Assembly (NCBI RefSeq): GCF_035474595.1
Contig: NZ_DATIND010000046.1
Location: 217,528 to 281,527 of the forward strand
DNA length: 64,000 bases
Reading direction: 5' to 3'
Origin: Longimicrobium sp.
GTDB taxonomy: Bacteria; Gemmatimonadota; Gemmatimonadetes; Longimicrobiales; Longimicrobiaceae
Shown: positions 1-64,000 of the stretch, piece after piece
Layout: the number at the start of each line of letters is the position of its first letter
How positions within the stretch are numbered: position 1 is the stretch's first letter
Translations under genes and position numbers: made by a program
Notes under the pieces: model-generated
Database searches by the model: none
What the model was told of the DNA's origin: nothing
The model's input: the letters and a program-made list of their open reading frames with translations, nothing else

Positions 1-2
1 CC

Positions 3-449
3 GAGACCGCCGACATCGACGACGTGATGAAGGCGCTGCGGGCCGCCCGCACGCAGATGGCCGTGGTGATGGACGAGCACGGCGGCACGGCGGGGATCGT
101 GACCATCGAGGACCTGTTCGAGGAGGTGGTGGGCGACATCGAGGAGAGCGCCACCCGCCGCCCCGAGATGTACCGCGACGACCGCGGCCGCGCGATCGTC
201 GCCGGCACGGTGCGGGTGGAGGAGGTGGGCGAGTTCCTGGGCGTGGTGCTGGAGCACGAGGAGGTGGACAGCGTCAGCGGCCTGGTGCTCGACCTCCTCG
301 GCCGCCCCCCCGCCGTGGGCGACGTGGTGGAGTACGACGACGTCCGCTTCGAGGTCACCGCCGTCGAGGGCCACGGCGTGCGCGAGGCCGCCGCCACCCT
401 CCTGAAGCCGCCCAAGGGCCCGCCCATGCCTGCAGGCGAGGAGCCGTAG
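3..449 (+). CDS. CorC/HlyC-type transporter-associated protein, C-terminal part (5' end outside window)
   Basis: The reading frame is open from the window edge, so the true start lies upstream. What is visible is the end of a CBS pair (MAVVMDEHGGTAGIVTIEDL, a hallmark of this family) followed by a CorC_HlyC transporter-associated domain of about 80 residues, ending in a Pro-rich tail. In full-length members an N-terminal CNNM (DUF21) membrane domain precedes these parts; the family is linked to Mg2+/Co2+ efflux or membrane ion homeostasis. The membrane domain cannot be checked here, so a cytosolic CorC (no membrane domain) is the alternative. Assignment of the visible domains is secure, the transported ion is not. 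Confidence 0.85.
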   Translation, partial: ETADIDDVMKALRAARTQMAVVMDEHGGTAGIVTIEDLFEEVVGDIEESATRRPEMYRDDRGRAIVAGTVRVEEVGEFLGVVLEHEEVDSVSGLVLDLLGRPPAVGDVVEYDDVRFEVTAVEGHGVREAAATLLKPPKGPPMPAGEEP

Positions 450-456
450 TCCTCCA

Positions 457-513
457 CCGATCTGCCGGACTGTGCAATCAGGCAAGTGACACTTGACTGA
501 TTCCGCAGATCGG
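457..513. repeat. Extended imperfect hairpin downstream of the corC-like gene
   Basis: Left arm 457-469 pairs with 502-513 (one bulge), and nested inside it 476-488 pairs with 490-502 (one mismatch, one-base loop). Together they give a nearly continuous hairpin with a six-base bulge at 470-475. No T-run follows, so it is not a textbook terminator. It lies between the convergent corC-like and DUF1016 genes. Confidence 0.6.
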
Positions 514-532
514 ACACTTGGCTGTCCTTTCT

Positions 533-565
533 GTCAATAGTGCAGACGGTGTCTGCAACATTTAC
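533..565. repeat. Palindromic repeat, copy 1 (core TGCAGAC/GTCTGCA)
   Basis: The core stem 541-547 / 551-557 is perfect; the outer arms are degenerate. The unit recurs as a better palindrome 70 bp downstream (603-635), sharing the string GTCTGCAACATT at 551-562 and 621-632. Confidence 0.6.
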
Positions 566-602
566 ATACCTGACGAATTCTGCGCTACTCGCTGTCCGCT
601 TC

Positions 603-635
603 GTCAATGTTGCAGCCGCCGTCTGCAACATTGAC
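603..635. repeat. Palindromic repeat, copy 2: perfect 13-bp inverted repeat
   Basis: GTCAATGTTGCAG (603-615) and its exact reverse complement (623-635) surround a 7-base loop. It begins 18 bases past the stop codon of the minus-strand DUF1016 gene, so it could end that transcript or stabilise its 3' end. It has no T-run. Confidence 0.75.
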
Positions 636-652
636 ACTCCACATGCTCTGCC

Positions 653-1702
653 TCATTCCTGCTTTGTGCCCGGCCCCTGGACGACGGCCTCGATCTGCGC
701 CATCAGCGCGTCGGCGCTGGGAAGGACGCTGCGGAACGATTTCGGAAGCGGTTCGCGGAGAGAATACGTGGCCACGCCGATCGGGCGATTCATATCGCGC
801 AGGGTGTACTCCACCACGACGTCGTTGCGGTTCGTGCAGAGGATGAGGCCGATGGTGGGCTGGTCGCCGGGAGCCCGCATCCGGTCGTCCACCGCCGCCA
901 GGTAGAAGCTCATCTTTCCGGCGCTCTCCGGGATGAACGGGCCGACCTTCAGCTCGATCACCACGTAGCAGCGCAGCCGGACGTGGTAGAAGAGGAGATC
1001 GAGGAAGAACTCCTGCCCGCCCACCTCGATCCGGTGCTGGCGCCCCATGAAGGCGAAGCCGACGCCCAGCTCGAGCAGGAAGTCGCGGATGTGCTCGACA
1101 AGCGCACCTTCGAGCTCCTTCTCCCGCACCTCACCCTCGAGCGTCAGGAACTCGAACGAGTAGGGGCTCTTCAGCAGCGCGGCGGCGAGATCGGAATGCG
1201 CGGGCGGCAGCGTGCGGCCGAAGTTGTGGAGCGCGCGGCCCTGCCGGTGCGCCAGGCCGCTGGCGATCTGGTGGAGCAGCACGTTCCGCGACCAGCCGTT
1301 CTCGGCACACCGGCCCGCGTACCATGCCCGCTCGGCCGGATCGATCACCTTCTCCAGCAGCGCGATGTGGTGCGACCAGGACAATTGTGCCAGCAGCCCC
1401 TGCACCATCGCACGATCGGGCCACTCCTCCGCGAAGAGCTTCATGTACCGCAGGTTCCGCGGCGAGAACCCCTGCTGGCCGGGAAACGCGGTGCGCAGGT
1501 CGGCCGCGAGCCGGTCGATCACCCGCGTGCCCCATCCCTCCCGCTCCTGCCGCTCGGTGAGGTCGCGCCCGATCTCCCAGTAGAGCAGCACCAGCTCGCG
1601 GTTCACCGAGACGGCGGCGCGCAGCTGGGCGGAGCGGATCCGCTCCTTCAGCGCATGCAGGAACTCGCCGTAGACGTCCGCGGCGGGAAGCACCGGATCC
1701 AT
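653..1702 (-). CDS. DUF1016 (YhcG-type) PD-(D/E)XK nuclease domain protein
   Basis: The 349-residue protein has the two-part layout of the DUF1016/YhcG family. The N-terminal domain (about 10-165) contains VNRELVLLYWEIGRDL and GFSPRNLRYMKLFAEEWP. The C-terminal restriction-like nuclease domain (about 180-345) carries acidic D235 in FFLDLLFYH and the E250-x-K252 pair in VVIELK. These residues suit a metal-dependent DNA nuclease. Family members often sit near type I restriction or toxin genes; here none is adjacent and the gene stands alone, reading toward hairpin repeats at 457-635. The start is the ATG at 1702. Full length and intact. The biological substrate is unknown. Confidence 0.9.
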   Translation of the reverse strand: MDPVLPAADVYGEFLHALKERIRSAQLRAAVSVNRELVLLYWEIGRDLTERQEREGWGTRVIDRLAADLRTAFPGQQGFSPRNLRYMKLFAEEWPDRAMVQGLLAQLSWSHHIALLEKVIDPAERAWYAGRCAENGWSRNVLLHQIASGLAHRQGRALHNFGRTLPPAHSDLAAALLKSPYSFEFLTLEGEVREKELEGALVEHIRDFLLELGVGFAFMGRQHRIEVGGQEFFLDLLFYHVRLRCYVVIELKVGPFIPESAGKMSFYLAAVDDRMRAPGDQPTIGLILCTNRNDVVVEYTLRDMNRPIGVATYSLREPLPKSFRSVLPSADALMAQIEAVVQGPGTKQE

Positions 1703-1823
1703 GGGACGTTCGGGACAGAGTGAACGGGAGATTCGGGAGCGCGGATGCTAATCTCCCCCGTTTACTTCGTCAACCGTTTCGTTGGAAGCCGAGGAGGCCG
1801 CACGGTCGTCATGAAACAGGAAA

Positions 1824-1843
1824 GCCCCGCCTGACGACGGGGC
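1824..1843 (-). terminator. Probable terminator of the M48 gene pair
   Basis: GCCCCG (1824-1829) pairs with CGGGGC (1838-1843); read on the minus strand a short T-rich stretch follows. It lies 28 bases beyond the stop of the second M48 gene. Confidence 0.55.
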
Positions 1844-1871
1844 CTCTGCTGTCATGCATGGAGAGCGGTGC

Positions 1872-2735
1872 TCAGTTCGCCTGCTGCCCGGGGATCAGCG
1901 GCGGGGGCGGCGGGAGCATGGAAATCCGCGCCAGGAACAGCGGGTACGAGGCGTTGTTCCGCGCCAGCCGCGGGCTGGGCCTGGGCATCAGCCGGTTGAT
2001 GGTCTGCTCGGTGGAGGTGATGCGGCGCGCCGTGTTGGGGTGCGTGCTGAACCACGCCACGTTCTCGGCGTGCGGCTCCTGCCGCTCCTCCACCATCAGC
2101 TCGCGGAACAGCGCCAGCATCCCGTGCGGATCCACCCCCGAGGCGATCAGGTACTTCACCGCCTCGCTGTCGGCCGCCGTCTCGTCGGCGCGCGAGTGGC
2201 CGGCGGACCACAGCTGGTTGCCCAGCTGCAGCGCCTGCTGGTCCAGCAGCGGGTCGCGCCCCAGGATCGTGCGGTACAGCACGGTCGACATGGAGCTGGT
2301 GCGCATCTGCCGCTGCAGGTTCTTGGCGCCGTGCCGCAGCGCAACGTGCGCGATCTCGTGCGCCAGCACCCCCGACAGCTCGCTCACGCTGCGCGTGCGC
2401 TCGATCAGCCCGCGGTCCACGTAGATGTAGCCGCCGGGGAGCGCGAACGCGTTCACCGCGTCGGTGTCGACGATGTAGAAGTGGTACTGCAGGTCGGGGC
2501 GCTCGCTGTGCCGGGCGATGAGCTGCCCCAGGTCGTTCACGTACAGGTTCAGCGGCACGTCCTGCACCAGCGGCACGCGGGCGTTCAGGTTGGCCGCGAT
2601 CTGCGCGCCCAGCTGCTTCTCGCGCGCCTCGTTCACGCACCCGGCCAGCGCCGGGGCCACCACGAGGGCGAGGGCCGCCAGGCGGACCCGCGCGCGGGCG
2701 CGGGTCCGCTGGGTGCCGCCGGCGGCCGGGCTCAC
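1872..2735 (-). CDS. M48 family metalloprotease, lipoprotein (second of a tandem pair)
   Basis: A 287-residue Zn-dependent peptidase. An N-terminal signal ends in the lipobox ALAGC (Cys33), so it should be lipid-anchored facing the periplasm. The M48 core has HEIAH at about 126-130, preceded by the typical FALPGGYIYVDRGLIER segment, and a downstream DETAADSEAVKY helix supplying the third zinc ligand. The start is a GTG that overlaps the stop of the upstream paralogue (GTGA), which implies translational coupling; there is no other start near the signal peptide. Related periplasmic M48 proteins (BepA, LoiP) act in outer-membrane protein quality control. That role is inferred for this pair. The C-terminus is Pro-rich. 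Confidence 0.9.
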   Translation of the reverse strand: MSPAAGGTQRTRARARVRLAALALVVAPALAGCVNEAREKQLGAQIAANLNARVPLVQDVPLNLYVNDLGQLIARHSERPDLQYHFYIVDTDAVNAFALPGGYIYVDRGLIERTRSVSELSGVLAHEIAHVALRHGAKNLQRQMRTSSMSTVLYRTILGRDPLLDQQALQLGNQLWSAGHSRADETAADSEAVKYLIASGVDPHGMLALFRELMVEERQEPHAENVAWFSTHPNTARRITSTEQTINRLMPRPSPRLARNNASYPLFLARISMLPPPPPLIPGQQAN

Positions 2736-3568
2736 CGACGGTCCTGCGGGGCCGGCGTCAGCGAGCGCACGCGGGCGCGGAAGTTCTGGAACTCGCGCGT
2801 GTCGGTCACCAGCCGCGCGTTGTTGGCGCCCGGCGTCTGGGCGATCTCGGCACGCGTGGCGGTCACGCGCTCCTGGCTTCCCGGGTGCGTGGCGAACCAG
2901 CTCTCGATCTTGCTGGGCTGGCTCTTCTCCAGCGACATCAGCTTCTCGAAGAACACCGGGAGCTGGTTGGGGTTGTAGCCCGTGCGCGTCATGAAGATCA
3001 CCGCGTCGTGGTCGGCCTGGCGCTCGGCGTCGCGGCTGTAGCCGGCGAACACCGCGCCGCCGCCCACCTGGATCCCCGCCTGCTCCACGCCGCTGGGGTT
3101 GCGCCGCAGCAGCACGCCGTACAGCACCGAGAGCACCGTGTTGGCGTTCTGCGCGCGCTGCATCTGGGTGATCGAGTGGCGCTCCACCACGTGGGCGATC
3201 TCGTGGCTCAGCACGCCGGCCAGCTGCGCCACGTTGTCGGCGCGCTCGATGAGCCCGCGGTTCACGTACACGTAGCCGCCGGGAATGGAGAAGGCGTTGA
3301 CAACGTCGGAGTTCACCACGTAAAACGTGTACGGGATCCCGCGCGGGTCCGCCTGCGCGGCGATCTGGCGGCCCAGCTGGTTGATGTACTGGTTGGTGTA
3401 CGAGTCGCGCAGCAGGGGCAGCTGCTGGTTGATCTGCTGCGAGTACTGCTGCCCGATCTGCGTCTCCTGCTGCGTGGTCACCGCCGGGGCGCATCCGCCG
3501 GCCGCGGCAGCACCGCCCAGCGCGAGCGCCAGCGCGCCCGCCCGGAAGGACGTAAGTCGAAGACTCAT
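2732..3568 (-). CDS. M48 family metalloprotease, lipoprotein (first of a tandem pair)
   Basis: The 278-residue protein begins at ATG 3568, four bases after a GGAGAG ribosome-binding site. It has a signal peptide with lipobox AAGGC (Cys26), a Gln-rich linker, then the M48 catalytic domain with FSIPGGYVYVNRGLIERAD and HEIAH (122-126) and the third-ligand helix RDAERQADHDAV. It is clearly a paralogue of the protein encoded directly downstream, with which its stop codon overlaps. Both should work at the outer or inner membrane as periplasmic lipoprotein proteases. Longer upstream reading in this frame is a shadow of the rRNA methyltransferase gene on the other strand. Confidence 0.92.
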   Translation of the reverse strand: MSLRLTSFRAGALALALGGAAAAGGCAPAVTTQQETQIGQQYSQQINQQLPLLRDSYTNQYINQLGRQIAAQADPRGIPYTFYVVNSDVVNAFSIPGGYVYVNRGLIERADNVAQLAGVLSHEIAHVVERHSITQMQRAQNANTVLSVLYGVLLRRNPSGVEQAGIQVGGGAVFAGYSRDAERQADHDAVIFMTRTGYNPNQLPVFFEKLMSLEKSQPSKIESWFATHPGSQERVTATRAEIAQTPGANNARLVTDTREFQNFRARVRSLTPAPQDRR

Positions 3569-3632
3569 AACGCTCTCCATCGGCTTGGGGTTGGACCGTT
3601 CAACGAGGGCTGAAAGGCAAGTTGCGGACCAG

Positions 3633-4412
3633 ATGCCGGACACGCTGAGCCGCCGCGAGGAGCGCCTGCTGCGGTCGCTCGCGCAGCGCAAGCATCGCGA
3701 GGCGGAAGGCCTGTTCGTGGCCGAAGGCGTGCGCGCGGTGGAGGACCTGTCCGCATCGGCGCTCGCGGTGCGCTTCGCCGCTGCCTCGTCCTCGCTGGAG
3801 GACAGCCCGCGCGGGGCGGCGCTGCGGCGCGCGCTGGAGGCGCGGGGGGTTCCCGTCCGCGAGGCCGGCGACCGCGAGCTGCGCGATCTCGCGGATACCG
3901 AGCATCCGCAGGGGATCGTGGCGGTGGCCGAGATCCCGCGCGGCGGGCTCGGCGCGCTGCGGGTGGATGCCGAGCCCGCGGTGGTGCTGGTGCTGGACGC
4001 GGTGCAGGACCCCGGCAACTTCGGCACGCTGGTGCGCACCGCCGAGGCGCTGGGCGCGGCGGGAGTGATCTCGCTCCCCGGCACGGTGGACGCGTGGAAC
4101 CCCAAGTCGGTCCGCGCGGCGATGGGCTCGTCGTTCCGCCTGCCGATCGTGGAGGCGGGGTGGGACGACGCGGCGCCGTGGCTCGCGGAACATCGGTTGA
4201 CGGTGATCGCCTCCGTGGTCGGCGCCGATCCGCTGCCGTCGCCGCGGCCGGCGCGGGGGGCGCTGGTGCTGGGGAACGAGGGCGCCGGCGTGGGCGAGGC
4301 CACGCTCGCGCGGGCCGCTCTCCACGCGGGGATTCCGCTCCGCGGGCGCGCCGAGTCGCTGAACGTGGCCGCGGCCGGGGCCATCCTTCTTTACGAGCTT
4401 CTCAGGACCTGA
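3633..4412 (+). CDS. SpoU/TrmH-family RNA 2'-O-ribose methyltransferase
   Basis: A 259-residue SPOUT methyltransferase. The N-terminal RNA-binding part (about 1-95) begins LSRREERLLRSLAQRKHR, and the catalytic knot domain (about 105-258) has the three SpoU motifs: DAVQDPGNFGTLVRTAEA, LVLGNEGAGV and SLNVAAAGAILLYEL. It should transfer a methyl group from S-adenosylmethionine to a ribose 2'-OH, probably in 23S rRNA (RlmB/TsnR group); the exact nucleotide cannot be told. The start at ATG 3633 fits the family N-terminus and leaves the promoter shared with the divergent M48 pair. Only seven bases separate its stop from the prepilin peptidase start. Confidence 0.92.
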   Translation: MPDTLSRREERLLRSLAQRKHREAEGLFVAEGVRAVEDLSASALAVRFAAASSSLEDSPRGAALRRALEARGVPVREAGDRELRDLADTEHPQGIVAVAEIPRGGLGALRVDAEPAVVLVLDAVQDPGNFGTLVRTAEALGAAGVISLPGTVDAWNPKSVRAAMGSSFRLPIVEAGWDDAAPWLAEHRLTVIASVVGADPLPSPRPARGALVLGNEGAGVGEATLARAALHAGIPLRGRAESLNVAAAGAILLYELLRT

Positions 4413-4419
4413 CGGATAG

Positions 4420-5190
4420 ATGCCGGATTTTCTGCTGTGGGCCTACGCGGCCTTGATCGGGGCCTGCGTGGGCTCGTTCCTGAACGTGTGCATCTACCGC
4501 TGGCCCGCGGGCGAGTCGGTCGTCCACCCCGGCTCGCGCTGCCCCAGCTGCGGGACGGCGATCCGCTGGTACGACAACCTTCCCATCATCGGGTGGCTGC
4601 TGCTGCGCGGGAAGTGCCGGACGTGCGGCGAGCGCATCTCCATCCAGTACCCGCTGATCGAGCTGACCACGGCGTCGCTCTGGGTGGCGGCGGTGCTGCG
4701 GCACGGCTTCACCTGGCAGGCGCTGTCGTCGGCCGTCTTCTTCACGCTGCTGCTGGGGATCGCGCTGACCGACGCGCGCACCTACATCATCCCCGACCAG
4801 TTCACCTGGGGCGGGCTGGTGATGGGGCTGTTCCTTTCGCTCGCCCCCGGGGGGATCGACCCGCTGCAGTCGTTCCTGGGCGCGCTGCTCGGCTTCGCGC
4901 TGCTCTGGGTGATCGCGGTGCTGGGCGAGGTCGTCTTCCGCAAGCCCGCGATGGGTGGGGGCGACATCAAGATGATGGCGATGGTGGGCGCCTTCCTGGG
5001 CCCGCCGGGGGTGCTGCTCACCATCTTCCTGGGCGCGCTGTTCGGGAGCCTGATCTTCGGGCCCATCAGCCTGAAGACGGGGAAGCTGGTGCCGTTCGGG
5101 ATCTTTCTCGCGCTCGGAGCGGGGATCACGGAGCCGTGGGGGCACGCGATCATCGCGTGGTACGTTACGAACTTTCTGAATCCCGCGTAG
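4420..5190 (+). CDS. pilD: Prepilin peptidase / N-methyltransferase (A24 family)
   Basis: A 256-residue polytopic membrane enzyme that cleaves the leader of type IV prepilins and pseudopilins and methylates the new N-terminus. The N-terminal methyltransferase/zinc part carries two Cys pairs (CPSC 41-44, CRTC 66-69). The aspartic protease residues are D118 in ALTDARTYIIPDQ and D182 in the GGGDIKMMAMVGAFLG motif. Several hydrophobic segments follow. It starts seven bases after the rRNA methyltransferase, suggesting co-transcription. No pilin or secretion ATPase gene is present in this window, so its clients are encoded elsewhere. Intact. Confidence 0.95.
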   Translation: MPDFLLWAYAALIGACVGSFLNVCIYRWPAGESVVHPGSRCPSCGTAIRWYDNLPIIGWLLLRGKCRTCGERISIQYPLIELTTASLWVAAVLRHGFTWQALSSAVFFTLLLGIALTDARTYIIPDQFTWGGLVMGLFLSLAPGGIDPLQSFLGALLGFALLWVIAVLGEVVFRKPAMGGGDIKMMAMVGAFLGPPGVLLTIFLGALFGSLIFGPISLKTGKLVPFGIFLALGAGITEPWGHAIIAWYVTNFLNPA

Positions 5191-5220
5191 TCGAGGGGAC
5201 AGGGAACAGGGAAAAGATGA

Positions 5221-5252
5221 AGCGCCCGCCGGATTTGGTTCCGGCGGGCGCT
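5221..5252. terminator. Bidirectional terminator between converging genes
   Basis: A perfect 12-bp stem (5221-5232 with 5241-5252) with an 8-base loop lies between pilD and the converging 5278-5844 gene. Weak T-rich sequence follows on the plus strand. Confidence 0.75.
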
Positions 5253-5277
5253 TCGTCTTCCGTGATTCCGAGCTCGA

Positions 5278-5844
5278 TCAGCCCAGCGCGGGCGTCATTC
5301 CCGCGGGCGCGGCGGCGGAGACGGCGGCGGCGGGGCTGGGGACACCCGGCGTGACCAGCTCGCCCAGGGCCTCGCGGCGCAGCGTCTCGACCTCGTCCGG
5401 GTCCCACGCCTTGAGGCGCGCGATCTCGGAGCGGATCTCGGGGAAGGGCGAGTGCTCCACCTCCCAGCGCCGCTCGCGCGCGGCGAAGGCCACGCCGCGG
5501 GCCTCGTCCCACCGCTTCTGCTCCACGTAGGCCAGGATCAGCGCCTCGTAGGCCAGCGGATGCGGATACGTGCGCAGCAGCTCCTGCAGCCGCGGGATCG
5601 ACTCGCGGCGCCGGTCGGGGCTGCCGATGCCCATGCGCATCAGCTCGGCGGCCACGTCCTGGCGCCGGCGCAGCACGTTCACCAGCTGGCCGGGATACGT
5701 GTCGGCGGTGAACTCGCCGAGCGCGTGCGGCGCTTCCTCGTCCCTGCCCAGCACCGAATAGACGAGCGAGGCCACCGGCGGCGAGCTGCCGTCGTCGTCC
5801 ACCGTCTCGGCCATCCGCTTCCGGATCCAGTCCCGCAGTCCCAT
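5278..5844 (-). CDS. Hypothetical protein with TPR-like helical repeats
   Basis: The 188-residue protein starts at ATG 5844 after GAGGGC. It has no signal peptide. The middle (about 60-140) reads as paired amphipathic helices resembling tetratricopeptide units (LQELLRTYPHPLAYEALILA, VEQKRWDEARGVAFAARERR). The C-terminus is an Ala/Pro-rich tail. The N-terminus MGLRDWIRKRMAETVDDD is charged. No catalytic motif is visible and I do not recognise a named family. A role as a protein-interaction adaptor is only a guess from the repeats. Confidence 0.75.
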   Translation of the reverse strand: MGLRDWIRKRMAETVDDDGSSPPVASLVYSVLGRDEEAPHALGEFTADTYPGQLVNVLRRRQDVAAELMRMGIGSPDRRRESIPRLQELLRTYPHPLAYEALILAYVEQKRWDEARGVAFAARERRWEVEHSPFPEIRSEIARLKAWDPDEVETLRREALGELVTPGVPSPAAAVSAAAPAGMTPALG

Positions 5845-6447
5845 GTCGCCCTCGTGGATCAGGCGTTTGTGGCAGATGCACTCCGAACGGGAGAGCAAGC
5901 AAGGAGCGGGCCGGAGAAAAGCAGTGCGGGAGTGCGGGAGTGCGGGGCGGCATTCGCGCTGATGATCCATGCGTGCCCGCGCGCAGAAGCCCTCTCCGCC
6001 CGCGGCTGGGGCCGCGTACCCTCTTCCCGATAACGGGCCCCGATAACGGGATGGGGGTCACTTCACGTGCGGCGCTCCAGCGTCTGCGCACTCGCCGCGA
6101 GGTGGTGCGATGCGAGGCCCAGTCCAGCATCGTGCCGCGATCCGGAGGCTTTCTCGCGGTTAGTTTTTCTCCTTCCCGCAGAGGGGAGCCAAGGCCGGGC
6201 GGGCAGGGCGCCTCCGCAGCCGCGCCGATCTTATCCAGCTACCTCTCCCGGCACGGGAGAGGTGGACTGAGCTGGCCGGAGAGGGCGCGATGCCGGACCC
6301 GCGCGCAACTCCTGCCCATCTGCCAGAAACTTCCCCTGATCGATTCACGTAAAATGATGTGGGAGAGTGGTTTGGAACACTTGTAGCACGGTTGGCCAAG
6401 GCACGGAATCTGCATCAATGACAGCGGATTCCAAAACGGGTAAGTCT
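5845..6447. other. 603-base gene-free stretch with repeats
   Basis: No gene is supported here. It holds a short AGTGCGGG octamer run (about 5929-5946), a direct repeat of GATAACGGG near 6028-6050, and one copy of the dispersed two-hairpin repeat (6238-6294). The last about 150 bases are less G+C-rich and should hold the promoter of the gene starting at 6448. Confidence 0.6.
6238..6294 (+). repeat. Dispersed two-hairpin repeat, copy 1
   Basis: The unit reads as a CTCTCCCG-loop-CGGGAGAG hairpin, then a GGCC-rich palindrome, then GAGAGGGCGCGATGCC. Further copies lie at 17336-17406 (reverse), 20080-20152 and 55791-55862. This copy is the most diverged of the four. Confidence 0.8.
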
Positions 6448-6777
6448 ATGTCGCTGAGAAATTTCAAGGACGCGGGCGGGAACGAGTGGCGGGTGTGGGA
6501 CGTGGTCCCGTACGGGACGCGTTCCGGCGAGCGCCGGGCGAACGACCGGCGGGTGGCGCAGTCGGGCGCGTACACCGGCCCGGAGCGGCGCACCGGCCGC
6601 GACCGCCGCATCCGCACCGCCACGCTGATGACGCCGGGGCTGGAGGGGGGCTGGCTGTGCTTCGAGGCGCAGGTCGACAAGCGCCGCCTGACGCCGATCC
6701 CCGCCGGCTGGGACGAGGCCGGGGAGACGGAGCTGGAGGGCCTCCTGGAGCGCGCCCGCTCCGTCCGCCGCAACTGA
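6448..6777 (+). CDS. Hypothetical protein, 109 residues
   Basis: A small soluble, very Arg-rich protein with no signal peptide. It begins MSLRNFKDAGGNEWRVWDVV, has a basic centre with repeated ERR/DRR patterns (PERRTGRDRRIR) and ends in an acidic helix. The start was set at ATG 6448 because the N-terminal sequence from there looks like the conserved beginning of a small family I associate with Longimicrobium-like genomes; an upstream in-frame ATG at 6418 is possible. The function is unknown. A strong terminator follows directly, so it is a single transcription unit. Confidence 0.7.
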   Translation: MSLRNFKDAGGNEWRVWDVVPYGTRSGERRANDRRVAQSGAYTGPERRTGRDRRIRTATLMTPGLEGGWLCFEAQVDKRRLTPIPAGWDEAGETELEGLLERARSVRRN

Positions 6778-6792
6778 CCTCACCAGAATTGA

Positions 6793-6824
6793 CGCCGGCC
6801 GCTCCAGCGAGCGGCCGGCGTTTT
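6793..6824 (+). terminator. Rho-independent terminator
   Basis: A perfect 12-bp G/C stem (6793-6804 with 6809-6820), tetraloop CAGC, then TTTT. It ends the 6448-6777 transcript. Confidence 0.9.
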
Positions 6825-6927
6825 GGGCTTCAACCCAGTAGCACGAAGGTCGACTGGAAGATGGCGCGCGGCAGCGGCATCAGGCCAATGTCGACGATCG
6901 CACTCCCGCACTCCCGCACTTCTTCGG

Positions 6928-8199
6928 TCAGCGCTCGGCCAGATACTCGTGGATGGACGTCACCGCGACCGAGCCGTCGCCGACGGCGGAGCCCACGCGC
7001 TTGACGGCGCCCGCGCGCACGTCGCCGGCGGCGAAGACGCCGGGGCAGCTGGTTTCGCGCGGGAGCGGGGCGCGCTCCAGCGGCCAGCGCGGGCGCACGG
7101 CGTCGCCCGTCAGCAGGTAGCCGGCGTCGTCGCGCATCACGCCGTCGCCCAGCCAGTCCGTCTCCGGCGCGGCGCCGATGAACACGAACAGCGCCTCGCA
7201 CGCCACCTGCTCGGTATCCCCCGTCTCCACCCGCTGCATGGTGATGCGGCGCAGGCGCCCGTCTCCCTCGGCCGCGGCGATGGTGCAGCAGGGGCGCAGG
7301 GCGATGTTGGGCGCCGCGCGGATGCGGTCCAGCAGGTACTGCGACATGCGCTCGCCGAAGTCCTCCTCCAGCGCCAGCATGGTCACCGAGCGCGCGTATC
7401 GCGCCAGCAGCAGCGCGGCTTGGCCGGCGGAGTTCCCCGCGCCCAGCATGTACACGTCGCGCCCGCGCACCGCCGCCGCCTCGGCCGCGGCGGCGCCGTA
7501 GTACACGCCGCGGCCGATGAACTCGCCGCACCCCGGCGCGTCGATGGTGCGCCAGGCCACGCCGGTGGCCACGAGCACGGCATGCGCGCCCAGCTCCGCG
7601 CCGTCGTCCAGCCGGACCGTGCGGTAGTCGCCGTCCACGTGCAGCCCCGCCGCCGCGCGGGTGACCACGATCTCCACCCCGAACTTGCGCGCCTGCCGCA
7701 TGGCCCGCTCGGTGAGCTCGGCGCCGGTCAGGCCGTCGGGAAAGCCCAGGTAGTTCTCGATGCGCGCGCTCTGCGCCGCCTGCCCACCCGGCGCCTCGCG
7801 CTCCACGATCACCGTGCGCAGCCCCTCGGAGGCGCCGTAGACCGCGGCGGCCAGCCCCGCCGGTCCGGAGCCGGCGATCACCAGGTCGTAGAAGGGCGCC
7901 GCGGGCTCGGTGCGCAGCCCCACCTTCTCCGCCAGCGCCTCGGGCGAAGGGTCCGCCAGCCGCGAGCCGTCGGGAAAGACGAGGAGCGGAAGGCGCGCGC
8001 GCTCCTCCTCCGGCACCTGGGCCAGGATGGCGCGCGCGTCGGCGGAGACGGCGGGGTCGGACCACTGGTACGGCACGCGGCTGCGCGCCAGGAAGTCCTT
8101 CACCTCGTGCGTGCGCGCGCTCCAGCGGTCGCCCACCACGCGCACCGGCATTGGGTGCGGGGCGTGGGCGCGCGCGAGCTCGGGCGGGTGGGCGTCCAT
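6928..8199 (-). CDS. FAD/NAD(P)H oxidoreductase, thioredoxin-reductase-like, without CxxC, fused to a degenerate thioredoxin-like domain
   Basis: The 423-residue protein has two parts. Residues about 18-95 look like a glutaredoxin/thioredoxin fold (VRVVGDRWSART...LPLLVFPDGSRL) but the usual CxxC is replaced by W-S-A-R. Residues 104-423 form a thioredoxin-reductase-like flavoprotein: FAD Rossmann motif GSGPAG (110-115), NAD(P)H motif GAGNSAGQAA (253-262) and FAADVRAG-like FAAGDVRAGAVKRV near the end. The redox-active CxxC expected after GVYYG is AAAA (236-239). It therefore cannot act as a classical disulfide reductase; an electron-transfer or peroxide-related role is inferred. It lies 17 bases after the cyanophycinase gene, probably one operon. 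A later start at Met17 is possible. Confidence 0.88.
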   Translation of the reverse strand: MDAHPPELARAHAPHPMPVRVVGDRWSARTHEVKDFLARSRVPYQWSDPAVSADARAILAQVPEEERARLPLLVFPDGSRLADPSPEALAEKVGLRTEPAAPFYDLVIAGSGPAGLAAAVYGASEGLRTVIVEREAPGGQAAQSARIENYLGFPDGLTGAELTERAMRQARKFGVEIVVTRAAAGLHVDGDYRTVRLDDGAELGAHAVLVATGVAWRTIDAPGCGEFIGRGVYYGAAAAEAAAVRGRDVYMLGAGNSAGQAALLLARYARSVTMLALEEDFGERMSQYLLDRIRAAPNIALRPCCTIAAAEGDGRLRRITMQRVETGDTEQVACEALFVFIGAAPETDWLGDGVMRDDAGYLLTGDAVRPRWPLERAPLPRETSCPGVFAAGDVRAGAVKRVGSAVGDGSVAVTSIHEYLAER

Positions 8200-8216
8200 C
8201 GGGCCGGGGCGAGCGG

Positions 8217-9119
8217 TCAGGTGGTCTGCCGCTCGCGCGCGCGGCGGCTGGGCTGCGGCCGCACGTGCAGCAGCTCCTCGATCACCGTGCCGCCGGGGAG
8301 AAGGGGCCGGCCGCGCTTCACGTCGAAGCCGTAGCCGTCGGCCAGGATGTGCACCAGCGAGTCGGTCACGGCGATGATGTCGTCATCCCCCGCGGTGGGG
8401 GCGTTGGTGTGCGTCACGCGGCCGCCCAGCACCATCACCGCCCCCTCGCCGATCACGGTGAAGCGCTCGCCGGGCTCCACCTCGAGCGCGGTGTTCTCGT
8501 CGATCCCCACCCCCAGTACCTGCGGGTTGTGGGCGAAGACGGTGAACAGGCGGCTGGGCCGGCCGCGCTGGTTGAAGTGCGTGTCGACCACGGTGTCGCG
8601 CCAGTAGCCCAGCCCCGGCGCCAGCGAGACGTCGGCGCGGCGCACGGTGCCGTCGCTGCGCCCGCCGATGAACATCACGCTGCTCATGGCCGCCGCGCCC
8701 GCGCTGGTCCCGGCTACCACCATTCCCTCGCCGAACAGGCGCTCGCGGATCCCCTCGCAGAACTCCGTCCCCGCCATCAGCGCGGTCAGCCGCAGCTGGT
8801 CGCCGCCGGTGAAGAACACCGCGGTGGCGCGCCCCAGCGCGTCCAGGATCTCCTTCGACGACGCCTGGTTGCGCTCGGTGATGGGCGCGGGAAAGGCCTC
8901 GGCCACGCCGAGCTTCTCGAACAGCGGGCCGTAAGTGCGCACCTTTCCGAGCGGATCCTCGGAGGGCGACGAGCAGATGACGATGCGCGCCTGCCTGCCC
9001 CCGGCCATCTTCACCAGGTGCGGGAGGATGGTCATGTTCTCCTCGTCGGGGTCTTCCGCCCCGCCGATCACCAGCAGCCGTCCCATCCGGCGCCTGCCGT
9101 TCCCATTCTGGCTGGACAT
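8217..9119 (-). CDS. cphB: Cyanophycinase (S51 serine peptidase)
   Basis: A 300-residue intracellular exopeptidase of the S51 family that degrades cyanophycin (multi-L-arginyl-poly-L-aspartate) to beta-Asp-Arg dipeptides. The nucleophile is Ser139 in the elbow VVAGTSAGAAAMS; VFFTGGDQLRL and VDTHFNQRGRPSRL are also typical. A good GAGGGAGCGAC ribosome-binding site precedes ATG 9119. No cyanophycin synthetase gene is in the window, so either it is elsewhere or the enzyme serves imported or environmental cyanophycin. A related S51 peptidase (peptidase E type) is a less likely alternative because the length and motifs fit CphB. The downstream flavoprotein probably shares its transcript. Confidence 0.9.
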   Translation of the reverse strand: MSSQNGNGRRRMGRLLVIGGAEDPDEENMTILPHLVKMAGGRQARIVICSSPSEDPLGKVRTYGPLFEKLGVAEAFPAPITERNQASSKEILDALGRATAVFFTGGDQLRLTALMAGTEFCEGIRERLFGEGMVVAGTSAGAAAMSSVMFIGGRSDGTVRRADVSLAPGLGYWRDTVVDTHFNQRGRPSRLFTVFAHNPQVLGVGIDENTALEVEPGERFTVIGEGAVMVLGGRVTHTNAPTAGDDDIIAVTDSLVHILADGYGFDVKRGRPLLPGGTVIEELLHVRPQPSRRARERQTT

Positions 9120-9194
9120 GTCGCTCCCTCGTGTGCGTCCCGGCTACCTTCGTCGCGCGCAGAAGTGTCAAGGATCACGCCAGCCACGGCGCAG

Positions 9195-9300
9195 GCCCTC
9201 ACCCGAAAAATCGAGGAGGAGAAGACGTAACCGCCGTGTTCTCCTCCCCGATTTTTCGACCTCTCCCAAACTGCTGGGAGAGGTAACCGCAACAACGGCC
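9195..9300. repeat. Extragenic inverted repeat between SGNH and cyanophycinase genes
   Basis: The region holds an inverted pair built on CGAAAAATCGAGGAGGAGAA and its complement, and a second hairpin CTCTCCCA/TGGGAGAG. It resembles the CTCTCCC-type dispersed hairpins found elsewhere in the window. No gene is supported in 9120-9316. Confidence 0.6.
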
Positions 9301-9316
9301 TTCGGGAGATGATTCG

Positions 9317-9962
9317 CTAGGTGTAGATCACCGTCCACCGTACCGTGAAGTCGTGCTCCGCTACCACGCGGGCGATGGCGCGGGCGATCTTCTCGCCGCC
9401 GATGGACGAGGGCTCGATGGGATTCGCGTAGTCTTCCGGGCGGTTGCACACGGCGCGCAGCTCGATGACGGGAAGGCCGTGCTCCAGCGCCACGCGCAGG
9501 ATGCGGTCGTCGAACACGGCCATCGCCGTGGCCGCGAGCCGCGCCATCCGCGCGTCCGGGAAACCGCCGTTGTAGACCGTGCAGAGCACCAGCGGCAGCC
9601 CCGCCGCCATGACGTGGCGGAGCATGGCGCGGTAGTCCACCTCGAAGCCGTCGGCCAGCTCGGCGAGCCGCGCCAGCACCTGCGCGGAGCCGGTGGCCGG
9701 CTCGTCGAGCACGTTCACGTGCATCAGCAGGTCGTTGCCGCCCGCGCTCAGCACCAACACCGCCGCATCGTCCGGCACGTCGCCCATCTGCCGCGGCACG
9801 TCGCCGGTGGTGGCGCCGTCGACCGCCGCCAGCACGCATCGCCAGCCGTCCGGCAGCACCGCCTGCACCTGTGCGGCCACCTGCGGCCCGCCGCTGGTGT
9901 ACGCCCCGTTGTCCAGGATCGAATCGCCCCAGCAGCACCACGCTCCGCCCTCCCCCCGCCAT
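9317..9962 (-). pseudogene. SGNH/GDSL hydrolase gene interrupted by a single-base frameshift
   Basis: Two minus-strand frames must be joined to give one protein. The first frame starts at ATG 9962 and reads MAGGGRSVVLLG; the second continues DSILDNGAYTSGGPQVAAQV to the stop at 9317. The junction is a run of four C (plus strand 9927-9930); three would restore the frame and give about 214 residues. The joined product has the SGNH block I GDS and block III LSAGGND motifs; the last block is NPIEPSSIGGEKIA, lacking the usual Asp-x-x-His. Such enzymes are esterases or lipases. It may be a real mutation, a phase-variable run or an assembly error. Confidence 0.8.
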
Positions 9963-10032
9963 CCGCTCGACTCCAGGATCCGGGTCCGCACGCCGCACTC
10001 GCGCCCGCCCCTCGAGGCGGGCGCGGGTCGAA

Positions 10033-10611
10033 TCATCCCTTCACCCTGTTGACGATCTCCGACGCCTTGCGTCCCACACCCTCCATCGCGGCCGCGGTGG
10101 CGCCGTGGATCGCCTCGCCGACCGCCTCGGCCTTGCCCAGCAGCGTGCCGGGGCCGGCGTCCAGGCGCTTCAGGCGGCTCTCGGCCCACTCGTAGTGCTT
10201 TTCCTCGTCGCGGGCGGCGCGGCGCAGCACCTCGGCGATGGCGTCGGGATGCGGGCGCTCGGCGGCGGCCGCGTACTTCGCCACGCTCTCGCCCTCGTTG
10301 GCCTTGAAGGCCAGGATCAGCGCGCGGTCGCTCCCCGCCAGCTTGCCCAGCGACTGCACGGCCAGCTTGAACGGGCTGCTGGACGCGTGCGGCCCCTCCG
10401 CCGGGGTGCCGCCGGCGGCACGGACGAGCTCGGTCAGCTCCCGCACGTGGCGCTCGTGGTCGCGCCGGAAGCCTTCCAGCGTTTCGCGGTAGGTGACGCT
10501 CTCCACGCTCTCGATGGCGATGGTGTAGGCGCCGATGGCGTCGTGGTCCAGCCGCAGCAGGTCGTTCAGCTCGGCGATCAGCTTCGCGCCGCTCACGGGT
10601 TCATCGGCCAT
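10033..10611 (-). CDS. Ferritin-like / DUF2383-type four-helix protein
   Basis: The 192-residue protein is all-helical, with two helix-pair repeats carrying acidic and His residues typical of ferritin-like folds: LLRLDHDAIGAYTIAIESVE, FRRDHERHVRELTEL, and later RRAARDEEKHYEWAESRL. This resembles the PA2169/DUF2383 group. The C-terminal segment (about 155-192) is an extra Ala/Gly-rich amphipathic helix. GGAGAGAGTGAC precedes the ATG. The protein is likely cytosolic; iron or other metal binding is inferred from the paired E/H positions, but not all diiron ligands are obvious. The frameshifted SGNH gene follows 70 bases downstream. Confidence 0.82.
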   Translation of the reverse strand: MADEPVSGAKLIAELNDLLRLDHDAIGAYTIAIESVESVTYRETLEGFRRDHERHVRELTELVRAAGGTPAEGPHASSSPFKLAVQSLGKLAGSDRALILAFKANEGESVAKYAAAAERPHPDAIAEVLRRAARDEEKHYEWAESRLKRLDAGPGTLLGKAEAVGEAIHGATAAAMEGVGRKASEIVNRVKG

Positions 10612-10715
10612 GTCACTCTCTCCACGTTCGGGTTCACAGGGAGAGCGGCGGGAAGGCGAAACCCGTGCCGAACCGGAAGCAGCGTCCGGATTGATATGGT
10701 GGGGGAGGATTGGTG

Positions 10716-10955
10716 TTATGGCCTTTGTTTTCGTCTGCGAGCCAGCTGTTCGCGCACTCCTTTCAGCCCGAAGCTCCGGTATGCCGCAAATTCCTCGTGG
10801 TCCGCAGGCGGAGTGCGGTGTGGCTCCTCGTCCAGCCCATCGAGCAGCGTGCAGTCGAATGCCCGGTCGATCTCCGCCATTTCCGCTTGATACTCAGGAT
10901 CCGACGCAGCTTCGCGATATGCATCGCGGAGTTGCTCGTTGCGTGAGGGGTCCAT
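10716..10955 (-). CDS. Small acidic hypothetical protein downstream of the PIN gene
   Basis: A 79-residue protein beginning MDPSRNEQLRDAYREAASDP. The N-terminal two-thirds is a strongly acidic helix (EYQAEMAEIDRAFDCTLLDG), the end is basic (LARRRKQRP). Size, charge and helix pattern fit an antitoxin-like protein but no DNA-binding motif is clear. It starts 27 bases after the stop of the PIN-domain reading frame, on the same strand, so it probably belongs to the same transcript. Function unknown; the antitoxin idea is inference from context. Confidence 0.6.
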   Translation of the reverse strand: MDPSRNEQLRDAYREAASDPEYQAEMAEIDRAFDCTLLDGLDEEPHRTPPADHEEFAAYRSFGLKGVREQLARRRKQRP

Positions 10956-10982
10956 TCGACCTCGGTGGGACGCGGGTGCTGG

Positions 10983-11479
10983 CTAGGAGCGAAGCCACAA
11001 CGCCGCGCGAAGGGCGGCTTGAGGCTCCGCTTCGGGATTATAGGTGGCCACCCCCTCGGCTTGGGCAACCTCTAGCAGAGGGCGGTCGCAGGAGATGAGC
11101 ACCAACGGCAGCGGTTTACAGAGCAGCGCCGCCTTCCGGGCACTGGCGAGATGGAGAATATCCATCGCCCCGGTGGCGCGATCATGGTGCTTCTCCACGA
11201 GCGCGAGCGAATCCGCCACTACTGGAGCGTCCACGCGAAAGAAGTCGAACGCGCGCGGGAAATCCTTGTGGAACTCAGGCACAGCCGTTCGGTATCGCGA
11301 GGCGGTGATCAGGCCCGAGCGACGCTTCTTCCCGAGAGCCGACAGCAGTTCCAGCGCTACGAACTCGGATACGAAACCCCGGACGTTCCGGAGAGCCATC
11401 GCACTCTTCACGTTCGGGTTCCGTCTTCATTCACGTAGGCCTTCACCAGCGCGCTTGCGTCCCAGAAGAGGCTGCTCAC
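10983..11479 (-). pseudogene. PIN-domain ribonuclease-like toxin, split by a single-base frameshift
   Basis: The first frame starts at GTG 11479 and encodes SSLFWDASALVKAYVNEDGT with the first PIN aspartate, then stops at 11408. The rest of the domain is in another frame, 10983 to about 11411, and carries the remaining acidic residues: SEFVALELLSA, GAMDILHLASA and SCDRPLLE. Joining them with one added base near 11409-11412 gives a normal PIN protein of about 165 residues. The GTG start overlaps the stop of the upstream small gene (GTGA). PIN toxins are Mg-dependent RNases. As it stands the catalytic domain is broken, so it is either inactive or a sequencing error. Confidence 0.78.
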
Positions 11480-11673
11480 GTGAGCCGCAGCGTCCGGAGG
11501 ATGAACGCCCACCACCGTGGGCGCTGCCTGACGGTGATTCTCGGCCGGGAGAGCGGCTCCGTGGCGAGCTGGACGCCGGCGGCGCGCATCCTTGCGAGGA
11601 CGATCCGTTCCACCTCGTCCTCGTCCTGAGGCCAGAGGTCGAGGGTGTCGAGGTCGTTCAGCTGCGTTTCCAT
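11476..11673 (-). CDS. Small protein coupled to the PIN gene, candidate antitoxin
   Basis: A 65-residue protein from ATG 11673 (a GTG at 11685 would add four residues). The N-terminal half is acidic (QLNDLDTLDLWPQDEDEVER), the C-terminal half basic and aromatic (RPRITVRQRPRWWAFILRTL). Its stop overlaps the PIN start by four bases, the arrangement usual for type II toxin-antitoxin pairs. It does not match a DNA-binding family I can name, so its identity as the antitoxin rests on position and size only. Confidence 0.55.
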   Translation of the reverse strand: METQLNDLDTLDLWPQDEDEVERIVLARMRAAGVQLATEPLSRPRITVRQRPRWWAFILRTLRLT

Positions 11674-11685
11674 GTCTCTGCTCAC

Positions 11686-12073
11686 ATGAGGGTCGAGTCG
11701 CGGAAATCGCCTTAACTCTCATCCCGAACGGCGCCGCTGTCAAGAGTGCAAGAAGGTGGGCTAACCCGCGCTTTTACCACTACTTACCGGCCTCCGGCAG
11801 CACATCGATCGACAAGCTGGACGGCACTTTTCTCTTCATCTCCAAGCTATGTCGTGAGATGCGGCCGCTCCGTCTGCGCCAGCTCGGGCTAGGAGTAGCC
11901 AAAATCTTCGTCCGTGCCGGGAAGTCGTGTCGTTTCGCATGCGGTTGGGGGGCGGGTGGCGGAAGCCCGTTTCCGGCACTGTGTTTGTCCCCTTTGTCCT
12001 TGTAAGATGTAAGGCATCTATCGGGCGCGCCGGGACGTTGCGGCGCGCGGCCCCGCGACAATGAGGAGGCAGA
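11686..12073. other. 388-base intergenic region without recognised gene
   Basis: Divergent upstream region of the PIN module and the TPR gene at 12074. It is less G+C-rich than the genes, so it should contain both promoters, but no clear -35/-10 pair stands out. No RNA gene or repeat was recognised. Confidence 0.5.
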
Positions 12074-13336
12074 ATGGGCGCTCGCCGTCGCAGCGTCTCC
12101 GAACTTCCGCGCGCCCCCCTCCAGATGGTGCATCCCGCCGCCATTCCGGGCGCGGCCGTTCCCGGCGCGGAAATCATGGCGGATCTCGAATCCGGTATGG
12201 GCGTCGTGCTCTGCTCCCTGTTCCGGACGGCGCTGGCGTGGAGCAACGATCCCGGGCCGCCCATGGCCGAGCTGGCGGCCCTCGAGGAGCACGCCCTGGC
12301 GCGGCTGGACGAGGACGAGTGCTGGCCCGCCGCGGCGGTGATCGCGGCGCAGCTCGCGGCGGAGCGTGCGGACCGCGCCCAGGTCGCGCAGGCGTGCTTC
12401 TGCATCGCGGACTGGGCGCTCGCGCGGAACGCCGGCGCGACCGCACAGGCGTTCATGCTCTTGGCAGCGCTTGTCTGTCCGCGCCACCCGCGCTACGCGT
12501 GGGCCGCGGGCCGCATGCTGAGGGGCAACGGCCGCATGCGCGAGGCGGAGTTCTGGCTGGAGCGGAGCCACCGCGTGGCGGTGTGGACGGGCGACGCATA
12601 CGCGCAGAGCATCGCGCTGAGCAGCCTCGGGATGCTGGCGTACACGGGCGGAAATTTCGGGATGGCCGAGCGGCGGCTGAAAGAAGCGCTGTTCGTCGCG
12701 ACGCGTCAGGGATCGCGGGTACTCGAAGGGGAGGTCCTGCACAACCTGATGGTGATCGAGACGGAACGGCACGAGCTGGCCCGGGCCGAAGAGTACGGCG
12801 TACGAGCCATGGAGATCTATCTCTCCGACCATGAACGCTTACCGGCTCTCGCGCACGATATCGCGAACCTGTGGATAGCCCAGGGCCACTTTGGCCGTGC
12901 GCTGCCGGTGCTTCTTTGCGTAGCCGGCCATCTTCCGGATCCGGCGGAGAGATTCCAGACCTATTCGGCCGCGGCGCGTGCGGCGGGTGGGGCGTGTGAT
13001 GAGGATGCGTTTGACGCGGTCTGGACAGGAGCTTGGGAATGCGAGGCGACGGTCGGCATCGACCGCCTCAGTGCCGCGGCGTTCCTGGAAATGGGAAGGG
13101 GAGCGTCGACCCTGCGTCGCTGGGACCAGGCGATCGACGCGTTTGAAGCCGCGCTCGCGGTCGCATCCCGGCGCGGTGAGGCGGATGTGCGGTTCAAGGC
13201 CGAAGCCGCGCTGGAGCTGGCAAGAAAGCGGGAGGGCGCGGCCGAACGTGTGCCGGTGGTGTCACGGCGCACGGCAGCGGCAGACCAAGTCGCATCCGAC
13301 GTGATTCGCGCGCTGGTGCCGGCCCTCCCGGATTGA
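12074..13336 (+). CDS. TPR-repeat protein
   Basis: The 420-residue protein starts at ATG 12074 behind a strong GAGGAGG site seven bases upstream. After a basic N-terminus, residues about 50-390 form Ala-rich helix pairs of tetratricopeptide type, such as YAQSIALSSLGMLAYTGGNF and RRWDQAIDAFEAALAVASRR. There is no signal peptide and no catalytic or DNA-binding domain, so it is probably a cytosolic scaffold. It resembles a second TPR protein at 20438-21742 in general architecture. Its stop codon abuts the stop of the converging lipoprotein gene with no gap. Confidence 0.82.
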   Translation: MGARRRSVSELPRAPLQMVHPAAIPGAAVPGAEIMADLESGMGVVLCSLFRTALAWSNDPGPPMAELAALEEHALARLDEDECWPAAAVIAAQLAAERADRAQVAQACFCIADWALARNAGATAQAFMLLAALVCPRHPRYAWAAGRMLRGNGRMREAEFWLERSHRVAVWTGDAYAQSIALSSLGMLAYTGGNFGMAERRLKEALFVATRQGSRVLEGEVLHNLMVIETERHELARAEEYGVRAMEIYLSDHERLPALAHDIANLWIAQGHFGRALPVLLCVAGHLPDPAERFQTYSAAARAAGGACDEDAFDAVWTGAWECEATVGIDRLSAAAFLEMGRGASTLRRWDQAIDAFEAALAVASRRGEADVRFKAEAALELARKREGAAERVPVVSRRTAAADQVASDVIRALVPALPD

Positions 13337-13549
13337 TCAGTGGCCCGAACCCAGGCCGTTCCCCCCGGGCGTCGTGGAAGTGGTCTCCGTGGCGGCGGAA
13401 GTGTCCGGCGGAGTGGTGACGTGCCCGCTACCCAACGTACTCCCGCCGTCATAGCGCGGCGCCGAGGGACGGTTCGACGCGGTGGGCGACTGCCCGCAGG
13501 CGGCAAGCAGGGCGGCGGTGGCAAGGGCGAGCGCGAGCTTGCTTCTCAT
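13337..13549 (-). CDS. Small lipoprotein with two LGSGH motifs
   Basis: A 70-residue secreted lipoprotein: signal peptide MRSKLALALATAALLAACGQ with lipobox LLAAC (Cys18), then a Ser/Thr/Pro-rich low-complexity chain. The mature part contains GGSTLGSGH in the middle and GGNGLGSGH as its exact C-terminus, a repeated motif with a terminal His. GAGG lies about 10 bases before ATG 13549. I recall similar short Gly-Ser-Gly-His or -Asn ended peptides in Longimicrobium-like genomes, but no function is known. The gene is divergent from the AraC-like regulator at 13661. Confidence 0.78.
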   Translation of the reverse strand: MRSKLALALATAALLAACGQSPTASNRPSAPRYDGGSTLGSGHVTTPPDTSAATETTSTTPGGNGLGSGH

Positions 13550-13660
13550 CGGAGCTGACCTCTCTGTGTGAGAACGGGTGAGACGCGAACACCGAAACAT
13601 AGGGGTCAACGTGGACGCAGCCACACACCGACTGCATGAAATGAGTGTGTCACGCGCCGA

Positions 13661-14524
13661 ATGGGCGGTGCCGTGACGCGCGCGGACGAGCGCACGGTGC
13701 TCATCACCGCCACGCCGGCGCTGCGGCGGCTGGCCGGGCGCACCGGCATCTACCAGCCGCGCTGGTTCAACGGGTGGGACGACCTGGCCGAGGCGATGGC
13801 GACCGCGCCGCCCGCCACGACCGTGCTGGCCGACGCCTATCTCGGCTCTGCGCCCGGCGAGGGCCCGTCGCCGCGGATCCGGGAGCTGCTGGAGTGGCGG
13901 CCCAGCATCCCGCTCGTGGCCGCGCTGCCGCTGAAGCCCGAGCGCGCGGCCGACCTGCGCGCGCTGTTCGGCTGGGGCGTGAGCCAGGTGCTGGACCTGG
14001 TGCTGGAGACGCGTCCCGCCGCGGTGCAGGCGCGGCTGCGCGACGCCCGCGCCCGCCCGCTGAAGCGCCGCGTGGAGGCCATCCTCTCGGCGTACGCGTC
14101 CGAGAACGCGCGCAACCTGCTGCGCGCGGCGTGCGAGGCGGCGGTGGAAGGCGGTGGTGCGCCGGAGATGGCCGCGCTCTTCGGCGCGGACCCGCGCACG
14201 GTGGCGGGGTGGTGCCGCCGCGAGGGCCTTCCCGCGCCGCGCCGGCTGCTGGCGTGGATGCGCGTGCTGCTGGCGGCGTCGCTGCTGGAGGAGCGTGGGC
14301 GCAGCATCGTGAACTCCGCGCGGGGGGCGGGATACGCGACCGACCACGCGCTGCGCCGGGCCATGCGCGAGCTGGTGGACGGCGACCCGTCCACCATCGC
14401 GCGAAAGGAGCTGTTCGGGCGCGCCGCGGACCGCTTCAACGCCGAGCTTCGCGATCTGCGCGAGGAGGCGCGCGAGCGGCGGCGCCCGCTCCCGGGAAGC
14501 CGGGCCGGCGCGCTGTACGGCTGA
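13661..14524 (+). CDS. AraC-like helix-turn-helix regulator
   Basis: The 287-residue protein has an N-terminal receiver-like or sensory half (about 1-130: TVLITATPALRRL, TTVLADAYLGSAPG, IPLVAALPLKPE) without phospho-acceptor signature, and a C-terminal AraC-like domain (about 140-265). In that domain RTVAGWCRREGLPAPRRLLAW and SARGAGYATDHALRRAMREL correspond to the two helix-turn-helix units. It should bind DNA as a transcription regulator. Its neighbour across a 110-base divergent region is the LGSGH lipoprotein, a possible target. Start at ATG 13661; a GTG four codons later is possible. Confidence 0.75.
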   Translation: MGGAVTRADERTVLITATPALRRLAGRTGIYQPRWFNGWDDLAEAMATAPPATTVLADAYLGSAPGEGPSPRIRELLEWRPSIPLVAALPLKPERAADLRALFGWGVSQVLDLVLETRPAAVQARLRDARARPLKRRVEAILSAYASENARNLLRAACEAAVEGGGAPEMAALFGADPRTVAGWCRREGLPAPRRLLAWMRVLLAASLLEERGRSIVNSARGAGYATDHALRRAMRELVDGDPSTIARKELFGRAADRFNAELRDLREEARERRRPLPGSRAGALYG

Positions 14525-15034
14525 GTCGGCGCATGGTCAGCCGGTCATCCATGCGCCTATCTCCATCTCCCGTTTTCATCCCCCGGTTTTCCTGAAATCT
14601 CACGCGGAGACGCGGAGACGCAGAGAACTCATCGCCCAACGGAGTTCCTCTGCGTCTCCGTGTCTCCGCGTCTCCGCGTGAGATTTTTGGGAGATTCCGG
14701 TCCGCGATGTGACCGGGTCCATGCTACAGATTCGGTATGTTTCGTGCCTTCAAGCGCAAACACCCGGTTCCCGCTCTGGTCTGGTAAATCGCCCGTAAGT
14801 CTTGGCGAACGCAGAGCTTGTGCGCGGTGGGAAACGGGAATGCGGCGTATACGGCTAAATCGAAGATTGGCCGCTTTGCGCATAAAGCGAACGAAGACGT
14901 ACCGACCCACGTGACGCGCGTTTAGTTTCGTTCGTCAGCATCTCCGCAGACGATCTCCCCCATACCGACCTGCCGCCAGGCTTCCACACAAAGCACGGCG
15001 CAAGCAGCATCCGCGTCTTCGTGATAACGGAGAC
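14525..15034. other. 510-base gene-free region
   Basis: Apart from the large hairpin repeat at 14596-14685, nothing is recognised. The final 150 bases should hold the promoter of the EAL-domain gene at 15035. Short reading frames here have no protein-like composition. Confidence 0.5.
14596..14685. repeat. Large hairpin repeat of CTCACGCGGAGACG type, copy 1
   Basis: The left arm begins ATCTCACGCGGAGACGCGG and the right arm is its near-exact reverse complement, with a loop of about 22 bases. Copies with the same arms lie at 44650-44720 and 58140-58206. The arms themselves are built of short GGAGACGC repeats. Confidence 0.8.
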
Positions 15035-17242
15035 ATGATTCCTGTTCCCGCCGCAGGGAAGCGAATGCCCGCTTCGACCCTGGAAGCCCTGGCGCTGCGC
15101 CTCAGCGCGCCGCCCGCTCCCGACGCGCTGGCCCGCCTCGCCGGCTTTGCCGAGCGACTGCTGGACGTCCCCGTCTCCCTCATCACCCTGGCCGAAGGCC
15201 GCGCCTGGTGCGGCCCCGCCGCCGGCGCGCGGTGGCAGCCCCGCCGCGAAACCCCGCTCCACCGCTCGCTGTGCGGCGTTCCCGCGCGCACCGGGCGCAC
15301 GCTCCTGGTCGAGGACGCGCGCGCCCACCCGCTGGTGCGCGAGAACCCGGCGCTGTGGATGGGCGAGGTGGCCTACGCCGGCGCCCCCATCCGCACCGCC
15401 GACGGCACGGTGGCGGGCTCCATCTGCGCCATCGACACGCGGCCGCGCACCTGGACCGGCGAGGACGCCGAGGCGCTGGAGCACCTGGCCGCGCTGGCCG
15501 GCGTGCTCCTGGACCGGCGCCAGAGCCACGCCGGCGAGGCGGGGTTCGTGGGGGCCATCGCCGGCTCGCGCGGCCGGCTGTCCCTGCGGATGCTGGAGAA
15601 GGCGATCGAGACCATGCAGATCGGCGTCACCATCACCGACGCCGACGGCCGCATCCTCTACTCCAATCCGGCCGAGGCGCGCATGCACGGGTACGCGGCC
15701 GACGAGCTGCGGGGGATGCACGCCCGCGTGTTCGCGCCGCCCGAGCACGCGCAGCCCATCACCCGCCAGGAGATGGAGGGGGTGACCAGCTGGATGCGCG
15801 AGACGGTGAACGTGCGCAAGGACGGCACCCTCTTCCCCGTGCTGCTGCGCTCCGACGTGGTGAAGGACTCGCGCGGGAACGTGGTGGGGATCGTCACCTG
15901 CTGCGAGGACATCACCCAGCGCAAGGAGATGGAGCGGCAGCTCCTGCGCAACGCCTTCTTCGACCCCGTCACCGGCCTTCCCAACCGCGGCCTCTTCTCC
16001 CATCGCCTGGAGCTGGCCGTCGACCGTGAGCGCCGCGGCGAGGGCGACTTCGCGGTGCTGGCGGTGGGGATCGACCGCTTCGCGCTGATCGGCGAGTCGC
16101 TGGGGCGCGAGGCCGCCGACGAGCTGCTGGCCGGCGTGGCCGCGCGGGTGCGCGAGTGCGTGAAGACGGAGACGCTGGTGGCGCACGTGGCCCGCGACGA
16201 GTTCGCGGTGCTGCTGGACGACGTGGAGGGGATCGCCGAAACCAGCCGCGTGGCCGCCTGCATCCAGGACTCGCTCGCCCGCCCCTTCCCCGTTGCCGGG
16301 ACGGAGGTGGCCACCGGGGCCAGCGTGGGGATCGCGCTCAGCTACACCGGCTACGAGCGCGCCGAGGACGTGCTGCGCGACGCGGCCATCGCGCTGGGGC
16401 GCAGCCGCGACGCCCGGCAGGGGCAGTACGAGGTGTTCGACCGCGAGATGCACGCGCGGGCCATGGCGCGGCTCAGGATGGAGACGGAGCTGCGGCGCGC
16501 GCTGGACCGCGGCGAGCTGCGCGTGCACTACCAGCCCATCATCTCGCTGGATTCGGGGCGGATCGCGGGGTTCGAGGCGCTGGTGCGGTGGCAGCACCCC
16601 GAGCGCGGCCTTCTGGCGCCGGACGCATTCATCCCGCTGGCCGAGGAGACGGGGCTCATCCTGCCGCTGGGAACGTGGGTGCTGGAGGAGGCGTGCCGCG
16701 AGCTGCGCCGCTGGCAGGACAGGCAGGGGGACGATGCGCCGCTGACCATGGCCGTGAACCTGTGCGCGCGGCAGTTCCTGCAGGCAGACCTGGCCGAGCG
16801 CGTGGCCCGCGTGCTGACGGAGACGGCGATCGCGCCGGGAACGCTGAAGCTGGAGATCACCGAGAGCGTGCTGATGCAGCACACCGACGCGGTGACGGCC
16901 ACGCTGCACCGGCTGAAGGCGCTGGGCGTGCAGCTGCACATCGACGACTTCGGCACCGGCTATTCGTCGCTGGGCTACCTGCACCGCCTGCCGCTGGACG
17001 CGCTGAAGATCGACCGCTCGTTCGTGATGGGCGGCCAGGGCGCCAACCTGCCGCTGGTCCGCACCATCGTGGCCCTCGCCCACGCGCTCGGCGTCGCGGT
17101 GGTGACGGAGGGGATCGAGAGCGCCGAGGTACTCAGCGAGCTCCGATCGCTGAATTGCGAGTTCGGCCAGGGCTACCTCTTCTCGCACCCGCTCCCCGGC
17201 CCGGAGATCGACAAGCTGGTCGCCACCCAGCCGCGGTGGTGA
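15035..17242 (+). CDS. GAF-PAS-GGDEF(degenerate)-EAL cyclic-di-GMP phosphodiesterase
   Basis: A 735-residue cytosolic signalling protein. Domains in order: GAF (about 20-165, APIRTADGTVAGSICAIDTR), PAS with PAC (about 180-295), GGDEF (about 300-465) and EAL (about 485-730). The GGDEF signature is A-R-D-E-F (386-390), which usually means no cyclase activity and possibly GTP sensing. The EAL domain is complete: E514 in GFEALVRWQHP, NLCARQF, ITES, DDFGTGYSSLGYLHRLPLD with the catalytic DD and K, and TEGIESAE. It should hydrolyse c-di-GMP under control of the N-terminal sensors. ATG 15035 has GGAG very close; ATG 15065 (after AGGGAAG) is an alternative start. Confidence 0.9.
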   Translation: MIPVPAAGKRMPASTLEALALRLSAPPAPDALARLAGFAERLLDVPVSLITLAEGRAWCGPAAGARWQPRRETPLHRSLCGVPARTGRTLLVEDARAHPLVRENPALWMGEVAYAGAPIRTADGTVAGSICAIDTRPRTWTGEDAEALEHLAALAGVLLDRRQSHAGEAGFVGAIAGSRGRLSLRMLEKAIETMQIGVTITDADGRILYSNPAEARMHGYAADELRGMHARVFAPPEHAQPITRQEMEGVTSWMRETVNVRKDGTLFPVLLRSDVVKDSRGNVVGIVTCCEDITQRKEMERQLLRNAFFDPVTGLPNRGLFSHRLELAVDRERRGEGDFAVLAVGIDRFALIGESLGREAADELLAGVAARVRECVKTETLVAHVARDEFAVLLDDVEGIAETSRVAACIQDSLARPFPVAGTEVATGASVGIALSYTGYERAEDVLRDAAIALGRSRDARQGQYEVFDREMHARAMARLRMETELRRALDRGELRVHYQPIISLDSGRIAGFEALVRWQHPERGLLAPDAFIPLAEETGLILPLGTWVLEEACRELRRWQDRQGDDAPLTMAVNLCARQFLQADLAERVARVLTETAIAPGTLKLEITESVLMQHTDAVTATLHRLKALGVQLHIDDFGTGYSSLGYLHRLPLDALKIDRSFVMGGQGANLPLVRTIVALAHALGVAVVTEGIESAEVLSELRSLNCEFGQGYLFSHPLPGPEIDKLVATQPRW

Positions 17243-17281
17243 GGGTCGGCATCCGCGGCTCTCGACGAAGAGCGTAACAAT

Positions 17282-17320
17282 CGAACGGCAACAGCCTCTG
17301 CGCTGTTGCCGTTCGGTTTT
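17282..17320 (+). terminator. Rho-independent terminator of the EAL gene
   Basis: A perfect 14-bp stem (17282-17295 with 17302-17315), six-base loop, then GTTTT. It starts 40 bases past the stop codon. Confidence 0.93.
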
Positions 17321-17335
17321 ACGTGCGCGTCCGCT

Positions 17336-17530
17336 GGCATCGCGCCCTCACCGGCCGGCCGAGGCCGTCCACCTCTCCCGTACCGGGAGAGGTAGCCATC
17401 CCGCATCACCGACCCCCTGAACCATCATCGCTACCAGAGGCTGCAGGCCCCCCCGATTCCGGATAGCCCCCCTCGCCCGGAACGGGAGAGGGCGAGCGCT
17501 CTAAGGCGCGGGGAGAGGGCGCGAGGCCTC
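17336..17530 (-). repeat. Composite dispersed repeat, inverted copy on the left of glgE
   Basis: Read on the minus strand it has a CTCTCCC/GGGCGAG hairpin with GAGCGCTC, a GCCTGCAGCCTCTGGT spacer, then the two-hairpin repeat ending in GCGCGATGCC. The whole about 190 bases matches 19965-20152 with few differences, in opposite orientation, so glgE lies between inverted copies. Confidence 0.85.
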
Positions 17531-17564
17531 GGGCACGCACCGCCGCCTCGCCTCTCACCATCCC

Positions 17565-17637
17565 CACGCACTTCCGCACTTCCGCACTCCCGCACTTCCG
17601 TCTCGTACTTCCGTACTCCCCGTACTTTCGTACTTCC
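17565..17637. repeat. Octamer tandem repeat (CACTTCCG/CACTCCCG and TACTTCCG variants)
   Basis: Imperfect 8-bp units run up to the glgE stop codon at 17638. They are the complement of the AGTGCGGG tract upstream of glgE (19839-19908), again in inverted orientation. Confidence 0.75.
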
Positions 17638-19719
17638 CTACACCAGCGTCGGCTCCATGAAGTAGTCGAACCCCGTCTCCGAGCTCCGCCAGGCGCGCAC
17701 CCGGTAGATCCGGCCGGGGGCGTCGGGCTCCAGGCGCACGTACTGGTCGGCGCCGTGCCAGAAGTGGCGCTCGCCGGTGAGCAATTCCTCCACCTCCCAC
17801 GGGTCTCCCCAGCCGATCCCCATCTCCCCCAGCGGGAAGTGGAGCACGGTTTCGTGCGCGCGGAACGGGTCCAGGTTCACCGCCACGAACACCATGCTGG
17901 TCCTGTCCTCCGTCATCTTCCCGTAGAACAGCACGTCCTCGCCGTCGGCCGGGTAGAAGCGCAGGTTGTCGTACTCGTGCAGCGCGGGGTTCTGGCGCCG
18001 CACCTGGTTCAGCCGCGTGATCAGCGGGCGGATGTTCCCCGGCCGGTCCCAGTCCCACGCCTTCACCTCGTACTTCTCGCTGTCCAGGTACTCCTCCTTC
18101 CCCGGCAGCGCGCGGTTCTCGCACAGCTCGAAGCCGCTGTAGATGCCGTAGACCGACGACAGCGTGGTGGCCAGGATCGCGCGGATCATGAACGCCGGGC
18201 GCCCGCCCCGCTGCAGGAACTCGGGAAGGATGTCGGGCGTGTTGGGGAACAGGTTGCCGCGGAAGTACTCCTTCATGGGCGTCTGCGTGAGCTCGGTGAA
18301 GTACTCCTCGAGCTCGCGCTTGAAGTTGCGCCAGGTGAAGTAGGTGTAGCTCTGCGTGAACCCCGCTTTGGCCAGCGCCTTCATCATCTTGGGCCGCGTG
18401 AACGCCTCGGAGAGGAAGATCACGTCCGGGTACTCGCGCTGCACCTCGCGGATCATCCACTCCCAGAACTGCACCGGCTTGGTGTGCGGGTTGTCCACGC
18501 GGAAGATGCGGACGCCCTGCGCCACCCAGTGCAGGATCACGTCGCGCCACTCGCGCCACTGCCCCTCCCAGTCGTCGCCGTAGAAGTTCAGGGGATAGAT
18601 GTCCTGGTACTTCTTCGGCGGGTTCTCGGCGTACTTGATGGTGCCGTCGGGGCGGACGTAGAACCAGCCGGGATGATCTTCGACGTAGGGATGGTCGGGC
18701 GAGACCTGGATGGCGAAGTCGATGGCGATCTCCAGCCCGTGCTCCTGCGCGGCGTCCACCAGCGCGCGGAAGTCCTGCATCGTCCCCAGCTCCGGGTGCA
18801 CGTCGCGGTGCCCGCCCGCCTCGCCGCCGATGGCGTAGGGCGATCCGGGGTCGTCGTCCCCCGGCGTGAGCGTGTTGTTCTTCCCCTTCCGGAACTGCTT
18901 GCCGATGGGGTGGATGGGGGGAAAGTACAGCACGTCGAACCCCATGTCGCGCACGTACGGCAGCCTGGCGATGACGTCGCGGAAGGTGCCGTGGCGCGCC
19001 GCGTCGTCCGACATCGAGCGCGGGAACAGCTCGTACCAGGCGGCGTAGCGCGCGGCCACGCGGTCCACCTGCACGGGGAGATGGCGGTCGTACCCGGTCA
19101 GGTCGGTGCGGATGGGGTTGGCCGCCATCAGCGCCAGCAGCTCGGCGTCCAGCGCGGCGGCCACGCGGTCGGCCAGGGTGCGGTCGCCCGCGCCGGATTC
19201 GAGGATGGTGGCGACCGTCTCGAACTCCGCCTCCTCGTGGAGATGGCGGACCTCGCCGCGCTCGTCGCCCAGGATCTCGGCGAGGTAGGCGTTCAGCCGC
19301 GCGGCGTCGCCGCCGCGCGCGTGCGCCGCCGCCACGGCGACGAGCTGGGCGCCCTCGTACAGCTCCAGGAAGACGTTCTGGCCGGCGTCGTACTTCTTGC
19401 GCAGTTCGCTCTGCCAGGTGCCGAACCAGTCCGTCCAGGCGATGACGGTGAAGTGCCAGCGGCAGTTGCGGTCCACGGTGAACGACCCCGTCCACCGGTC
19501 GTTGTCGAAGAAGCGCATGGGCGCCTCACGCCATTCCGCCTCGTCCTCGGCGCGGTAGCGGATGGCGGCGGCGATGGCGTCGTGCCCCTCCTTGAAGATG
19601 TCGGCGAACACCTCCACGGTGTCGCCGACTTCGCGTTTGACGGCGTAGCGGCCGCCGTCCAGCTCCGGCTCCACGCATTCGATCACGATCTTCCGGCTGG
19701 CGTCGATCGTCTCCGGCAT
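17638..19719 (-). CDS. glgE: Alpha-1,4-glucan:maltose-1-phosphate maltosyltransferase
   Basis: A 693-residue GH13 subfamily 3 enzyme that extends alpha-1,4-glucan with maltosyl units from maltose-1-phosphate (GlgE pathway). The N-terminal domain (about 10-200) is the DUF3416 type. The catalytic barrel has IDFAIQVSPDHPYV, the nucleophile D409 in RIFRVDNPHTKPVQFWEW and the acid/base E438 in IFLSEAFTRPKMMKALAKAG. A C-terminal beta domain follows. The length is normal. The usual partners treS, pep2 or glgB are not adjacent, so the pathway is completed elsewhere or glgE is a transferred single gene. AGGATCTGCAG precedes ATG 19719. Both flanks carry matching inverted repeats. Confidence 0.96.
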   Translation of the reverse strand: MPETIDASRKIVIECVEPELDGGRYAVKREVGDTVEVFADIFKEGHDAIAAAIRYRAEDEAEWREAPMRFFDNDRWTGSFTVDRNCRWHFTVIAWTDWFGTWQSELRKKYDAGQNVFLELYEGAQLVAVAAAHARGGDAARLNAYLAEILGDERGEVRHLHEEAEFETVATILESGAGDRTLADRVAAALDAELLALMAANPIRTDLTGYDRHLPVQVDRVAARYAAWYELFPRSMSDDAARHGTFRDVIARLPYVRDMGFDVLYFPPIHPIGKQFRKGKNNTLTPGDDDPGSPYAIGGEAGGHRDVHPELGTMQDFRALVDAAQEHGLEIAIDFAIQVSPDHPYVEDHPGWFYVRPDGTIKYAENPPKKYQDIYPLNFYGDDWEGQWREWRDVILHWVAQGVRIFRVDNPHTKPVQFWEWMIREVQREYPDVIFLSEAFTRPKMMKALAKAGFTQSYTYFTWRNFKRELEEYFTELTQTPMKEYFRGNLFPNTPDILPEFLQRGGRPAFMIRAILATTLSSVYGIYSGFELCENRALPGKEEYLDSEKYEVKAWDWDRPGNIRPLITRLNQVRRQNPALHEYDNLRFYPADGEDVLFYGKMTEDRTSMVFVAVNLDPFRAHETVLHFPLGEMGIGWGDPWEVEELLTGERHFWHGADQYVRLEPDAPGRIYRVRAWRSSETGFDYFMEPTLV

Positions 19720-19838
19720 CTGCAGATCCTGTGGGTGGTTCGAGGGTCGTTCTCCGGCCCGCGCGCCGCGCGCAAGCGCCGCGCCATGGGCGGGCGCATG
19801 AAGGTAAGGGGAACGGATGGAATGGCGAGGGGAAAGGG

Positions 19839-19908
19839 AGTGCGGGAGTGCGGGAGTGCGGGAGTGCGGGAGTGCGGGAGTGCGGGAGTGCGGGAGTGCG
19901 GGAGTGCG
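19839..19908 (+). repeat. AGTGCGGG tandem array
   Basis: Almost nine perfect copies of the octamer AGTGCGGG in 70 bases. It is the purest example of a short tandem repeat that recurs in degenerate form at about 5929, 6900, 17565, 30137, 30360 and 38515. It lies in the upstream region of glgE. Confidence 0.95.
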
Positions 19909-19964
19909 CTGGAATCGGTGAGCCGCGCGGTAGCGGTGCAGGCCGGGCGCCGGTGCTCGCCGCG

Positions 19965-20152
19965 GAGCCCTCTCCCCGCGCCTGAGAGCGCTCGCCCTCT
20001 CCCGTCCCGGGCGAGGGGGGCTGTCCGGCGCCGGCGGGGCCTGCAGCCTCTGGTTGCAATGAGGGTTCGGTGTGGCGGTGATGCGGGACGGCTACCTCTC
20101 CCGGTACGGGAGAGGTGGACGGCCTCGGCCGGCCGGAGAGGGCGCGATGCCG
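19965..20152 (+). repeat. Composite dispersed repeat, right of glgE
   Basis: The forward copy of the about 190-base composite whose inverted partner is 17336-17530. The second half (20080-20152) is the two-hairpin unit. The part near 19970-20040 is a palindrome of CCCTCTCC and GGGCGAGGGG type also seen at 30250-30320. Confidence 0.85.
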
Positions 20153-20437
20153 CGGGCACTAGCCACCGCCCATCCCCGCGGTAAGCCGGACGCGCGCACA
20201 GGCTTTGTCCCGGTGAACCGATCCCGAGATGCACCGAAGTCGCTGCCGGATTTCCCATCCCCCTGCCACAAAAAGTGATATCCCCATCCGATCTCCATCT
20301 CCCCCCGACCCTCCGGAACGCCAGCAACCACGCCGCCGCCGTCGCGTGCCCGCGTGGAACGGCGCGTGCTTTGGGGCTGGGCGCGGACCGGAGGGCCGGG
20401 ACGCGACGCATCCACGCAGACCAGGACTGTTCGAACC
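20153..20437. other. Remaining upstream region of the TPR gene
   Basis: With the repeats at 19839-20152 this makes up the 718-base gap between glgE and the TPR gene. Nothing gene-like was recognised. The last 100 bases read open in the TPR frame but show no ribosome-binding site. Confidence 0.4.
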
Positions 20438-21742
20438 GTGACCACGCGCCCGCTGAAAGTCGACCACGCGCTCAAGGCCCTTCCCGAGGTCGACGACCTG
20501 GGCGGGCTGCGCGAGGCGCTGATCGGCGTATCGCGCGAGGACAGCCGGCGCGCGTGGGCCGCATCGGCCGCGTACGCCACGGTGGACGGGCGCCTGGCCG
20601 ACGTCGCCGCGCTGGAAGCGCGCATCGCCGCGCTGGCGGAGGAGGCGCGCGAGCGGGTGGACGCGGTGATGCGCCACTCCGTTGCCGCCCTCCGCGCGCT
20701 GGAGGCGGGCGACGAGGCCGCCGCCGCGCGCGCGCTGGTGGCCGCGGGCGAGGTGGAGGAGGACGCGGCGCGGCTGGACGCGGCCGAGGCGTTCTACCGG
20801 CAGGCGCTCGCCCTGGGGCGGCGGCCGCGCGACCGGCGCGCGGAGGGGCTGGCGCTGCGCCGGCTGGGCCGCGTGGCCCGCGAGCGCGGTGACCTGGAGC
20901 CCGCGCTGCGCTTCTATCTGGCGGGCTACGAGGTCGCCGTGGCCCAGCGCGACACCGAGGGCGCCATCGTGGCCTGTCAGGGCGTGGGCAACGTGTACGT
21001 GGACCAGGGGCTGTGGGAGAAGGCCCGCGAGTGGTACGAGCGCGGCGTGGGGCAGGCCGGCGAGAGCACGCGCTCGCAGCTGCTCTGGCAGCTGTTCAGC
21101 AACCTGTCGGTGGTCGCGCGGCGCTCCGGCGAGCTGCAGGCCAGCGGCGAGTGGCTGGACCGCGCCGAGGCGCTGGTGCTGGCCACCGACGACCCGGTCG
21201 GGCGCCTGCCCATCGAGAACGGCCGCGCGCGGCTGCTGGTGGCGCGCGGGAACTACGCCGCGGCGGCGCGTGCGTACCGGCGCTCCCTGGAGGGGCAGGG
21301 CTCGCCGACGGTGCGCGGCGCGGTGCTGGCGGCGCTGGCCGAGTGCCTGCTGGCGGCGGGCGACCTGCGCGGCACCGAGGCCGCCGCGCGCGAGCTGGAG
21401 CGGCTGGCCGTGGTGCACCGGCTGCCCACGCTCCTCCCCGACGCGTACCGGACGCTGGGCGCCGTTGCCCGCGCCCGGCGCGAGGAGGAGGGGTTCGTGT
21501 TCTACGAGCAGGCGCTGGAGCTCTGCCACGCCCCGGGATCGCCCCCTTTCGAGCTGGCGCAGACGCAGCACGAGTACGCGCTCTGGGAGAGGGAGATGGG
21601 CCGCACCGAGAGCGCCGTGGCGCGGCTGGAGGAGGCGCTGGCGATCTACCGGCGCCTGGGGACCCGGCCGGAGATGGCGAGGGCCACGCGAGAGATGGAC
21701 GAGCTGCGGGCGCAACTCCGCGCGCCGCATGAAGGCGATTGA
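20438..21742 (+). CDS. TPR-repeat protein
   Basis: The 434-residue protein, taken from GTG 20438 (MTTRPLKVDHALKALPEVDD); an in-frame start at 20354 is possible and no site has a clear Shine-Dalgarno. An N-terminal helical, coiled-coil-prone region (about 10-110) is followed by tetratricopeptide pairs (about 110-430), for example REWYERGVGQAGESTRSQLL and FYEQALELCHAPGSPPFELA. No signal peptide or enzymatic motif. Similar in design to the TPR protein at 12074-13336; such proteins in this type of genome often resemble the sensor arms of regulators, but no output domain is present. Confidence 0.8.
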   Translation: MTTRPLKVDHALKALPEVDDLGGLREALIGVSREDSRRAWAASAAYATVDGRLADVAALEARIAALAEEARERVDAVMRHSVAALRALEAGDEAAAARALVAAGEVEEDAARLDAAEAFYRQALALGRRPRDRRAEGLALRRLGRVARERGDLEPALRFYLAGYEVAVAQRDTEGAIVACQGVGNVYVDQGLWEKAREWYERGVGQAGESTRSQLLWQLFSNLSVVARRSGELQASGEWLDRAEALVLATDDPVGRLPIENGRARLLVARGNYAAAARAYRRSLEGQGSPTVRGAVLAALAECLLAAGDLRGTEAAARELERLAVVHRLPTLLPDAYRTLGAVARARREEEGFVFYEQALELCHAPGSPPFELAQTQHEYALWEREMGRTESAVARLEEALAIYRRLGTRPEMARATREMDELRAQLRAPHEGD

Positions 21743-21771
21743 ACGCTGGACTTTTGGGGAGATGGTGGATG

Positions 21772-22398
21772 ATGAAGACGCATGCGAGATGGGCGGCCGC
21801 CGCGCTGCTGCTGGCCATGGGGTTGGGGGGATGCGCCAAGGAGGTCGTCGTCGGCGGCCAGAAGCACGTGGACACCCGCGCCACGGGTGACGGCACGCCG
21901 GAGGGCGGCGCGTCGGGCTCGCGCGCGGCGGCGTACGATCTCGCCCCCGCGCTCGCGGTGGCCGGGCGCGCCGAGGGAACCATCACCTTCGACGCGAAGG
22001 TGTCGCTGGTCACCTCGACGGGCTCGGTCGTGCCGCTGAATTCGTCGCTCGCCACGGCCGTCGTGCGCATCGACGGCAGCGACACCGTCACCGTCATCTC
22101 GGGGGACGTGCCGGCGGCGCGGTACACGGCGGTGCGCGTCGCCTTCACCCGCGTGCAGGCCAACGTCACCAGCGGGCTGGTGATCGGCGGCACGAGCGTG
22201 ACCGGGCTGATCAACGTCTCCATCACCCGCGGCGACAGCATCGTCGTGGAGCGCGCCGTCGATCTCGGCGCGCCCGAGGCGGACGTGCGGCTGCTGATCG
22301 ACCTGGACGCATCGGCGTGGCTCTCCGCCGCGAACCCGGCCACGCGCCTGGTCGCCGCCGCCATCTTCCGCGACGCGGTGAAGGTGCGGACGTTCTGA
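21772..22398 (+). CDS. Hypothetical lipoprotein
   Basis: A 208-residue secreted protein: signal peptide with lipobox GLGGC, then an Ala/Gly linker and a beta-rich domain (about 50-205) with regular alternation of Thr/Val strands (VTSTGSVVPLNSSLATAVVR, VIGGTSVTGLINVSITRGDS). GGTGG precedes ATG 21772 by three bases; an ATG directly before it is an alternative. It starts 29 bases after the TPR gene, so the two are probably co-transcribed. I do not recognise the domain. The fold looks like an extracytoplasmic beta-sandwich, which is inference only. Confidence 0.75.
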   Translation: MKTHARWAAAALLLAMGLGGCAKEVVVGGQKHVDTRATGDGTPEGGASGSRAAAYDLAPALAVAGRAEGTITFDAKVSLVTSTGSVVPLNSSLATAVVRIDGSDTVTVISGDVPAARYTAVRVAFTRVQANVTSGLVIGGTSVTGLINVSITRGDSIVVERAVDLGAPEADVRLLIDLDASAWLSAANPATRLVAAAIFRDAVKVRTF

Positions 22399-22430
22399 AG
22401 GAGACAGGGGACAGGGGACAGGGAAGAAGG

Positions 22431-22462
22431 GGCCGCGGAGGGCACGAGCTCTCCGCGGCCTT
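22431..22462 (+). terminator. Probable terminator of the TPR-lipoprotein unit
   Basis: GGCCGCGGAG (22431-22440) pairs with CTCCGCGGCC (22451-22460), followed by TTGCTTG. A GGGGACA heptamer run (about 22402-22424) precedes it. Confidence 0.7.
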
Positions 22463-22851
22463 GCTTGCGTGGCATCGATGCAGGTGCGATCGAGGGGACA
22501 CGTTGGCCCGATCTCCGTTCCCGCTGGGGCATCCCTGGTGCATACGGGACAGGCGCGTCGCACAATGCGGCCGTGGCGCTCACCGGGTCTTCTTCGCCCA
22601 TCTACCATGATCCGAACGACTTGGGCACCAGTGCGGACGGCTGCGCCGGCGTGGCTCCCGGGTTGCCTTGGTGGGTCCTCGCCGGTCGGAGGGCGCCGCC
22701 GCGGAAGGTCGCGGCTGAAACTCTTTCCGAACGGCCCTCGTAACCCTCACGCCAAGTACCGTGGGGAAGTGCCCCGCAGTACCAGCGGATCAAACGCTCC
22801 CGTCTCTCGGAAGCGTCCCGAACAGGTCCGCAACGCCGCCTGAACCCGACC
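22463..22851. other. 389-base region without recognised gene
   Basis: Upstream region of the L,D-transpeptidase gene. Open frames exist but lack the codon bias of the neighbours. No RNA or repeat was recognised. Confidence 0.4.
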
Positions 22852-23676
22852 ATGTTCGCCCTGAAGGGGATCATCCCCGCGCTGTTCGTGACCGCCGTCA
22901 GCTCGATTCCGGCCGCCGCCCAGGGGCCGATGGAGATCGTCGTCAATATTCCCGCCGGCCGCCTGGACGTGTTCCAGGGTGGCGAGCGCATCCGCAGCTA
23001 CCCGGTGTCGGTGGGCACCGCGAACCACGCCACCCCCACCGCCGAGGCCAGCATCCGCCGCATGGTGTGGAACCCCTCGTGGACGCCGCCGCCCGACGCG
23101 GCGTGGGCGCGCAACGAGAAGCCCAAGGGCCCGGGATGGGGCAACCCCATGGGCCGCGTGAAGATGCACCTGTTCGCCGACTACTACGTGCACGGCACGC
23201 CCGCGTCCAACGAGCGGCACCTGGGGCGCCCGGCCTCGCACGGGTGCATCCGGATGCGCAACCAGGACGTGATGGAGCTGGCGCAGCTGGTGCTGCAGGC
23301 CGACGGCACCCCCGTCTCGCAGGCCACGGTGCAGTCGCTGGTGCGGAACCCGCACGCCACCCGCGAGCTGGCGCTGGCCGGCCGGGTCCGGGTGCGCGTG
23401 GAGTACCGCCTGGCCGAGGTGGCGGCGGATTCGGTCACGCTGCACCCGGACGTCTACGGCCGCGCGGCGGGCCGTTACGATGCCCGCGTGCGGCAGGAGA
23501 TGAACGCCGCCGGCGCCGACCCGGCCACGGTGCTGGCCCAGGTGCAGCTGAGCCGCGCCCCGGCCACCCCGCTCCGCCTCGCCCGCGGCGGCGTGCAGCT
23601 CCCCGAGGTGCGCGAGCCGGTCGTCACGGTGAGCGCCGACACCCAGGCGGTGAGGACCCTCGCGCTGGAGCGCTAA
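22852..23676 (+). CDS. L,D-transpeptidase (YkuD domain), exported
   Basis: The 274-residue protein has an N-terminal signal peptide ending near VSSIPAAAQG, then a YkuD domain (about 28-170). The catalytic signature is complete: H114 in YYVHGTPASNERHLG and S129-H130-G131-C132 in RPASHGCIRM, with Cys132 as nucleophile. It should form 3-3 cross-links in peptidoglycan or attach proteins to it, in the periplasm. A C-terminal extension of about 100 residues is Arg/Ala/Val-rich and not recognised. The first codon is ATG 22852 with a weak ribosome-binding site. It is a single-gene unit ended by a clear terminator. Confidence 0.92.
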   Translation: MFALKGIIPALFVTAVSSIPAAAQGPMEIVVNIPAGRLDVFQGGERIRSYPVSVGTANHATPTAEASIRRMVWNPSWTPPPDAAWARNEKPKGPGWGNPMGRVKMHLFADYYVHGTPASNERHLGRPASHGCIRMRNQDVMELAQLVLQADGTPVSQATVQSLVRNPHATRELALAGRVRVRVEYRLAEVAADSVTLHPDVYGRAAGRYDARVRQEMNAAGADPATVLAQVQLSRAPATPLRLARGGVQLPEVREPVVTVSADTQAVRTLALER

Positions 23677-23706
23677 CCGCAAGACAGGCATGGAGATGAA
23701 GAAAGT

Positions 23707-23744
23707 GGGGGCGGCAGAAGGTTCTGCCGCCCCCGCTTCTTCTT
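23707..23744 (+). terminator. Rho-independent terminator
   Basis: A perfect 13-bp stem (23707-23719 with 23722-23734), two-base loop, then a pyrimidine stretch GCTTCTTCTT. Ends the L,D-transpeptidase transcript. Confidence 0.88.
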
Positions 23745-23810
23745 GGTTTCGATGATGATGATGGCGCCTTCCGCCGCGCTGACGTCACTCCGCAGCCGGA
23801 AGCGAGCCGA

Positions 23811-23876
23811 ACAGCCTCGCGCAGTTTGCGAGGCTTCCCGTCGTTGTTGCTGCGACTTCAGTCGCCGGTGACCGGC
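23811..23876. repeat. Extragenic palindromic repeat (CTCGCGCAGTTTGCGAG / GCGACTTCAGTCGC), copy 1
   Basis: Two small hairpins joined by CGTTGTTGCT. Near-identical copies lie at 62783-62857 and, inverted, at 63901-63968. Between the L,D-transpeptidase and Smr genes. Confidence 0.85.
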
Positions 23877-23955
23877 ATGATGCGCGGCCCGGAAAACGGC
23901 TTGCGCGGGGGGCGATTCGGGAAATAGCTTCGCCGCCATCCGCCGGTGCCAATCC

Positions 23956-24414
23956 TCAGCCCTCTTCCTCCGCCAGGATGCGGCGGATCTCGGCGAGGAC
24001 CAGCGGCGGCGTGGGGGTGATCCCCAGCTCGATCAGCGCCTCCTCGGCCTGGCGGCGGAGGGCGTGCGAGTGGTCGCGCAGCAGCCTGCCGTCGTCCGCG
24101 CGGGCAACGGTCTCGCGCGCGGGGCGCAGCTCCACGCGGAAGCCGCCGCCGCCGACCGTCATCTCCCAGCGCAGCACCACCTCGCCGGTGAGCAGGGTGA
24201 GCAGGTGCTCCACCTCGCCGCGGAGGACTGGGAGGCCCTGCGAGCGGTTGCCGCGGCCGGTGACGATCACCACCGTGCGCTCGCCGCCGGCGGCGCGGGC
24301 GCGCAGCCACGACTCGGTCCGGGCCCGCGCCTCGCCACCGGTGTGGCCGTGCAGGTCCAGCAGGGGATAGATGGTTCCCCGCGAAGGCTCGGAAGGGCGT
24401 CTTCGGCGCGCCAT
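23956..24414 (-). CDS. Smr-domain protein
   Basis: A 152-residue protein, Smr (small MutS-related) domain from about residue 10 to 85: YPLLDLHGHTGGEARARTES (LDLHG motif) and VVIVTGRGNRSQGLPVLRGE (TGRG motif). Free-standing Smr domains bind nucleic acid and several are endonucleases; the target here is unknown. The C-terminal part (about 100-150) is a helical extension. Start set at ATG 24414 (after RRR-rich N-terminus); a GTG at 24438 is possible. It lies 63 bases after the HU gene on the same strand and may share its transcript. Confidence 0.88.
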   Translation of the reverse strand: MARRRRPSEPSRGTIYPLLDLHGHTGGEARARTESWLRARAAGGERTVVIVTGRGNRSQGLPVLRGEVEHLLTLLTGEVVLRWEMTVGGGGFRVELRPARETVARADDGRLLRDHSHALRRQAEEALIELGITPTPPLVLAEIRRILAEEEG

Positions 24415-24477
24415 GCGTGCGGACGCGACGAGAGCCACGGCGGGGCCGTGGCTCTCGCGGCTGCCGGTCGCTCGGCC

Positions 24478-24765
24478 TCAGCCTCCGAACGAGTCCTTGA
24501 AGCTCTTGCCGCCGCGGAACACGGGGCTGGTCGAGGCGGCGATGTTGATCTCCTTGCCGGTGCGGGGGTTGCGCCCCTTGCGGGCCTCGCGCTTCTTGGC
24601 CTCGAAGCTGCCGAACCCGGTGATCTGCACCTTGTTGCCTTCGCGCAGCGCCCTGGCGATGAGGCCGTTCTCCACCGAGAACAGCGCATCGACGGCGCGC
24701 GAGGCCTCGGCCTTGCTCAGTTCCGCGCTCGCCGCGAGCGCGCTGACTAGTTCGGTCTTGTTCAC
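24478..24765 (-). CDS. hup: HU-family DNA-binding protein
   Basis: A 95-residue nucleoid protein. It starts at GTG 24765 with AGGAGC eight bases upstream, giving MNKTELVSALAASAELSKAE. The dimer fold is complete, with GFGSFEAKKREARKGRNPRT followed by the DNA-binding arm GKEINIAASTSPVFRGGKSF. It bends DNA and compacts the chromosome as a homodimer. A sigma70-like promoter (TTGACG, 17 bp, TACTGT) lies at 24831-24859. HU rather than IHF is favoured by the sequence but a single gene of this kind cannot exclude other roles. Confidence 0.95.
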   Translation of the reverse strand: MNKTELVSALAASAELSKAEASRAVDALFSVENGLIARALREGNKVQITGFGSFEAKKREARKGRNPRTGKEINIAASTSPVFRGGKSFKDSFGG

Positions 24766-24830
24766 CGCGGAGCTCCTGTAGAGGGGTGGAAATCGGCGAA
24801 AACCCACAAACGGCAACGCCGTTCGCACCT

Positions 24831-24859
24831 ACAGTAGGAGCCGCCCCCTCTTCCGTCAA
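24831..24859 (-). promoter_or_regulatory. Sigma70-like promoter of the HU gene
   Basis: On the minus strand: -35 TTGACG (24859-24854), 17-bp spacer, -10 TACTGT (24836-24831). It would start transcription near 24825, about 60 bases before the HU GTG. Confidence 0.7.
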
Positions 24860-24869
24860 GAGACCGTCA

Positions 24870-26234
24870 TTGCCCGAATTTCCAGTCGCGGCGCCGCTTC
24901 CGGCTGCCGACACGCTGCTGCGCGAGGTGCAGGCCGCCCGCGAGATCGCCCACGCGTTCCTGACCGCCGCCTCGCCGGCCGAAGTGTATCGTCTTGCGCT
25001 GGAACGCGTTTCGCCGCTCGTGGGCGCTGCGTTCGCCTCCGTGTTCCTGCGCGAGAACGGGCCGGTGCTGCGCCTGGCGGCGGCGTGGAACTGGCCCCCG
25101 GAGTACGCCGCCTTCCTGGGCGAGACGCGCGTGCGCCTGGGCGCCGGGCCCACCGGGGTGGCAGCGGGCGAGAACCGCGTGGTCGAGGTGCACGACGTGT
25201 TCGCCGACCCCGCGCTGGACGACTGGTGGGAGGTGGCGCGCGAGCTGGGCTTCGCCTCGGCCGTCTCCCTTCCCCTGCTGCTGGACGGGCAGCCGGAGGG
25301 GGCCATCACCTTCTACTTCCGCGACGCCGGGGCGCCCCGCCCGCACGACCGGCATCTCCTCCGCCTCGTGGCCGACCAGCTTTCCGCCACGGCCGAGAAG
25401 GCGCACCTGATCGACGACCTGCAGCGCGCCAACGCGCTCCTGCGGCTGCAGAACGTGGAGCTGGAGGCGCGCTTCCGCGAGGCCGAGGAGGCGCGCCGGC
25501 TGCGCGGCGAGCTGCTGGCCAACGTGTCGCACGAGCTGCGGACGCCGCTCACCGCCATCCTGGGCTACGCCTTCCTCCTGCGCGACACGGGCAGGCTGCC
25601 GGACGACGCGGCGGCGCAGGTGGTGCGGATCGAGGAGGCCGGCTCGCAGCTGCTGCGGCTGATCGAGGACCTGCTGGACCTGAACAGCCTGCAGCTGGGC
25701 CGCCTGGAGCCGCAGGTGGAGACCTGCGACGCCGTGGCGCTCCTCCGCGCCGCCATGTCCGGCATCGCCCCGCCGCCGCCGCACCTGGAAGTGCGCGTGG
25801 ACGTGCCCGACGCGACCGTTCCCGTGCGCACCGACCCCAGCCAGGTGGTGCGCATCCTCCGCCACCTCGTCTCCAACGCCTTCAAGTTCACCTTCCAGGG
25901 CGGGGTGGCGCTGCGCGTGCGCATGTCCAGCGGCTCGCCGTGGAGCGACGAGGCGCGGCGGACGGGCGACGCGCGGCACCTGGTGGTGTGGGAGGTGGAG
26001 GACACGGGGATCGGGATGGACGAGGCGGCGCTGGACCGCGTCTTCGACGAGTTCCGCCAGGCCGACGGCTCGGCCACGCGCCGCTTCGGCGGGGTGGGGA
26101 TCGGCCTCGCCCTCTCCCGCCAGCTCGCCCGGCGCCTGGGCGGCGACATCAGCGTGCGCTCGGAGCCCGGCCGCGGCTCGCTCTTCGTCCTCGCGCTCCC
26201 GGCGGGTCTGGGCCGCGTGGGAGGTGGGGATTGA
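24870..26234 (+). CDS. GAF-domain sensor histidine kinase
   Basis: About 454 residues from TTG 24870; the frame is open to GTG 24786, but that stretch overlaps the divergent HU promoter and has poor third-position G/C bias, so I consider it non-coding. GAF domain about 15-175 (SAVSLPLLLDGQPEGAITFY), short coiled coil, HisKA with the phospho-acceptor His at about 221 in NVSHELRTPLTAILGY, then HATPase_c with N box HLVSNAFKFTF, G1 DTGIGMD and G2 GVGIGLALSRQLARR. Cytosolic, no membrane segment. No response regulator is next to it, so its partner is unknown. Confidence 0.88.
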   Translation: MPEFPVAAPLPAADTLLREVQAAREIAHAFLTAASPAEVYRLALERVSPLVGAAFASVFLRENGPVLRLAAAWNWPPEYAAFLGETRVRLGAGPTGVAAGENRVVEVHDVFADPALDDWWEVARELGFASAVSLPLLLDGQPEGAITFYFRDAGAPRPHDRHLLRLVADQLSATAEKAHLIDDLQRANALLRLQNVELEARFREAEEARRLRGELLANVSHELRTPLTAILGYAFLLRDTGRLPDDAAAQVVRIEEAGSQLLRLIEDLLDLNSLQLGRLEPQVETCDAVALLRAAMSGIAPPPPHLEVRVDVPDATVPVRTDPSQVVRILRHLVSNAFKFTFQGGVALRVRMSSGSPWSDEARRTGDARHLVVWEVEDTGIGMDEAALDRVFDEFRQADGSATRRFGGVGIGLALSRQLARRLGGDISVRSEPGRGSLFVLALPAGLGRVGGGD

Positions 26235-26268
26235 TGGAGATCGGAGTGCGAGGATTGATATCGAAAAT

Positions 26269-26412
26269 GCGAGTAAACTCGCGGCTACAACGGCACACAC
26301 TCCGCCTGCGCGGAGTTCAGGATGCGACGAGGCCGGATGCGCGCGCGGATGGCGAAGCGCGAGTCCGCGAAGGCGGACTTCGGGCCGTTGTTGCCGCGAA
26401 TTCATTCGCCTT
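26269..26412. repeat. Extragenic inverted repeat of GCGAGTAAACTCGCGGCTACAAC type
   Basis: A left half (26269-26319) with an ACTCCGCCTGCGCGGAGT hairpin and a right half (26358-26412) that is its diverged inverted copy (GGCCGTTGTTGCCGCG). Single halves recur at 27309-27362 and 38586-38647. Fills the gap between kinase and phosphatase genes. Confidence 0.8.
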
Positions 26413-26446
26413 CCTTGCTCTTTCCGAATCCGAGCAGGGCCGCTAG

Positions 26447-27175
26447 ATGACCGGCTTCGCCTCCGTCATCTTCGATTGCGACTCCACCCTCGCGGCGATC
26501 GAGGGCATCGACGAGCTGGCCGGCCCGTTCGCGGCCGAGATCAGCGCGCTCACCGACGCGGCCATGCAGGGTGAGGTGGCGCTGGAAGAGGTCTACGGCC
26601 GTCGCCTCGCCATCATCCGCCCCACCCGCGCGCAGGTGGAGGGGCTCGGGCGCGACTACGTGGCCGCGCTGGTGCCGGACGCGCGCGAGGTCGTGGCCGC
26701 GCTGCTCTGGCTGGGAAAGACGGTGCGCATCCTCTCCGGCGGCGTGCGCCCCGCGGTGGACGACGTCGCCCGCGCGCTGGGCCTCCCGCTGGACGCCGTC
26801 ACCGCCGTGGGCCTCGACTTCGCGGACGACGGCTCGTACGCGGGATACGAAACCGCGTCGCCGGTGGCGCGGAGCGGGGGGAAGACGGAGGTGATCCGCG
26901 GGTGGAATCTTCCTCGCCCCTCCCTGCTCGTCGGCGACGGCGCGACGGACCTGGAGGCGCGGCCCGCGGTGGATGCGTTCGCCGCGTACATGGGCGTCGC
27001 CTTTCGCCCGGCGGTGGCCGCGGGCGCGGACTTCGTGCTGCGCGGCCGGAGCCTGGCGCCCGTCCTCGCCCTCGCCGCGACGGCGGCGGACAGAGAGCGG
27101 CTGCGCGCCAGCGAGTGGGCCGCCGTGCTTGGCCGCGGCGACGCGGACCTCGCCGCATCCGCGGCCGCGCGATAG
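26447..27175 (+). CDS. serB: HAD-family phosphatase, probable phosphoserine phosphatase
   Basis: A 242-residue HAD phosphatase with motif I FDCDSTLAAIEG (nucleophile Asp in DxDST, as in SerB), motif II LSGG, lysine in SGGKTEVIRGW and motif IV VGDGATDLEA. It would release phosphate from L-phosphoserine, the last step of serine synthesis. This fits the genes just downstream, an aminotransferase and serA. Substrate assignment depends partly on that context; a related HAD phosphatase of other specificity is possible. A 261-base repeat-containing gap separates it from the aminotransferase, so it may be transcribed separately. Confidence 0.82.
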   Translation: MTGFASVIFDCDSTLAAIEGIDELAGPFAAEISALTDAAMQGEVALEEVYGRRLAIIRPTRAQVEGLGRDYVAALVPDAREVVAALLWLGKTVRILSGGVRPAVDDVARALGLPLDAVTAVGLDFADDGSYAGYETASPVARSGGKTEVIRGWNLPRPSLLVGDGATDLEARPAVDAFAAYMGVAFRPAVAAGADFVLRGRSLAPVLALAATAADRERLRASEWAAVLGRGDADLAASAAAR

Positions 27176-27308
27176 ACTGTCCGCACGCCATCAGTCCGCC
27201 CCCGCCCCTTAGATCGGGCAGGGGCGGACTGCCCGTCATACGGGTTTCGCGCGCCCCGCCATCCCCCCAGAATGTCGGGAGGGAGATCGGGAGCGGAGGT
27301 GGCCGAAG

Positions 27309-27362
27309 ATGCGACTGAAGTCGCGGCTACAACGGCACGCAGTCCGCCTGCGCGGACTTCAT
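27309..27362 (+). repeat. Extragenic repeat GCGACTGAAGTCGCGGCTACAAC type
   Basis: A small GCGACTGAAGTCGC hairpin followed by AGTCCGCCTGCGCGGACT. Related to 26269-26412 and 38586-38647. A CACTTGG heptamer run follows at about 27407-27424, just before the aminotransferase gene. Confidence 0.8.
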
Positions 27363-27436
27363 CGTGCCCGCCGAATTTCGTCGCATCTCCCGACTCCGCA
27401 GTTACTTGGCACTTGGCACTTGGGACTGATCGATAG

Positions 27437-28534
27437 ATGACCGATTTCGGCCGCTTCTTCCTCCCCGGGCCCACCGAGGTCCGCCGCGAGGTGCTCGAAG
27501 CCATGGTGCGCCCCGTGATCGGGCACCGCGGCAGCGAGATGTCGCGCATCCTGGCGGAGTGCGATCCCGTGCTGCGCGACCTTTTCCGCACCTCGCGCCC
27601 CGTCTACGTGGCCTCGTCGTCGGCCACGGGGCTGATGGAGGCGTCGGTGCGCAACGGCATTCGGTCGAAGGCGCTCTCCCTCGTCAACGGCGCGTTCAGC
27701 AAGCGCTTCCGCGATCTGGTGGCCGACTGCGGGCGCGAGGTGGAGACGTACGAGGTGGCGATGGGGCAGTGCCACGACCCGGAGCAGGTGTTCGAGCGCC
27801 TGCGCGCTGGCGGCTTCGACGCGGTCACCGCCGTCCACTCCGAGACGTCCACCGGCGTCCTGGACCCGCTCTCCGGGATCGCCGAGGCGGTGCGGCGGGC
27901 GGAGCGCGAGACGGGGGAGGAGATCCTGGTCCTCGCCGACGGCGTCACCAGCGTGGGCGGTGCGATCGTGGAATCCGAGGCGTGGGGGCTGGATTTCGTC
28001 CTCACCGGCAGCCAGAAGGCGATGGCGCTGCCGCCCGGCCTTGCCTTCGGCACCGCGTCCGCGCGGATGATGGCGCGCGCGGCCACGCTCACCGGGCGCG
28101 GGCAGTACTTCGACCTGATCGAGTACGACGAGTTCTGGAAGAAGCACCAGACGCCGACCACGCCCGCCGTTTCCCTCATCTACGCGCTGGCCGAGCAGTG
28201 CCGCCACATCGCCGCCGAGGGTGTGGACGCGCGCGCCGAGCGGCACCGGGCGATGGCGAGGCGCTGCTGGGACTGGGTGATGGAGGACGGGGCGAGGTGG
28301 GGATTCTCGCTCTTCGCGCCGGAGGGATGCCGCTCGCCGACGGTCACCTGCATCGGCGTGGACGGGCCGGTCGCCGCGCCGGAGATCGTGGCGCGGCTGA
28401 AGGCGGAGGGTTGGGTGATCGGCGGCGGCTACGGGCCGCTGAAGGAACGGACGATCCGCATCGGGCACATGGGAGACCACACCGTGGACGAGCTGGAAGC
28501 ACTGCTGGCGGCGATCGAGGAGGTGCTGGGATGA
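27437..28534 (+). CDS. Class V pyridoxal-phosphate aminotransferase (serine pathway)
   Basis: A 365-residue fold-type I aminotransferase of class V. The N-terminus FGRFFLPGPTEVRREVLEAM, the SETSTGVLDPL segment and the PLP lysine in LTGSQKAMALPPGLAF identify the alanine-glyoxylate / serine-pyruvate aminotransferase branch. Directly followed by serA with overlapping stop/start (ATGA) and preceded by a serB-like gene, it most likely performs the phosphohydroxypyruvate to phosphoserine step in place of a classical SerC. Serine-pyruvate or serine-glyoxylate transamination is the alternative. Its start codon ATG 27437 lies right after a short heptamer repeat; ribosome-binding site is weak. Confidence 0.88.
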   Translation: MTDFGRFFLPGPTEVRREVLEAMVRPVIGHRGSEMSRILAECDPVLRDLFRTSRPVYVASSSATGLMEASVRNGIRSKALSLVNGAFSKRFRDLVADCGREVETYEVAMGQCHDPEQVFERLRAGGFDAVTAVHSETSTGVLDPLSGIAEAVRRAERETGEEILVLADGVTSVGGAIVESEAWGLDFVLTGSQKAMALPPGLAFGTASARMMARAATLTGRGQYFDLIEYDEFWKKHQTPTTPAVSLIYALAEQCRHIAAEGVDARAERHRAMARRCWDWVMEDGARWGFSLFAPEGCRSPTVTCIGVDGPVAAPEIVARLKAEGWVIGGGYGPLKERTIRIGHMGDHTVDELEALLAAIEEVLG

Positions 28535-30132
28535 CGGACCGCTTCCGCATCCTCGTCACCGACGAGGTGGACCCCGAGGGACTGGCCGTGCTCCGCGGCG
28601 AGCCGCGCGTGGAGGTGGTGGAGAAGCCCACGCGCCCGCTGGCCGAGGTGCTGGAGGAGATCGGCGAGTACGACGCCTTCATCGGCCGCAGCGCCACCCG
28701 CGTCACCGGCGACCTGCTGCGCCGCGGCGAGCGGCTGAAGGTGATCGGCCGCGCGGGCGTGGGCGTGGACAACATCGACCTCCCCACCGCCACCGAGCTG
28801 GGGATCGCGGTGATCAACGCGCCGGGCGGCAACACCGTCTCGGTGGCGGAGCTCTTCTTCGGCGTCGTCATCTCCCTCGCGCGCCACATCACCCGCGCCG
28901 ACGCGTCGATGCGCGAGGGGCGGTGGGACCGCTCCAAGCTGGGGGGGACGGAGATCCGCGGGCGGACGCTGGGGATCGTGGGGCTGGGGCGCATCGGCAG
29001 CGAGGTGGCGCGCCGCGGCCGCGCCTTCGGGATGAACCTGGTGGCGTACGATCCGTACGTGGGCAACGGGCGGTTCGAGGAGCTGGGCGTGGAGCGCGCC
29101 GAGCGGCTGGGCGACCTGCTGGACCGCGCCGACGTGCTGACCGTGCACACCCCGCTGACGGCGGAGACGAAGGGGATGATTGGCGCGCCGGAGCTGGCGC
29201 GGCTCCCGCGCGGCGCCTTCGTGCTGAACCTGGCGCGCGGCGGCATCGTGGCCGAGGAGCCGCTGATCGACGCGCTGCAGAGCGGCCGCATCGGCGGCGC
29301 GGCGCTGGACGTGTACGCCGCCGAGCCGCTGGCGGCCGACAGCCCGCTGCGCAGGCTCCCCAACGTCGTCCTCACCCCGCACCTGGGCGCGTCGACCTCC
29401 GACGCGCAGCGCAGCGTGGCCATCGAGGCGTGCCTCTCCGTCCGCGACGCGCTGCTCACGGGCGACCTGTCGGCGGCGATCAACGCGGCGGGGGTGGGCG
29501 GCGCCGCGTGGGCGGACCTGCGGCCGCTGCTGAACCTGGCCGACCGGCTGGGGCGGCTGGGGCGCGCGCTCCTCCCCGGCCCGCTCAGCAGCCTGGAGCT
29601 GCGCTACGCCGGCAAGCGCGACCAGGCGCCGCGCCCGCTGCTGCTGGGCGCGCTGATGGGGGCCATGCGCGACGTGGTGGACCGACGCAACGTCAACATG
29701 GTCAACGTGCACCATGTGGCCGCCGAGCGGGGGATCGAGACGGCGTTCACGCGGGTGGACGGCCCCGGCGACACGGGCGAGGAGGTGGAGCTGCGGCTGG
29801 AGGGAGGCGACCGCAGCATCCGCGTGGTGGGCGCGCTCCTGGGCGACGTGCAGGGCCGCATCGTGCGCATCGGCGCCTTCCGCGTGGACGTGGCGCCGCG
29901 CGGGAACATGGTCGTCCTGCGCAACCGCGACGTCCCCGGCGTCATCGGCCGCGTCGGAACGATCCTAGGCGAGGCAGGCGTCAACATCGCCGAGTACCAC
30001 CAGGCCCGTCTCCAGGTAGGCGGCGAGGCCCTCGCCGCCATCTCCGTCGACGGCCCGATGCCGAAGGACGTCTGCGACCGCCTCTCCACCCTCCCCGAGG
30101 TGCTGGACGTCCGCCAGGTGGACATGGAATAG
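28531..30132 (+). CDS. serA: D-3-phosphoglycerate dehydrogenase, type I with ASB and ACT domains
   Basis: A 533-residue enzyme that oxidises 3-phosphoglycerate to 3-phosphohydroxypyruvate with NAD+, the entry step of serine synthesis. Order: catalytic/NAD domain (1-320) with GRAGVGVDNIDLPTA, NAD loop GIVGLGRIGSEVARR, catalytic Arg in LNLARGGIVAE, Glu near ALDVYAAEPL and His in VLTPHLGAST; allosteric substrate-binding (ASB) domain (about 325-450); C-terminal ACT domain (about 455-533, LRNRDVPGVIGRVGTILGE) for feedback by serine. Translationally coupled to the aminotransferase gene (ATGA). No terminator was seen after it; repeats follow. Confidence 0.95.
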   Translation: MTDRFRILVTDEVDPEGLAVLRGEPRVEVVEKPTRPLAEVLEEIGEYDAFIGRSATRVTGDLLRRGERLKVIGRAGVGVDNIDLPTATELGIAVINAPGGNTVSVAELFFGVVISLARHITRADASMREGRWDRSKLGGTEIRGRTLGIVGLGRIGSEVARRGRAFGMNLVAYDPYVGNGRFEELGVERAERLGDLLDRADVLTVHTPLTAETKGMIGAPELARLPRGAFVLNLARGGIVAEEPLIDALQSGRIGGAALDVYAAEPLAADSPLRRLPNVVLTPHLGASTSDAQRSVAIEACLSVRDALLTGDLSAAINAAGVGGAAWADLRPLLNLADRLGRLGRALLPGPLSSLELRYAGKRDQAPRPLLLGALMGAMRDVVDRRNVNMVNVHHVAAERGIETAFTRVDGPGDTGEEVELRLEGGDRSIRVVGALLGDVQGRIVRIGAFRVDVAPRGNMVVLRNRDVPGVIGRVGTILGEAGVNIAEYHQARLQVGGEALAAISVDGPMPKDVCDRLSTLPEVLDVRQVDME

Positions 30133-30136
30133 AAGA

Positions 30137-30418
30137 AGTGCGGAAGTGCGGAAGTGCGTGAGTGCGTTTCGCGAGACAGCCATCGGCCGCCGTCCTCCGC
30201 CACACGTGACTTCGACGTGCGATCGACAGGTTGCAGGCCGCGCCGATCCCACCCTCTCCCGTTATCGGGAGAGGGCGAGCGCTCTAAGGCGCGGGGAGAG
30301 GGCTTCCGCGGCGAGCACCGACAGTTCGTCTGTGGATGATGCCGCGCGGCACGACGATCCCCGCACTTCCGCACTTCCGCACTTCCGCACTCCCGCACTC
30401 CCGTACTTCCCTACGAAT
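30137..30418. repeat. Repeat-filled gap: octamer runs and CCCTCTCC hairpin unit
   Basis: Contains an AGTGCGGA octamer run (30137-30165), a CCCTCTCCCG/CGGGAGAGGG hairpin unit with GAGCGCTC (about 30250-30320, as near glgE), and CACTTCCG octamers (about 30360-30415). No gene is supported between serA and the cupin gene. Confidence 0.8.
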
Positions 30419-30812
30419 TCGTATTCCCCCGCTCTTCCGGGCGGAAGTCGTCGTCCACGGCGCTGATTGTGAGGAGAAGCGCGCTGGCGGCCATGGCGCG
30501 GATGTCCTCGGCCTGGCCGGGGCCGAAGAAGAGCAGGTCACCCTGCCGCAGCTCGTACTCGCCGCCCGCGTCGCGGTAGCGCAGGCCGCCTTCCAGCACC
30601 TGCAGCGTCATGGGGCTGTCGGCCTGGTGCGTGCCGATCTCCATCCCGTCGGCCAGCGCCAGCAGCACCACGCGCAGGCGGCCGGACTTGGCCAGCGTGC
30701 GCCCCGCGCGGCCGCTGCGGGAGTATGCCTCTTCCTGGCGCAGCTCGCCCAGGTGGTCGGTGAGGCGGAAGGTCAACGAGGGCCCCGCCAGGGGGCGGCT
30801 GATGGACGACAT
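30411..30812 (-). CDS. Cupin-domain protein
   Basis: The 133-residue protein is a single beta-barrel cupin: motif-like stretches GTHQADSPMTLQVLEGGLRY and ELRQGDLLFFGPGQAEDIRA give the two conserved beta hairpins. The metal-binding His positions of motif 1 are only partly present (H in GTHQ). No signal peptide. Start at ATG 30812, before which longer reading is low-complexity. Such small cupins often bind small molecules or act as sensors. The function is not known. It sits alone between repeats and the outer-membrane barrel gene. Confidence 0.8.
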   Translation of the reverse strand: MSSISRPLAGPSLTFRLTDHLGELRQEEAYSRSGRAGRTLAKSGRLRVVLLALADGMEIGTHQADSPMTLQVLEGGLRYRDAGGEYELRQGDLLFFGPGQAEDIRAMAASALLLTISAVDDDFRPEERGNTNS

Positions 30813-30896
30813 GGTCTCCGGCTCCGTCTTTCCGGTGGATGGCGGCCGCGCCGCCGTGCTCGCCCGCGAAGGTTGCAAGCGCCGCGCCCCGTCGAA

Positions 30897-31000
30897 GTAA
30901 GTAGTCCTAAGTCCTAAGTCCCAAGTCCCAAGTCAACAGACCGATATCCTGTTGCTTCCAGCACTTAGGACTTAGGACTTAGGACTTAGGACTCTCACAC
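30897..31000. repeat. Heptamer tandem repeats in both orientations (CCTAAGT and ACTTAGG)
   Basis: Units of CTAAGTC/CCAAGTC at about 30906-30933 and the complementary ACTTAGG run at about 30961-30991 form an inverted pair that could fold into one long hairpin. It lies between the cupin and barrel genes. Confidence 0.85.
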
Positions 31001-31023
31001 CTGACAGAACTTACGAACGCCGT

Positions 31024-33261
31024 CTAGAACGCGGTCACGAACCCCACGTACCACTTCCCCTTTCCCCCGCCGCCCGGCCGCACGTACTCCACCGAGAAGG
31101 CGTCCTCGAAGATGCTGAGCCCCGTCCCGTACGACCAGCGCACCCCGTCCGTCGTAGACGATCCCAGCCGGACCAGCGACGGACGCGAGGCCTCGGACAC
31201 GTCCGACCACCCCGCGTCCGCCGACACCACGATGGCCGGGCGCAGCGGGGGGATGATGAACCCCGCCGCGCGCGCGATCGGCTGGCTCCCGTACGGGGGG
31301 AGATGCAGGAGCACCCGTCCCCGGCCCAGCGCCGCGCGGCTGCCGCCGAACTCGTTGCGCTCGTAGCCGCGCAGCCCCTCCGTCCCCCCGAAGCGGAAGA
31401 GGAACTGCGGCGGCGCCATCCCGCCTACGATCCCTGCATCCCCCCGGCCACTGAAGGTGAGGTACTTGCCGGTGCGGCGGAAGGAGAGGAGCGCCGTCAC
31501 CCGCTGCGTGCGGAAGTCCGCCAGCCCCAGCTCCCCGCGCAGCGAGGCGAAGAGCGAGTTCCCCAGCGACAGCGCCCCCGCCCCGCGCGCCCAGCGCAGC
31601 TCGCCCTCGGCCGCGGCGTGCGTGCCGGGATCGACGGCGGCCAGCTCCGGGAAGTCGCCCGAGACGCCGCCGAACAGGCCGCCGTTCACGTTCTTGCTCA
31701 CCGAGTCCTGCCGCTCGTAGCGGCCGCCCAGGATGGCCAGGAACGGCCCACTGCGCCGCGTCAGCTGCAGCTCGCCGCCCGTGGCGTCCAGGTAGTCGCG
31801 CACGTCGTACCCGGCCAGCGCGGCGCCCAGCGAGTAGCCCAGGTCCCACTGCAGCGGCGGGCGGAAGGCCTGCAGGTCGCGCAGCCGCCGGTACCCGGTG
31901 GCCGCCAGCGTGTAGCGCGGCGCCCCCGGCAGGCGCGGCTGCGGGTGCCACCGCGCGGAAAGCTCGCCGCGCGGCGTTCCCTCCGCGAAGGCCCATCCGC
32001 CGGTGGCGTACACGTCCCAGTCGCGCCGCTCGGGGCTCCCCGGCTCCAGCCGCACTCCCAGCCCCAGGTACGCCCCCTCCACCCGGTTGTAGCGGAAGAG
32101 GTGGTCGCCGCGCTCGTAGCGCAGGGAGACGCGCACCGCGCCGGGGTCGGCGCTGGGCGGGCGCACGGCGGCGCGCAGGTCCGAGAAGTCGGCGATGTCG
32201 GCCGCCTGCGCGAATTCGCCCACCGCGCGCGAGAAGTCGGCGAACGCCGTGTCGCCCGGCGCCAGCCTGCGCACCAGGCGCTGCCCGGGCTGCTCGGGGC
32301 GCACGCCGGTGTTCACCTGGAAGTCGGAGAGCGCCGTCACCATGCGGATGGCCGCCGCACCGCCGAAGAGCGGCGAGGAGACCTGGATCTCCCGCCGCTG
32401 GCGGTACGGCAGCCAGTAGCGCCCGCCGACGAGCCCGTTCTCCAGCTCGAAGTAGATGCCGCTCTCGGTGGCGATGAATCGCCCCTGCCGCTCCACGAAC
32501 CCGAAGCGCGCGCGGGCCACGGCGGCACGGTCCACGTCCACGTAGAAGGTCCCCGCCACCGTCCGCGCGGTGTCGGTGATCCCCACGCGCTGGCGCACGG
32601 TGACGGGCACCAGCGTGGTTACGCCCTGCTGCGTGCGCACGCGCACCGTGTCGCCCGCGGTGTAGTGGTAGAAGTCCAGCCCGCGCCACGAGAACGGATG
32701 CACGGCCACGGAGACCCGCGTGCGGGCGCCGGGGGTGGCGGAAAGGGAGAAGACGGAGATGGTGTTGCCGTACAGGTGCGGGATCACCCACGGCGACTCG
32801 AGCAGCGAGCCCACGGTGTACGGCGTGGGCGCCAGCATCCGCACGCGGTGCCCGGTCACGCGCTGCTCGAAGGCCTCACCGCGCGCCCATCGCACCTGCC
32901 CCGCGAACTCGTCGATCGTGACCGGCACCTCGCCGTTCTGCGCCGAGTCGGCACGGATGGAGAGGTAGATGGCCGCGTTCATCCGCGCAGTGTAGTCGTC
33001 CAGCCCCGCGGGCACCTGCGCCCCCGCGCGGATCACCCGCTCCACCAGCGCGCGCGTGGCCGGCGAGTCGAAGATGGCGGTCGAAGTGTCCGCCACGGCG
33101 GACGGTGCCCGCGTCACGATGCCCGGCTGCGCGGACGGCGGCGCGCCGGGCGGGGCCGCCGGCCGCGGGCCGATGTAGATGGTGTCCGTGCGCGGACGCG
33201 GCGTGGTGTCACGCTGCGGCTGCTGCTGGAAGAGCGCCGCCGCGGCAAGGGTCAGGAGCAT
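31024..33261 (-). CDS. Outer-membrane beta-barrel protein (Omp85-like C-terminus)
   Basis: A 745-residue exported protein: short hydrophobic signal MLLTLAAAALFQQQPQ, a periplasmic N-terminal region of about 400 residues without obvious POTRA repeats, and a C-terminal barrel built of alternating strands. The barrel has the Omp85 signature GTEGLRGYERNEFGGSRAAL and ends in a terminal Phe (GFVTAF), a usual recognition signal for barrel insertion. It resembles DUF5686-type or surface-antigen proteins. It may transport or assemble other proteins at the outer membrane, but its partner is unknown. The gene is complete and monocistronic. Confidence 0.82.
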   Translation of the reverse strand: MLLTLAAAALFQQQPQRDTTPRPRTDTIYIGPRPAAPPGAPPSAQPGIVTRAPSAVADTSTAIFDSPATRALVERVIRAGAQVPAGLDDYTARMNAAIYLSIRADSAQNGEVPVTIDEFAGQVRWARGEAFEQRVTGHRVRMLAPTPYTVGSLLESPWVIPHLYGNTISVFSLSATPGARTRVSVAVHPFSWRGLDFYHYTAGDTVRVRTQQGVTTLVPVTVRQRVGITDTARTVAGTFYVDVDRAAVARARFGFVERQGRFIATESGIYFELENGLVGGRYWLPYRQRREIQVSSPLFGGAAAIRMVTALSDFQVNTGVRPEQPGQRLVRRLAPGDTAFADFSRAVGEFAQAADIADFSDLRAAVRPPSADPGAVRVSLRYERGDHLFRYNRVEGAYLGLGVRLEPGSPERRDWDVYATGGWAFAEGTPRGELSARWHPQPRLPGAPRYTLAATGYRRLRDLQAFRPPLQWDLGYSLGAALAGYDVRDYLDATGGELQLTRRSGPFLAILGGRYERQDSVSKNVNGGLFGGVSGDFPELAAVDPGTHAAAEGELRWARGAGALSLGNSLFASLRGELGLADFRTQRVTALLSFRRTGKYLTFSGRGDAGIVGGMAPPQFLFRFGGTEGLRGYERNEFGGSRAALGRGRVLLHLPPYGSQPIARAAGFIIPPLRPAIVVSADAGWSDVSEASRPSLVRLGSSTTDGVRWSYGTGLSIFEDAFSVEYVRPGGGGKGKWYVGFVTAF

Positions 33262-33367
33262 CGGTCCGGCCTCGATTGTGGATCGTTGCGCCGATCAAAG
33301 GCAAGCGGCGGACCAACTGCAAGGGGACAGGGGACAGGGAGATGCACCGCCTCCCGTGTCTTCCCCA

Positions 33368-34141
33368 TCACCCAGTCGATGACGCGCCCTCCGCCTCCAC
33401 CTCCGCGCGCGCCTGGATACCGGTGGCGGGATGATTGGTGATGATCCCCGCGACGCCGGCCCGCAGCAGCGCGCGGATGCGCCCGGGCTTGTCCACCGTC
33501 CACACGACCGAGCCCAGGCTGGCGGCGCGCAGCGTCTCCAGCACCGCGGGCGTGGCGAGCGGATCGTGCAGGCACACGCCCCCGACGCCCAGGTCGCGCG
33601 CCAGCTCCAGCACCGCCGGGCTCCACCGCTCCGTCAGCAGCCAGCACGCCGCGGACGGGTCCAGCCGCCGCACCTCGGCCACGGAGCCCACGTCGAACGA
33701 GGAGAAGAGTGTCGCCCGCGTCCGCCCCGCCTCGGCGATGGCGGCGAGCGCGGCGGCCTCCACGCCGCGGCGCTTGATCTCGACGTTCAGGAACGCGCCC
33801 GACTCGGCCGCCCACGCCGCCACCTCCTCCAGCCGCGGCACCGGCTCGCCGCCCGCGCGCGCGGCGGAGATACTCTCCCACGCCAGGTCGGCGACGTCGC
33901 CGCGCGAGTCCGTGGTGCGGTCCAGCGTGTCGTCGTGCAGGATGACGGGAACGCCGTCGGCGGAGGGCTGCACGTCCAGCTCGATGCCGTCCGCGCCCTG
34001 CTCCATCGCCCGGCGGAAGGCGCGCATGGTGTTCTCCGGCGCCTCGCGCGGCGCGCCGCGGTGGCCGAGGATGAGCGGGCGATTCGCGAACACGGCATCT
34101 CCATCAGCGGTGGAATCGGGCGACGCGGCAATGTAGCGCAT
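33368..34141 (-). CDS. Glycerophosphodiester phosphodiesterase
   Basis: The 257-residue GDPD TIM-barrel enzyme hydrolyses glycerophosphodiesters from phospholipid turnover to glycerol-3-phosphate and an alcohol. Catalytic signatures: LILGHRGAPREAPENTMRAF (HR and E-N), ADGIELDVQPSADGVPVILH with metal-binding Glu/Asp and catalytic His, and VEIKRRGVE. The start is ATG 34141, behind GGGGGAGCGGGGG. No signal peptide, so it is probably cytosolic. A GGGGACA heptamer run (about 33325) lies just beyond the end of the gene, toward the barrel gene. Confidence 0.92.
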   Translation of the reverse strand: MRYIAASPDSTADGDAVFANRPLILGHRGAPREAPENTMRAFRRAMEQGADGIELDVQPSADGVPVILHDDTLDRTTDSRGDVADLAWESISAARAGGEPVPRLEEVAAWAAESGAFLNVEIKRRGVEAAALAAIAEAGRTRATLFSSFDVGSVAEVRRLDPSAACWLLTERWSPAVLELARDLGVGGVCLHDPLATPAVLETLRAASLGSVVWTVDKPGRIRALLRAGVAGIITNHPATGIQARAEVEAEGASSTG

Positions 34142-34342
34142 CCCCCGCTCCCCCGCCCCGCCGCATCCGGACACGCACCTGTCCCCCTGTCCCCCTCATC
34201 TCCCCACGCGTCAGCCAAACTCCTACACCGCGTCGGCGATGGCTCCGGACGACATCCGCCGTTGCCCGACCATCGGCGATCCGCGCGGCTAACATATTGT
34301 TCGCGAACGATTTCCGGCGCGGGAGCGCGCCCGCCGCCACCA

Positions 34343-34371
34343 TTGAACGGCACGGCCGATTGTAGTATCTT
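34343..34371 (+). promoter_or_regulatory. Candidate tatA promoter
   Basis: TTGAAC (34343-34348), 17-bp spacer, TATCTT (34366-34371). The -10 match is moderate. Transcription would begin about 85 bases before the tatA start. Confidence 0.45.
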
Positions 34372-34420
34372 GTACGGCTTGCAGGATATGAAACTGCGCT
34401 CCGGCTCTCCGCCAGCACAT

Positions 34421-34440
34421 GCGCGGGCATGCGCCCGCGC
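34421..34440 (+). promoter_or_regulatory. Hairpin in the tatA leader
   Basis: GCGCGGGC (34421-34428) and GCCCGCGC (34433-34440) form a perfect 8-bp stem with a four-base loop, ending 14 bases before the GAGGAGG ribosome-binding site. A role in translation control is possible but not shown. Confidence 0.5.
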
Positions 34441-34464
34441 TTCCCTTTCCGTGAGGAGGTTCCG

Positions 34465-34746
34465 ATGGGACTCGGACTCGGCCCCTTCGAGATGATCCTG
34501 ATCTTCGCCGTCCTGCTGCTGCTCTTCGGCGCGAAGCGGCTGCCCGAGCTCGCCAGCGGCATGGGCAAGGGGATCCGCGACTTCAAGCGCTCGCTGAACG
34601 GCCTCGACGACCAGTCGGTGCAGGCCAACCAGCAGCAGAACTACCTGCAGGCGACGCCCGCCGCGCCCGCGCAGGTCGCCGCCGCCCCGGCCGCGCCGGT
34701 CGTGGAGACGCCCGCCGCCGCCGGCGAGCCCCGGCGCCTCGGCTGA
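34465..34746 (+). CDS. tatA: Sec-independent protein translocase subunit TatA
   Basis: A 93-residue protein with one N-terminal transmembrane helix (GPFEMILIFAVLLLLFGA), the FGAKRLPEL hinge and the amphipathic helix ASGMGKGIRDFKRSLNG, as in TatA/E. It forms the pore of the twin-arginine export system in the inner membrane. A flexible Ala/Pro tail follows. ATG 34465 was chosen for the GAGGAGG site seven bases ahead. tatB and tatC are not in this window, so the operon is split, as in many bacteria. A strong terminator follows. Confidence 0.95.
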   Translation: MGLGLGPFEMILIFAVLLLLFGAKRLPELASGMGKGIRDFKRSLNGLDDQSVQANQQQNYLQATPAAPAQVAAAPAAPVVETPAAAGEPRRLG

Positions 34747-34775
34747 GCTTCGCCGCTTGCTGGTCGATGAATCGG

Positions 34776-34812
34776 AGGCCTCCCGGCGCTGGTGCGCCGG
34801 GGGGCCTTTTTT
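34776..34812 (+). terminator. Rho-independent terminator of tatA
   Basis: A 14-bp stem (34776-34789 with 34794-34807, one G-U type mismatch), TGGT loop, six T at the end. Confidence 0.93.
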
Positions 34813-34878
34813 CGTGCTCGCAGAAGTAGGAAAAGTACGGGAGTACGAGAGCACGGAACGGCGCCCCCAGCTGACGGC

Positions 34879-34906
34879 TTGACGTGCCGCAGCGTTGCCC
34901 TACAAT
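34879..34906 (+). promoter_or_regulatory. Sigma70-like promoter directly before the MNT gene
   Basis: TTGACG (34879-34884), 16-bp spacer, TACAAT (34901-34906). The predicted start of transcription (about 34913) coincides with the ATG at 34914, suggesting a leaderless message. Confidence 0.65.
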
Positions 34907-34913
34907 TGAGGGC

Positions 34914-35510
34914 ATGGAACTGGATCAGCTCTCCGCCTTCGTAGGCTCCGAGGCCCGCGCCCGCCTGCTCGCGCACTTCGTCGCGCGGCCGGAGTCGCGG
35001 CTGCACGTGCGCGCGCTGGAGCGCGACACCGGCATCGGCAAGCGCTCGCTGCAGAAGGAGCTGGCCCGGCTGGTGGAGATGGGGCTGGTGCGGCGCGAGC
35101 ACGAGGGCCGGCGCGTGGTGTACGTGCGCAGCGGCTACACGCCCGAGTGGCGCGCGATCGAGAAGCTGGTGGCCACGTACGGCATCCCCCTCCTCCTCCG
35201 CGCGGGGCTCGCGGGCGTTCCCGGCGTGGAGGCGGCGTTCATCTTCGGCTCCCTCGCCCGCGGCGACGCCCGCCCCGACAGCGACATCGACCTGCTTGTG
35301 TACGGGGAGGAGCTCGGCGATTCCTTCGATTTCCTGTACATCTTCGGCCTGCTCGATCGCAAGCTCGACGACAAGTGGATCGACCGGGAGCGTTTCCTTC
35401 GCTGGAACGACCCGCGGGTCAGCTTTCTCCCGTCGGCGCTTCGCGCCCCGAAGATCTGGCTGATCGGCTCCGAGAACCTCTTCCCGCAGCGGGAGCGAAT
35501 GGCCGCATGA
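34914..35510 (+). CDS. HTH-fused MNT-type nucleotidyltransferase (candidate antitoxin)
   Basis: A 198-residue protein with an N-terminal winged helix (about 1-75: LHVRALERDTGIGKRSLQKE, LARLVEMGLVRREHEG) and a C-terminal minimal nucleotidyltransferase domain (about 85-190) with the active-site motif GSLARGDARPDSDIDLLV (GSxxRGx...DxD). It is directly coupled to a HEPN-like gene (ATGA overlap), the arrangement of MntA/HepT toxin-antitoxin modules. In the known MntA-HepT pairs MntA AMPylates the HEPN RNase and neutralises it. Here the extra HTH could provide autoregulation of the operon. The promoter places transcription start at the ATG. Confidence 0.85.
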   Translation: MELDQLSAFVGSEARARLLAHFVARPESRLHVRALERDTGIGKRSLQKELARLVEMGLVRREHEGRRVVYVRSGYTPEWRAIEKLVATYGIPLLLRAGLAGVPGVEAAFIFGSLARGDARPDSDIDLLVYGEELGDSFDFLYIFGLLDRKLDDKWIDRERFLRWNDPRVSFLPSALRAPKIWLIGSENLFPQRERMAA

Positions 35511-35971
35511 CGGACCGCATCGAAGCGCTTTTATCCGCGGGGATGCTTGCCCGGGAATCCGCCCCCGACGAAGAGGTGGCCGGGATCTGGGCCAACGCGC
35601 TCAAGGGTTATCACGACGCGCGAGCCGCCGGCCTGAGCGCCGAAGGCCGCGTGATCCGCGCGTACGACGCGGCGCGGCTGGCCGCCTACGCGCTGGTGCG
35701 CTCGCGCAACGTGAAGGCGCGCGCCCAGAACCATCACGAGGTCACGCTCACCGCGGCGGGAATCATCGGCGGGGAAGACTTCGAGCGGGCGCTCCGCGAC
35801 GTGAACCAGCTGCGCAAGCTGCGAAACACGCTGGAGTACGGCTGGGAGGCCGCGTCGGAGCGGGACGCCGAGCGAGCGGTTCCAATCGTCGCGCGCCTGC
35901 TGGGGCTGGCTGCCGAAAACCTCCGCGCCGAACTCCCCAGCATCGCCGCCCGCATCTCCACGCCCGCGTAG
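35507..35971 (+). CDS. HEPN-like protein coupled to the MNT gene (candidate toxin)
   Basis: The 154-residue, all-helical protein starts at ATG 35507 inside the stop region of the MNT gene. Features fitting a HEPN fold are DAARLAAYALVRSRNVKARA followed by NHHEVT and a later LRKLRNTLEYGWEAASE helix. The RNase signature of HEPN toxins (R-x4-6-H) can be read as R-A-Q-N-H-H, but it is not a clean match to HepT. The pairing with an MNT gene supports a toxin or at least a partner role. Without alignment the catalytic status is uncertain. Confidence 0.7.
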   Translation: MTDRIEALLSAGMLARESAPDEEVAGIWANALKGYHDARAAGLSAEGRVIRAYDAARLAAYALVRSRNVKARAQNHHEVTLTAAGIIGGEDFERALRDVNQLRKLRNTLEYGWEAASERDAERAVPIVARLLGLAAENLRAELPSIAARISTPA

Positions 35972-35980
35972 CTCCCCGCC

Positions 35981-37438
35981 TCACCCCCCCTCGCCGAGCG
36001 CCTTCAGCAGCTTGTCGTGGATGCCGCCGAAGCCGCCGTTCGACATCACCAGCACCACCTCGCGGTGGTGCAGCCGCGGCGCCAGGTGCGCCACGATGTC
36101 GTCGGGCTCGGGGATGTACCACGCCTCCTTTCCCTCGCCCTTCCACGCCTCCACCAGCTCGCGCGGGTTCATCGCCGTCTGCTCGGTGTAGCGCTCGGGG
36201 TGGAAGAGCCCCGCCAGCACCACCTGGTCCGCCGAGGCGAACGCGGCCCGGTACGCATCCTGGAATTCGCGGCGCTGCGCCGTGTAGCTGCGCGGCTCGA
36301 AGATCGCGACGAGAGGCCGGTCGCCGTACCGCTGCCGCACCGCGTCGATGGTCTCGCGCACAGCGGTGGGATGGTGCGCGAAGTCGTCGATCACCGTGAC
36401 CCCGCGCGCCTCGCCGCGCACCTCCATGCGCCGCTTCACGCTGCGGAAGGTGCGCAGCCCCTCGCGCACGCCGTCGCGGTCGGCGCCGATGAACTCGGCC
36501 ACCGCGATCACCGCCAGACAATTGCGCACGTTAAACGCGCCGGAGAGCGGCGTGTCCACCTCGCCCCAGCGCTCGCCGCCGCGCAGCACGGTGAAGCGCG
36601 TTCCCTCCGCCCCGAACTCCACCCCCTCCGCCGTCCACACCGGGTGCCCGCCGTCTCCGGAAGCACCGTCGCCGTAGGCGAAGCTCTCCACCGGCGCGAA
36701 GGCCTTCGGCGCCAGCTCGCGCACGATGGGCGAGTCCCACCCGGCCACCAGCGCGCCGTTGCCGGGGACGAGGTTGATGAAGCGCGCGAAGGCGAAGCGG
36801 TACGCCTCCTCGTCGCGGTAGATGTCGGCGTGGTCGAACTCGATGTTGTTCACCAGCCCCACGTACGGCAGGTAGTGCCACATCTTGGGGCCCTTGTCGA
36901 AGTACGCCGTGTCGTACTCGTCGGCCTCGATCACGAACCACTCCGAGTCGGTCAGCCGGTAGCTGCTGCCGAAGTTCTCGGCCACCCCGCCGATCAGGAA
37001 CGACGGGTTCAGCCCCGCGCCCTCGAGCGCCGCGGCCAGCAGCGACGTGGTGGTCGTCTTCCCGTGCGTTCCCGCCACCGCCAGCACCTTGCGGGTGCGC
37101 AGGAACTCTTCCTTCAGGGTGTGCGCCGCCGAGGTGTACGGCAGCCGCCGGTCCAGCACCGCCTCCAGCTCGGGGTTCCCGCGGGAGATGGCGTTTCCCA
37201 CGATCACCCAGTCCGGGCGCGGCTCCAGGTTCTCGGGCCGGAAGCCGACCGCGTAGTCGATCCCCATCTCCCGCAGCTGGTCCGACATGGGCGGGTAGAC
37301 GTTCTCGTCGCTCCCGGTGACCGTGTGCCCCGCCGCGCGCAGCAGCCCGGCGAGCGAGGCCATCGCCGTCCCCGCGATGCCGATCAGGTGGTAGTGGCGT
37401 GGGGTGGAGCTCTGCACGGTGGAGCGCATGTCGGTCAT
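35981..37438 (-). CDS. mpl: UDP-N-acetylmuramate:L-Ala-gamma-D-Glu-meso-DAP ligase
   Basis: A 485-residue Mur-ligase that reattaches the recycled tripeptide L-Ala-gamma-D-Glu-meso-DAP to UDP-MurNAc, in the cytosol. Features: N-terminal HYHLIGIAGTAMASLAGLLR, ATP P-loop VAGTHGKTTTTSLLAA (122-137), EADEYDTAYFDKGPKMWHY, NIEFDHADIY and IDDFAHHPTA. This sequence style separates Mpl from MurC. It implies meso-DAP peptidoglycan and therefore a diderm envelope. The start at ATG 37438 is supported by homology; ATG 37429 is an alternative. Its divergent neighbour across about 165 bases is the FKBP lipoprotein. Confidence 0.95.
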   Translation of the reverse strand: MTDMRSTVQSSTPRHYHLIGIAGTAMASLAGLLRAAGHTVTGSDENVYPPMSDQLREMGIDYAVGFRPENLEPRPDWVIVGNAISRGNPELEAVLDRRLPYTSAAHTLKEEFLRTRKVLAVAGTHGKTTTTSLLAAALEGAGLNPSFLIGGVAENFGSSYRLTDSEWFVIEADEYDTAYFDKGPKMWHYLPYVGLVNNIEFDHADIYRDEEAYRFAFARFINLVPGNGALVAGWDSPIVRELAPKAFAPVESFAYGDGASGDGGHPVWTAEGVEFGAEGTRFTVLRGGERWGEVDTPLSGAFNVRNCLAVIAVAEFIGADRDGVREGLRTFRSVKRRMEVRGEARGVTVIDDFAHHPTAVRETIDAVRQRYGDRPLVAIFEPRSYTAQRREFQDAYRAAFASADQVVLAGLFHPERYTEQTAMNPRELVEAWKGEGKEAWYIPEPDDIVAHLAPRLHHREVVLVMSNGGFGGIHDKLLKALGEGG

Positions 37439-37602
37439 CGGCGTTGATCCGTCGGGAACGAAAGTGGCTCGGAATGCATCGAGCGGGCGCAGGGCGACTG
37501 CGAAGTGCGTGCCCGGCAGCGGGTTCAGCGAACGCGCCCGGAGTGGTATATTCCATCCTCCGTGCGCTCGCGTCAAAAAACCACCGCCGCAAGGAAGACC
37601 TC

Positions 37603-38079
37603 TTGAAGCTCGGGATCCTGTTCGCCACGGCCTCGCTGGCCGTGCTTTCCGCCTGCTTCGGCGACCCCACCGGCGCCCGGCTGGAGATCGGGCCCCCACC
37701 CGCGCTCCCCGCCGGCACCGACACCGTGACCACCGCGTCGGGGCTGAAGTACGCCGACATCATCGTGGGCACGGGCGACGTGGCCCAGGCCAACAGCCGG
37801 GTGCAGGTGCACTACACGCTCTGGCTGTCCAACGGCAGCGGCATCGAGACCTCGCGGGGCGGAGCGCCGCTCCTCTTCACGCTGGGCGACGCCGGGCTGA
37901 TCGCCGGCTTCAGCCAGGGGATCCCGGGGATGAAGGAGGGCGGCACGCGCCGGCTGATCATCCCGCCGTCGCTCGGGTACGGCTCCACGCCGCAGACCGA
38001 CGCCAGCGGACGGGTGATCATCCCCGCCAACTCCACGCTCATCTTCGACGTAGAGCTGGTGTCGGTGCAGCCGGGATGA
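37603..38079 (+). CDS. FKBP-type peptidyl-prolyl isomerase, lipoprotein
   Basis: The 158-residue protein begins with TTG 37603; AGGAAG lies nine bases ahead and the frame upstream has no signal-like sequence. Signal peptide ends in lipobox VLSAC, so it should be lipid-anchored in the periplasm. The FKBP domain (about 45-158) has VQVHYTLWLSNG, LIAGFSQGIPGMKEGGTRRL and IIPPSLGYGS, typical substrate-pocket elements. It should catalyse cis-trans isomerisation of X-Pro bonds in exported proteins. Its stop overlaps the ArfB start (ATGA), an unusual pairing of a periplasmic chaperone and a ribosome-rescue factor. Confidence 0.92.
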   Translation: MKLGILFATASLAVLSACFGDPTGARLEIGPPPALPAGTDTVTTASGLKYADIIVGTGDVAQANSRVQVHYTLWLSNGSGIETSRGGAPLLFTLGDAGLIAGFSQGIPGMKEGGTRRLIIPPSLGYGSTPQTDASGRVIIPANSTLIFDVELVSVQPG

Positions 38080-38507
38080 GCGACGACGGCGTCCTGGCCA
38101 TCAATGAGTCGCTCTGGGTTCCCCGGACCGAGCTGGCGTACCGCGCCACCCGCTCGGGCGGCCCCGGCGGCCAGCACGTGAACACCAGCTCCACGCGCGT
38201 GGAACTGGTGTGGGACGTGGACGCGTCGCCCAGCCTGAGCGACGAGCAGCGCGCCCGCATCCGCGAGAAGCTGGCGAACCGCATCAGCGGCGAGGGCACG
38301 CTGCTGCTGGCGGCCAGCGAGCACCGCAGCCAGCACCAGAACAAGGAAGCGGTCACCGAGCGCTTCGTGGAGCTGGTCCGCCAGGCGCTCGTCGTGCCCA
38401 AGAAGCGCAGGAAGACCCGCCCCAGCGCCGCCTCGCGCGAGGAGCGCCTCCGCGCCAAGAAGCACCGTTCCGAGGTGAAGCGGAGCCGCCGGACGCTGGA
38501 AGACTGA
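38076..38507 (+). CDS. arfB: Alternative ribosome-rescue factor / peptidyl-tRNA hydrolase ArfB
   Basis: The 143-residue protein has the class I release-factor catalytic domain with GGQ (31-33) in RSGGPGGQHVNTSSTRVEL, and a basic C-terminal tail (KKRRKTRPSAASREERLRAK) that enters the empty mRNA channel of stalled ribosomes. It hydrolyses peptidyl-tRNA on non-stop ribosomes. Its length matches the family. The start codon ATG 38076 overlaps the FKBP stop. Confidence 0.95.
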   Translation: MSDDGVLAINESLWVPRTELAYRATRSGGPGGQHVNTSSTRVELVWDVDASPSLSDEQRARIREKLANRISGEGTLLLAASEHRSQHQNKEAVTERFVELVRQALVVPKKRRKTRPSAASREERLRAKKHRSEVKRSRRTLED

Positions 38508-38514
38508 CGGCCGA

Positions 38515-38647
38515 GTACGGAAGTACGAGAGTACGGAAGTACGATACCGTTCGTGACCGGCGGACGCGCGCCGCCATCTGCCCCGCGGGAAGTCCGCGAA
38601 GGCGGACTGCGTGCTTTTGTAGCCGCGAGTTCACTCGCATTTTCGCG
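38515..38647. repeat. Octamer run and GCGAGT/ACTCGC extragenic repeat
   Basis: AGTACGGA-type octamers (38515-38545) are followed by an inverted copy of the repeat AGTCCGCCTTCGCGGACT / CTCGCGGCTACA (38586-38647), as at 26269 and 27309. No gene is supported in 38508-38715. Confidence 0.8.
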
Positions 38648-38715
38648 ATACCATCCCCGCCGCGACGCGAACTCTTTACCGCACCTCACCCGCGACAAGG
38701 TCGGTAGAAAAGCAC

Positions 38716-38749
38716 CGAGCCCCCGCCGGATCTCTCCGGAGGGGGCTCG
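38716..38749 (-). terminator. Terminator of the GlsB-like gene
   Basis: A 15-bp stem (38716-38730 with 38735-38749, one mismatch). Read on the minus strand it is followed by GTGCTTTT. Confidence 0.82.
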
Positions 38750-38770
38750 TTGCGTCGGGTGCGCGCGCGG

Positions 38771-39013
38771 TTAGACGTGCGCGCGCCGGCCGATGATGAG
38801 GCGGTAGAGCCCCAGGAGGATCAGCGCGCCGACGACCGAGCCGATGAGGCCGACCCGCCCGTCGCTGCCGCCGAACAGGAACCCACCGATCAGCGAGCCC
38901 GCGATGCCGAGCAGGATGGTGACGATGATCCCGCCCGGGTCACGCCCCGGCATGATCAGCTTGGCAATCGCGCCGGCGATCAGGCCGATGATGATCATCC
39001 ACAGGATACCCAT
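38771..39013 (-). CDS. GlsB/YeaQ/YmgE-family small membrane protein
   Basis: An 80-residue hydrophobic protein with three predicted membrane helices: MGILWMIIIGLIAGAIAKLI, a Gly-rich central helix (IIVTILLGIAGSLIGGFLFG) and VGLIGSVVGALILLGLYRLI, ending in RRAHV. This is the transglycosylase-associated (YeaQ/YmgE/GlsB) family, often general-stress induced, with unknown biochemical role. GGAGG lies six bases before ATG 39013. A single-gene unit with its own terminator. Confidence 0.93.
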   Translation of the reverse strand: MGILWMIIIGLIAGAIAKLIMPGRDPGGIIVTILLGIAGSLIGGFLFGGSDGRVGLIGSVVGALILLGLYRLIIGRRAHV

Positions 39014-39434
39014 ACGTTTCCTCCACCCTTTCGTGTTTCCGCCGCGACGGGGCCTCCGCTCCGTCGTCGGCGGCCGGTAACGCAAATGGGGTGCCGAAGT
39101 TACGCGTTGCACCGGACACCCGCGCCGATCCCCGCGTCGCGACAGGACGATCCTGAACTTCGGGATTCGGGCGTGTTTGGCGCTTGGGCGCCAAACCGGG
39201 CTGCGCGCGCCGTAGGGCACGGTACGACTGTGCCCAACGGCGCCGGGCCCCCGGCGGATTCATCTCCGCCGAGAGCCCGTCTCGATCAACCTGCATCATT
39301 GCATCCGCCCCGCCGGGTTCCCGGCCCTTCGGGCGCGCATCCCTCACGCAACAGCAGGGGACAGCGAGAAGATCGGGCAAGGTCGCCTGGGAGCGAAGAT
39401 CCAGCTCCTACGCTCGCCGCGACTTCCAACCGTC
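39014..39434. other. Intergenic region without recognised gene
   Basis: Upstream region of the GlsB-like gene. A near-palindromic patch near 39170-39200 (TTTGGCGCTTGGGCGCCAAA) is the only structure noticed. Short frames here are not protein-like. Confidence 0.4.
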
Positions 39435-39512
39435 TGGCACTTGCCACTTGGCACTTGGCACTTGGCACTTGGCACTTGGCACTTGGCACTCAGCACTCAG
39501 CACTCAGCACTT
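39435..39512. repeat. Heptamer tandem array CACTTGG then CACTCAG
   Basis: About eight CACTTGG units grade into three to four CACTCAG units. The right end runs into the zapE gene, whose stop (39497-39499) and last codons are made of the repeat. Confidence 0.93.
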
Positions 39513-40555
39513 CCTTCCCCCTCCCGTTCCCCCAGCATCTCCTCCATCCGCGACAGGCAGCGCGAGAACTTCTTCCCGTACGCGCCGCTCAGGAACTCCG
39601 CCGGGAACAGCTCCCCCAGCGCCGCCTCGGACGACATGGCGACCGAGACGGCGCGGTCGTAGAGCTTGTCGACGAAGTGCACCCACCGCAGCCCGTCAAA
39701 CAGCGAGGTGACCCGGCGCACGTCCCTCACCAGCAGCTCGTCGGCGCTCTCCACCAGCGCCACGTAGCGGATCGGGTGCACTTCGCCCAGCGCGCGGAGG
39801 AGCGCGCCGAAGTCCGCCGCGAGCGCCCTGTCCCCCGCGCGCCGCTCCGCCTGCTCCAGCGCCGCGGCGTCCAGAAAGTACGCGCGGCCCGGGTCCGCCT
39901 GGAAGCGGCGGTGGCGGAAGTCCGCGCCCTCGATCTCCAGCACCTCGAAGGCGCCCGAGAGCTCCTCGATCTCCGACCGGAAGTTCTTCTGGTCGAATCG
40001 CCCCCGCCCCAGCTCGTCGGGAATGGTGTTGGACGTCGTCGCGACCCGGATCCCGTCCGCCAGCGCACCTCGCAGGAACGCCAGCGCCATCTTCAGGTTC
40101 CCGGGGTCGTCCAGCTCCCACTCGTCCACCGCCACCAGCCGCCGCCCGCGGAAGGCCTCGCGCGTCCCCTCCACGCCCAGCAGCCCGATCGTGTACACCA
40201 GCTCGTCGAAGCTCAGGTAGGCGCTCGGCCCGGGCGCCTCGTGCCAGAGCGCCGCCAGCAGGTGCGTCTTGCCCACCCCGAACCCGCCATCCAGGTACAC
40301 CCCGCTCCCCCGCTCCTCCGCCCCGAAGAGCGCGCGGAGGCGCCGGCCGAGCCCCGCCTCCGCCGCGCCGCGCAGCTCCCCCGCGATCTCGCGCAGCCGC
40401 CGCACCGCCCCGGCCTGCGACGGGTGCCGCGGGTCGGGGCGGTAGTCGTCGAACCGCTTCTCCGCGAAGCGGCGCGGCGGAACGAACCCGGCCACCAGCG
40501 CCGCCGGGTCCGGCCGCGCGGGGAGCGTCGAGATCAGCGTGTCCAGGTCGAGCAA
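39497..40555 (-). CDS. zapE: Cell division protein ZapE (AFG1-like ATPase)
   Basis: A 352-residue P-loop ATPase of the AFG1/ZapE family. Walker A GGFGVGKTHLL (about 90-100), Walker B RRLVAVDEWEL, sensor ATTSNTIPDELGRGRFDQK and the family-typical RRFQADPGRAYFL and FVDKLYDRAV. In Escherichia coli ZapE binds FtsZ and affects Z-ring behaviour under stress. The protein is full length; only its last residues (EGSAEC) differ from the usual end because they are encoded by a heptamer microsatellite. The start at ATG 40555 is assigned by homology to MLDLDTLIST. Confidence 0.93.
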   Translation of the reverse strand: MLDLDTLISTLPARPDPAALVAGFVPPRRFAEKRFDDYRPDPRHPSQAGAVRRLREIAGELRGAAEAGLGRRLRALFGAEERGSGVYLDGGFGVGKTHLLAALWHEAPGPSAYLSFDELVYTIGLLGVEGTREAFRGRRLVAVDEWELDDPGNLKMALAFLRGALADGIRVATTSNTIPDELGRGRFDQKNFRSEIEELSGAFEVLEIEGADFRHRRFQADPGRAYFLDAAALEQAERRAGDRALAADFGALLRALGEVHPIRYVALVESADELLVRDVRRVTSLFDGLRWVHFVDKLYDRAVSVAMSSEAALGELFPAEFLSGAYGKKFSRCLSRMEEMLGEREGEGSAEC

Positions 40556-40636
40556 GCGGCGTCCGCGGCGGGAGAGTGGGTTCGCGAGCGCGACAAGCTC
40601 GCCACCCGCTCCCCGCGCGACAAGGCCGGGCGGGCG

Positions 40637-41233
40637 CTAACCGTCGTCCTCGTCCATCTCCCACGGCTCGCGCCTGCGGCGGCGGCGAGTGGTGCGCGTT
40701 CCCGGCTCCGCGCCCACGCGGCGCGGCGGGCGCCGGGCGACCTCGCGGCAGTTGTGCTCGGCCCAGTACTCGCCGCGCACCTGCAGCTCCAGCCACCGCT
40801 CGATGCGGCCGATGCTCTCCTGCGCGCCCGCCGTGGCGCCGCGCGCCTCGCGGAAGATGGCCGCCAGGGCGGCGCGCGCGGCCGGCTCGCCGCGCGGCAG
40901 CAGGTCGGCCAGGCGCGGGCGAAGGCGCCACTTCCGGTCGTGCTCGCGGCCGTGCTCCGCCAGCACCCCGGCCGGGTGCATCTGCAGGAAGAGCTCGCCC
41001 AGCGCCTTCTGGGTGGTCAGGTTGGGCTCGCTCAGCCCGTGCGCGAACTTGCGCACGGTGTCCTTGGCCACGCCCGCCATCTCGGCCACGCCGCGGATGC
41101 GGAACTGCGCGATCAGCTCCAGGGTGAACTCGCGCAGCAGCTCGGTGGGGATGTAGCGCCACGAAGAGGCGAAGTGCACGTACCGGGCTTCCCCGGCGAT
41201 GCGGCCACTTTGGCCACGAGGTAGGCTGTTCAT
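40637..41233 (-). CDS. Helix-turn-helix DNA-binding protein, paralogue A
   Basis: The 198-residue protein starts at ATG 41233 (MNSLPRGQSGRIAGEARYVH). The N-terminal half contains YIPTELLREFTLELIAQFRI and the HTH-like RGVAEMAGVAKDTVRKFAHG, then LGELFLQMHPAGVLAE. The C-terminal half is helical and ends in a basic RRRRRR stretch and acidic tip. It shares order and motifs with the protein encoded just upstream (41411-41956): Y-x-P-x-x-x-(L/I)REF, RGVAE and TVR-x-F. Likely a DNA-binding regulator; no ligand domain is recognised. The 5' end of zapE lies 81 bases beyond its stop, same strand. Confidence 0.75.
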   Translation of the reverse strand: MNSLPRGQSGRIAGEARYVHFASSWRYIPTELLREFTLELIAQFRIRGVAEMAGVAKDTVRKFAHGLSEPNLTTQKALGELFLQMHPAGVLAEHGREHDRKWRLRPRLADLLPRGEPAARAALAAIFREARGATAGAQESIGRIERWLELQVRGEYWAEHNCREVARRPPRRVGAEPGTRTTRRRRRREPWEMDEDDG

Positions 41234-41356
41234 GCAAATGTTTAGCAGGCGCCCCGCGCCGCAGCAACAGAGCGCCAAAACACCGCCACCGCTCGTACGG
41301 AAGTCCGATTCGGAGCGCGAAAGGATGGTGCACGCTTTCACACGGATGGACGAAAA

Positions 41357-41387
41357 AGCGGCCCCGGGAGTTCGTCCCGGGGCCGCT
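41357..41387 (-). terminator. Terminator of HTH paralogue B
   Basis: A perfect 13-bp stem (41357-41369 with 41375-41387), five-base loop, and T5 on the minus strand. Its sequence nearly equals the gyrB terminator at 42008-42040. Confidence 0.92.
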
Positions 41388-41410
41388 CGACACATCGCTC
41401 GATCGTCCCT

Positions 41411-41956
41411 CTACCCATTTGAGCTTTTCCGCTGCCTCCGCCGGGGAGGGCGCTTCGGCGGTGAGCTCCCGAGGTACTCCGCGGCCACGACGGTCTTCAG
41501 CCACTCCTTCAGCCGGTCGGCGAACTCGGGAACTTCGTCGGGAAACCGCTTCGCCAGCTCCACCAGCAGTTCGAGGTTCTGCTCGGCCGAACCCAGCCCC
41601 GGCTCGCGCAGCACCTCCTTCAGCTGCGGAAGAGGCACCGTGACGCCGGACGGCGGATCGTCGGGAGAAGGCTTCCGTTCGGCCACGTACCCCACGGGGT
41701 GAAAGTCGAGGTAGTACTTCGAGAATTTCCAGATCGTGGTGCTGCGCGTGACCCGGTCGCCCTCGATGAAGCCGCGCACCGTCTCGTGCGAAGTCTCGAC
41801 CTCTTCCGCGACGCCGCGAAGCGTCACCTCGTCCTGACGCTGGAGCAGGAACTCCCGGATCGCATCCTCGGGGACGTACCCCGGGTGGCGGGTGATGTGG
41901 AACTCCCGCCGGCGATCGGGCTTGCGTCCAGTTGGACCAGAATTCTTGGGGTTCAT
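41411..41956 (-). CDS. Helix-turn-helix DNA-binding protein, paralogue B
   Basis: A 181-residue protein from ATG 41956. A basic N-terminus (GPTGRKPDRRREFHITRH) leads to YVPEDAIREFLLQRQDEVTL, the HTH-like RGVAEEVETSHETVRGFIEG and FSKYYLDFHPVGYVAERK, aligned in order with paralogue A. A helical C-terminal region (about 110-165) and a basic tail (PPKRPPRRRQRKSS) follow. It is bracketed by two look-alike hairpin terminators. Probably a transcription regulator; the target is unknown. Confidence 0.75.
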   Translation of the reverse strand: MNPKNSGPTGRKPDRRREFHITRHPGYVPEDAIREFLLQRQDEVTLRGVAEEVETSHETVRGFIEGDRVTRSTTIWKFSKYYLDFHPVGYVAERKPSPDDPPSGVTVPLPQLKEVLREPGLGSAEQNLELLVELAKRFPDEVPEFADRLKEWLKTVVAAEYLGSSPPKRPPRRRQRKSSNG

Positions 41957-42007
41957 CGGAATGTATAGCTCGCTTCCCGCCAAGTGGCAAGAGTGGCCGT
42001 AACGCGC

Positions 42008-42040
42008 GAGCGGCCCCGGGAACTCGTCCCGGAGCCGCTC
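42008..42040 (-). terminator. Probable gyrB terminator
   Basis: A 14-bp stem (42008-42021 with 42027-42040, one mismatch) and five-base loop. The minus strand lacks a long T-run. Similar in sequence to 41357-41387. Confidence 0.7.
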
Positions 42041-42069
42041 TTCGCGACCGCCTGCGCCCGGCGTGCTCG

Positions 42070-44461
<2,392 letters not shown>

Positions 44462-44649
44462 GGGCGATCTGGAACGGCGCTGAAAACGGGGATGATTCCC
44501 GGCGGATGGGTGCTCCCTAATTTAGCACCTCCGCGCCCGCCGCGAAACCTTCCCGCACCCGCAGATCTGGTGATGTGGAGACGCGCTCTCCACAACGGGT
44601 TGCGTTCTGTCCGCTTTTCACATCCCGCGCGGAGGATGCGGTCTTCTGG

Positions 44650-44720
44650 TCTCACGCGGAGCCGCGGAGACGCGGGGAGTGCCGCGCCGCGATGAGTTCT
44701 CCGCGTCTCCGCGTAAGATC
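44650..44720. repeat. Hairpin repeat of CTCACGCGGAGACG type, copy 2
   Basis: Left arm CTCACGCGGAGCCGCGGAG and right arm CTCCGCGTCTCCGCG, imperfect. See copies at 14596-14685 and 58140-58206. It lies in the 457-base gap before fic, which has no gene. Confidence 0.78.
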
Positions 44721-44758
44721 TATCCGGGGTGGGAGTCGCGGAGGTGGAGATGGGAAGA

Positions 44759-44802
44759 TGATCATGATCGATTAACGTGATCACGAGCGGCGGGGATGAT
44801 CA
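44759..44802 (+). promoter_or_regulatory. Operator-like array, block 1
   Basis: TGATCA hexamers at 44759, 44778 and 44797, exactly 19 bp apart, with ATTAACG before the second and GTTTTG after the third. The same design recurs at 44855 and 45963. Confidence 0.8.
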
Positions 44803-44854
44803 CGTTTTGACGCCCTGAATGCGTGACAGGCCCCCTCGAATGGCTTGGCAAACG

Positions 44855-44898
44855 TGATCATGATTCATTAACATGATCATCTCGCGTGTTCGTGATCA
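44855..44898 (+). promoter_or_regulatory. Operator-like array, block 2, directly before fic
   Basis: TGATCA at 44855, 44874 and 44893 (19-bp spacing). TGATCATG (44855-44862) and CATGATCA (44872-44879) make an inverted pair. The last site ends 20 bases before the fic ATG, so the block probably covers the fic promoter. Confidence 0.8.
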
Positions 44899-44918
44899 CA
44901 TTTTGCAGGGCAGCATCG

Positions 44919-45965
44919 ATGCGATCTTTCGATCCCGGCTTTCTTCGGAACACGCAGATAACCCACGGGCTCCTGCGGACGCTCACCGCGATCGCCGAGC
45001 GCAAGGGGCGGATCCAGCTGTTCCGCGACCACGCACCGCAGGTGCTCGAGACGCTGAGGCATGCCGCGGTGATCGAGAGCACCGAATCATCGAATCGCAT
45101 CGAGGGAATTACCGCCGCGCCCGAACGGCTGCGCGCGCTGGTGGCAGAAAGCACGGCGCCCCGCGACCGGCCGGAACAGGAGATCGCCGGTTATCGAGAC
45201 GTGCTGGCCACCATCCACGCGAACCATCCGTACATTTCCCGCACGCCGAACGTGGTGCTGCAGCTGCACCGCGATCTCTACCACTTCACCACCCTTCCCG
45301 GCGGCCGCTGGAAATCGGTGGACAACAGCATCACCGAGGTGCAGCCCGACGGCACGCGCATCGTGCGCTTCGAGCCGGTGCCGGCATACCAGACGGCCGG
45401 CGCGATGCGCGATCTGCACCAGCGTTTCGAAGAGGAGTGGGAGCGCGGAGAGGTGGAGCCGCTGATCCTCATCGCGGCTTACGTCCTCGACTTCCTGTGC
45501 ATCCACCCGTTCCTCGACGGCAATGGCCGGATGGCGCGTCTGCTCACGCTGCTTCTGCTCTACCACGCCGGGCACGACGTGGGCCGGTACGTCAGCCTGG
45601 AGCGCCTGGTCGAGCAGACGAAGGAGAGCTATCACGAGGCGCTGCGGGCATCGTCCCGTGGTTGGCACGAAGGCACGCATACGCTCCGGCCCTGGCTCGA
45701 GTACCTGTTGGGAGTGGTCGTGTTCGGCGCCTACTCCGAGATCGACGCGCGGGTCGGCGCGGTCACGTCCGGGCGCGGGGCCAAGCGCGAGCTGGTCCGC
45801 GATGCAGTACAGCGGCTGCCCACCACCTTCCGCTACGTGGACGTCGAGCGTGCATGCCCCGGCGTCAGCCGCCCCACCATCAACCGGGCCCTGCGCGAGC
45901 TGCGGGAAGAGGGCATCATCCGGTGCACGCGTCCGGGCCGCGATGCGACGTGGGAGAAATCATGA
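44919..45965 (+). CDS. Fic-domain protein with N-terminal inhibitory motif and C-terminal winged helix
   Basis: A 348-residue protein. Its N-terminal helical region has the inhibitory motif S58-N-R-I-E62-G63, so it is a class II (self-inhibited) Fic. The catalytic loop is HPFLDGNGRMARLL (196-209), complete for AMP transfer to a target protein hydroxyl. A C-terminal winged helix (about 300-348: RYVDVERACPGVSRPTINRA, LRELREEGIIRCTRPGRD) suggests DNA binding. ATG 44919 was chosen because earlier starts lie inside operator block 2. Three TGATCA arrays surround the gene and its stop codon is part of block 3. The AMPylation target is unknown; autoregulation is inferred. Confidence 0.9.
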   Translation: MRSFDPGFLRNTQITHGLLRTLTAIAERKGRIQLFRDHAPQVLETLRHAAVIESTESSNRIEGITAAPERLRALVAESTAPRDRPEQEIAGYRDVLATIHANHPYISRTPNVVLQLHRDLYHFTTLPGGRWKSVDNSITEVQPDGTRIVRFEPVPAYQTAGAMRDLHQRFEEEWERGEVEPLILIAAYVLDFLCIHPFLDGNGRMARLLTLLLLYHAGHDVGRYVSLERLVEQTKESYHEALRASSRGWHEGTHTLRPWLEYLLGVVVFGAYSEIDARVGAVTSGRGAKRELVRDAVQRLPTTFRYVDVERACPGVSRPTINRALRELREEGIIRCTRPGRDATWEKS

Positions 45966-46006
45966 TCACGAGTGATTAACGTGATCACGAGCGGTCGAAA
46001 TGATCA
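45963..46006 (+). promoter_or_regulatory. Operator-like array, block 3, at the fic stop codon
   Basis: TGATCA at 45963, 45982 and 46001, again 19 bp apart; the first overlaps the fic stop (TGA 45963-45965). TGATCACG (45963-45970) and CGTGATCA (45980-45987) form an inverted pair. Confidence 0.8.
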
Positions 46007-46020
46007 TGTTTATCAGAGAC

Positions 46021-46055
46021 GAAGGCCCGCGGAGAAACGATCCCCGCGGGCCTTC
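46021..46055. terminator. Probable bidirectional terminator between fic and the DUF4015 gene
   Basis: A perfect 12-bp stem (46021-46032 with 46044-46055) with an 11-base loop, between converging genes. No long T-run on either strand. Confidence 0.7.
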
Positions 46056-46078
46056 CGATCGTCATCTCCGCCCGACGC

Positions 46079-47542
46079 TCAGCGCGTGCCGCCGGTGGCC
46101 TTCGGGGCGGCCTCGGCGGGGGCGTTCTGGCCGGGGACGGTGCGTGTGGGCGGCTGGTTGGGCTCGGGGGCGCCCTGCCGCGCGGCCTGCGCCGCCTGCG
46201 GGTTGCCGATCTGCCCGTGCGCCTGCCGCGCCGCCTTCTCGCGCGCGGTGCGCACCCCCTGCCGGTCGAAGATGTTCACCGTCGACAGCACGTCGGCGGG
46301 CGGCGCGTACTGCGGCTTGCGGCGCGACACCGTCTCGCGCTCCAGCCCCGCCGCCACCTGCTCGTAGTGCGACCCCGGGCTCCACAGGATCCAGTCGTCG
46401 AACCCCACGTCGTACACGCCCTGCTTCTGCTCGCGCAGCTGCTGCGGGCCGTAGTCCTGGTGGTTGCGCCCCAGCCAGGTGGCGTTGAACGCCTGCAGCC
46501 ACACGTTCACCCGCGCCGGCGTCACCCCCACCTCGCGCAGCCGGTCGTTGCGCAGCCGCGCCATCCCCGCCGACTTGAAGATGGTCTGGTACGGCATCAG
46601 GTCCGGCTTCGGCACGCCGGGCAGGTGGGTCGGCAGGTAGTGCGACGGATACATCATCGGGTTCACGTGGTCGGCCGTGCTGGCCACCGTCTCCCACTGC
46701 TGCCCGATGTCCACGTCGCCCGGGTCGTTGGGAACCAGGCCGAACACGTCGGCCTGGATCATCACCCCCAGCGGGTGCAGCCGGCGCTTGGCCTCGTTCA
46801 GGAACGCGGCGATGGCGTCGCTGCGGTCGCCCTTCGCGAGCGGATGGATCTGCGGCGGAAGGCTCTTGTACGGCTCGGCGAAGCGCACGTAGTCGAACTG
46901 GATGGCGTCGAACCCGGCGCGCGCCGCCTGCTCGGCGATGGCCAGGTTGTAGTCCCACACGTGCGGGTCCCACGGGCTCACCCAGGTGTTCCCCTTCTTG
47001 TCGTGCCACAGCCCGCCGCCGGGCGCCTTCACGCTCCAGTCGGGCCGGGCCTTGCTCAGGATGGGGTCCTTGAAGACCACGATCCGCGCCATGGCGTAGA
47101 TGTGGTGCGCGTGCATGGTGTCCACCAGCGCCTTCAGGTCGCGCAGCGTGACCTCGCCCGGCTGCTCCAGCGAGTGCTGCAGCGGCAGGTCGGTGTGGTA
47201 GCGGATCCCCTTCTCGTCCTTCACGTCCACCACGAACGCGTTGATCTCGGTCTCGTCCGCCATCTTCAGCAGTTGCGGAAAGCGGGTGCGCGAGCCGGCC
47301 GCGTAGGCGTTGATGTACAGCCCGCGGATCTGCGGGGGCGCGTTGTCGCGCACGTCGCCCTGCGAGGTGGAGCCGGGGGCGGCGGGCGAGGCGGTCGCGG
47401 TGGCGGAGTCCGTCTTCGTCGCGGACGACGTGTCGCCGCCCGCGGACGTGCCGCCGGTGCGCGCGGGCGTGTCCTTGCCGCACGCCGCGGCCAGGGCGAA
47501 CGCCGCGATGGCGGCCGCACGGAGGAGGGGTTGCGTGTTCAT
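46079..47542 (-). CDS. DUF4015 putative glycoside hydrolase, lipoprotein
   Basis: A 487-residue exported protein: lipobox LAAAC after a short signal peptide, a Thr/Ser/Ala linker (about 25-70), then the DUF4015 TIM-barrel domain (about 70-400). Typical elements are IRGLYINAYAAGSR, INAFVVDVKDEKG, ARIVVFKDPILSKARPDWSV, FDAIQFDYVRF and HVNPMMYPSHY. The family is predicted to act on cell-surface polysaccharides, with acidic residues in VVDVKDEKG and FDYVRF as catalytic candidates; no activity is proven here. The C-terminal about 60 residues are Pro/Ala/Gln-rich and unstructured. Confidence 0.88.
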   Translation of the reverse strand: MNTQPLLRAAAIAAFALAAACGKDTPARTGGTSAGGDTSSATKTDSATATASPAAPGSTSQGDVRDNAPPQIRGLYINAYAAGSRTRFPQLLKMADETEINAFVVDVKDEKGIRYHTDLPLQHSLEQPGEVTLRDLKALVDTMHAHHIYAMARIVVFKDPILSKARPDWSVKAPGGGLWHDKKGNTWVSPWDPHVWDYNLAIAEQAARAGFDAIQFDYVRFAEPYKSLPPQIHPLAKGDRSDAIAAFLNEAKRRLHPLGVMIQADVFGLVPNDPGDVDIGQQWETVASTADHVNPMMYPSHYLPTHLPGVPKPDLMPYQTIFKSAGMARLRNDRLREVGVTPARVNVWLQAFNATWLGRNHQDYGPQQLREQKQGVYDVGFDDWILWSPGSHYEQVAAGLERETVSRRKPQYAPPADVLSTVNIFDRQGVRTAREKAARQAHGQIGNPQAAQAARQGAPEPNQPPTRTVPGQNAPAEAAPKATGGTR

Positions 47543-47791
47543 CTGCGGGGATCTGCCTGACTGTGCGGGAGGTGCCGGCTGGGCGCGTTCACCGCTACAA
47601 AGATGCTGCGCGCCGCACTCGCACGCGAGGGGAACGTGCGCGGCCGAGATACTCGGCGTGCGCGGACAACGTTCCCGTTCGGGACCCAGCGGCTTCCACG
47701 GACGCTCGTTCGCCCGGGTCTTGAGCTTCGGCGCTCATTCACATTATCATTTGACGCCCATTTTACCCACTCCAAGCTCAGGAGGACCTCG

Positions 47792-48442
47792 ATGAAAGCA
47801 TTCCGTCTCTTCGCTGCCGCGCTCATGCTGCCCGCGCTGGCGGCGTCCTGCACGGATCTGCCGACCGGGCAGGCGCGGGCTCCCCAGAAGCCTCGCGCGG
47901 ACCTCACCGGTCCGTTCTGGATCAACTGCACGAGCAGCCTCACGGTAGGGGGCACCGGACACTGCTCCGCCTACTCCTACTCCGGCGGCTTCATCTATCC
48001 CAGCTACTGGTCGACCAACCCGGGTGTGGTGAGCGCAAACAGTGGTGGCTTCTTGTACGGCATCTCTCCCGGTGCCGCGACGATCTACGCCTCCTACGGC
48101 GGCTACATGGCCTCCGCGTCCGTATACGTCGCCCCGCCCCCGGCGCCACCGGTGGTTACGAAAGTGACCGTGACCTCCGTGTCGGTGGCGCCTGGCCAGA
48201 GCGCGCAGCTCACGGCTCGTGCCTACGACCAGTACAACAACCAGATGAGCGGGAAGACCGCGACCTGGAGCATCGACAACCCCGCTGTCGCCACCATCAC
48301 CTCGAGCGGCGTGGTGACGGGACAGGCCCTCGGCTCCACCACGGCTCGCGCCACGATCGACGGGGTGGCCGGCGCCGGCACCGTCACGGTGGAAGACTAC
48401 CAGGAGCCCGACAACCCCATGTGCGGCAAGTACTACTGCTGA
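47792..48442 (+). CDS. Lipoprotein with bacterial Ig-like (Big2) domain
   Basis: A 216-residue surface or periplasmic protein: signal peptide with lipobox LAASC, then an immunoglobulin-like region (WINCTSSLTVGGTGHCSAYS, then GVVSANSGGFLYGISPGAAT) and a clear Big2 domain (about 125-205: VTVTSVSVAPGQSAQLTARA, SGVVTGQALGSTTARA). It ends in MCGKYYC. Several Cys residues may pair outside the cell. AGGAGG sits eight bases before ATG 47792. Big2 domains are usually adhesive or structural; the ligand is unknown. Confidence 0.88.
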   Translation: MKAFRLFAAALMLPALAASCTDLPTGQARAPQKPRADLTGPFWINCTSSLTVGGTGHCSAYSYSGGFIYPSYWSTNPGVVSANSGGFLYGISPGAATIYASYGGYMASASVYVAPPPAPPVVTKVTVTSVSVAPGQSAQLTARAYDQYNNQMSGKTATWSIDNPAVATITSSGVVTGQALGSTTARATIDGVAGAGTVTVEDYQEPDNPMCGKYYC

Positions 48443-48530
48443 TCGGATCCCCGATCCGGCCGAGACCGCCCGTACGGATGGGCGGACACCGGAAGACCGT
48501 ACGAGCGGTTTCGGCGTGACCCGCTGAAGA

Positions 48531-48566
48531 AGAGTCCCCCTTCCCCGTTCCGGGAAGGGGGACTCT
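48531..48566. terminator. Bidirectional terminator between converging genes
   Basis: A perfect 15-bp stem (48531-48545 with 48552-48566). It separates the Big2 lipoprotein gene and the first M1 peptidase gene. Confidence 0.8.
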
Positions 48567-48626
48567 CTCGTTCCGCCCCATGGCCGATGTGGGGGAGGGC
48601 ACGTGGCGCGTCTTGTTGATCTCCCG

Positions 48627-50636
48627 CTACGGCGCCGGCGGCGTCCACACGTTGTTGGCGCGGTCGGCGTCGGGGAGGAGCTGCCGCGGGTCGATCTCCA
48701 CGCGCGTCGCCGCGCCCTGCGTGGGGACCAGGACGGTGACCGTCCGCGTGCCGCCGTGCGCCAGCCACTCCTCCACGCCCGCCTCCGCCTCGGCGACCAC
48801 ACCGTTCCCCGACGTCGCGGCGACGATCACGGGCATCGGGTTGTCGCCGCGGTCGCGGACGACCACCTCCACGCCGCCGCTGACCGCACGGACGGACTCG
48901 ATAGACTGGTCCAGCACGCCGGTCTCGAAGAACCACGGCGTCCAGAACCAGTCCAGGTCGCACCCGGCCACCCGCTCGAAGGTGGCGAAGAAGTCCCACG
49001 GCTGCGGGTGGCGGAACGACCAGCTCCGCGCGTACTCCCGCATCGCCCGGTCGAACGCGTTGTCGCCCAGCACGGCGCGGAGGGCGACGAGCACCGCGGC
49101 GGGCTTGCTGTATGCCGCCACCGTCCGCGCGCCGTACGGCGTGACCAGGTCGGTGTGGCGCATCAGCGGCACCTCGGCGTCGTGCCCGGCCACGCCCAGG
49201 TACGCGGCGCGGGTGCCGGCGCGCGGGTCGCTACCGCGGAAGAAGTCGGCGGCCGCGCGGTCCTCGTGGTAGCTGTTCACCCCCTCGTCCATCCACGCGT
49301 ACCGCGCCTCGTCCGAGCCCACCATCATGGGGAACCACTGGTGCCCCAGCTCGTGGGCGATGACGGCCTCCAGGCTCTCCGCCGTGGGCGCGCGGTGGAT
49401 GAAGACCAGCATCGGGTACTCCATCCCCGCGATCGGCCCCTCCGCGATCGTGGCCTGATCGTAGGCGTAGGGAATGACGAGACTGGAGAGATAGGAGATG
49501 GCGTGCTGCCCGTAGCGCCACGCCCGCTCCCACCCCGGCGCACCCGGCCGGTACAGCGCGGTGATGGCAACCGTCCGCTCGCCGCCGGCCGGGTCCGGCA
49601 CCGCCGCCCGCGCCGCGTCCCACAGGTAGTGGTCGCTCGTGGCGAAGGCGAAGTCGCGCACGTTTCGCGCGGAGAAGCGCCACGTCAGCCGCCCGTTCGC
49701 CGGGCGGGCGAGCGCCGCGCCGGACGCCAGGTCCGCCGCGGTGACCGCGTGCACCACGCTGTCGGTACCCGCGGCGGCGCGAGCCAGGCGCTCACGCGTC
49801 TGGGCAGACAGCACCTCCGCCGCGTTCGCCAGCGTCCCCGTCGCCCCGGCGATCCACCCGGCGGGCAGCGTGAGGTCGACGTCGAAGTCGCCGTACTCCA
49901 GGTAGAACTCGCCGTCGCCCAGGTACGGCGTGGCATCCCACCCGTTCACGTCGTCGTACACGGCGATCTGCGGATACCACTGGCCGACGACGAACGCGCG
50001 GGCGCCCAGCGCGTCCTCCCACGCGGTGCGGAAGGTGGGCGCGGGCGGAACCCTGTGGTGCCAGTCGATCTCGAACACCGCGCTGTCCCCCGGCGCGATG
50101 GGGCGCGGAAGGACGAGCCGCGCGAGCGTCCCCTCCACCGCGTACCCCGCCGCGGGATTCTCCGCCGCGCGCACGACGCCGATGCTCGCCGTGGGGCGCT
50201 CCGCCAGCGTCGTCCCCTGCGCCACGACGCGCTGCAGCGTGACGCCGCCGGTGTTGGGGGCGCGGCGGTTCCGGGCCGCGTTCTCGGTGTAGATGTTCTG
50301 GTAGAGGTTGAGGACGACGGTCGCGAGCGCGTCCGGCGAGCGGTTGCGGTAGACGATGCGCTCCGAGCCGTGCAGCACCGTCGACTGTGGATCCAGCTCC
50401 GCGCGGATGCGGTAGCGCACGCCCTGCTGCCAGTAGCGCGCGCCCGGCTCCCCCGTGGCCGTGCGGGTCCCCGCCGCGAGGCCGCGCCGGAACGCCTCGG
50501 AGACCGGCACCGGGCGCACGTTCCATCGCCGCGCCGTGTCCATCACGATCGACGCGGGCGTCGGGGCCGCCGTGCGCATCCCCGGCCCGCACGCGGACAG
50601 CGCCAGCGCGCAGAGCACCATCATCTTCCTCACCAT
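48627..50636 (-). CDS. M1-family metallopeptidase, lipoprotein (paralogue 1)
   Basis: A 669-residue exported aminopeptidase-like protein. Signal MVRKMMVLCALALSACGPGM with lipobox LSAC; the start at ATG 50636 follows GAGGAG. The N-terminal beta domain is followed by the gluzincin active site: exopeptidase motif GMEYPMLVF, HELGH (428-432) and the third ligand Glu in YAWMDEGVNSYHEDRAA. It should be a periplasmic or surface Zn aminopeptidase. A C-terminal beta domain closes it. A paralogue of the same layout lies upstream on the same strand at 51040-53025, with a leftover fragment of that paralogue between them. Confidence 0.93.
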   Translation of the reverse strand: MVRKMMVLCALALSACGPGMRTAAPTPASIVMDTARRWNVRPVPVSEAFRRGLAAGTRTATGEPGARYWQQGVRYRIRAELDPQSTVLHGSERIVYRNRSPDALATVVLNLYQNIYTENAARNRRAPNTGGVTLQRVVAQGTTLAERPTASIGVVRAAENPAAGYAVEGTLARLVLPRPIAPGDSAVFEIDWHHRVPPAPTFRTAWEDALGARAFVVGQWYPQIAVYDDVNGWDATPYLGDGEFYLEYGDFDVDLTLPAGWIAGATGTLANAAEVLSAQTRERLARAAAGTDSVVHAVTAADLASGAALARPANGRLTWRFSARNVRDFAFATSDHYLWDAARAAVPDPAGGERTVAITALYRPGAPGWERAWRYGQHAISYLSSLVIPYAYDQATIAEGPIAGMEYPMLVFIHRAPTAESLEAVIAHELGHQWFPMMVGSDEARYAWMDEGVNSYHEDRAAADFFRGSDPRAGTRAAYLGVAGHDAEVPLMRHTDLVTPYGARTVAAYSKPAAVLVALRAVLGDNAFDRAMREYARSWSFRHPQPWDFFATFERVAGCDLDWFWTPWFFETGVLDQSIESVRAVSGGVEVVVRDRGDNPMPVIVAATSGNGVVAEAEAGVEEWLAHGGTRTVTVLVPTQGAATRVEIDPRQLLPDADRANNVWTPPAP

Positions 50637-50721
50637 CCCCATCTCCTCAGAAAAGCAACGGATGTCACACTGAATTCGGGGATCGATCGTGCAATCCGGA
50701 AGCGCACGTGCGACCTCGCCC

Positions 50722-50834
50722 ATAGATCCTTCGGCCTGCCACCACTCGTGCTGAGCAAAGATGGTGTGGCCGGCCTCAGGATGACGTCCCTCTGTGCGTT
50801 TGTCATGCACAGGTGATTGCCAGATCCGGTAGGG
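50722..50834. repeat. Dispersed repeat (GGCAATCACCTG ... GGCCGAAGGATC type)
   Basis: Read on the minus strand it runs from GGATCTGGCAATCACCTGTG to GGCCGAAGGATC. Its first half matches 62655-62716 and its last part resembles 63818-63875. It sits just before the fragment of the M1 gene. Confidence 0.78.
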
Positions 50835-50937
50835 CGGGCACTTGGCCCACGTCGCGCACCGTCACCGTCACGTTCCCCGCGCCCGGCGTCACCGTGCCCA
50901 GCCCCAGGTCGAGCGTGGCGTTGGTGAAGAACCACGG
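50832..50937 (-). pseudogene. Duplicated fragment of the M1 peptidase gene
   Basis: About 105 bases that differ from 51236-51341 in only two or three places. The fragment encodes, in the right frame, the segment NATLDLGLGTVTPGAGNVTV of the upstream M1 paralogue. It has no start and no catalytic part. High identity means a recent duplication or recombination event. The rest of 50637-51039 holds no gene. Confidence 0.85.
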
Positions 50938-51039
50938 AGGGGCGGAGAGCTCCTCCGTTTCCTCCGCGTGATCCAAATGGAAAGGCGGCCCCGCGCCGGC
51001 AGCCGCCCTTCCGCGCCCTCTCCATCTACCGAAGAACGG

Positions 51040-53025
51040 TCACTGCCCGGTCCACACGTTGTTGCGGCGGTTCACGTCCGGGAACTGCTGCTCGGGGTCG
51101 ATCTCCACCCGCGTCACCCGCCCCTGCACCGGGATGGTGATGGTCACCGCGCGCTGGTTGGGCGGGTTCAGGAAGCGCTCCGCGGGAATGGTCTGCCGCA
51201 CCACGCCGGCATCGGTCGTCACCACCACGAAGGCGGGGGCGGGCACCTGGCCCACGTCGCGCACCGTCACCGTCACGTTCCCCGCGCCCGGCGTCACCGT
51301 GCCCAGCCCCAGGTCCAGCGTGGCGTTGGTGAAGAACCACGGGTACCAGAACCAGTCCAGGTCGCGCCCCGCCACCCGCTCGAAGGTGTTGAAGAAGTCC
51401 CACGGATACGGGTGCTTCAGCATCCACTCGTTCATGTAGGTGCGCATGGCCGTGTGGAACACCGAGTCGCCCAGCGTGGCCCGCAGCGCCCGCATCACCA
51501 GCCCCGGCTTGTAGTAGCCCGCGACCCCGAGCGACTCGTTGTCCAGCGACTCGCCGTTGCGCATCAGCGGCACGTCGCCGCGGCGGCCGGCCACCGTCAG
51601 GTAGTAGCCACGCGGCTCGGTCCAGTGGTCGGTGCCGCGCCAGTAGTCGTTGTACGCCAGCGCTTCCTGGTAGGTGTTGATCCCCTCGTCCATCCACACC
51701 GCCACGGCCTCGTCGCCGCCCACCATCATGGGGAACCACTCGTGCCCCACCTCGTGGCCCACCACGGCGTACAGCTCCTTCTCGCCCCCCGTGGGCGGCC
51801 GTCCCACGAACACGATCATCGGGTACTCCATCCCGTACACCGGCCCCTCGGTGACCGTGATCTGCGGGTAGATGTACGGCACCTCCTCGCGGCTCAGGAA
51901 GGAGATGGCGTGCGCGCCGTGCCGCACCGCGTGGTCCCAGAAGGGCGCGCCGGTGCGGTAGAAGGCGTACGCGGGGATGTACTTCACCCCGCCCCCCGCC
52001 TGCGGGATGGGGGCGCGCATGGCGTCCCAGTTGTAGCGGTTGCTGGTGGCCCAGGCCACGTCGCGCACGTTCTGCGCGGTGTAGCGCCAGGTCACCATCC
52101 CCCCGTCGCCCTGCAGCGTGCCGCGCCCCAGGTTCTCGGCCTCGTGCCCCACCACGTGCACCGGCGAGTCCTGCTGCATGGCCTGCGCGAGGCGCTGGCG
52201 CACCTCGGGGGTCAGCACCTGCTCGGGGTTCTGCAGCGTTCCCGTTCCCGCCACCAGCCACCCCGCCGGCGCGGTGACCGAGTAGTCGAAGTCGCCGTAG
52301 TCCAGGTAGAACTCGGCGTTGCCGGTGTACGGCGTCACGTCGGCGCCCATCACGTCGTCGTACACGGCGAGCTGGGGATACCACTGCGCCACCTGCAGCA
52401 CCCGGCCACCCAGCGCGTCCTCGTAGCCGGTGCGCGGCGCGGTGGAGGGCGGCACGCGGAAGCTCCACTCGAACTCGAACACCGCGCTGTCGCCCGGCGC
52501 CAGCGGGCGCGGGAGGTAGATGCGGCCCAGCGAGCCGTTCTCGAACCACCCCGCCGCCACGTTCACCGCCGCCAGGTTCTGCTCCACCTGCATGGAGCTG
52601 AGGCGCGCCAGCGTCTGCCCCTGCGCGGCCACGCGCGTCATGGTCAGCCCGCCGGTGACGTTGCGGAACAGGTTCTGGTAGAGGTTGAGGACGACGAAGC
52701 GCAGCGCGTCGGGCGAGTGGTTGAAGTACACCACGCGCTCGCGGCCGCTCACGCGCAGCGAGTCCGGCGCCACCCGCGCCTGGATGCTGTAGCGCTGGCG
52801 CTGCTGCCAGTAGCGGGGGCCCGGCGCGCCGGTGGTGCCGCGGGTGCCGCGCTGCACGGCCGCCATGTACTCGGGGATCACGGGCACGGGCTGCAGCAGC
52901 GGGCGCGCGGCGGTGTCGCCGGCGGCGCCGCGCGGCACGGGCGCCACGATGGGCTCCGCCACGGGCGCACACGCCGAGAGGACGGCGCCCAGCAGCGCCG
53001 CGCTGTAAACGAACCGGATGGACAA
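51040..53025 (-). CDS. M1-family metallopeptidase, lipoprotein (paralogue 2)
   Basis: A 661-residue exported protein of the same architecture as the 48627-50636 product. TTG 53025 is the only start that places the signal SIRFVYSAALLGAVLSAC (lipobox LSAC) at the N-terminus; CGGAG lies nine bases ahead. Active site: GMEYPMIVFVG, HEVGH (424-428) and Glu in VWMDEGINTYQEALAY. C-terminal repeats of beta strands follow. Expected to be a Zn-dependent aminopeptidase acting on peptides outside the cytoplasm. The divergence from the paralogue is moderate, so the gene duplication is old, unlike the fresh fragment between the two. Confidence 0.92.
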   Translation of the reverse strand: MSIRFVYSAALLGAVLSACAPVAEPIVAPVPRGAAGDTAARPLLQPVPVIPEYMAAVQRGTRGTTGAPGPRYWQQRQRYSIQARVAPDSLRVSGRERVVYFNHSPDALRFVVLNLYQNLFRNVTGGLTMTRVAAQGQTLARLSSMQVEQNLAAVNVAAGWFENGSLGRIYLPRPLAPGDSAVFEFEWSFRVPPSTAPRTGYEDALGGRVLQVAQWYPQLAVYDDVMGADVTPYTGNAEFYLDYGDFDYSVTAPAGWLVAGTGTLQNPEQVLTPEVRQRLAQAMQQDSPVHVVGHEAENLGRGTLQGDGGMVTWRYTAQNVRDVAWATSNRYNWDAMRAPIPQAGGGVKYIPAYAFYRTGAPFWDHAVRHGAHAISFLSREEVPYIYPQITVTEGPVYGMEYPMIVFVGRPPTGGEKELYAVVGHEVGHEWFPMMVGGDEAVAVWMDEGINTYQEALAYNDYWRGTDHWTEPRGYYLTVAGRRGDVPLMRNGESLDNESLGVAGYYKPGLVMRALRATLGDSVFHTAMRTYMNEWMLKHPYPWDFFNTFERVAGRDLDWFWYPWFFTNATLDLGLGTVTPGAGNVTVTVRDVGQVPAPAFVVVTTDAGVVRQTIPAERFLNPPNQRAVTITIPVQGRVTRVEIDPEQQFPDVNRRNNVWTGQ

Positions 53026-53173
53026 GATGTGGGGCTCCGCGTTAAGGACCGGACTGCGGAAACAAGCAAGCGACGGGGAATCAAAACGCGGGCCAGCATA
53101 AGCGCAGCGCCCGCCCCTCCGCAATCGGGAGTGGGCGGGCGCGTCAACATCCATCGACCGTGGATCGATCTCC

Positions 53174-53707
53174 CTACAGTGCCATCTCCATCTCCACCTC
53201 GGGGGAGAAGATGGTGCCGGGGACGAAGCGGAAGCCGGCCTTCTCGTAGCTGCGCAGCGCCGGGCGGTTGTGCGGCTCGACCGAAAGCCAGAGTCCGCGC
53301 AGCTCCATCGACCGCGCCAGCTCGACGGAGAGGCGGTTCACCTGCGTGCCCACCCCCTGCCCGCGCACCTCGCGCGAAAGGAAGATGGCGTACTCGTTCA
53401 CCCCCGGCTTGCCGGTGGGGATCAGCATGGCGTGGCCGATCAGGCGGCCGTCGCGCTCCACGGCCAGGTGCGTGCCGTTGGGGAGCACCTGGTCCAGCCA
53501 GCGGGCCACGCGCGGGCGGCCGTCGGGGGGCAGCCCCTGCGCGGCGCGCTTGGGGTCGAAGGCGTCGTAGAAGTCTTCCAGGGCGGCGCGGTCTTCCGCG
53601 CGCAGCTCCCGTACGGTGAACACGCGGCCTCCCTTGTCGTGGAGGTGGGCGGGGATGAGGGGAAACACGGTGGGCACCGGGAGGGCGGCGGGGGCGGCGG
53701 CCATCAT
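53174..53707 (-). CDS. GNAT acetyltransferase in the acuB-acuC operon (AcuA-like position)
   Basis: The 177-residue protein has an N-terminal hydrophobic Pro-rich arm (about 1-30) and a GNAT domain (about 30-177): VFTVRELRAEDRAALEDFYD, HLAVERDGRLIGHAMLIP and the acetyl-CoA loop REVRGQGVGTQVNRLSVE (Q/RxxGxG). The start ATG 53707 overlaps the acuC-like stop (TGATG), so the two are coupled. In Bacillus subtilis the acuABC operon pairs an acetyltransferase with a deacetylase to control acetyl-CoA synthetase. By position this protein fills the AcuA place, though its sequence is a general GNAT and may act on another substrate. Confidence 0.87.
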   Translation of the reverse strand: MMAAAPAALPVPTVFPLIPAHLHDKGGRVFTVRELRAEDRAALEDFYDAFDPKRAAQGLPPDGRPRVARWLDQVLPNGTHLAVERDGRLIGHAMLIPTGKPGVNEYAIFLSREVRGQGVGTQVNRLSVELARSMELRGLWLSVEPHNRPALRSYEKAGFRFVPGTIFSPEVEMEMAL

Positions 53708-54891
53708 CAGAACCCCAGCCCCCAGCCGCGCAGCAGCGGGTACGCCTGCCGGCGCAGCGACTCGAAGGTGCGGCGGTTGGTGGCCTCGATCTCGTCGCGG
53801 CGGGGGACGGGCGGGTAGGCGCCCTCGGGGTCGCGCAGGCGCTCGGGCAGGAGCTCCGGGCTCTCCCCCTGCCACCGGTCCAGCCACTCGCGCGGGATGG
53901 CGTCGGGCGCCTGCTGCCCGCTGAGCCCCGCCCACACCAGCGTCCACGCGCGGGGAACCACGCTCCACACCGCGTACCCGCCGCCGCCGGTGGCGACGAC
54001 CCGGCCGCCGCACAGGCGGTCCGCCGTCTCGCACACCACGCGGACGGTCTCCTCGTACAGCCGGGTGGATGCGCGCAGGTGGGTGAGCGGGTCCAGCATG
54101 TGGCCGTCGCAGCCGTTCTGCAGGACGATCACGTCGGGGCGGAAGGCCTCGGCCGCCTCGGGGATCAGCTTGGCCTGGATCGAGGTCCAGGAGCCGTCCT
54201 CGGTGAACGGGTCCAGCGGCAGGTTCAGCGAGTAGCCGTATCCCTCGCCGTCGCCCAGCTCGTCCACGAAGCCGGTGCCGGGAAAGAGGTATCGCCCCGA
54301 CTCGTGGATGGAGAGGGTGAGTACCTCGGGGTCCTGGTAGAAGATCCCCTGCACCCCGTCGCCGTGGTGGGCGTCGTAGTCGAGGTACATCACCCGCGCG
54401 CCGTGCGCCTCGCGGATCCAGGCGATGGCCGCGGCCAGGTCGCTGTACACGCAGAAGCCGGATCCGCGGTCGCGGTGCGCGTGGTGCAGCCCGCCGCAGA
54501 GGTTGAAGGCGCGCGTTACCTCGCCGCCCATCACCAGCTCGGCCGCGCGGATCGAGCCGCCGCAGACCAGCGACGTCACCTCGTGCATTCCGGGGAAGAC
54601 CGGCGTGTCGTCGGTCCCCAATCCCCACCGCCACGCGTCCGAGACGTCGGCGCCCGGCGCGCTGAAGCGCTTCACCGCATCGATGTACTCGGGCGAATGG
54701 ACGCGCAGAAGCTCGGCGTCCGTCGCCTGGCGGGGCGCGACGATCGGCGTGCGCTCGCCGCCGGCGAGACCCATCGCCTCGATGAGGGAGACGGTGAGCT
54801 CCAGGCGCTTGGGGTTGAACGGGTGGTCGGGGCGGAACTGGTAGGCGGTGACCGCGGGGTCCCAGATCAGCGCCGTGCGGTGCTCGCTCAC
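53707..54891 (-). CDS. acuC: Histone-deacetylase-family protein, acetoin utilisation AcuC type
   Basis: A 394-residue Zn-dependent deacetylase of the arginase/deacetylase fold. Active-site stretches: GGLHHAHRDRGSGFCVYSDL (His-His), MYLDYDAHHGDGVQ (Asp-x-His zinc ligands) and VLQNGCDGHMLDPL (Asp). AcuC-type proteins deacetylate acetyl-lysine, in B. subtilis on acetyl-CoA synthetase. The start ATG 54891 overlaps the stop of the AcuB-like gene (ATGA). Full length; lies between AcuB-like and GNAT genes in one operon. Confidence 0.93.
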   Translation of the reverse strand: MSEHRTALIWDPAVTAYQFRPDHPFNPKRLELTVSLIEAMGLAGGERTPIVAPRQATDAELLRVHSPEYIDAVKRFSAPGADVSDAWRWGLGTDDTPVFPGMHEVTSLVCGGSIRAAELVMGGEVTRAFNLCGGLHHAHRDRGSGFCVYSDLAAAIAWIREAHGARVMYLDYDAHHGDGVQGIFYQDPEVLTLSIHESGRYLFPGTGFVDELGDGEGYGYSLNLPLDPFTEDGSWTSIQAKLIPEAAEAFRPDVIVLQNGCDGHMLDPLTHLRASTRLYEETVRVVCETADRLCGGRVVATGGGGYAVWSVVPRAWTLVWAGLSGQQAPDAIPREWLDRWQGESPELLPERLRDPEGAYPPVPRRDEIEATNRRTFESLRRQAYPLLRGWGLGF

Positions 54892-55559
54892 GCGTCCATC
54901 CCCCGGCGCAGGTCCGCCTCGAGCGAGGGCCAGCCGACCGTGGCGCCCGCGCGCTCCAGCGCCTCGATCGCCTCGCGCGGATCGATCGTCGCGACGTGCA
55001 GCACCGCCGTCTTCCGCCCGTCCTTTCCGTCCGGCAGCACCATCAGGCTGGTGACATTCAGCTTCAGCTCGCCGCCGATGATCGCGAGGAGGCGCGCCAA
55101 TTCTCCCGGCCGGTCGGCGATGGAGACTTCCAGCCGCGACGACGGCCCGCCCGCCGCCAGCACCTCTGCGAAGGCCACCACCACGTCGGTCTCGGTGATG
55201 ACGCCCAGCAGATGCCCGTGCGCGTCGACCACGGGAAGCGCGCCGATGCGGTGGCGGCAGATCTGCTCGGCCGCGTCTTCCACCGCGTCGAACGGGCCGG
55301 CGGTGATCACCTCGCGCGTCATCACCCGCTCCACGGGGGTGCGCTCCAGCATGGCGGCGCGCTCGGGGTCGGCCACCTCGATGGGAGACGGCATCGCCAG
55401 CCGGATGTCGCGGTCGGAGAGGATGCCGACCAGCTCGCCGTTGCGCACCACGGGAAGGTGGCGGACGCGGTGCTCGCGCGTGAGCCGCAGCGCGTGCGCC
55501 AGGGAGTCCTCCGGCGTCACGGTCACGGGCTCCGCGGTCATGCGGTTCTTGACCAGCAT
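54888..55559 (-). CDS. acuB: CBS-CBS-ACT protein, AcuB-like
   Basis: The 223-residue protein has two CBS units (about 5-60 and 75-135: RVRHLPVVRNGELVGILSDR, RIGALPVVDAHGHLLGVITE) and an ACT-like domain (about 143-215: LEVSIADRPGELARLLAIIG). This is the AcuB layout; CBS pairs bind adenosine nucleotides and ACT domains amino acids or other small ligands. It is the first gene of the acuB-acuC-GNAT operon and probably senses energy state or metabolites for it. The start is ATG 55559. Confidence 0.93.
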   Translation of the reverse strand: MLVKNRMTAEPVTVTPEDSLAHALRLTREHRVRHLPVVRNGELVGILSDRDIRLAMPSPIEVADPERAAMLERTPVERVMTREVITAGPFDAVEDAAEQICRHRIGALPVVDAHGHLLGVITETDVVVAFAEVLAAGGPSSRLEVSIADRPGELARLLAIIGGELKLNVTSLMVLPDGKDGRKTAVLHVATIDPREAIEALERAGATVGWPSLEADLRRGMDA

Positions 55560-55883
55560 GTCTGTATCTTCTGACGGATCTTCAGGATGATCGAAGGACA
55601 GATCTTGAACTGCAGGTTCCGGGCGTGTTTGGCGCCGAGGTGCGGAACCGGGCTGCGCGTCCTCACCCTCGCGCCGCCCTCACCCCGCGCCGGAGGGCGC
55701 GACCCTCTCCCGTTCCGGGAGAGGGTGGCTCTCCAGCATCTCCGCGATTCCGCAACTCCTTCACACGCAAGTGCTTGTGGGACCGAGTCGATGCCGGAAA
55801 GCTACCTCTCCCGGTACGGGAGAGGTGGACGGCCTAGGCCGGCCGGAGAGGGCGCGATGCCAGCCTCGCGCACCGATCCCCAT
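55560..55883. repeat. Repeat-filled 324-base gap
   Basis: Contains a CCCTCTCCCG/CGGGAGAGGG hairpin unit (about 55670-55735) and a well conserved copy of the two-hairpin repeat (55791-55862). It separates the acu operon from the DUF3293 gene on the same strand. No gene was recognised. Confidence 0.8.
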
Positions 55884-56324
55884 CTACCGGGCATCCAGTA
55901 CCTCCCCGATCTCCCCGCCACAGAACCTCGCGCGGGTGCAGACGATCGTCACCCCGCCCTCCGCATCGATCCACACGATCGCGTTCTGGCCGAACTCCGC
56001 GCCGAGCCGGATGGCGTCGCCGCGCACGTCGCCGCGGAGGCACCAGCCGGGCTCGTCCCACGACCCGTCATCCCCCGTCCCGTGCGCGAGCGTCGGCCAC
56101 GCAATGAGTCCCGCGGCGGCGATGCGGGCGCGGAGCTGGCCGTCGGCGCGCTCGTTCTCATCCAGCGAAAGCTGCGCGGAGGCCGGGTTCCAGGCGGTGA
56201 CGATGCCGGCGGGGCGGAGCGGCGGCGGCGCGGAGCGGCCCGGGCGCACCTCGACCTCACCGCCGGGACCATGGACGGTCCAGACGGTGGCGAGGTAGGC
56301 GTGCAGGAGGTCGGAGTCGCTCAC
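55884..56324 (-). CDS. DUF3293-domain protein
   Basis: A 146-residue protein of the DUF3293 family: HAYLATVWTVHG at the start, PAGIVTAWNPASAQLSLDEN in the first half and GQNAIVWIDAEGGVTIVCTR near the end. No signal peptide. The family has no established function. The start is ATG 56324. The end of the secreted-protein gene lies 45 bases upstream on the same strand. Confidence 0.87.
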   Translation of the reverse strand: MSDSDLLHAYLATVWTVHGPGGEVEVRPGRSAPPPLRPAGIVTAWNPASAQLSLDENERADGQLRARIAAAGLIAWPTLAHGTGDDGSWDEPGWCLRGDVRGDAIRLGAEFGQNAIVWIDAEGGVTIVCTRARFCGGEIGEVLDAR

Positions 56325-56369
56325 GGTGCGCGGGAAAAGGGCGGGGCGCCCATCCCCGGCGGATGGGGC

Positions 56370-56804
56370 TCAGTAGCGCTCTTCGCGGGCCAGCCCGCCG
56401 CCCGCGCCGTACACGCGCAGGACGTTGGCGCGGCCGTCGTAGTCGGTGTCCACCAGCTGGTAGGCCCGCGCGCCGTCGCGGAACACCTCCACCTGGTCGG
56501 CGCGGCCGTCGCCGTTGCGGTCGCTCCACGCCTCCACCGGGCGCGACTGCGCGGTGAAGCGCACGAAGCGCGGGCGCGCGCCGCCGTCGTCGCCGCTGGC
56601 GCGCACCTGGTCCAGCTGCACGCCCGTGCCGCCGAACCACGCGCCCAGCGAACCCCTCCACCCGCCGTCCAGCTCGCCCGCGGCGGGCATCTGCGGCATC
56701 TGCCGCGACGGCGGAGTCCACTCCTGCCCGGCCCGGGCCGGCGCCGCGCCCAGCGCGACCGCCGCCAGCACCACCAGGCCCGCGGCCGTGTGGATGCGTT
56801 GCAT
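56370..56804 (-). CDS. Secreted protein with EF-hand-like / FG-GAP-like Asp motifs
   Basis: A 144-residue exported protein. Signal peptide MQRIHTAAGLVVLAAVALGA ending near AARAG. The mature part has two Asp-rich loops, WSDRNGDGRADQVEVFRDG and LVDTDYDGRANVLRVYGAGG, like calcium-binding or FG-GAP loops. GAGGTGCCAG precedes ATG 56804. It probably binds Ca2+ outside the cell, an inference from the loops. Its neighbour in the opposite direction is a Ser/Thr kinase, 257 bases away. Confidence 0.8.
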   Translation of the reverse strand: MQRIHTAAGLVVLAAVALGAAPARAGQEWTPPSRQMPQMPAAGELDGGWRGSLGAWFGGTGVQLDQVRASGDDGGARPRFVRFTAQSRPVEAWSDRNGDGRADQVEVFRDGARAYQLVDTDYDGRANVLRVYGAGGGLAREERY

Positions 56805-57061
56805 CTGGCACCTCTTTGGGAATGGGGTCCCTCTCGTCCTCGCGCGGGGCTCGCGGGGGTCACCTGGGGGGACGAAGGCGGGGGGCCGAGCGTCACGTCC
56901 GGGACCGGGCGCGGGGATGGCGGGGAGACCGGTTTCCAACCTCAACCCCTACCCTGCCGAAACGCCGGGGTTCCGCGCGGGGTACGCGCGTTGCGTAGCA
57001 TTCATGCGGATTTCCATGCGTCCATCGGCCCCGGGCGCCCAACCTTCTGCGGGACAACCAG

Positions 57062-58138
57062 ATGGCGGCAGTCGCAAAGCCGCGCTACCAGGGATTGGTG
57101 GCCGCGCGCCGGTGGGAGCACGACCCGGCGCGCCCGCGCGCCGAGTTCTCGCTGGCGGTCGGCGACCGCGTGGGCGAGCTGACCGTGATCGGCCACCTGG
57201 CGCGCGGACGCTTCACCGAGCTGTACCAGGTGTGGAGCAACCGGCACTGGTGCGCGCTGACCGCCAAGATCGTGGCGCCCGAGCACATGGGAAAGGGCAA
57301 TCTCCCGGCATCGCTGCGCAAGGAGGAGCGCGTGCTGGCGCGGGTGCGGCACCCCAACATCGTGCAGGTGTTCGGCACCGGCGACGCCGACGGGCGCCAC
57401 TACCTGCTCATGGAGTACCTGGCCGGCCCCTCGCTCTTCGACGTGCTGGAGAGCCTGCCCAAGCGCCGCCTGCACGTTCCCGACGCCATCCGCGCGGTGA
57501 TGCACGTGGGCGCCGCCGTGCACTACCTCCACCGCTGCGGCTGGCTGTACCGCGACCTGAAGCCGGGCAACGTGCACCTCCGCGAGGGGATCCCCGTCCT
57601 CCTGGACTTCGACGTGGTCTGGACGCTGGGGAAGGAGGCGCGCCGCCCCGGCGACCGGCTGGGAACGGCGCCGTACATGGCCCCCGAGCAGGTGCTGCGC
57701 GAGCCCCTGGCCCCGGCGACGGACGTCTACGGCCTGGGCGCGCTGCTGTACGAGCTGCTGACCGGAAAGTGGCCCACCGAGGAGTTCGAGGAAGACGAGG
57801 ACGAGGACTGGTTCGACGAGGACGACGACGATTTCGAGCCGCGGACCGCGCTCCCGCCGGTGAGCCCCGACGGGACGCCGCGGAACCTGACCACGCGCGA
57901 GCTGACGATGCGCTACCCGCAGATCTCGCAGGAGGTGGTCCCCCCGCGCCAGCGCAACTCGCAGGTCACCCCGGAGCTGGAGCGGCTGATCCTGCGCGCT
58001 CTGGAGCGCGACCCGGCCAGGCGCTTCCAGACCGTCAGCGGCATGCTCGCCGCCCTCGCGCCGCTGCTCAAGGGCCGCCACCGCCTCTGGCCCGAGAACG
58101 CGCCCGTCGAGCGCCGCAGCGATACCGTAACGCGGTAG
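57062..58138 (+). CDS. Atypical Ser/Thr protein kinase
   Basis: The 358-residue protein has a eukaryotic-like kinase domain (about 38-345). The glycine-loop region is GHLARGRFTELYQV, with only two Gly, and the lysine is K69 in LTAKIVAP. The catalytic loop is Y-R-D165-L-K-P-G-N170 (YRD instead of HRD), and the metal-binding DFG is D182-F-D. The APE motif is present (MAPEQ). An acidic insertion (239-260, mostly Glu and Asp) follows ELLTGKWPT. There is no transmembrane helix or sensor domain. The catalytic Asp and Asn remain, so activity is possible; the DFD change makes it unusual. Confidence 0.9.
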   Translation: MAAVAKPRYQGLVAARRWEHDPARPRAEFSLAVGDRVGELTVIGHLARGRFTELYQVWSNRHWCALTAKIVAPEHMGKGNLPASLRKEERVLARVRHPNIVQVFGTGDADGRHYLLMEYLAGPSLFDVLESLPKRRLHVPDAIRAVMHVGAAVHYLHRCGWLYRDLKPGNVHLREGIPVLLDFDVVWTLGKEARRPGDRLGTAPYMAPEQVLREPLAPATDVYGLGALLYELLTGKWPTEEFEEDEDEDWFDEDDDDFEPRTALPPVSPDGTPRNLTTRELTMRYPQISQEVVPPRQRNSQVTPELERLILRALERDPARRFQTVSGMLAALAPLLKGRHRLWPENAPVERRSDTVTR

Positions 58139-58139
58139 G

Positions 58140-58206
58140 ATCTCACGCGGAGACGCGGAGGTGGCTGGGCATGCACCTCCGCGTCTCCGCGTCTCCGCGT
58201 GAGATC
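58140..58206. repeat. Hairpin repeat of CTCACGCGGAGACG type, copy 3
   Basis: Perfectly paired arms ATCTCACGCGGAGACGCGGA and complement, interrupted by one extra CGTCTCCG unit, between the stop codons of the converging kinase and histidine kinase genes. May act as a bidirectional terminator here. Confidence 0.82.
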
Positions 58207-58236
58207 AACGAGGTTGGAGGACGCGGAAAAGTCTCC

Positions 58237-61248
<3,012 letters not shown>

Positions 61249-61426
61249 GCGGATGCTTCGGGGGGACGACACCGCCACGGACGCCGCCGGAGTCCACGCG
61301 AAATCGAGGACGGCGGCGGGCGCGCCCGCGGGGGCGGATTACGCCCGGAGGTCGTATCCAGTAAGATGCAAGAAACGCCCGTTCAGGTGAAGGTGCGGCG
61401 TTCGGATCCAGGTCAGGGAGAAGCGG

Positions 61427-61963
61427 ATGGAGAGGGTGGAGGTGCGGACCGCGGTCGAGCAAGACGCGGCGGCGATCGCGGAGATCTACAACGAGGGGAT
61501 CCGCGGCCGCGGCGCCACCTTCGAGACGCGCGAGCGCACGGTCGACGAGGTGCGCGCGTGGTTCCGTCGCGAGCGCCACCCGCTGCTGGTGGCGGAGATG
61601 GGCGGCGCGGTGGTCGGCTGGGTCGCCGCGTCGGAGTACCGGCCGCGCGACTGCTACGCGGGCGTGGCGGAGTTCTCGGTGTACGTGGCCGGGCGCGCCC
61701 GCCGCCGCGGCGTGGGCGATGCGCTGATGCGCGCGTTCGTCCCCGCGCTCGAGGCGGCGGGGTTCTGGAAGGTGCTCTCGCGCATCTTCCCCGAGAACGC
61801 CGCCTCGCTGGCCCTCTGCGCGCGCCACGGCTTCCGCGTGGTCGGCACCTACCGCCGCCACGGCAGGCTGGACGGCGCGTGGCGCGACACCGTCATCGTC
61901 GAGCGCCTCCTCGGCCCGGCGGAGGAACAGGAAGATGAAGATCTCGATCGACCTTCCCGATGA
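61427..61963 (+). CDS. GNAT acetyltransferase, ArsN1 / phosphinothricin N-acetyltransferase type
   Basis: A 178-residue GNAT enzyme. Sequence marks of this branch are AIAEIYNEGIRGRGATFETR, HPLLVAEMGGAVVGWVAASE, YAGVAEFSVYVAGRARRRGV with the acetyl-CoA loop RRRGVG, and KVLSRIFPENAASLALCARH, YRRHGRLDGAWRDTVIVERL. Relatives acetylate phosphinothricin or arsinothricin and give resistance. ArsN1-type is my best guess; no arsenic gene is nearby. GGGAGAAGCGG precedes ATG 61427. The last 29 bases overlap the start of the ribbon-helix-helix gene, making a three-gene unit. Confidence 0.9.
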   Translation: MERVEVRTAVEQDAAAIAEIYNEGIRGRGATFETRERTVDEVRAWFRRERHPLLVAEMGGAVVGWVAASEYRPRDCYAGVAEFSVYVAGRARRRGVGDALMRAFVPALEAAGFWKVLSRIFPENAASLALCARHGFRVVGTYRRHGRLDGAWRDTVIVERLLGPAEEQEDEDLDRPSR

Positions 61964-62183
61964 CCTTCTCGCGGCCGCCGATGCCGCAGCGAGTCGGCTG
62001 GGGATGAGCCGCGACGAGCTTGTTGCGGAAGCCGTGGCCGCATTCGTGGCGAAGCACGACGCATCTTCCGTCACGGAGAGACTGGACGCAGTTTACGCGA
62101 CGGAGCCGGGCCGTCTGGATGCACCCGTGCGCCGGGCGCAGATCCGGACGCTGGCACGCGAACCATGGGATGGGGACCGGTGA
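61935..62183 (+). CDS. Ribbon-helix-helix protein (CopG/MetJ-like)
   Basis: An 82-residue protein that starts inside the GNAT gene: [20 protein letters not shown] gives the beta-strand and first helix, [20 protein letters not shown] the second helix of the RHH fold. The C-terminal 40 residues ([20 protein letters not shown]) resemble the partner-binding tails of antitoxins. It probably binds DNA as a dimer. The stop overlaps the GTG of the YaiI-like gene, so translation is coupled. Confidence 0.85.
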
Positions 62184-62641
62184 AGATCTGGATCGATGCG
62201 GACGCGGCGCCGCGGGACGTGAAGGAGATCGTATTCCGCGCGGCCAAACGGCTGCAGGTGGAGACGGTGATGGTGGCCAACCTGCGGCTGACGCCGCCGC
62301 CGGGGAACCCGTTCGTGAGCGCCGTGCGCGTGGAGGGCGGGCCGGACGTGGCCGACCGCCACATCGCCGAGAACGCCGCGCCGGGCGACCTGGCCGTGAC
62401 CGCCGACATCCCGCTGGCCGCCGCGCTGGTGGAGAAGCAGGTGAAAGTGCTGGACCCGCGCGGCGATGAGCACACGCCCGACACCATCGGCGAGCGGCTG
62501 TCGGTGCGCGACTTCATGGACGGCCTGCGCGGCGCGGGCGTGGAGACCGGCGGCTCGCGCCCGTACGGCGACCGCGACAAGCAGGCCTTCGCCGCCGCGC
62601 TCGACCGCGTCCTCACGCGTCTCCTGCGGGCGAAGCGATGA
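62180..62641 (+). CDS. YaiI/YqxD (DUF188) family protein
   Basis: The 153-residue protein begins at GTG 62180, overlapping the RHH stop (GTGA). Family features are [53 protein letters not shown] and [23 protein letters not shown]188 has a PIN-like Rossmann fold with conserved Asp (D7 and D9 region, and TADIPLA); no activity is established. The antitoxin-like RHH partner makes a toxin-antitoxin arrangement conceivable, but YaiI proteins are usually encoded alone. Confidence 0.9.
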
Positions 62642-63079
62642 TGCGACCCATCCCCCTGATAGCGGATCTGGCAATCACCTGCGCATTCAAAACGCACAGA
62701 GGCGTCATCCTGAGTCGTCCCCGTGCTGGGCGCGTCCGGGGGAGGATGAAAGGGAGATCGATCGTCAGCACCAATGCCGCGGAGTGAGCGGATCAGCCTC
62801 GCGCAGTTTGCGAGGCTTCCCGTTGTTGTTGCTGCGACTTCAGTCGCCGGTGATCGGCTGCGCTCGAAGCTTTCTTATGCAGGCCGGCCACACCGTCGTT
62901 GCCCCGCACGAATGTAGTAACAGATTGCCGCACATCGGCTTGTGATATGCGGGCGGAAGATGGGGATGGGACGGATGAAAATCTCCCCCCAACGCTTACC
63001 GGGGAGCCGCTGTAAACTGGGATGGCTCGGCACGGCGGGCGCCGTGCGCGACAGGACCCTCCAATCCGGAACGGACGCC
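62642..63079. other. 438-base gap with repeats
   Basis: Holds one half of the GGCAATCACCTG repeat (62655-62716), an extragenic palindrome (62783-62857) and the upstream region of the final lipoprotein gene. No gene was recognised. Confidence 0.5.
62783..62857 (+). repeat. Extragenic palindromic repeat (CTCGCGCAGTTTGCGAG / GCGACTTCAGTCGC), copy 2
   Basis: Starts AGTGAGCGGATCAGCCTCGC. Its inverted partner is at 63901-63968, so the lipoprotein gene at 63080-63709 lies between inverted copies. A third copy is at 23811-23876. Confidence 0.85.
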
Positions 63080-63709
63080 ATGCAACGCAAGCTGCTCTTC
63101 CCCACCGCGCTGGCCGCGGTCCTCGCTCTGGCCGCCTGCGACCGGGGGATCACGAACGCCGGGACCGCGAACCAGCTGAGCCGCAGCGACGCGGTGGCGC
63201 TGGCCGGCGACTTCGGCGACCAGGACGGCGCGATGCTGGACGGCTTCGGCGGCCCGGCGTTCAGCGCGTCGCCGGACGGCCCGTCGTTCGCCACGAGCAC
63301 GGTGACGACCACCTTCACCCGCACGCGCACCTGCCCGCAGGGCGGCGACGTGAAGCTGGAGGGCAGCCTGGTCCGCAGCTGGGACCGCGCGGCGCAGACG
63401 GGAAGCATCCAGTTCACCGCCACGCGGACGGAAGAGGCGTGCGCCTTCAACCACAACGGCGCCACGATCACCGTCACCGGCAGCCCCAACACGCAGCTCA
63501 CGGCCAGCCAGTCGGTCACGAACGGCACCCCCGGCATCCGCACGGCCACCAAGAAGGGCAGCTTCACCTGGACCAAGAGCACCGGCGGCTCGGGCACCTG
63601 CACCGTGGACGTGACCCACACCTGGGACCCGGCCACGCACACGCTGCACGTCTCCGGCACCCTCTGCCGCCAGACCATCGACGTCACCCGCACCTGGACG
63701 CAGAGCTGA
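63080..63709 (+). CDS. Hypothetical lipoprotein, Thr-rich beta protein
   Basis: A 209-residue secreted protein from ATG 63080: signal peptide with lipobox LALAAC, an Asp/Gly-rich linker, then a Thr-rich beta-strand domain (about 75-209: TSTVTTTFTRTRTCPQGGDV, GSIQFTATRTEEACAFNHNG, TCTVDVTHTWDPATHTLHVS). Four Cys in the mature part may form two disulfides. The domain is not one I recognise. The protein is probably attached to the outer membrane. It ends at a strong hairpin. Confidence 0.8.
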   Translation: MQRKLLFPTALAAVLALAACDRGITNAGTANQLSRSDAVALAGDFGDQDGAMLDGFGGPAFSASPDGPSFATSTVTTTFTRTRTCPQGGDVKLEGSLVRSWDRAAQTGSIQFTATRTEEACAFNHNGATITVTGSPNTQLTASQSVTNGTPGIRTATKKGSFTWTKSTGGSGTCTVDVTHTWDPATHTLHVSGTLCRQTIDVTRTWTQS

Positions 63710-63734
63710 GCGCACCAACGCACGAGTGAACAAC

Positions 63735-63768
63735 GGCGGCCCCGGAGGAAGCTTCCTCCGGGGCCGCC
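63735..63768 (+). terminator. Terminator of the final lipoprotein gene
   Basis: A perfect 16-bp stem (63735-63750 with 63753-63768) with a two-base loop; no long T-run follows. Confidence 0.78.
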
Positions 63769-63817
63769 GCCGCTTATATCAGCGCATCTCGTCCCAGTCA
63801 CGTGCTGCCGCGGCTAT

Positions 63818-63968
63818 GGATCCTTCGGCCTGCGACCTACCGTGCGGCCGCTGATGACAGTGTGGCCGGCCTGAATAGAAAGTTCGCGGCCTGGCCCCCC
63901 ACCGGCGACTGAAGTCGCAGCAACAACTACGGGAAGCCTCGCAAACTGCGCGAGGCTGATCCGCTCAT
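63818..63968. repeat. Two dispersed repeat pieces at the window end
   Basis: 63818-63875 resembles the end of the 50722-50834 repeat (GGATCCTTCGGCCTGC, GTGTGGCCGGCCT). 63901-63968 is the inverted palindrome copy (GCGACTGAAGTCGCAGCAAC, then CTCGCAAACTGCGCGAG). No gene was seen between 63769 and the window end. Confidence 0.8.
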
Positions 63969-64000
63969 TCTGTGGCATCAGCGCTCACGACCACTGTCCT

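Follow-up and report, generated by a model that had tools for sequence, protein, structure and literature searches.

Three arrays of the hexamer TGATCA accompany a fic gene of Longimicrobium sp., two ahead of its start codon and one on its stop codon. What reads these arrays, and why does one of them lie where the gene ends? The preliminary description of the window (the whole stretch of 64,000 nucleotides analyzed here) listed nine hexamers in three blocks with exact 19-bp steps, and direct reading confirms every position and every step (Table 1). The division into three-hexamer blocks also stands; the repeat unit, however, is 50 nt long, the 44 bases given earlier being the span from the first to the third hexamer (R1 to R3). 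As described, ATTAAC lies ahead of the middle hexamer in 3/3 blocks, 20 bases separate the end of the last hexamer of block 2 (44898) from the fic ATG (44919), and the stop codon TGA (45963–45965) is formed by the opening letters of the first hexamer in block 3. Compared as 50-nt units, block 2 is 68% and block 3 84% identical to block 1.

The hexamer occurs 21 times in the window, compared with 6.55 ± 2.46 times in dinucleotide shuffles, which makes it three times commoner than in the shuffles; 0/100 of these reach 21. In the whole genome (6,568,387 bases), a search for the exact pattern TGATCA-N13-TGATCA, with degenerate copies outside its scope, yields six copies, all of them inside the three blocks. 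At window 44640–44720, 5' of block 1, we also observe a GC-rich inverted repeat (ACGCGGAGCCGCGGAGACGCGG ... TCTCCGCGTCTCCGCGT), possibly one of this lineage's interspersed repeats.

Table 1. Positions of the fic gene, the hexamer blocks and associated features in the window.
Feature	Position	Strand	Description
Block 1	44758..44807	+	TGATCA at 44759, 44778, 44797; ATTAAC precedes second hexamer
Block 2	44854..44903	+	TGATCA at 44855, 44874, 44893; overlaps promoter-like site
Block 3	45962..46011	+	TGATCA at 45963, 45982, 46001; fic stop codon from first hexamer
fic	44919..45965	+	348 aa, class II Fic with predicted C-terminal winged helix
Inhibitory motif SNRIEG (class II)	45090..45107	+	From translation
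Catalytic loop HPFLDGNGR	45504..45530	+	From translation
Winged helix-turn-helix domain	45780..45962	+	Residues 299–359 of the 359-aa frame from 44886; AlphaFold2 model
Recognition helix	45870..45908	+	Residues 329–341; stretch covarying with half-sites; AlphaFold2 model
Sigma-70-like promoter match	44845..44874	+	TTGGCA-18-TAACAT, 9/12; consensus match only

Both motifs claimed for the protein are present in its translation, and with its inhibitory motif and catalytic loop the window Fic would be assigned to class II on either sequence criterion. An inhibitory motif of the form (S/T)xxxE(G/N) lies N-terminal of the Fic domain in 83/83 fic loci, the window included, and the loop pattern HPFx(D/E)GN(G/K)R is found in 80/83. 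The C-terminal winged helix, also claimed earlier, appears in the AlphaFold2 model (mean pLDDT 80.2). Pfam Fic matches the protein at 61.7 bits (cut-off 24), and the three Pfam HTH matches each fall under their cut-off. A longer reading frame would start at a GTG at 44886, inside block 2; most relatives start at ATG. The nearest solved relative is the Bordetella Fic 8uqu, for which we found no paper; SoFic (SO_4266, 3eqx) and CbFic2 are further off. Membership in two described families was rejected by score, the window Fic reaching 43.9 bits against the SoFic equivalog NF046030 (cut-off 550) and 25.5 bits against mobile mystery protein B, TIGR02613 (curated cut-off 124.4).

In the window, fic is flanked by dciA and gyrB on one side and by a DUF4015 gene on the other. 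A class I Fic toxin–antitoxin pair was also considered and rejected, given these adjacent genes and an inhibitory motif inside the protein itself. The site at 44845–44874 is the sole sigma-70-like match in 44500–46150 (one found; shuffles mean 0.1), and this candidate promoter, a consensus match, is overlain by block 2. Downstream of gyrB, at window 40637–41990 on the minus strand, there are two adjoining ORFs that look HTH-like by eye (RGVAEMAGVAKDTVRKF, RGVAEEVETSHETVRGF). They seem to be of one kind and adjoin an AFG1/ZapE-like ATPase, likewise identified by eye; a Pfam scan of 41411–41990 gave no match.

Related fic genes from many phyla share an arrangement of this type upstream and/or at the stop codon, with half-site letters that differ among genes. 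The common layout is R1>, about 20 bp, R2>, about 20 bp and R3<, an inverted copy, with TTAA directly before R2. The orientation of the half-sites is hidden by the palindromic TGATCA and is plain in genes with ATAGGTACT. The comparison covered 87 fic loci, of which 80 came from GTDB genomes, one was the window's own (L006) and six came from a search of its class (L007–L012). L009 and L070 are one record, a Gemmatimonadota MAG (the same record as G109, a Fic locus from the class search); L009 is left out of the position, cross-table, tree and orientation counts, and both copies are retained in the Mantel test and the helix-class pair comparison described below. A first block detector based on 8-mers marked 43/87 loci and was replaced by a score combining 10-mers with TTAA. 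With this score, 45/85 3' windows and 16/85 5' windows reach at least 17, as against 0.7% of 1087 control windows; 53/87 loci do so on either side and 8 on both.

Removal of near-copies (<85% identity) leaves 59/83 loci. In this non-redundant set, 28 loci have a block on either side and 31/59 have none by the score-17 rule; a 5' block is found in 10/58. Of the 28, 23 have a block on one side only, and the window is among the five with both. R2 lies at +8 to +26 from the first base of the stop codon in 23/57 non-redundant genes, compared with 1/1251 random flank positions. Among 34 layout matches in the non-redundant 3' windows, R2 is at +2 to +20 in 26, so that the stop codon falls within R1 or in the R1–R2 spacer. 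Accordingly placed stop codons within half-sites include the TGA of TGATCA, the TAG of ATAGGTA and the TGA of ATCATGATACC. Orientation relative to fic is nearly fixed in the windows that reach 17 (3', 39 forward and 2 reverse; 5', 12 forward and 3 reverse). The YPTLQ class deviates from the common layout, its half-sites reading R1> R2< R3> by eye. More distant Fics (35–52% identity) from viral contigs, a set of 23 loci of which 21 were read and 19 scored, and in which L191/L192 and L204/L205 look duplicated, have the layout upstream in 14/19 at p ≤ 0.05 and in 11 at p ≤ 0.01; the 3' layout is found in 4/19 at p ≤ 0.01 (400 control windows). Their half-sites use further letters, such as TCTGCATA, CCCTTAA and GGGGTAA.

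The half-site letters follow the recognition helix of the neighboring Fic. In a cross-table that counts a motif when at least two copies occur in the flanks, and that leaves six loci with singular helices outside, SRPT(I/M/F)N helices go with TGATCA in 18/18 loci (window included), SRPTIV with GATATCG in 6/6, xDLIRR with ATAGGTA in 19/28, YPTLQ with GTGATAA in 4/6 and RDM-like helices with GGTAAT in 4/6. The motif TTAAnGG[GT] is found with SRPT(I/L)K in 4/8 loci and with YPTLK in 1/2. Only two cells lie off the diagonal: one xDLIRR locus with GGTAAT, and one of three SRPTIQ/D loci with TGATCA. Three loci dropped from the protein alignment for their short reading from the assumed start (L092, L100 and L117) also fit the code, the first as SRPTINR with TGATCA and the other two as xDLIRR with ATAGGTA. 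No ATAGGTA was found in the flanks of five closely related cyanobacterial xDLIRR loci (L094, L097, L099, L107 and L108); in L099, L107 and L108, we see instead an inverted repeat (ATCTCCCA ... TGGGAGAT) 3' of the stop codon. The RDM class contains the Bordetella Fic 8uqu, whose recognition helix is VSRDMVRLVL and for which GGTAAT half-sites are expected; the structure is titled as that of an N-terminal domain.

In a search with 7-mers, the flanks of the 18 SRPTIN loci contain TGATCAT 104 times and equal stretches of their ORFs once; for ATAGGTA, the counts are 58 and one. A partial Mantel test relating helix similarity to half-site similarity, given Fic-domain identity, yields r = 0.731 (n = 51 aligned loci scoring at least 17, the doubtful blocks of L056 and L084, the latter a GCGATCGC-like repeat, being kept); 0/5000 permutations reach this value, the largest giving 0.20. 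Knowledge of the sites preceded the naming of the helix classes; the Mantel test, with its one duplicate record, is the only class-free test. A quick tree of the Fic domain implies at least 25 changes of helix class. Four independent switches involving SRPTIN are testable on well-supported branches, and the TGATCA block goes along in 4/4 in nearly every pairing; a sign test gives p = 0.125, and with only two xDLIRR switches the numbers are too few for significance.

Are such blocks confined to fic? Among 295 genomes of the class, 14 encode a Fic at E ≤ 1e-30, eight of them at least 49% identical to the window protein (its own genome included, and one of the eight split in two pieces). The exact hexamer pair occurs in 28/295 genomes. 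Pairs combine into a full triple (two of them at 19-bp distance) in just two genomes, the window's own and G010. For exact blocks, the search for triples without fic, by which the preliminary description proposed that its reading be judged, thus returns a single genome of the class without this Fic. In 45 further genomes, the triple TGATCA is found in 11 and the triple TAGGTA..TACCTA in 13; 27/27 distinct triple stretches are located at the respective fic gene, 26 of them beside a Fic of the matching helix class. The exception is L056, where a SRPTIK Fic with its own block has an additional ATAGGTA-type block 120 nt past the fic stop codon, perhaps a fossil of an older module of winged helix and operator.

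From covariation, exclusivity and position, we infer that the winged helix reads the blocks, as the preliminary description proposed; the covariation of recognition helix and half-site letters across the family argues strongly for it. Quite probably, then, the blocks are operators with three half-sites (R1> R2> R3<) bound by the winged helix of the Fic that they enclose, and this Fic likely represses its own gene. Block 2, lying over the promoter-like site, would repress initiation. The suggested autocontrol gains support from this position and from footprint and reporter work on CccR, a Fic-HTH protein that protects AGATAATCAT-N26-ATGATAATCT, represses its own gene and depends on dimers, according to the parts of PMC9755527 available to us. 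The DNA-binding helices of CccR are 70.2 Å apart (PMC9755527), and half-sites separated by 19–20 bp (about 65–68 Å at 3.4 Å per bp) would suit a Fic dimer of this kind. Looping between the 5' and 3' blocks, raised as a possibility in the preliminary description, might contribute in the window; among relatives with a block, 23/28 carry it at a single end of fic.

The block of G010, a genome of the same genus as the window but without this Fic, counts against the operator model, which needs a separate reason for it. It stands directly before a ligase-associated DEXH helicase, which matches TIGR04121 at 676.6 bits over its first 484 residues (whole-protein cut-off 850). In G179, this TIGR04121 helicase follows a fic with a block on each side, and in G224 (L153) a degenerate block lies ahead of it. 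The spacer of the G010 block (CTCGCGCGTTC) is similar to the one in block 2 (CTCGCGTGTTC), which makes a scar left by the loss of fic the best reading of the G010 block. A helicase regulon was rejected: of 13 helicase loci, 9 lack a block in the upstream stretch examined, 2 have one (G010 and G224) and 2 start inside the gene (L158 and L159). The G010 stretch (L043, 1484–1545) holds a fourth TGATCA 17 bp upstream of its full triple.

Why a block should lie on the stop codon is a separate question, on which the genomic setting bears. With gene neighbors picked mechanically as ORFs, fic lies within 40 nt of the preceding co-directional ORF in 14/37 loci that have a block only at the 3' end, where an operator of the promoter type would find little to control. 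The next ORF past the 3' block is co-directional in 29/45 cases and convergent in 15/45. Some relatives are found in BREX or type I restriction–modification-like operons. Upstream neighbors (n = 57) match one BrxC model in 9 cases and a type I methyltransferase model in 4; downstream neighbors (50/51 scanned, L117 left out) include PglXI in 4 and type I specificity subunits in 3. Gene orders include brxC–fic–block–pglX (L048), brxC followed by fic (L056), pglX–fic–pglZ (L112), fic followed by pglXI (L065) or by an OLD-type protein (L054), and fic after a type I-like methyltransferase (L069 and L119). The window fic lies outside any BREX or restriction–modification operon.

The stop-codon block may be a control site that does not depend on a promoter and moves together with fic, which might thereby remain regulated after landing in a foreign operon, BREX for example. 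Two modes of action can be imagined, a roadblock where fic ends and the capture of newly synthesized Fic. The former, or a portable operator, would account for control without a promoter of its own; the latter, if it happens in cis, would account for the overlap with the stop codon. These roles are put forward more tentatively than the repression assigned to block 2.

An extension of the capture idea, which we regard as unlikely, takes the stop-codon block as a cis-acting DNA leash, on which fresh Fic would be caught on its own gene and kept repressed or de-AMPylating. The winged helix would leave the ribosome last, as the ribosome reaches the stop codon inside the operator. A DNA-held state of Fic is conceivable in view of CbFic2, a class II Fic-HTH protein in which DNA binding alters activity (PMC10628234). 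That work, in the portion available to us, differs in using random DNA, with a specific site unreported, and its target is a host protein. If such a leash existed, the antitoxin role would fall to the operator DNA, which is copied along with the gene into every new location. Once a phage nuclease destroyed the locus, or a plasmid bearing it was lost, active Fic would be set free and would thereby guard the BREX and restriction–modification operons that house some relatives.

Returning to the blocks as operators of the enclosed Fic, comparison of closely related genes suggests that the winged helix and the 3' block are exchanged together. In pairs of different helix class with Fic domains 70–90% identical at the nucleotide level (n = 43), identity is 0.737 in the Fic domain and 0.548 in the winged helix, versus 0.762 and 0.714 in same-class pairs (n = 169). 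The 3' flank score is 0.375 in different-class and 0.49 in same-class pairs, against a random baseline of 0.32 (SD 0.05). The clearest case at the protein level is L069/L119, with 85% identity in the Fic domain, 50% in the winged helix and TGATCA versus TATGTAAT, even though the 3' flanks still score 0.47. Local alignments agree with a swap in many pairs: in L049/L076 (different class), the alignment breaks off with 202 nt of the ORF still to come, and in L049/L059 (same class) it continues for 52 nt past the ORF end; L054/L068 is among the exceptions. Since similar Fic domains with different winged helices carry different 3' blocks, the reader (the winged helix) and its address (the 3' block) seem to swap together.

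The genes are also mobile, which bears on the alternative named in the preliminary description, that a mobile cassette left the blocks as direct repeats. On this view they would be remnants of recombination or target sites, unrelated to the DNA-binding domain. L076 and L077 share 96.2% identity between −64 and +77, and no match was reported in their flanks; in many pairs, similarity is lost just past the 3' block. Judged by these alignments, fic plus its 3' block is a unit that moves as a whole. The 84% identity of blocks 1 and 3 and the block retained in G010 without this Fic would also suit a cassette, as would the different gene found between dciA and DUF4015 in G279. The shared units, however, end beyond the block (−64, +77; −55, +132) and not at it, no 5' block was detected in 18/23 non-redundant genes with a 3' block, so that there is usually no pair of ends, and half-site letters that track a recognition helix are unexpected of recombination repeats. 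A transposon or cassette with a block at each end was rejected, blocks standing on both sides in only 5/28 non-redundant genes with a block, the window being one of them. We therefore give the cassette little credence as the origin of the arrays and keep from it the mobility of the gene with its 3' block. The dciA–DUF4015 interval itself is variable (window 44461–46079 compared with L128): the same-genus genome G279 has an AhpD-like gene, identified by eye, in the place of fic, which leaves the insertion boundary unreadable there.

Still less probable is an RNA element, terminator or hairpin at the end of the fic mRNA. R2 and R3 do form an inverted repeat that could pair, with a loop of about 9–13 nt in the main classes, and two of four sub-threshold Rfam matches lie over block 3 (His_leader at 26.5 of 49 bits and Thr_leader at 20.7 of 55), far below their cut-offs. 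The same half-sites also occur upstream of the ATG, however; R1, a direct copy, lies outside the hairpin; and the letters track a DNA-binding helix. A scan of 44500–46150 found no terminator-like site with loops of 3–8, a range that leaves an R2/R3 hairpin outside its reach.

Palindromes are often read by other DNA-binding proteins, and TGATCA contains GATC; the blocks might thus serve a different host protein, either a transcription factor or a GATC methylase, with fic merely adjacent. There is no GATC in other classes (ATAGGTA, GTGATAA, GGTAAT), cyanobacteria include Calothrix (L049) with TGATCA blocks and Nostoc (L072) with ATAGGTA blocks, each beside the matching Fic, and triple patterns are absent away from fic in the 45 genomes, all of which makes such a factor very improbable. 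Integron attC sites were considered and set aside on reading the blocks against attC core sites.

CccR is the closest described system. Like the window Fic, whose winged helix is a predicted one, it is a class II Fic with a C-terminal HTH; autorepression is reported for CccR and would hold for the window Fic by the reasoning above. Its operator extends over 46 nt and repeats its half-site; the distance covered by R1 to R3 in the window is 44 nt. The CccR half-site resembles the GTGATAA/GATAATC class among the relatives. In contrast, CccR has two reported half-sites, upstream of its gene, and the relatives described here have three, also at the stop codon; a helix code, a stop-codon operator and module swapping go unmentioned for CccR in the available parts of PMC9755527. 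In the open-access literature, our search turned up neither a 3'-end Fic operator nor a helix code, and nothing on Fic in BREX. The feature is real and conserved, and beyond CccR we found no earlier description of it in that literature.

These findings point to a natural DNA-recognition code for a large and poorly understood class of Fic proteins, in which the operator could be predicted from the recognition helix and distinct half-sites go with the residue (N, K, V or Q) at one helix position. A control site lies on the gene's own stop codon and is apparently exchanged with the domain that reads it. Such joint exchange would be a simple route for a mobile toxin-like gene to bring its own regulation into any operon. 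Fic genes lie in BREX and type I restriction–modification-like operons, and a word search of the main text of a BREX survey (PMC12839542) does not return the word Fic, suggesting that a regulator or guard in these operons may have been overlooked.
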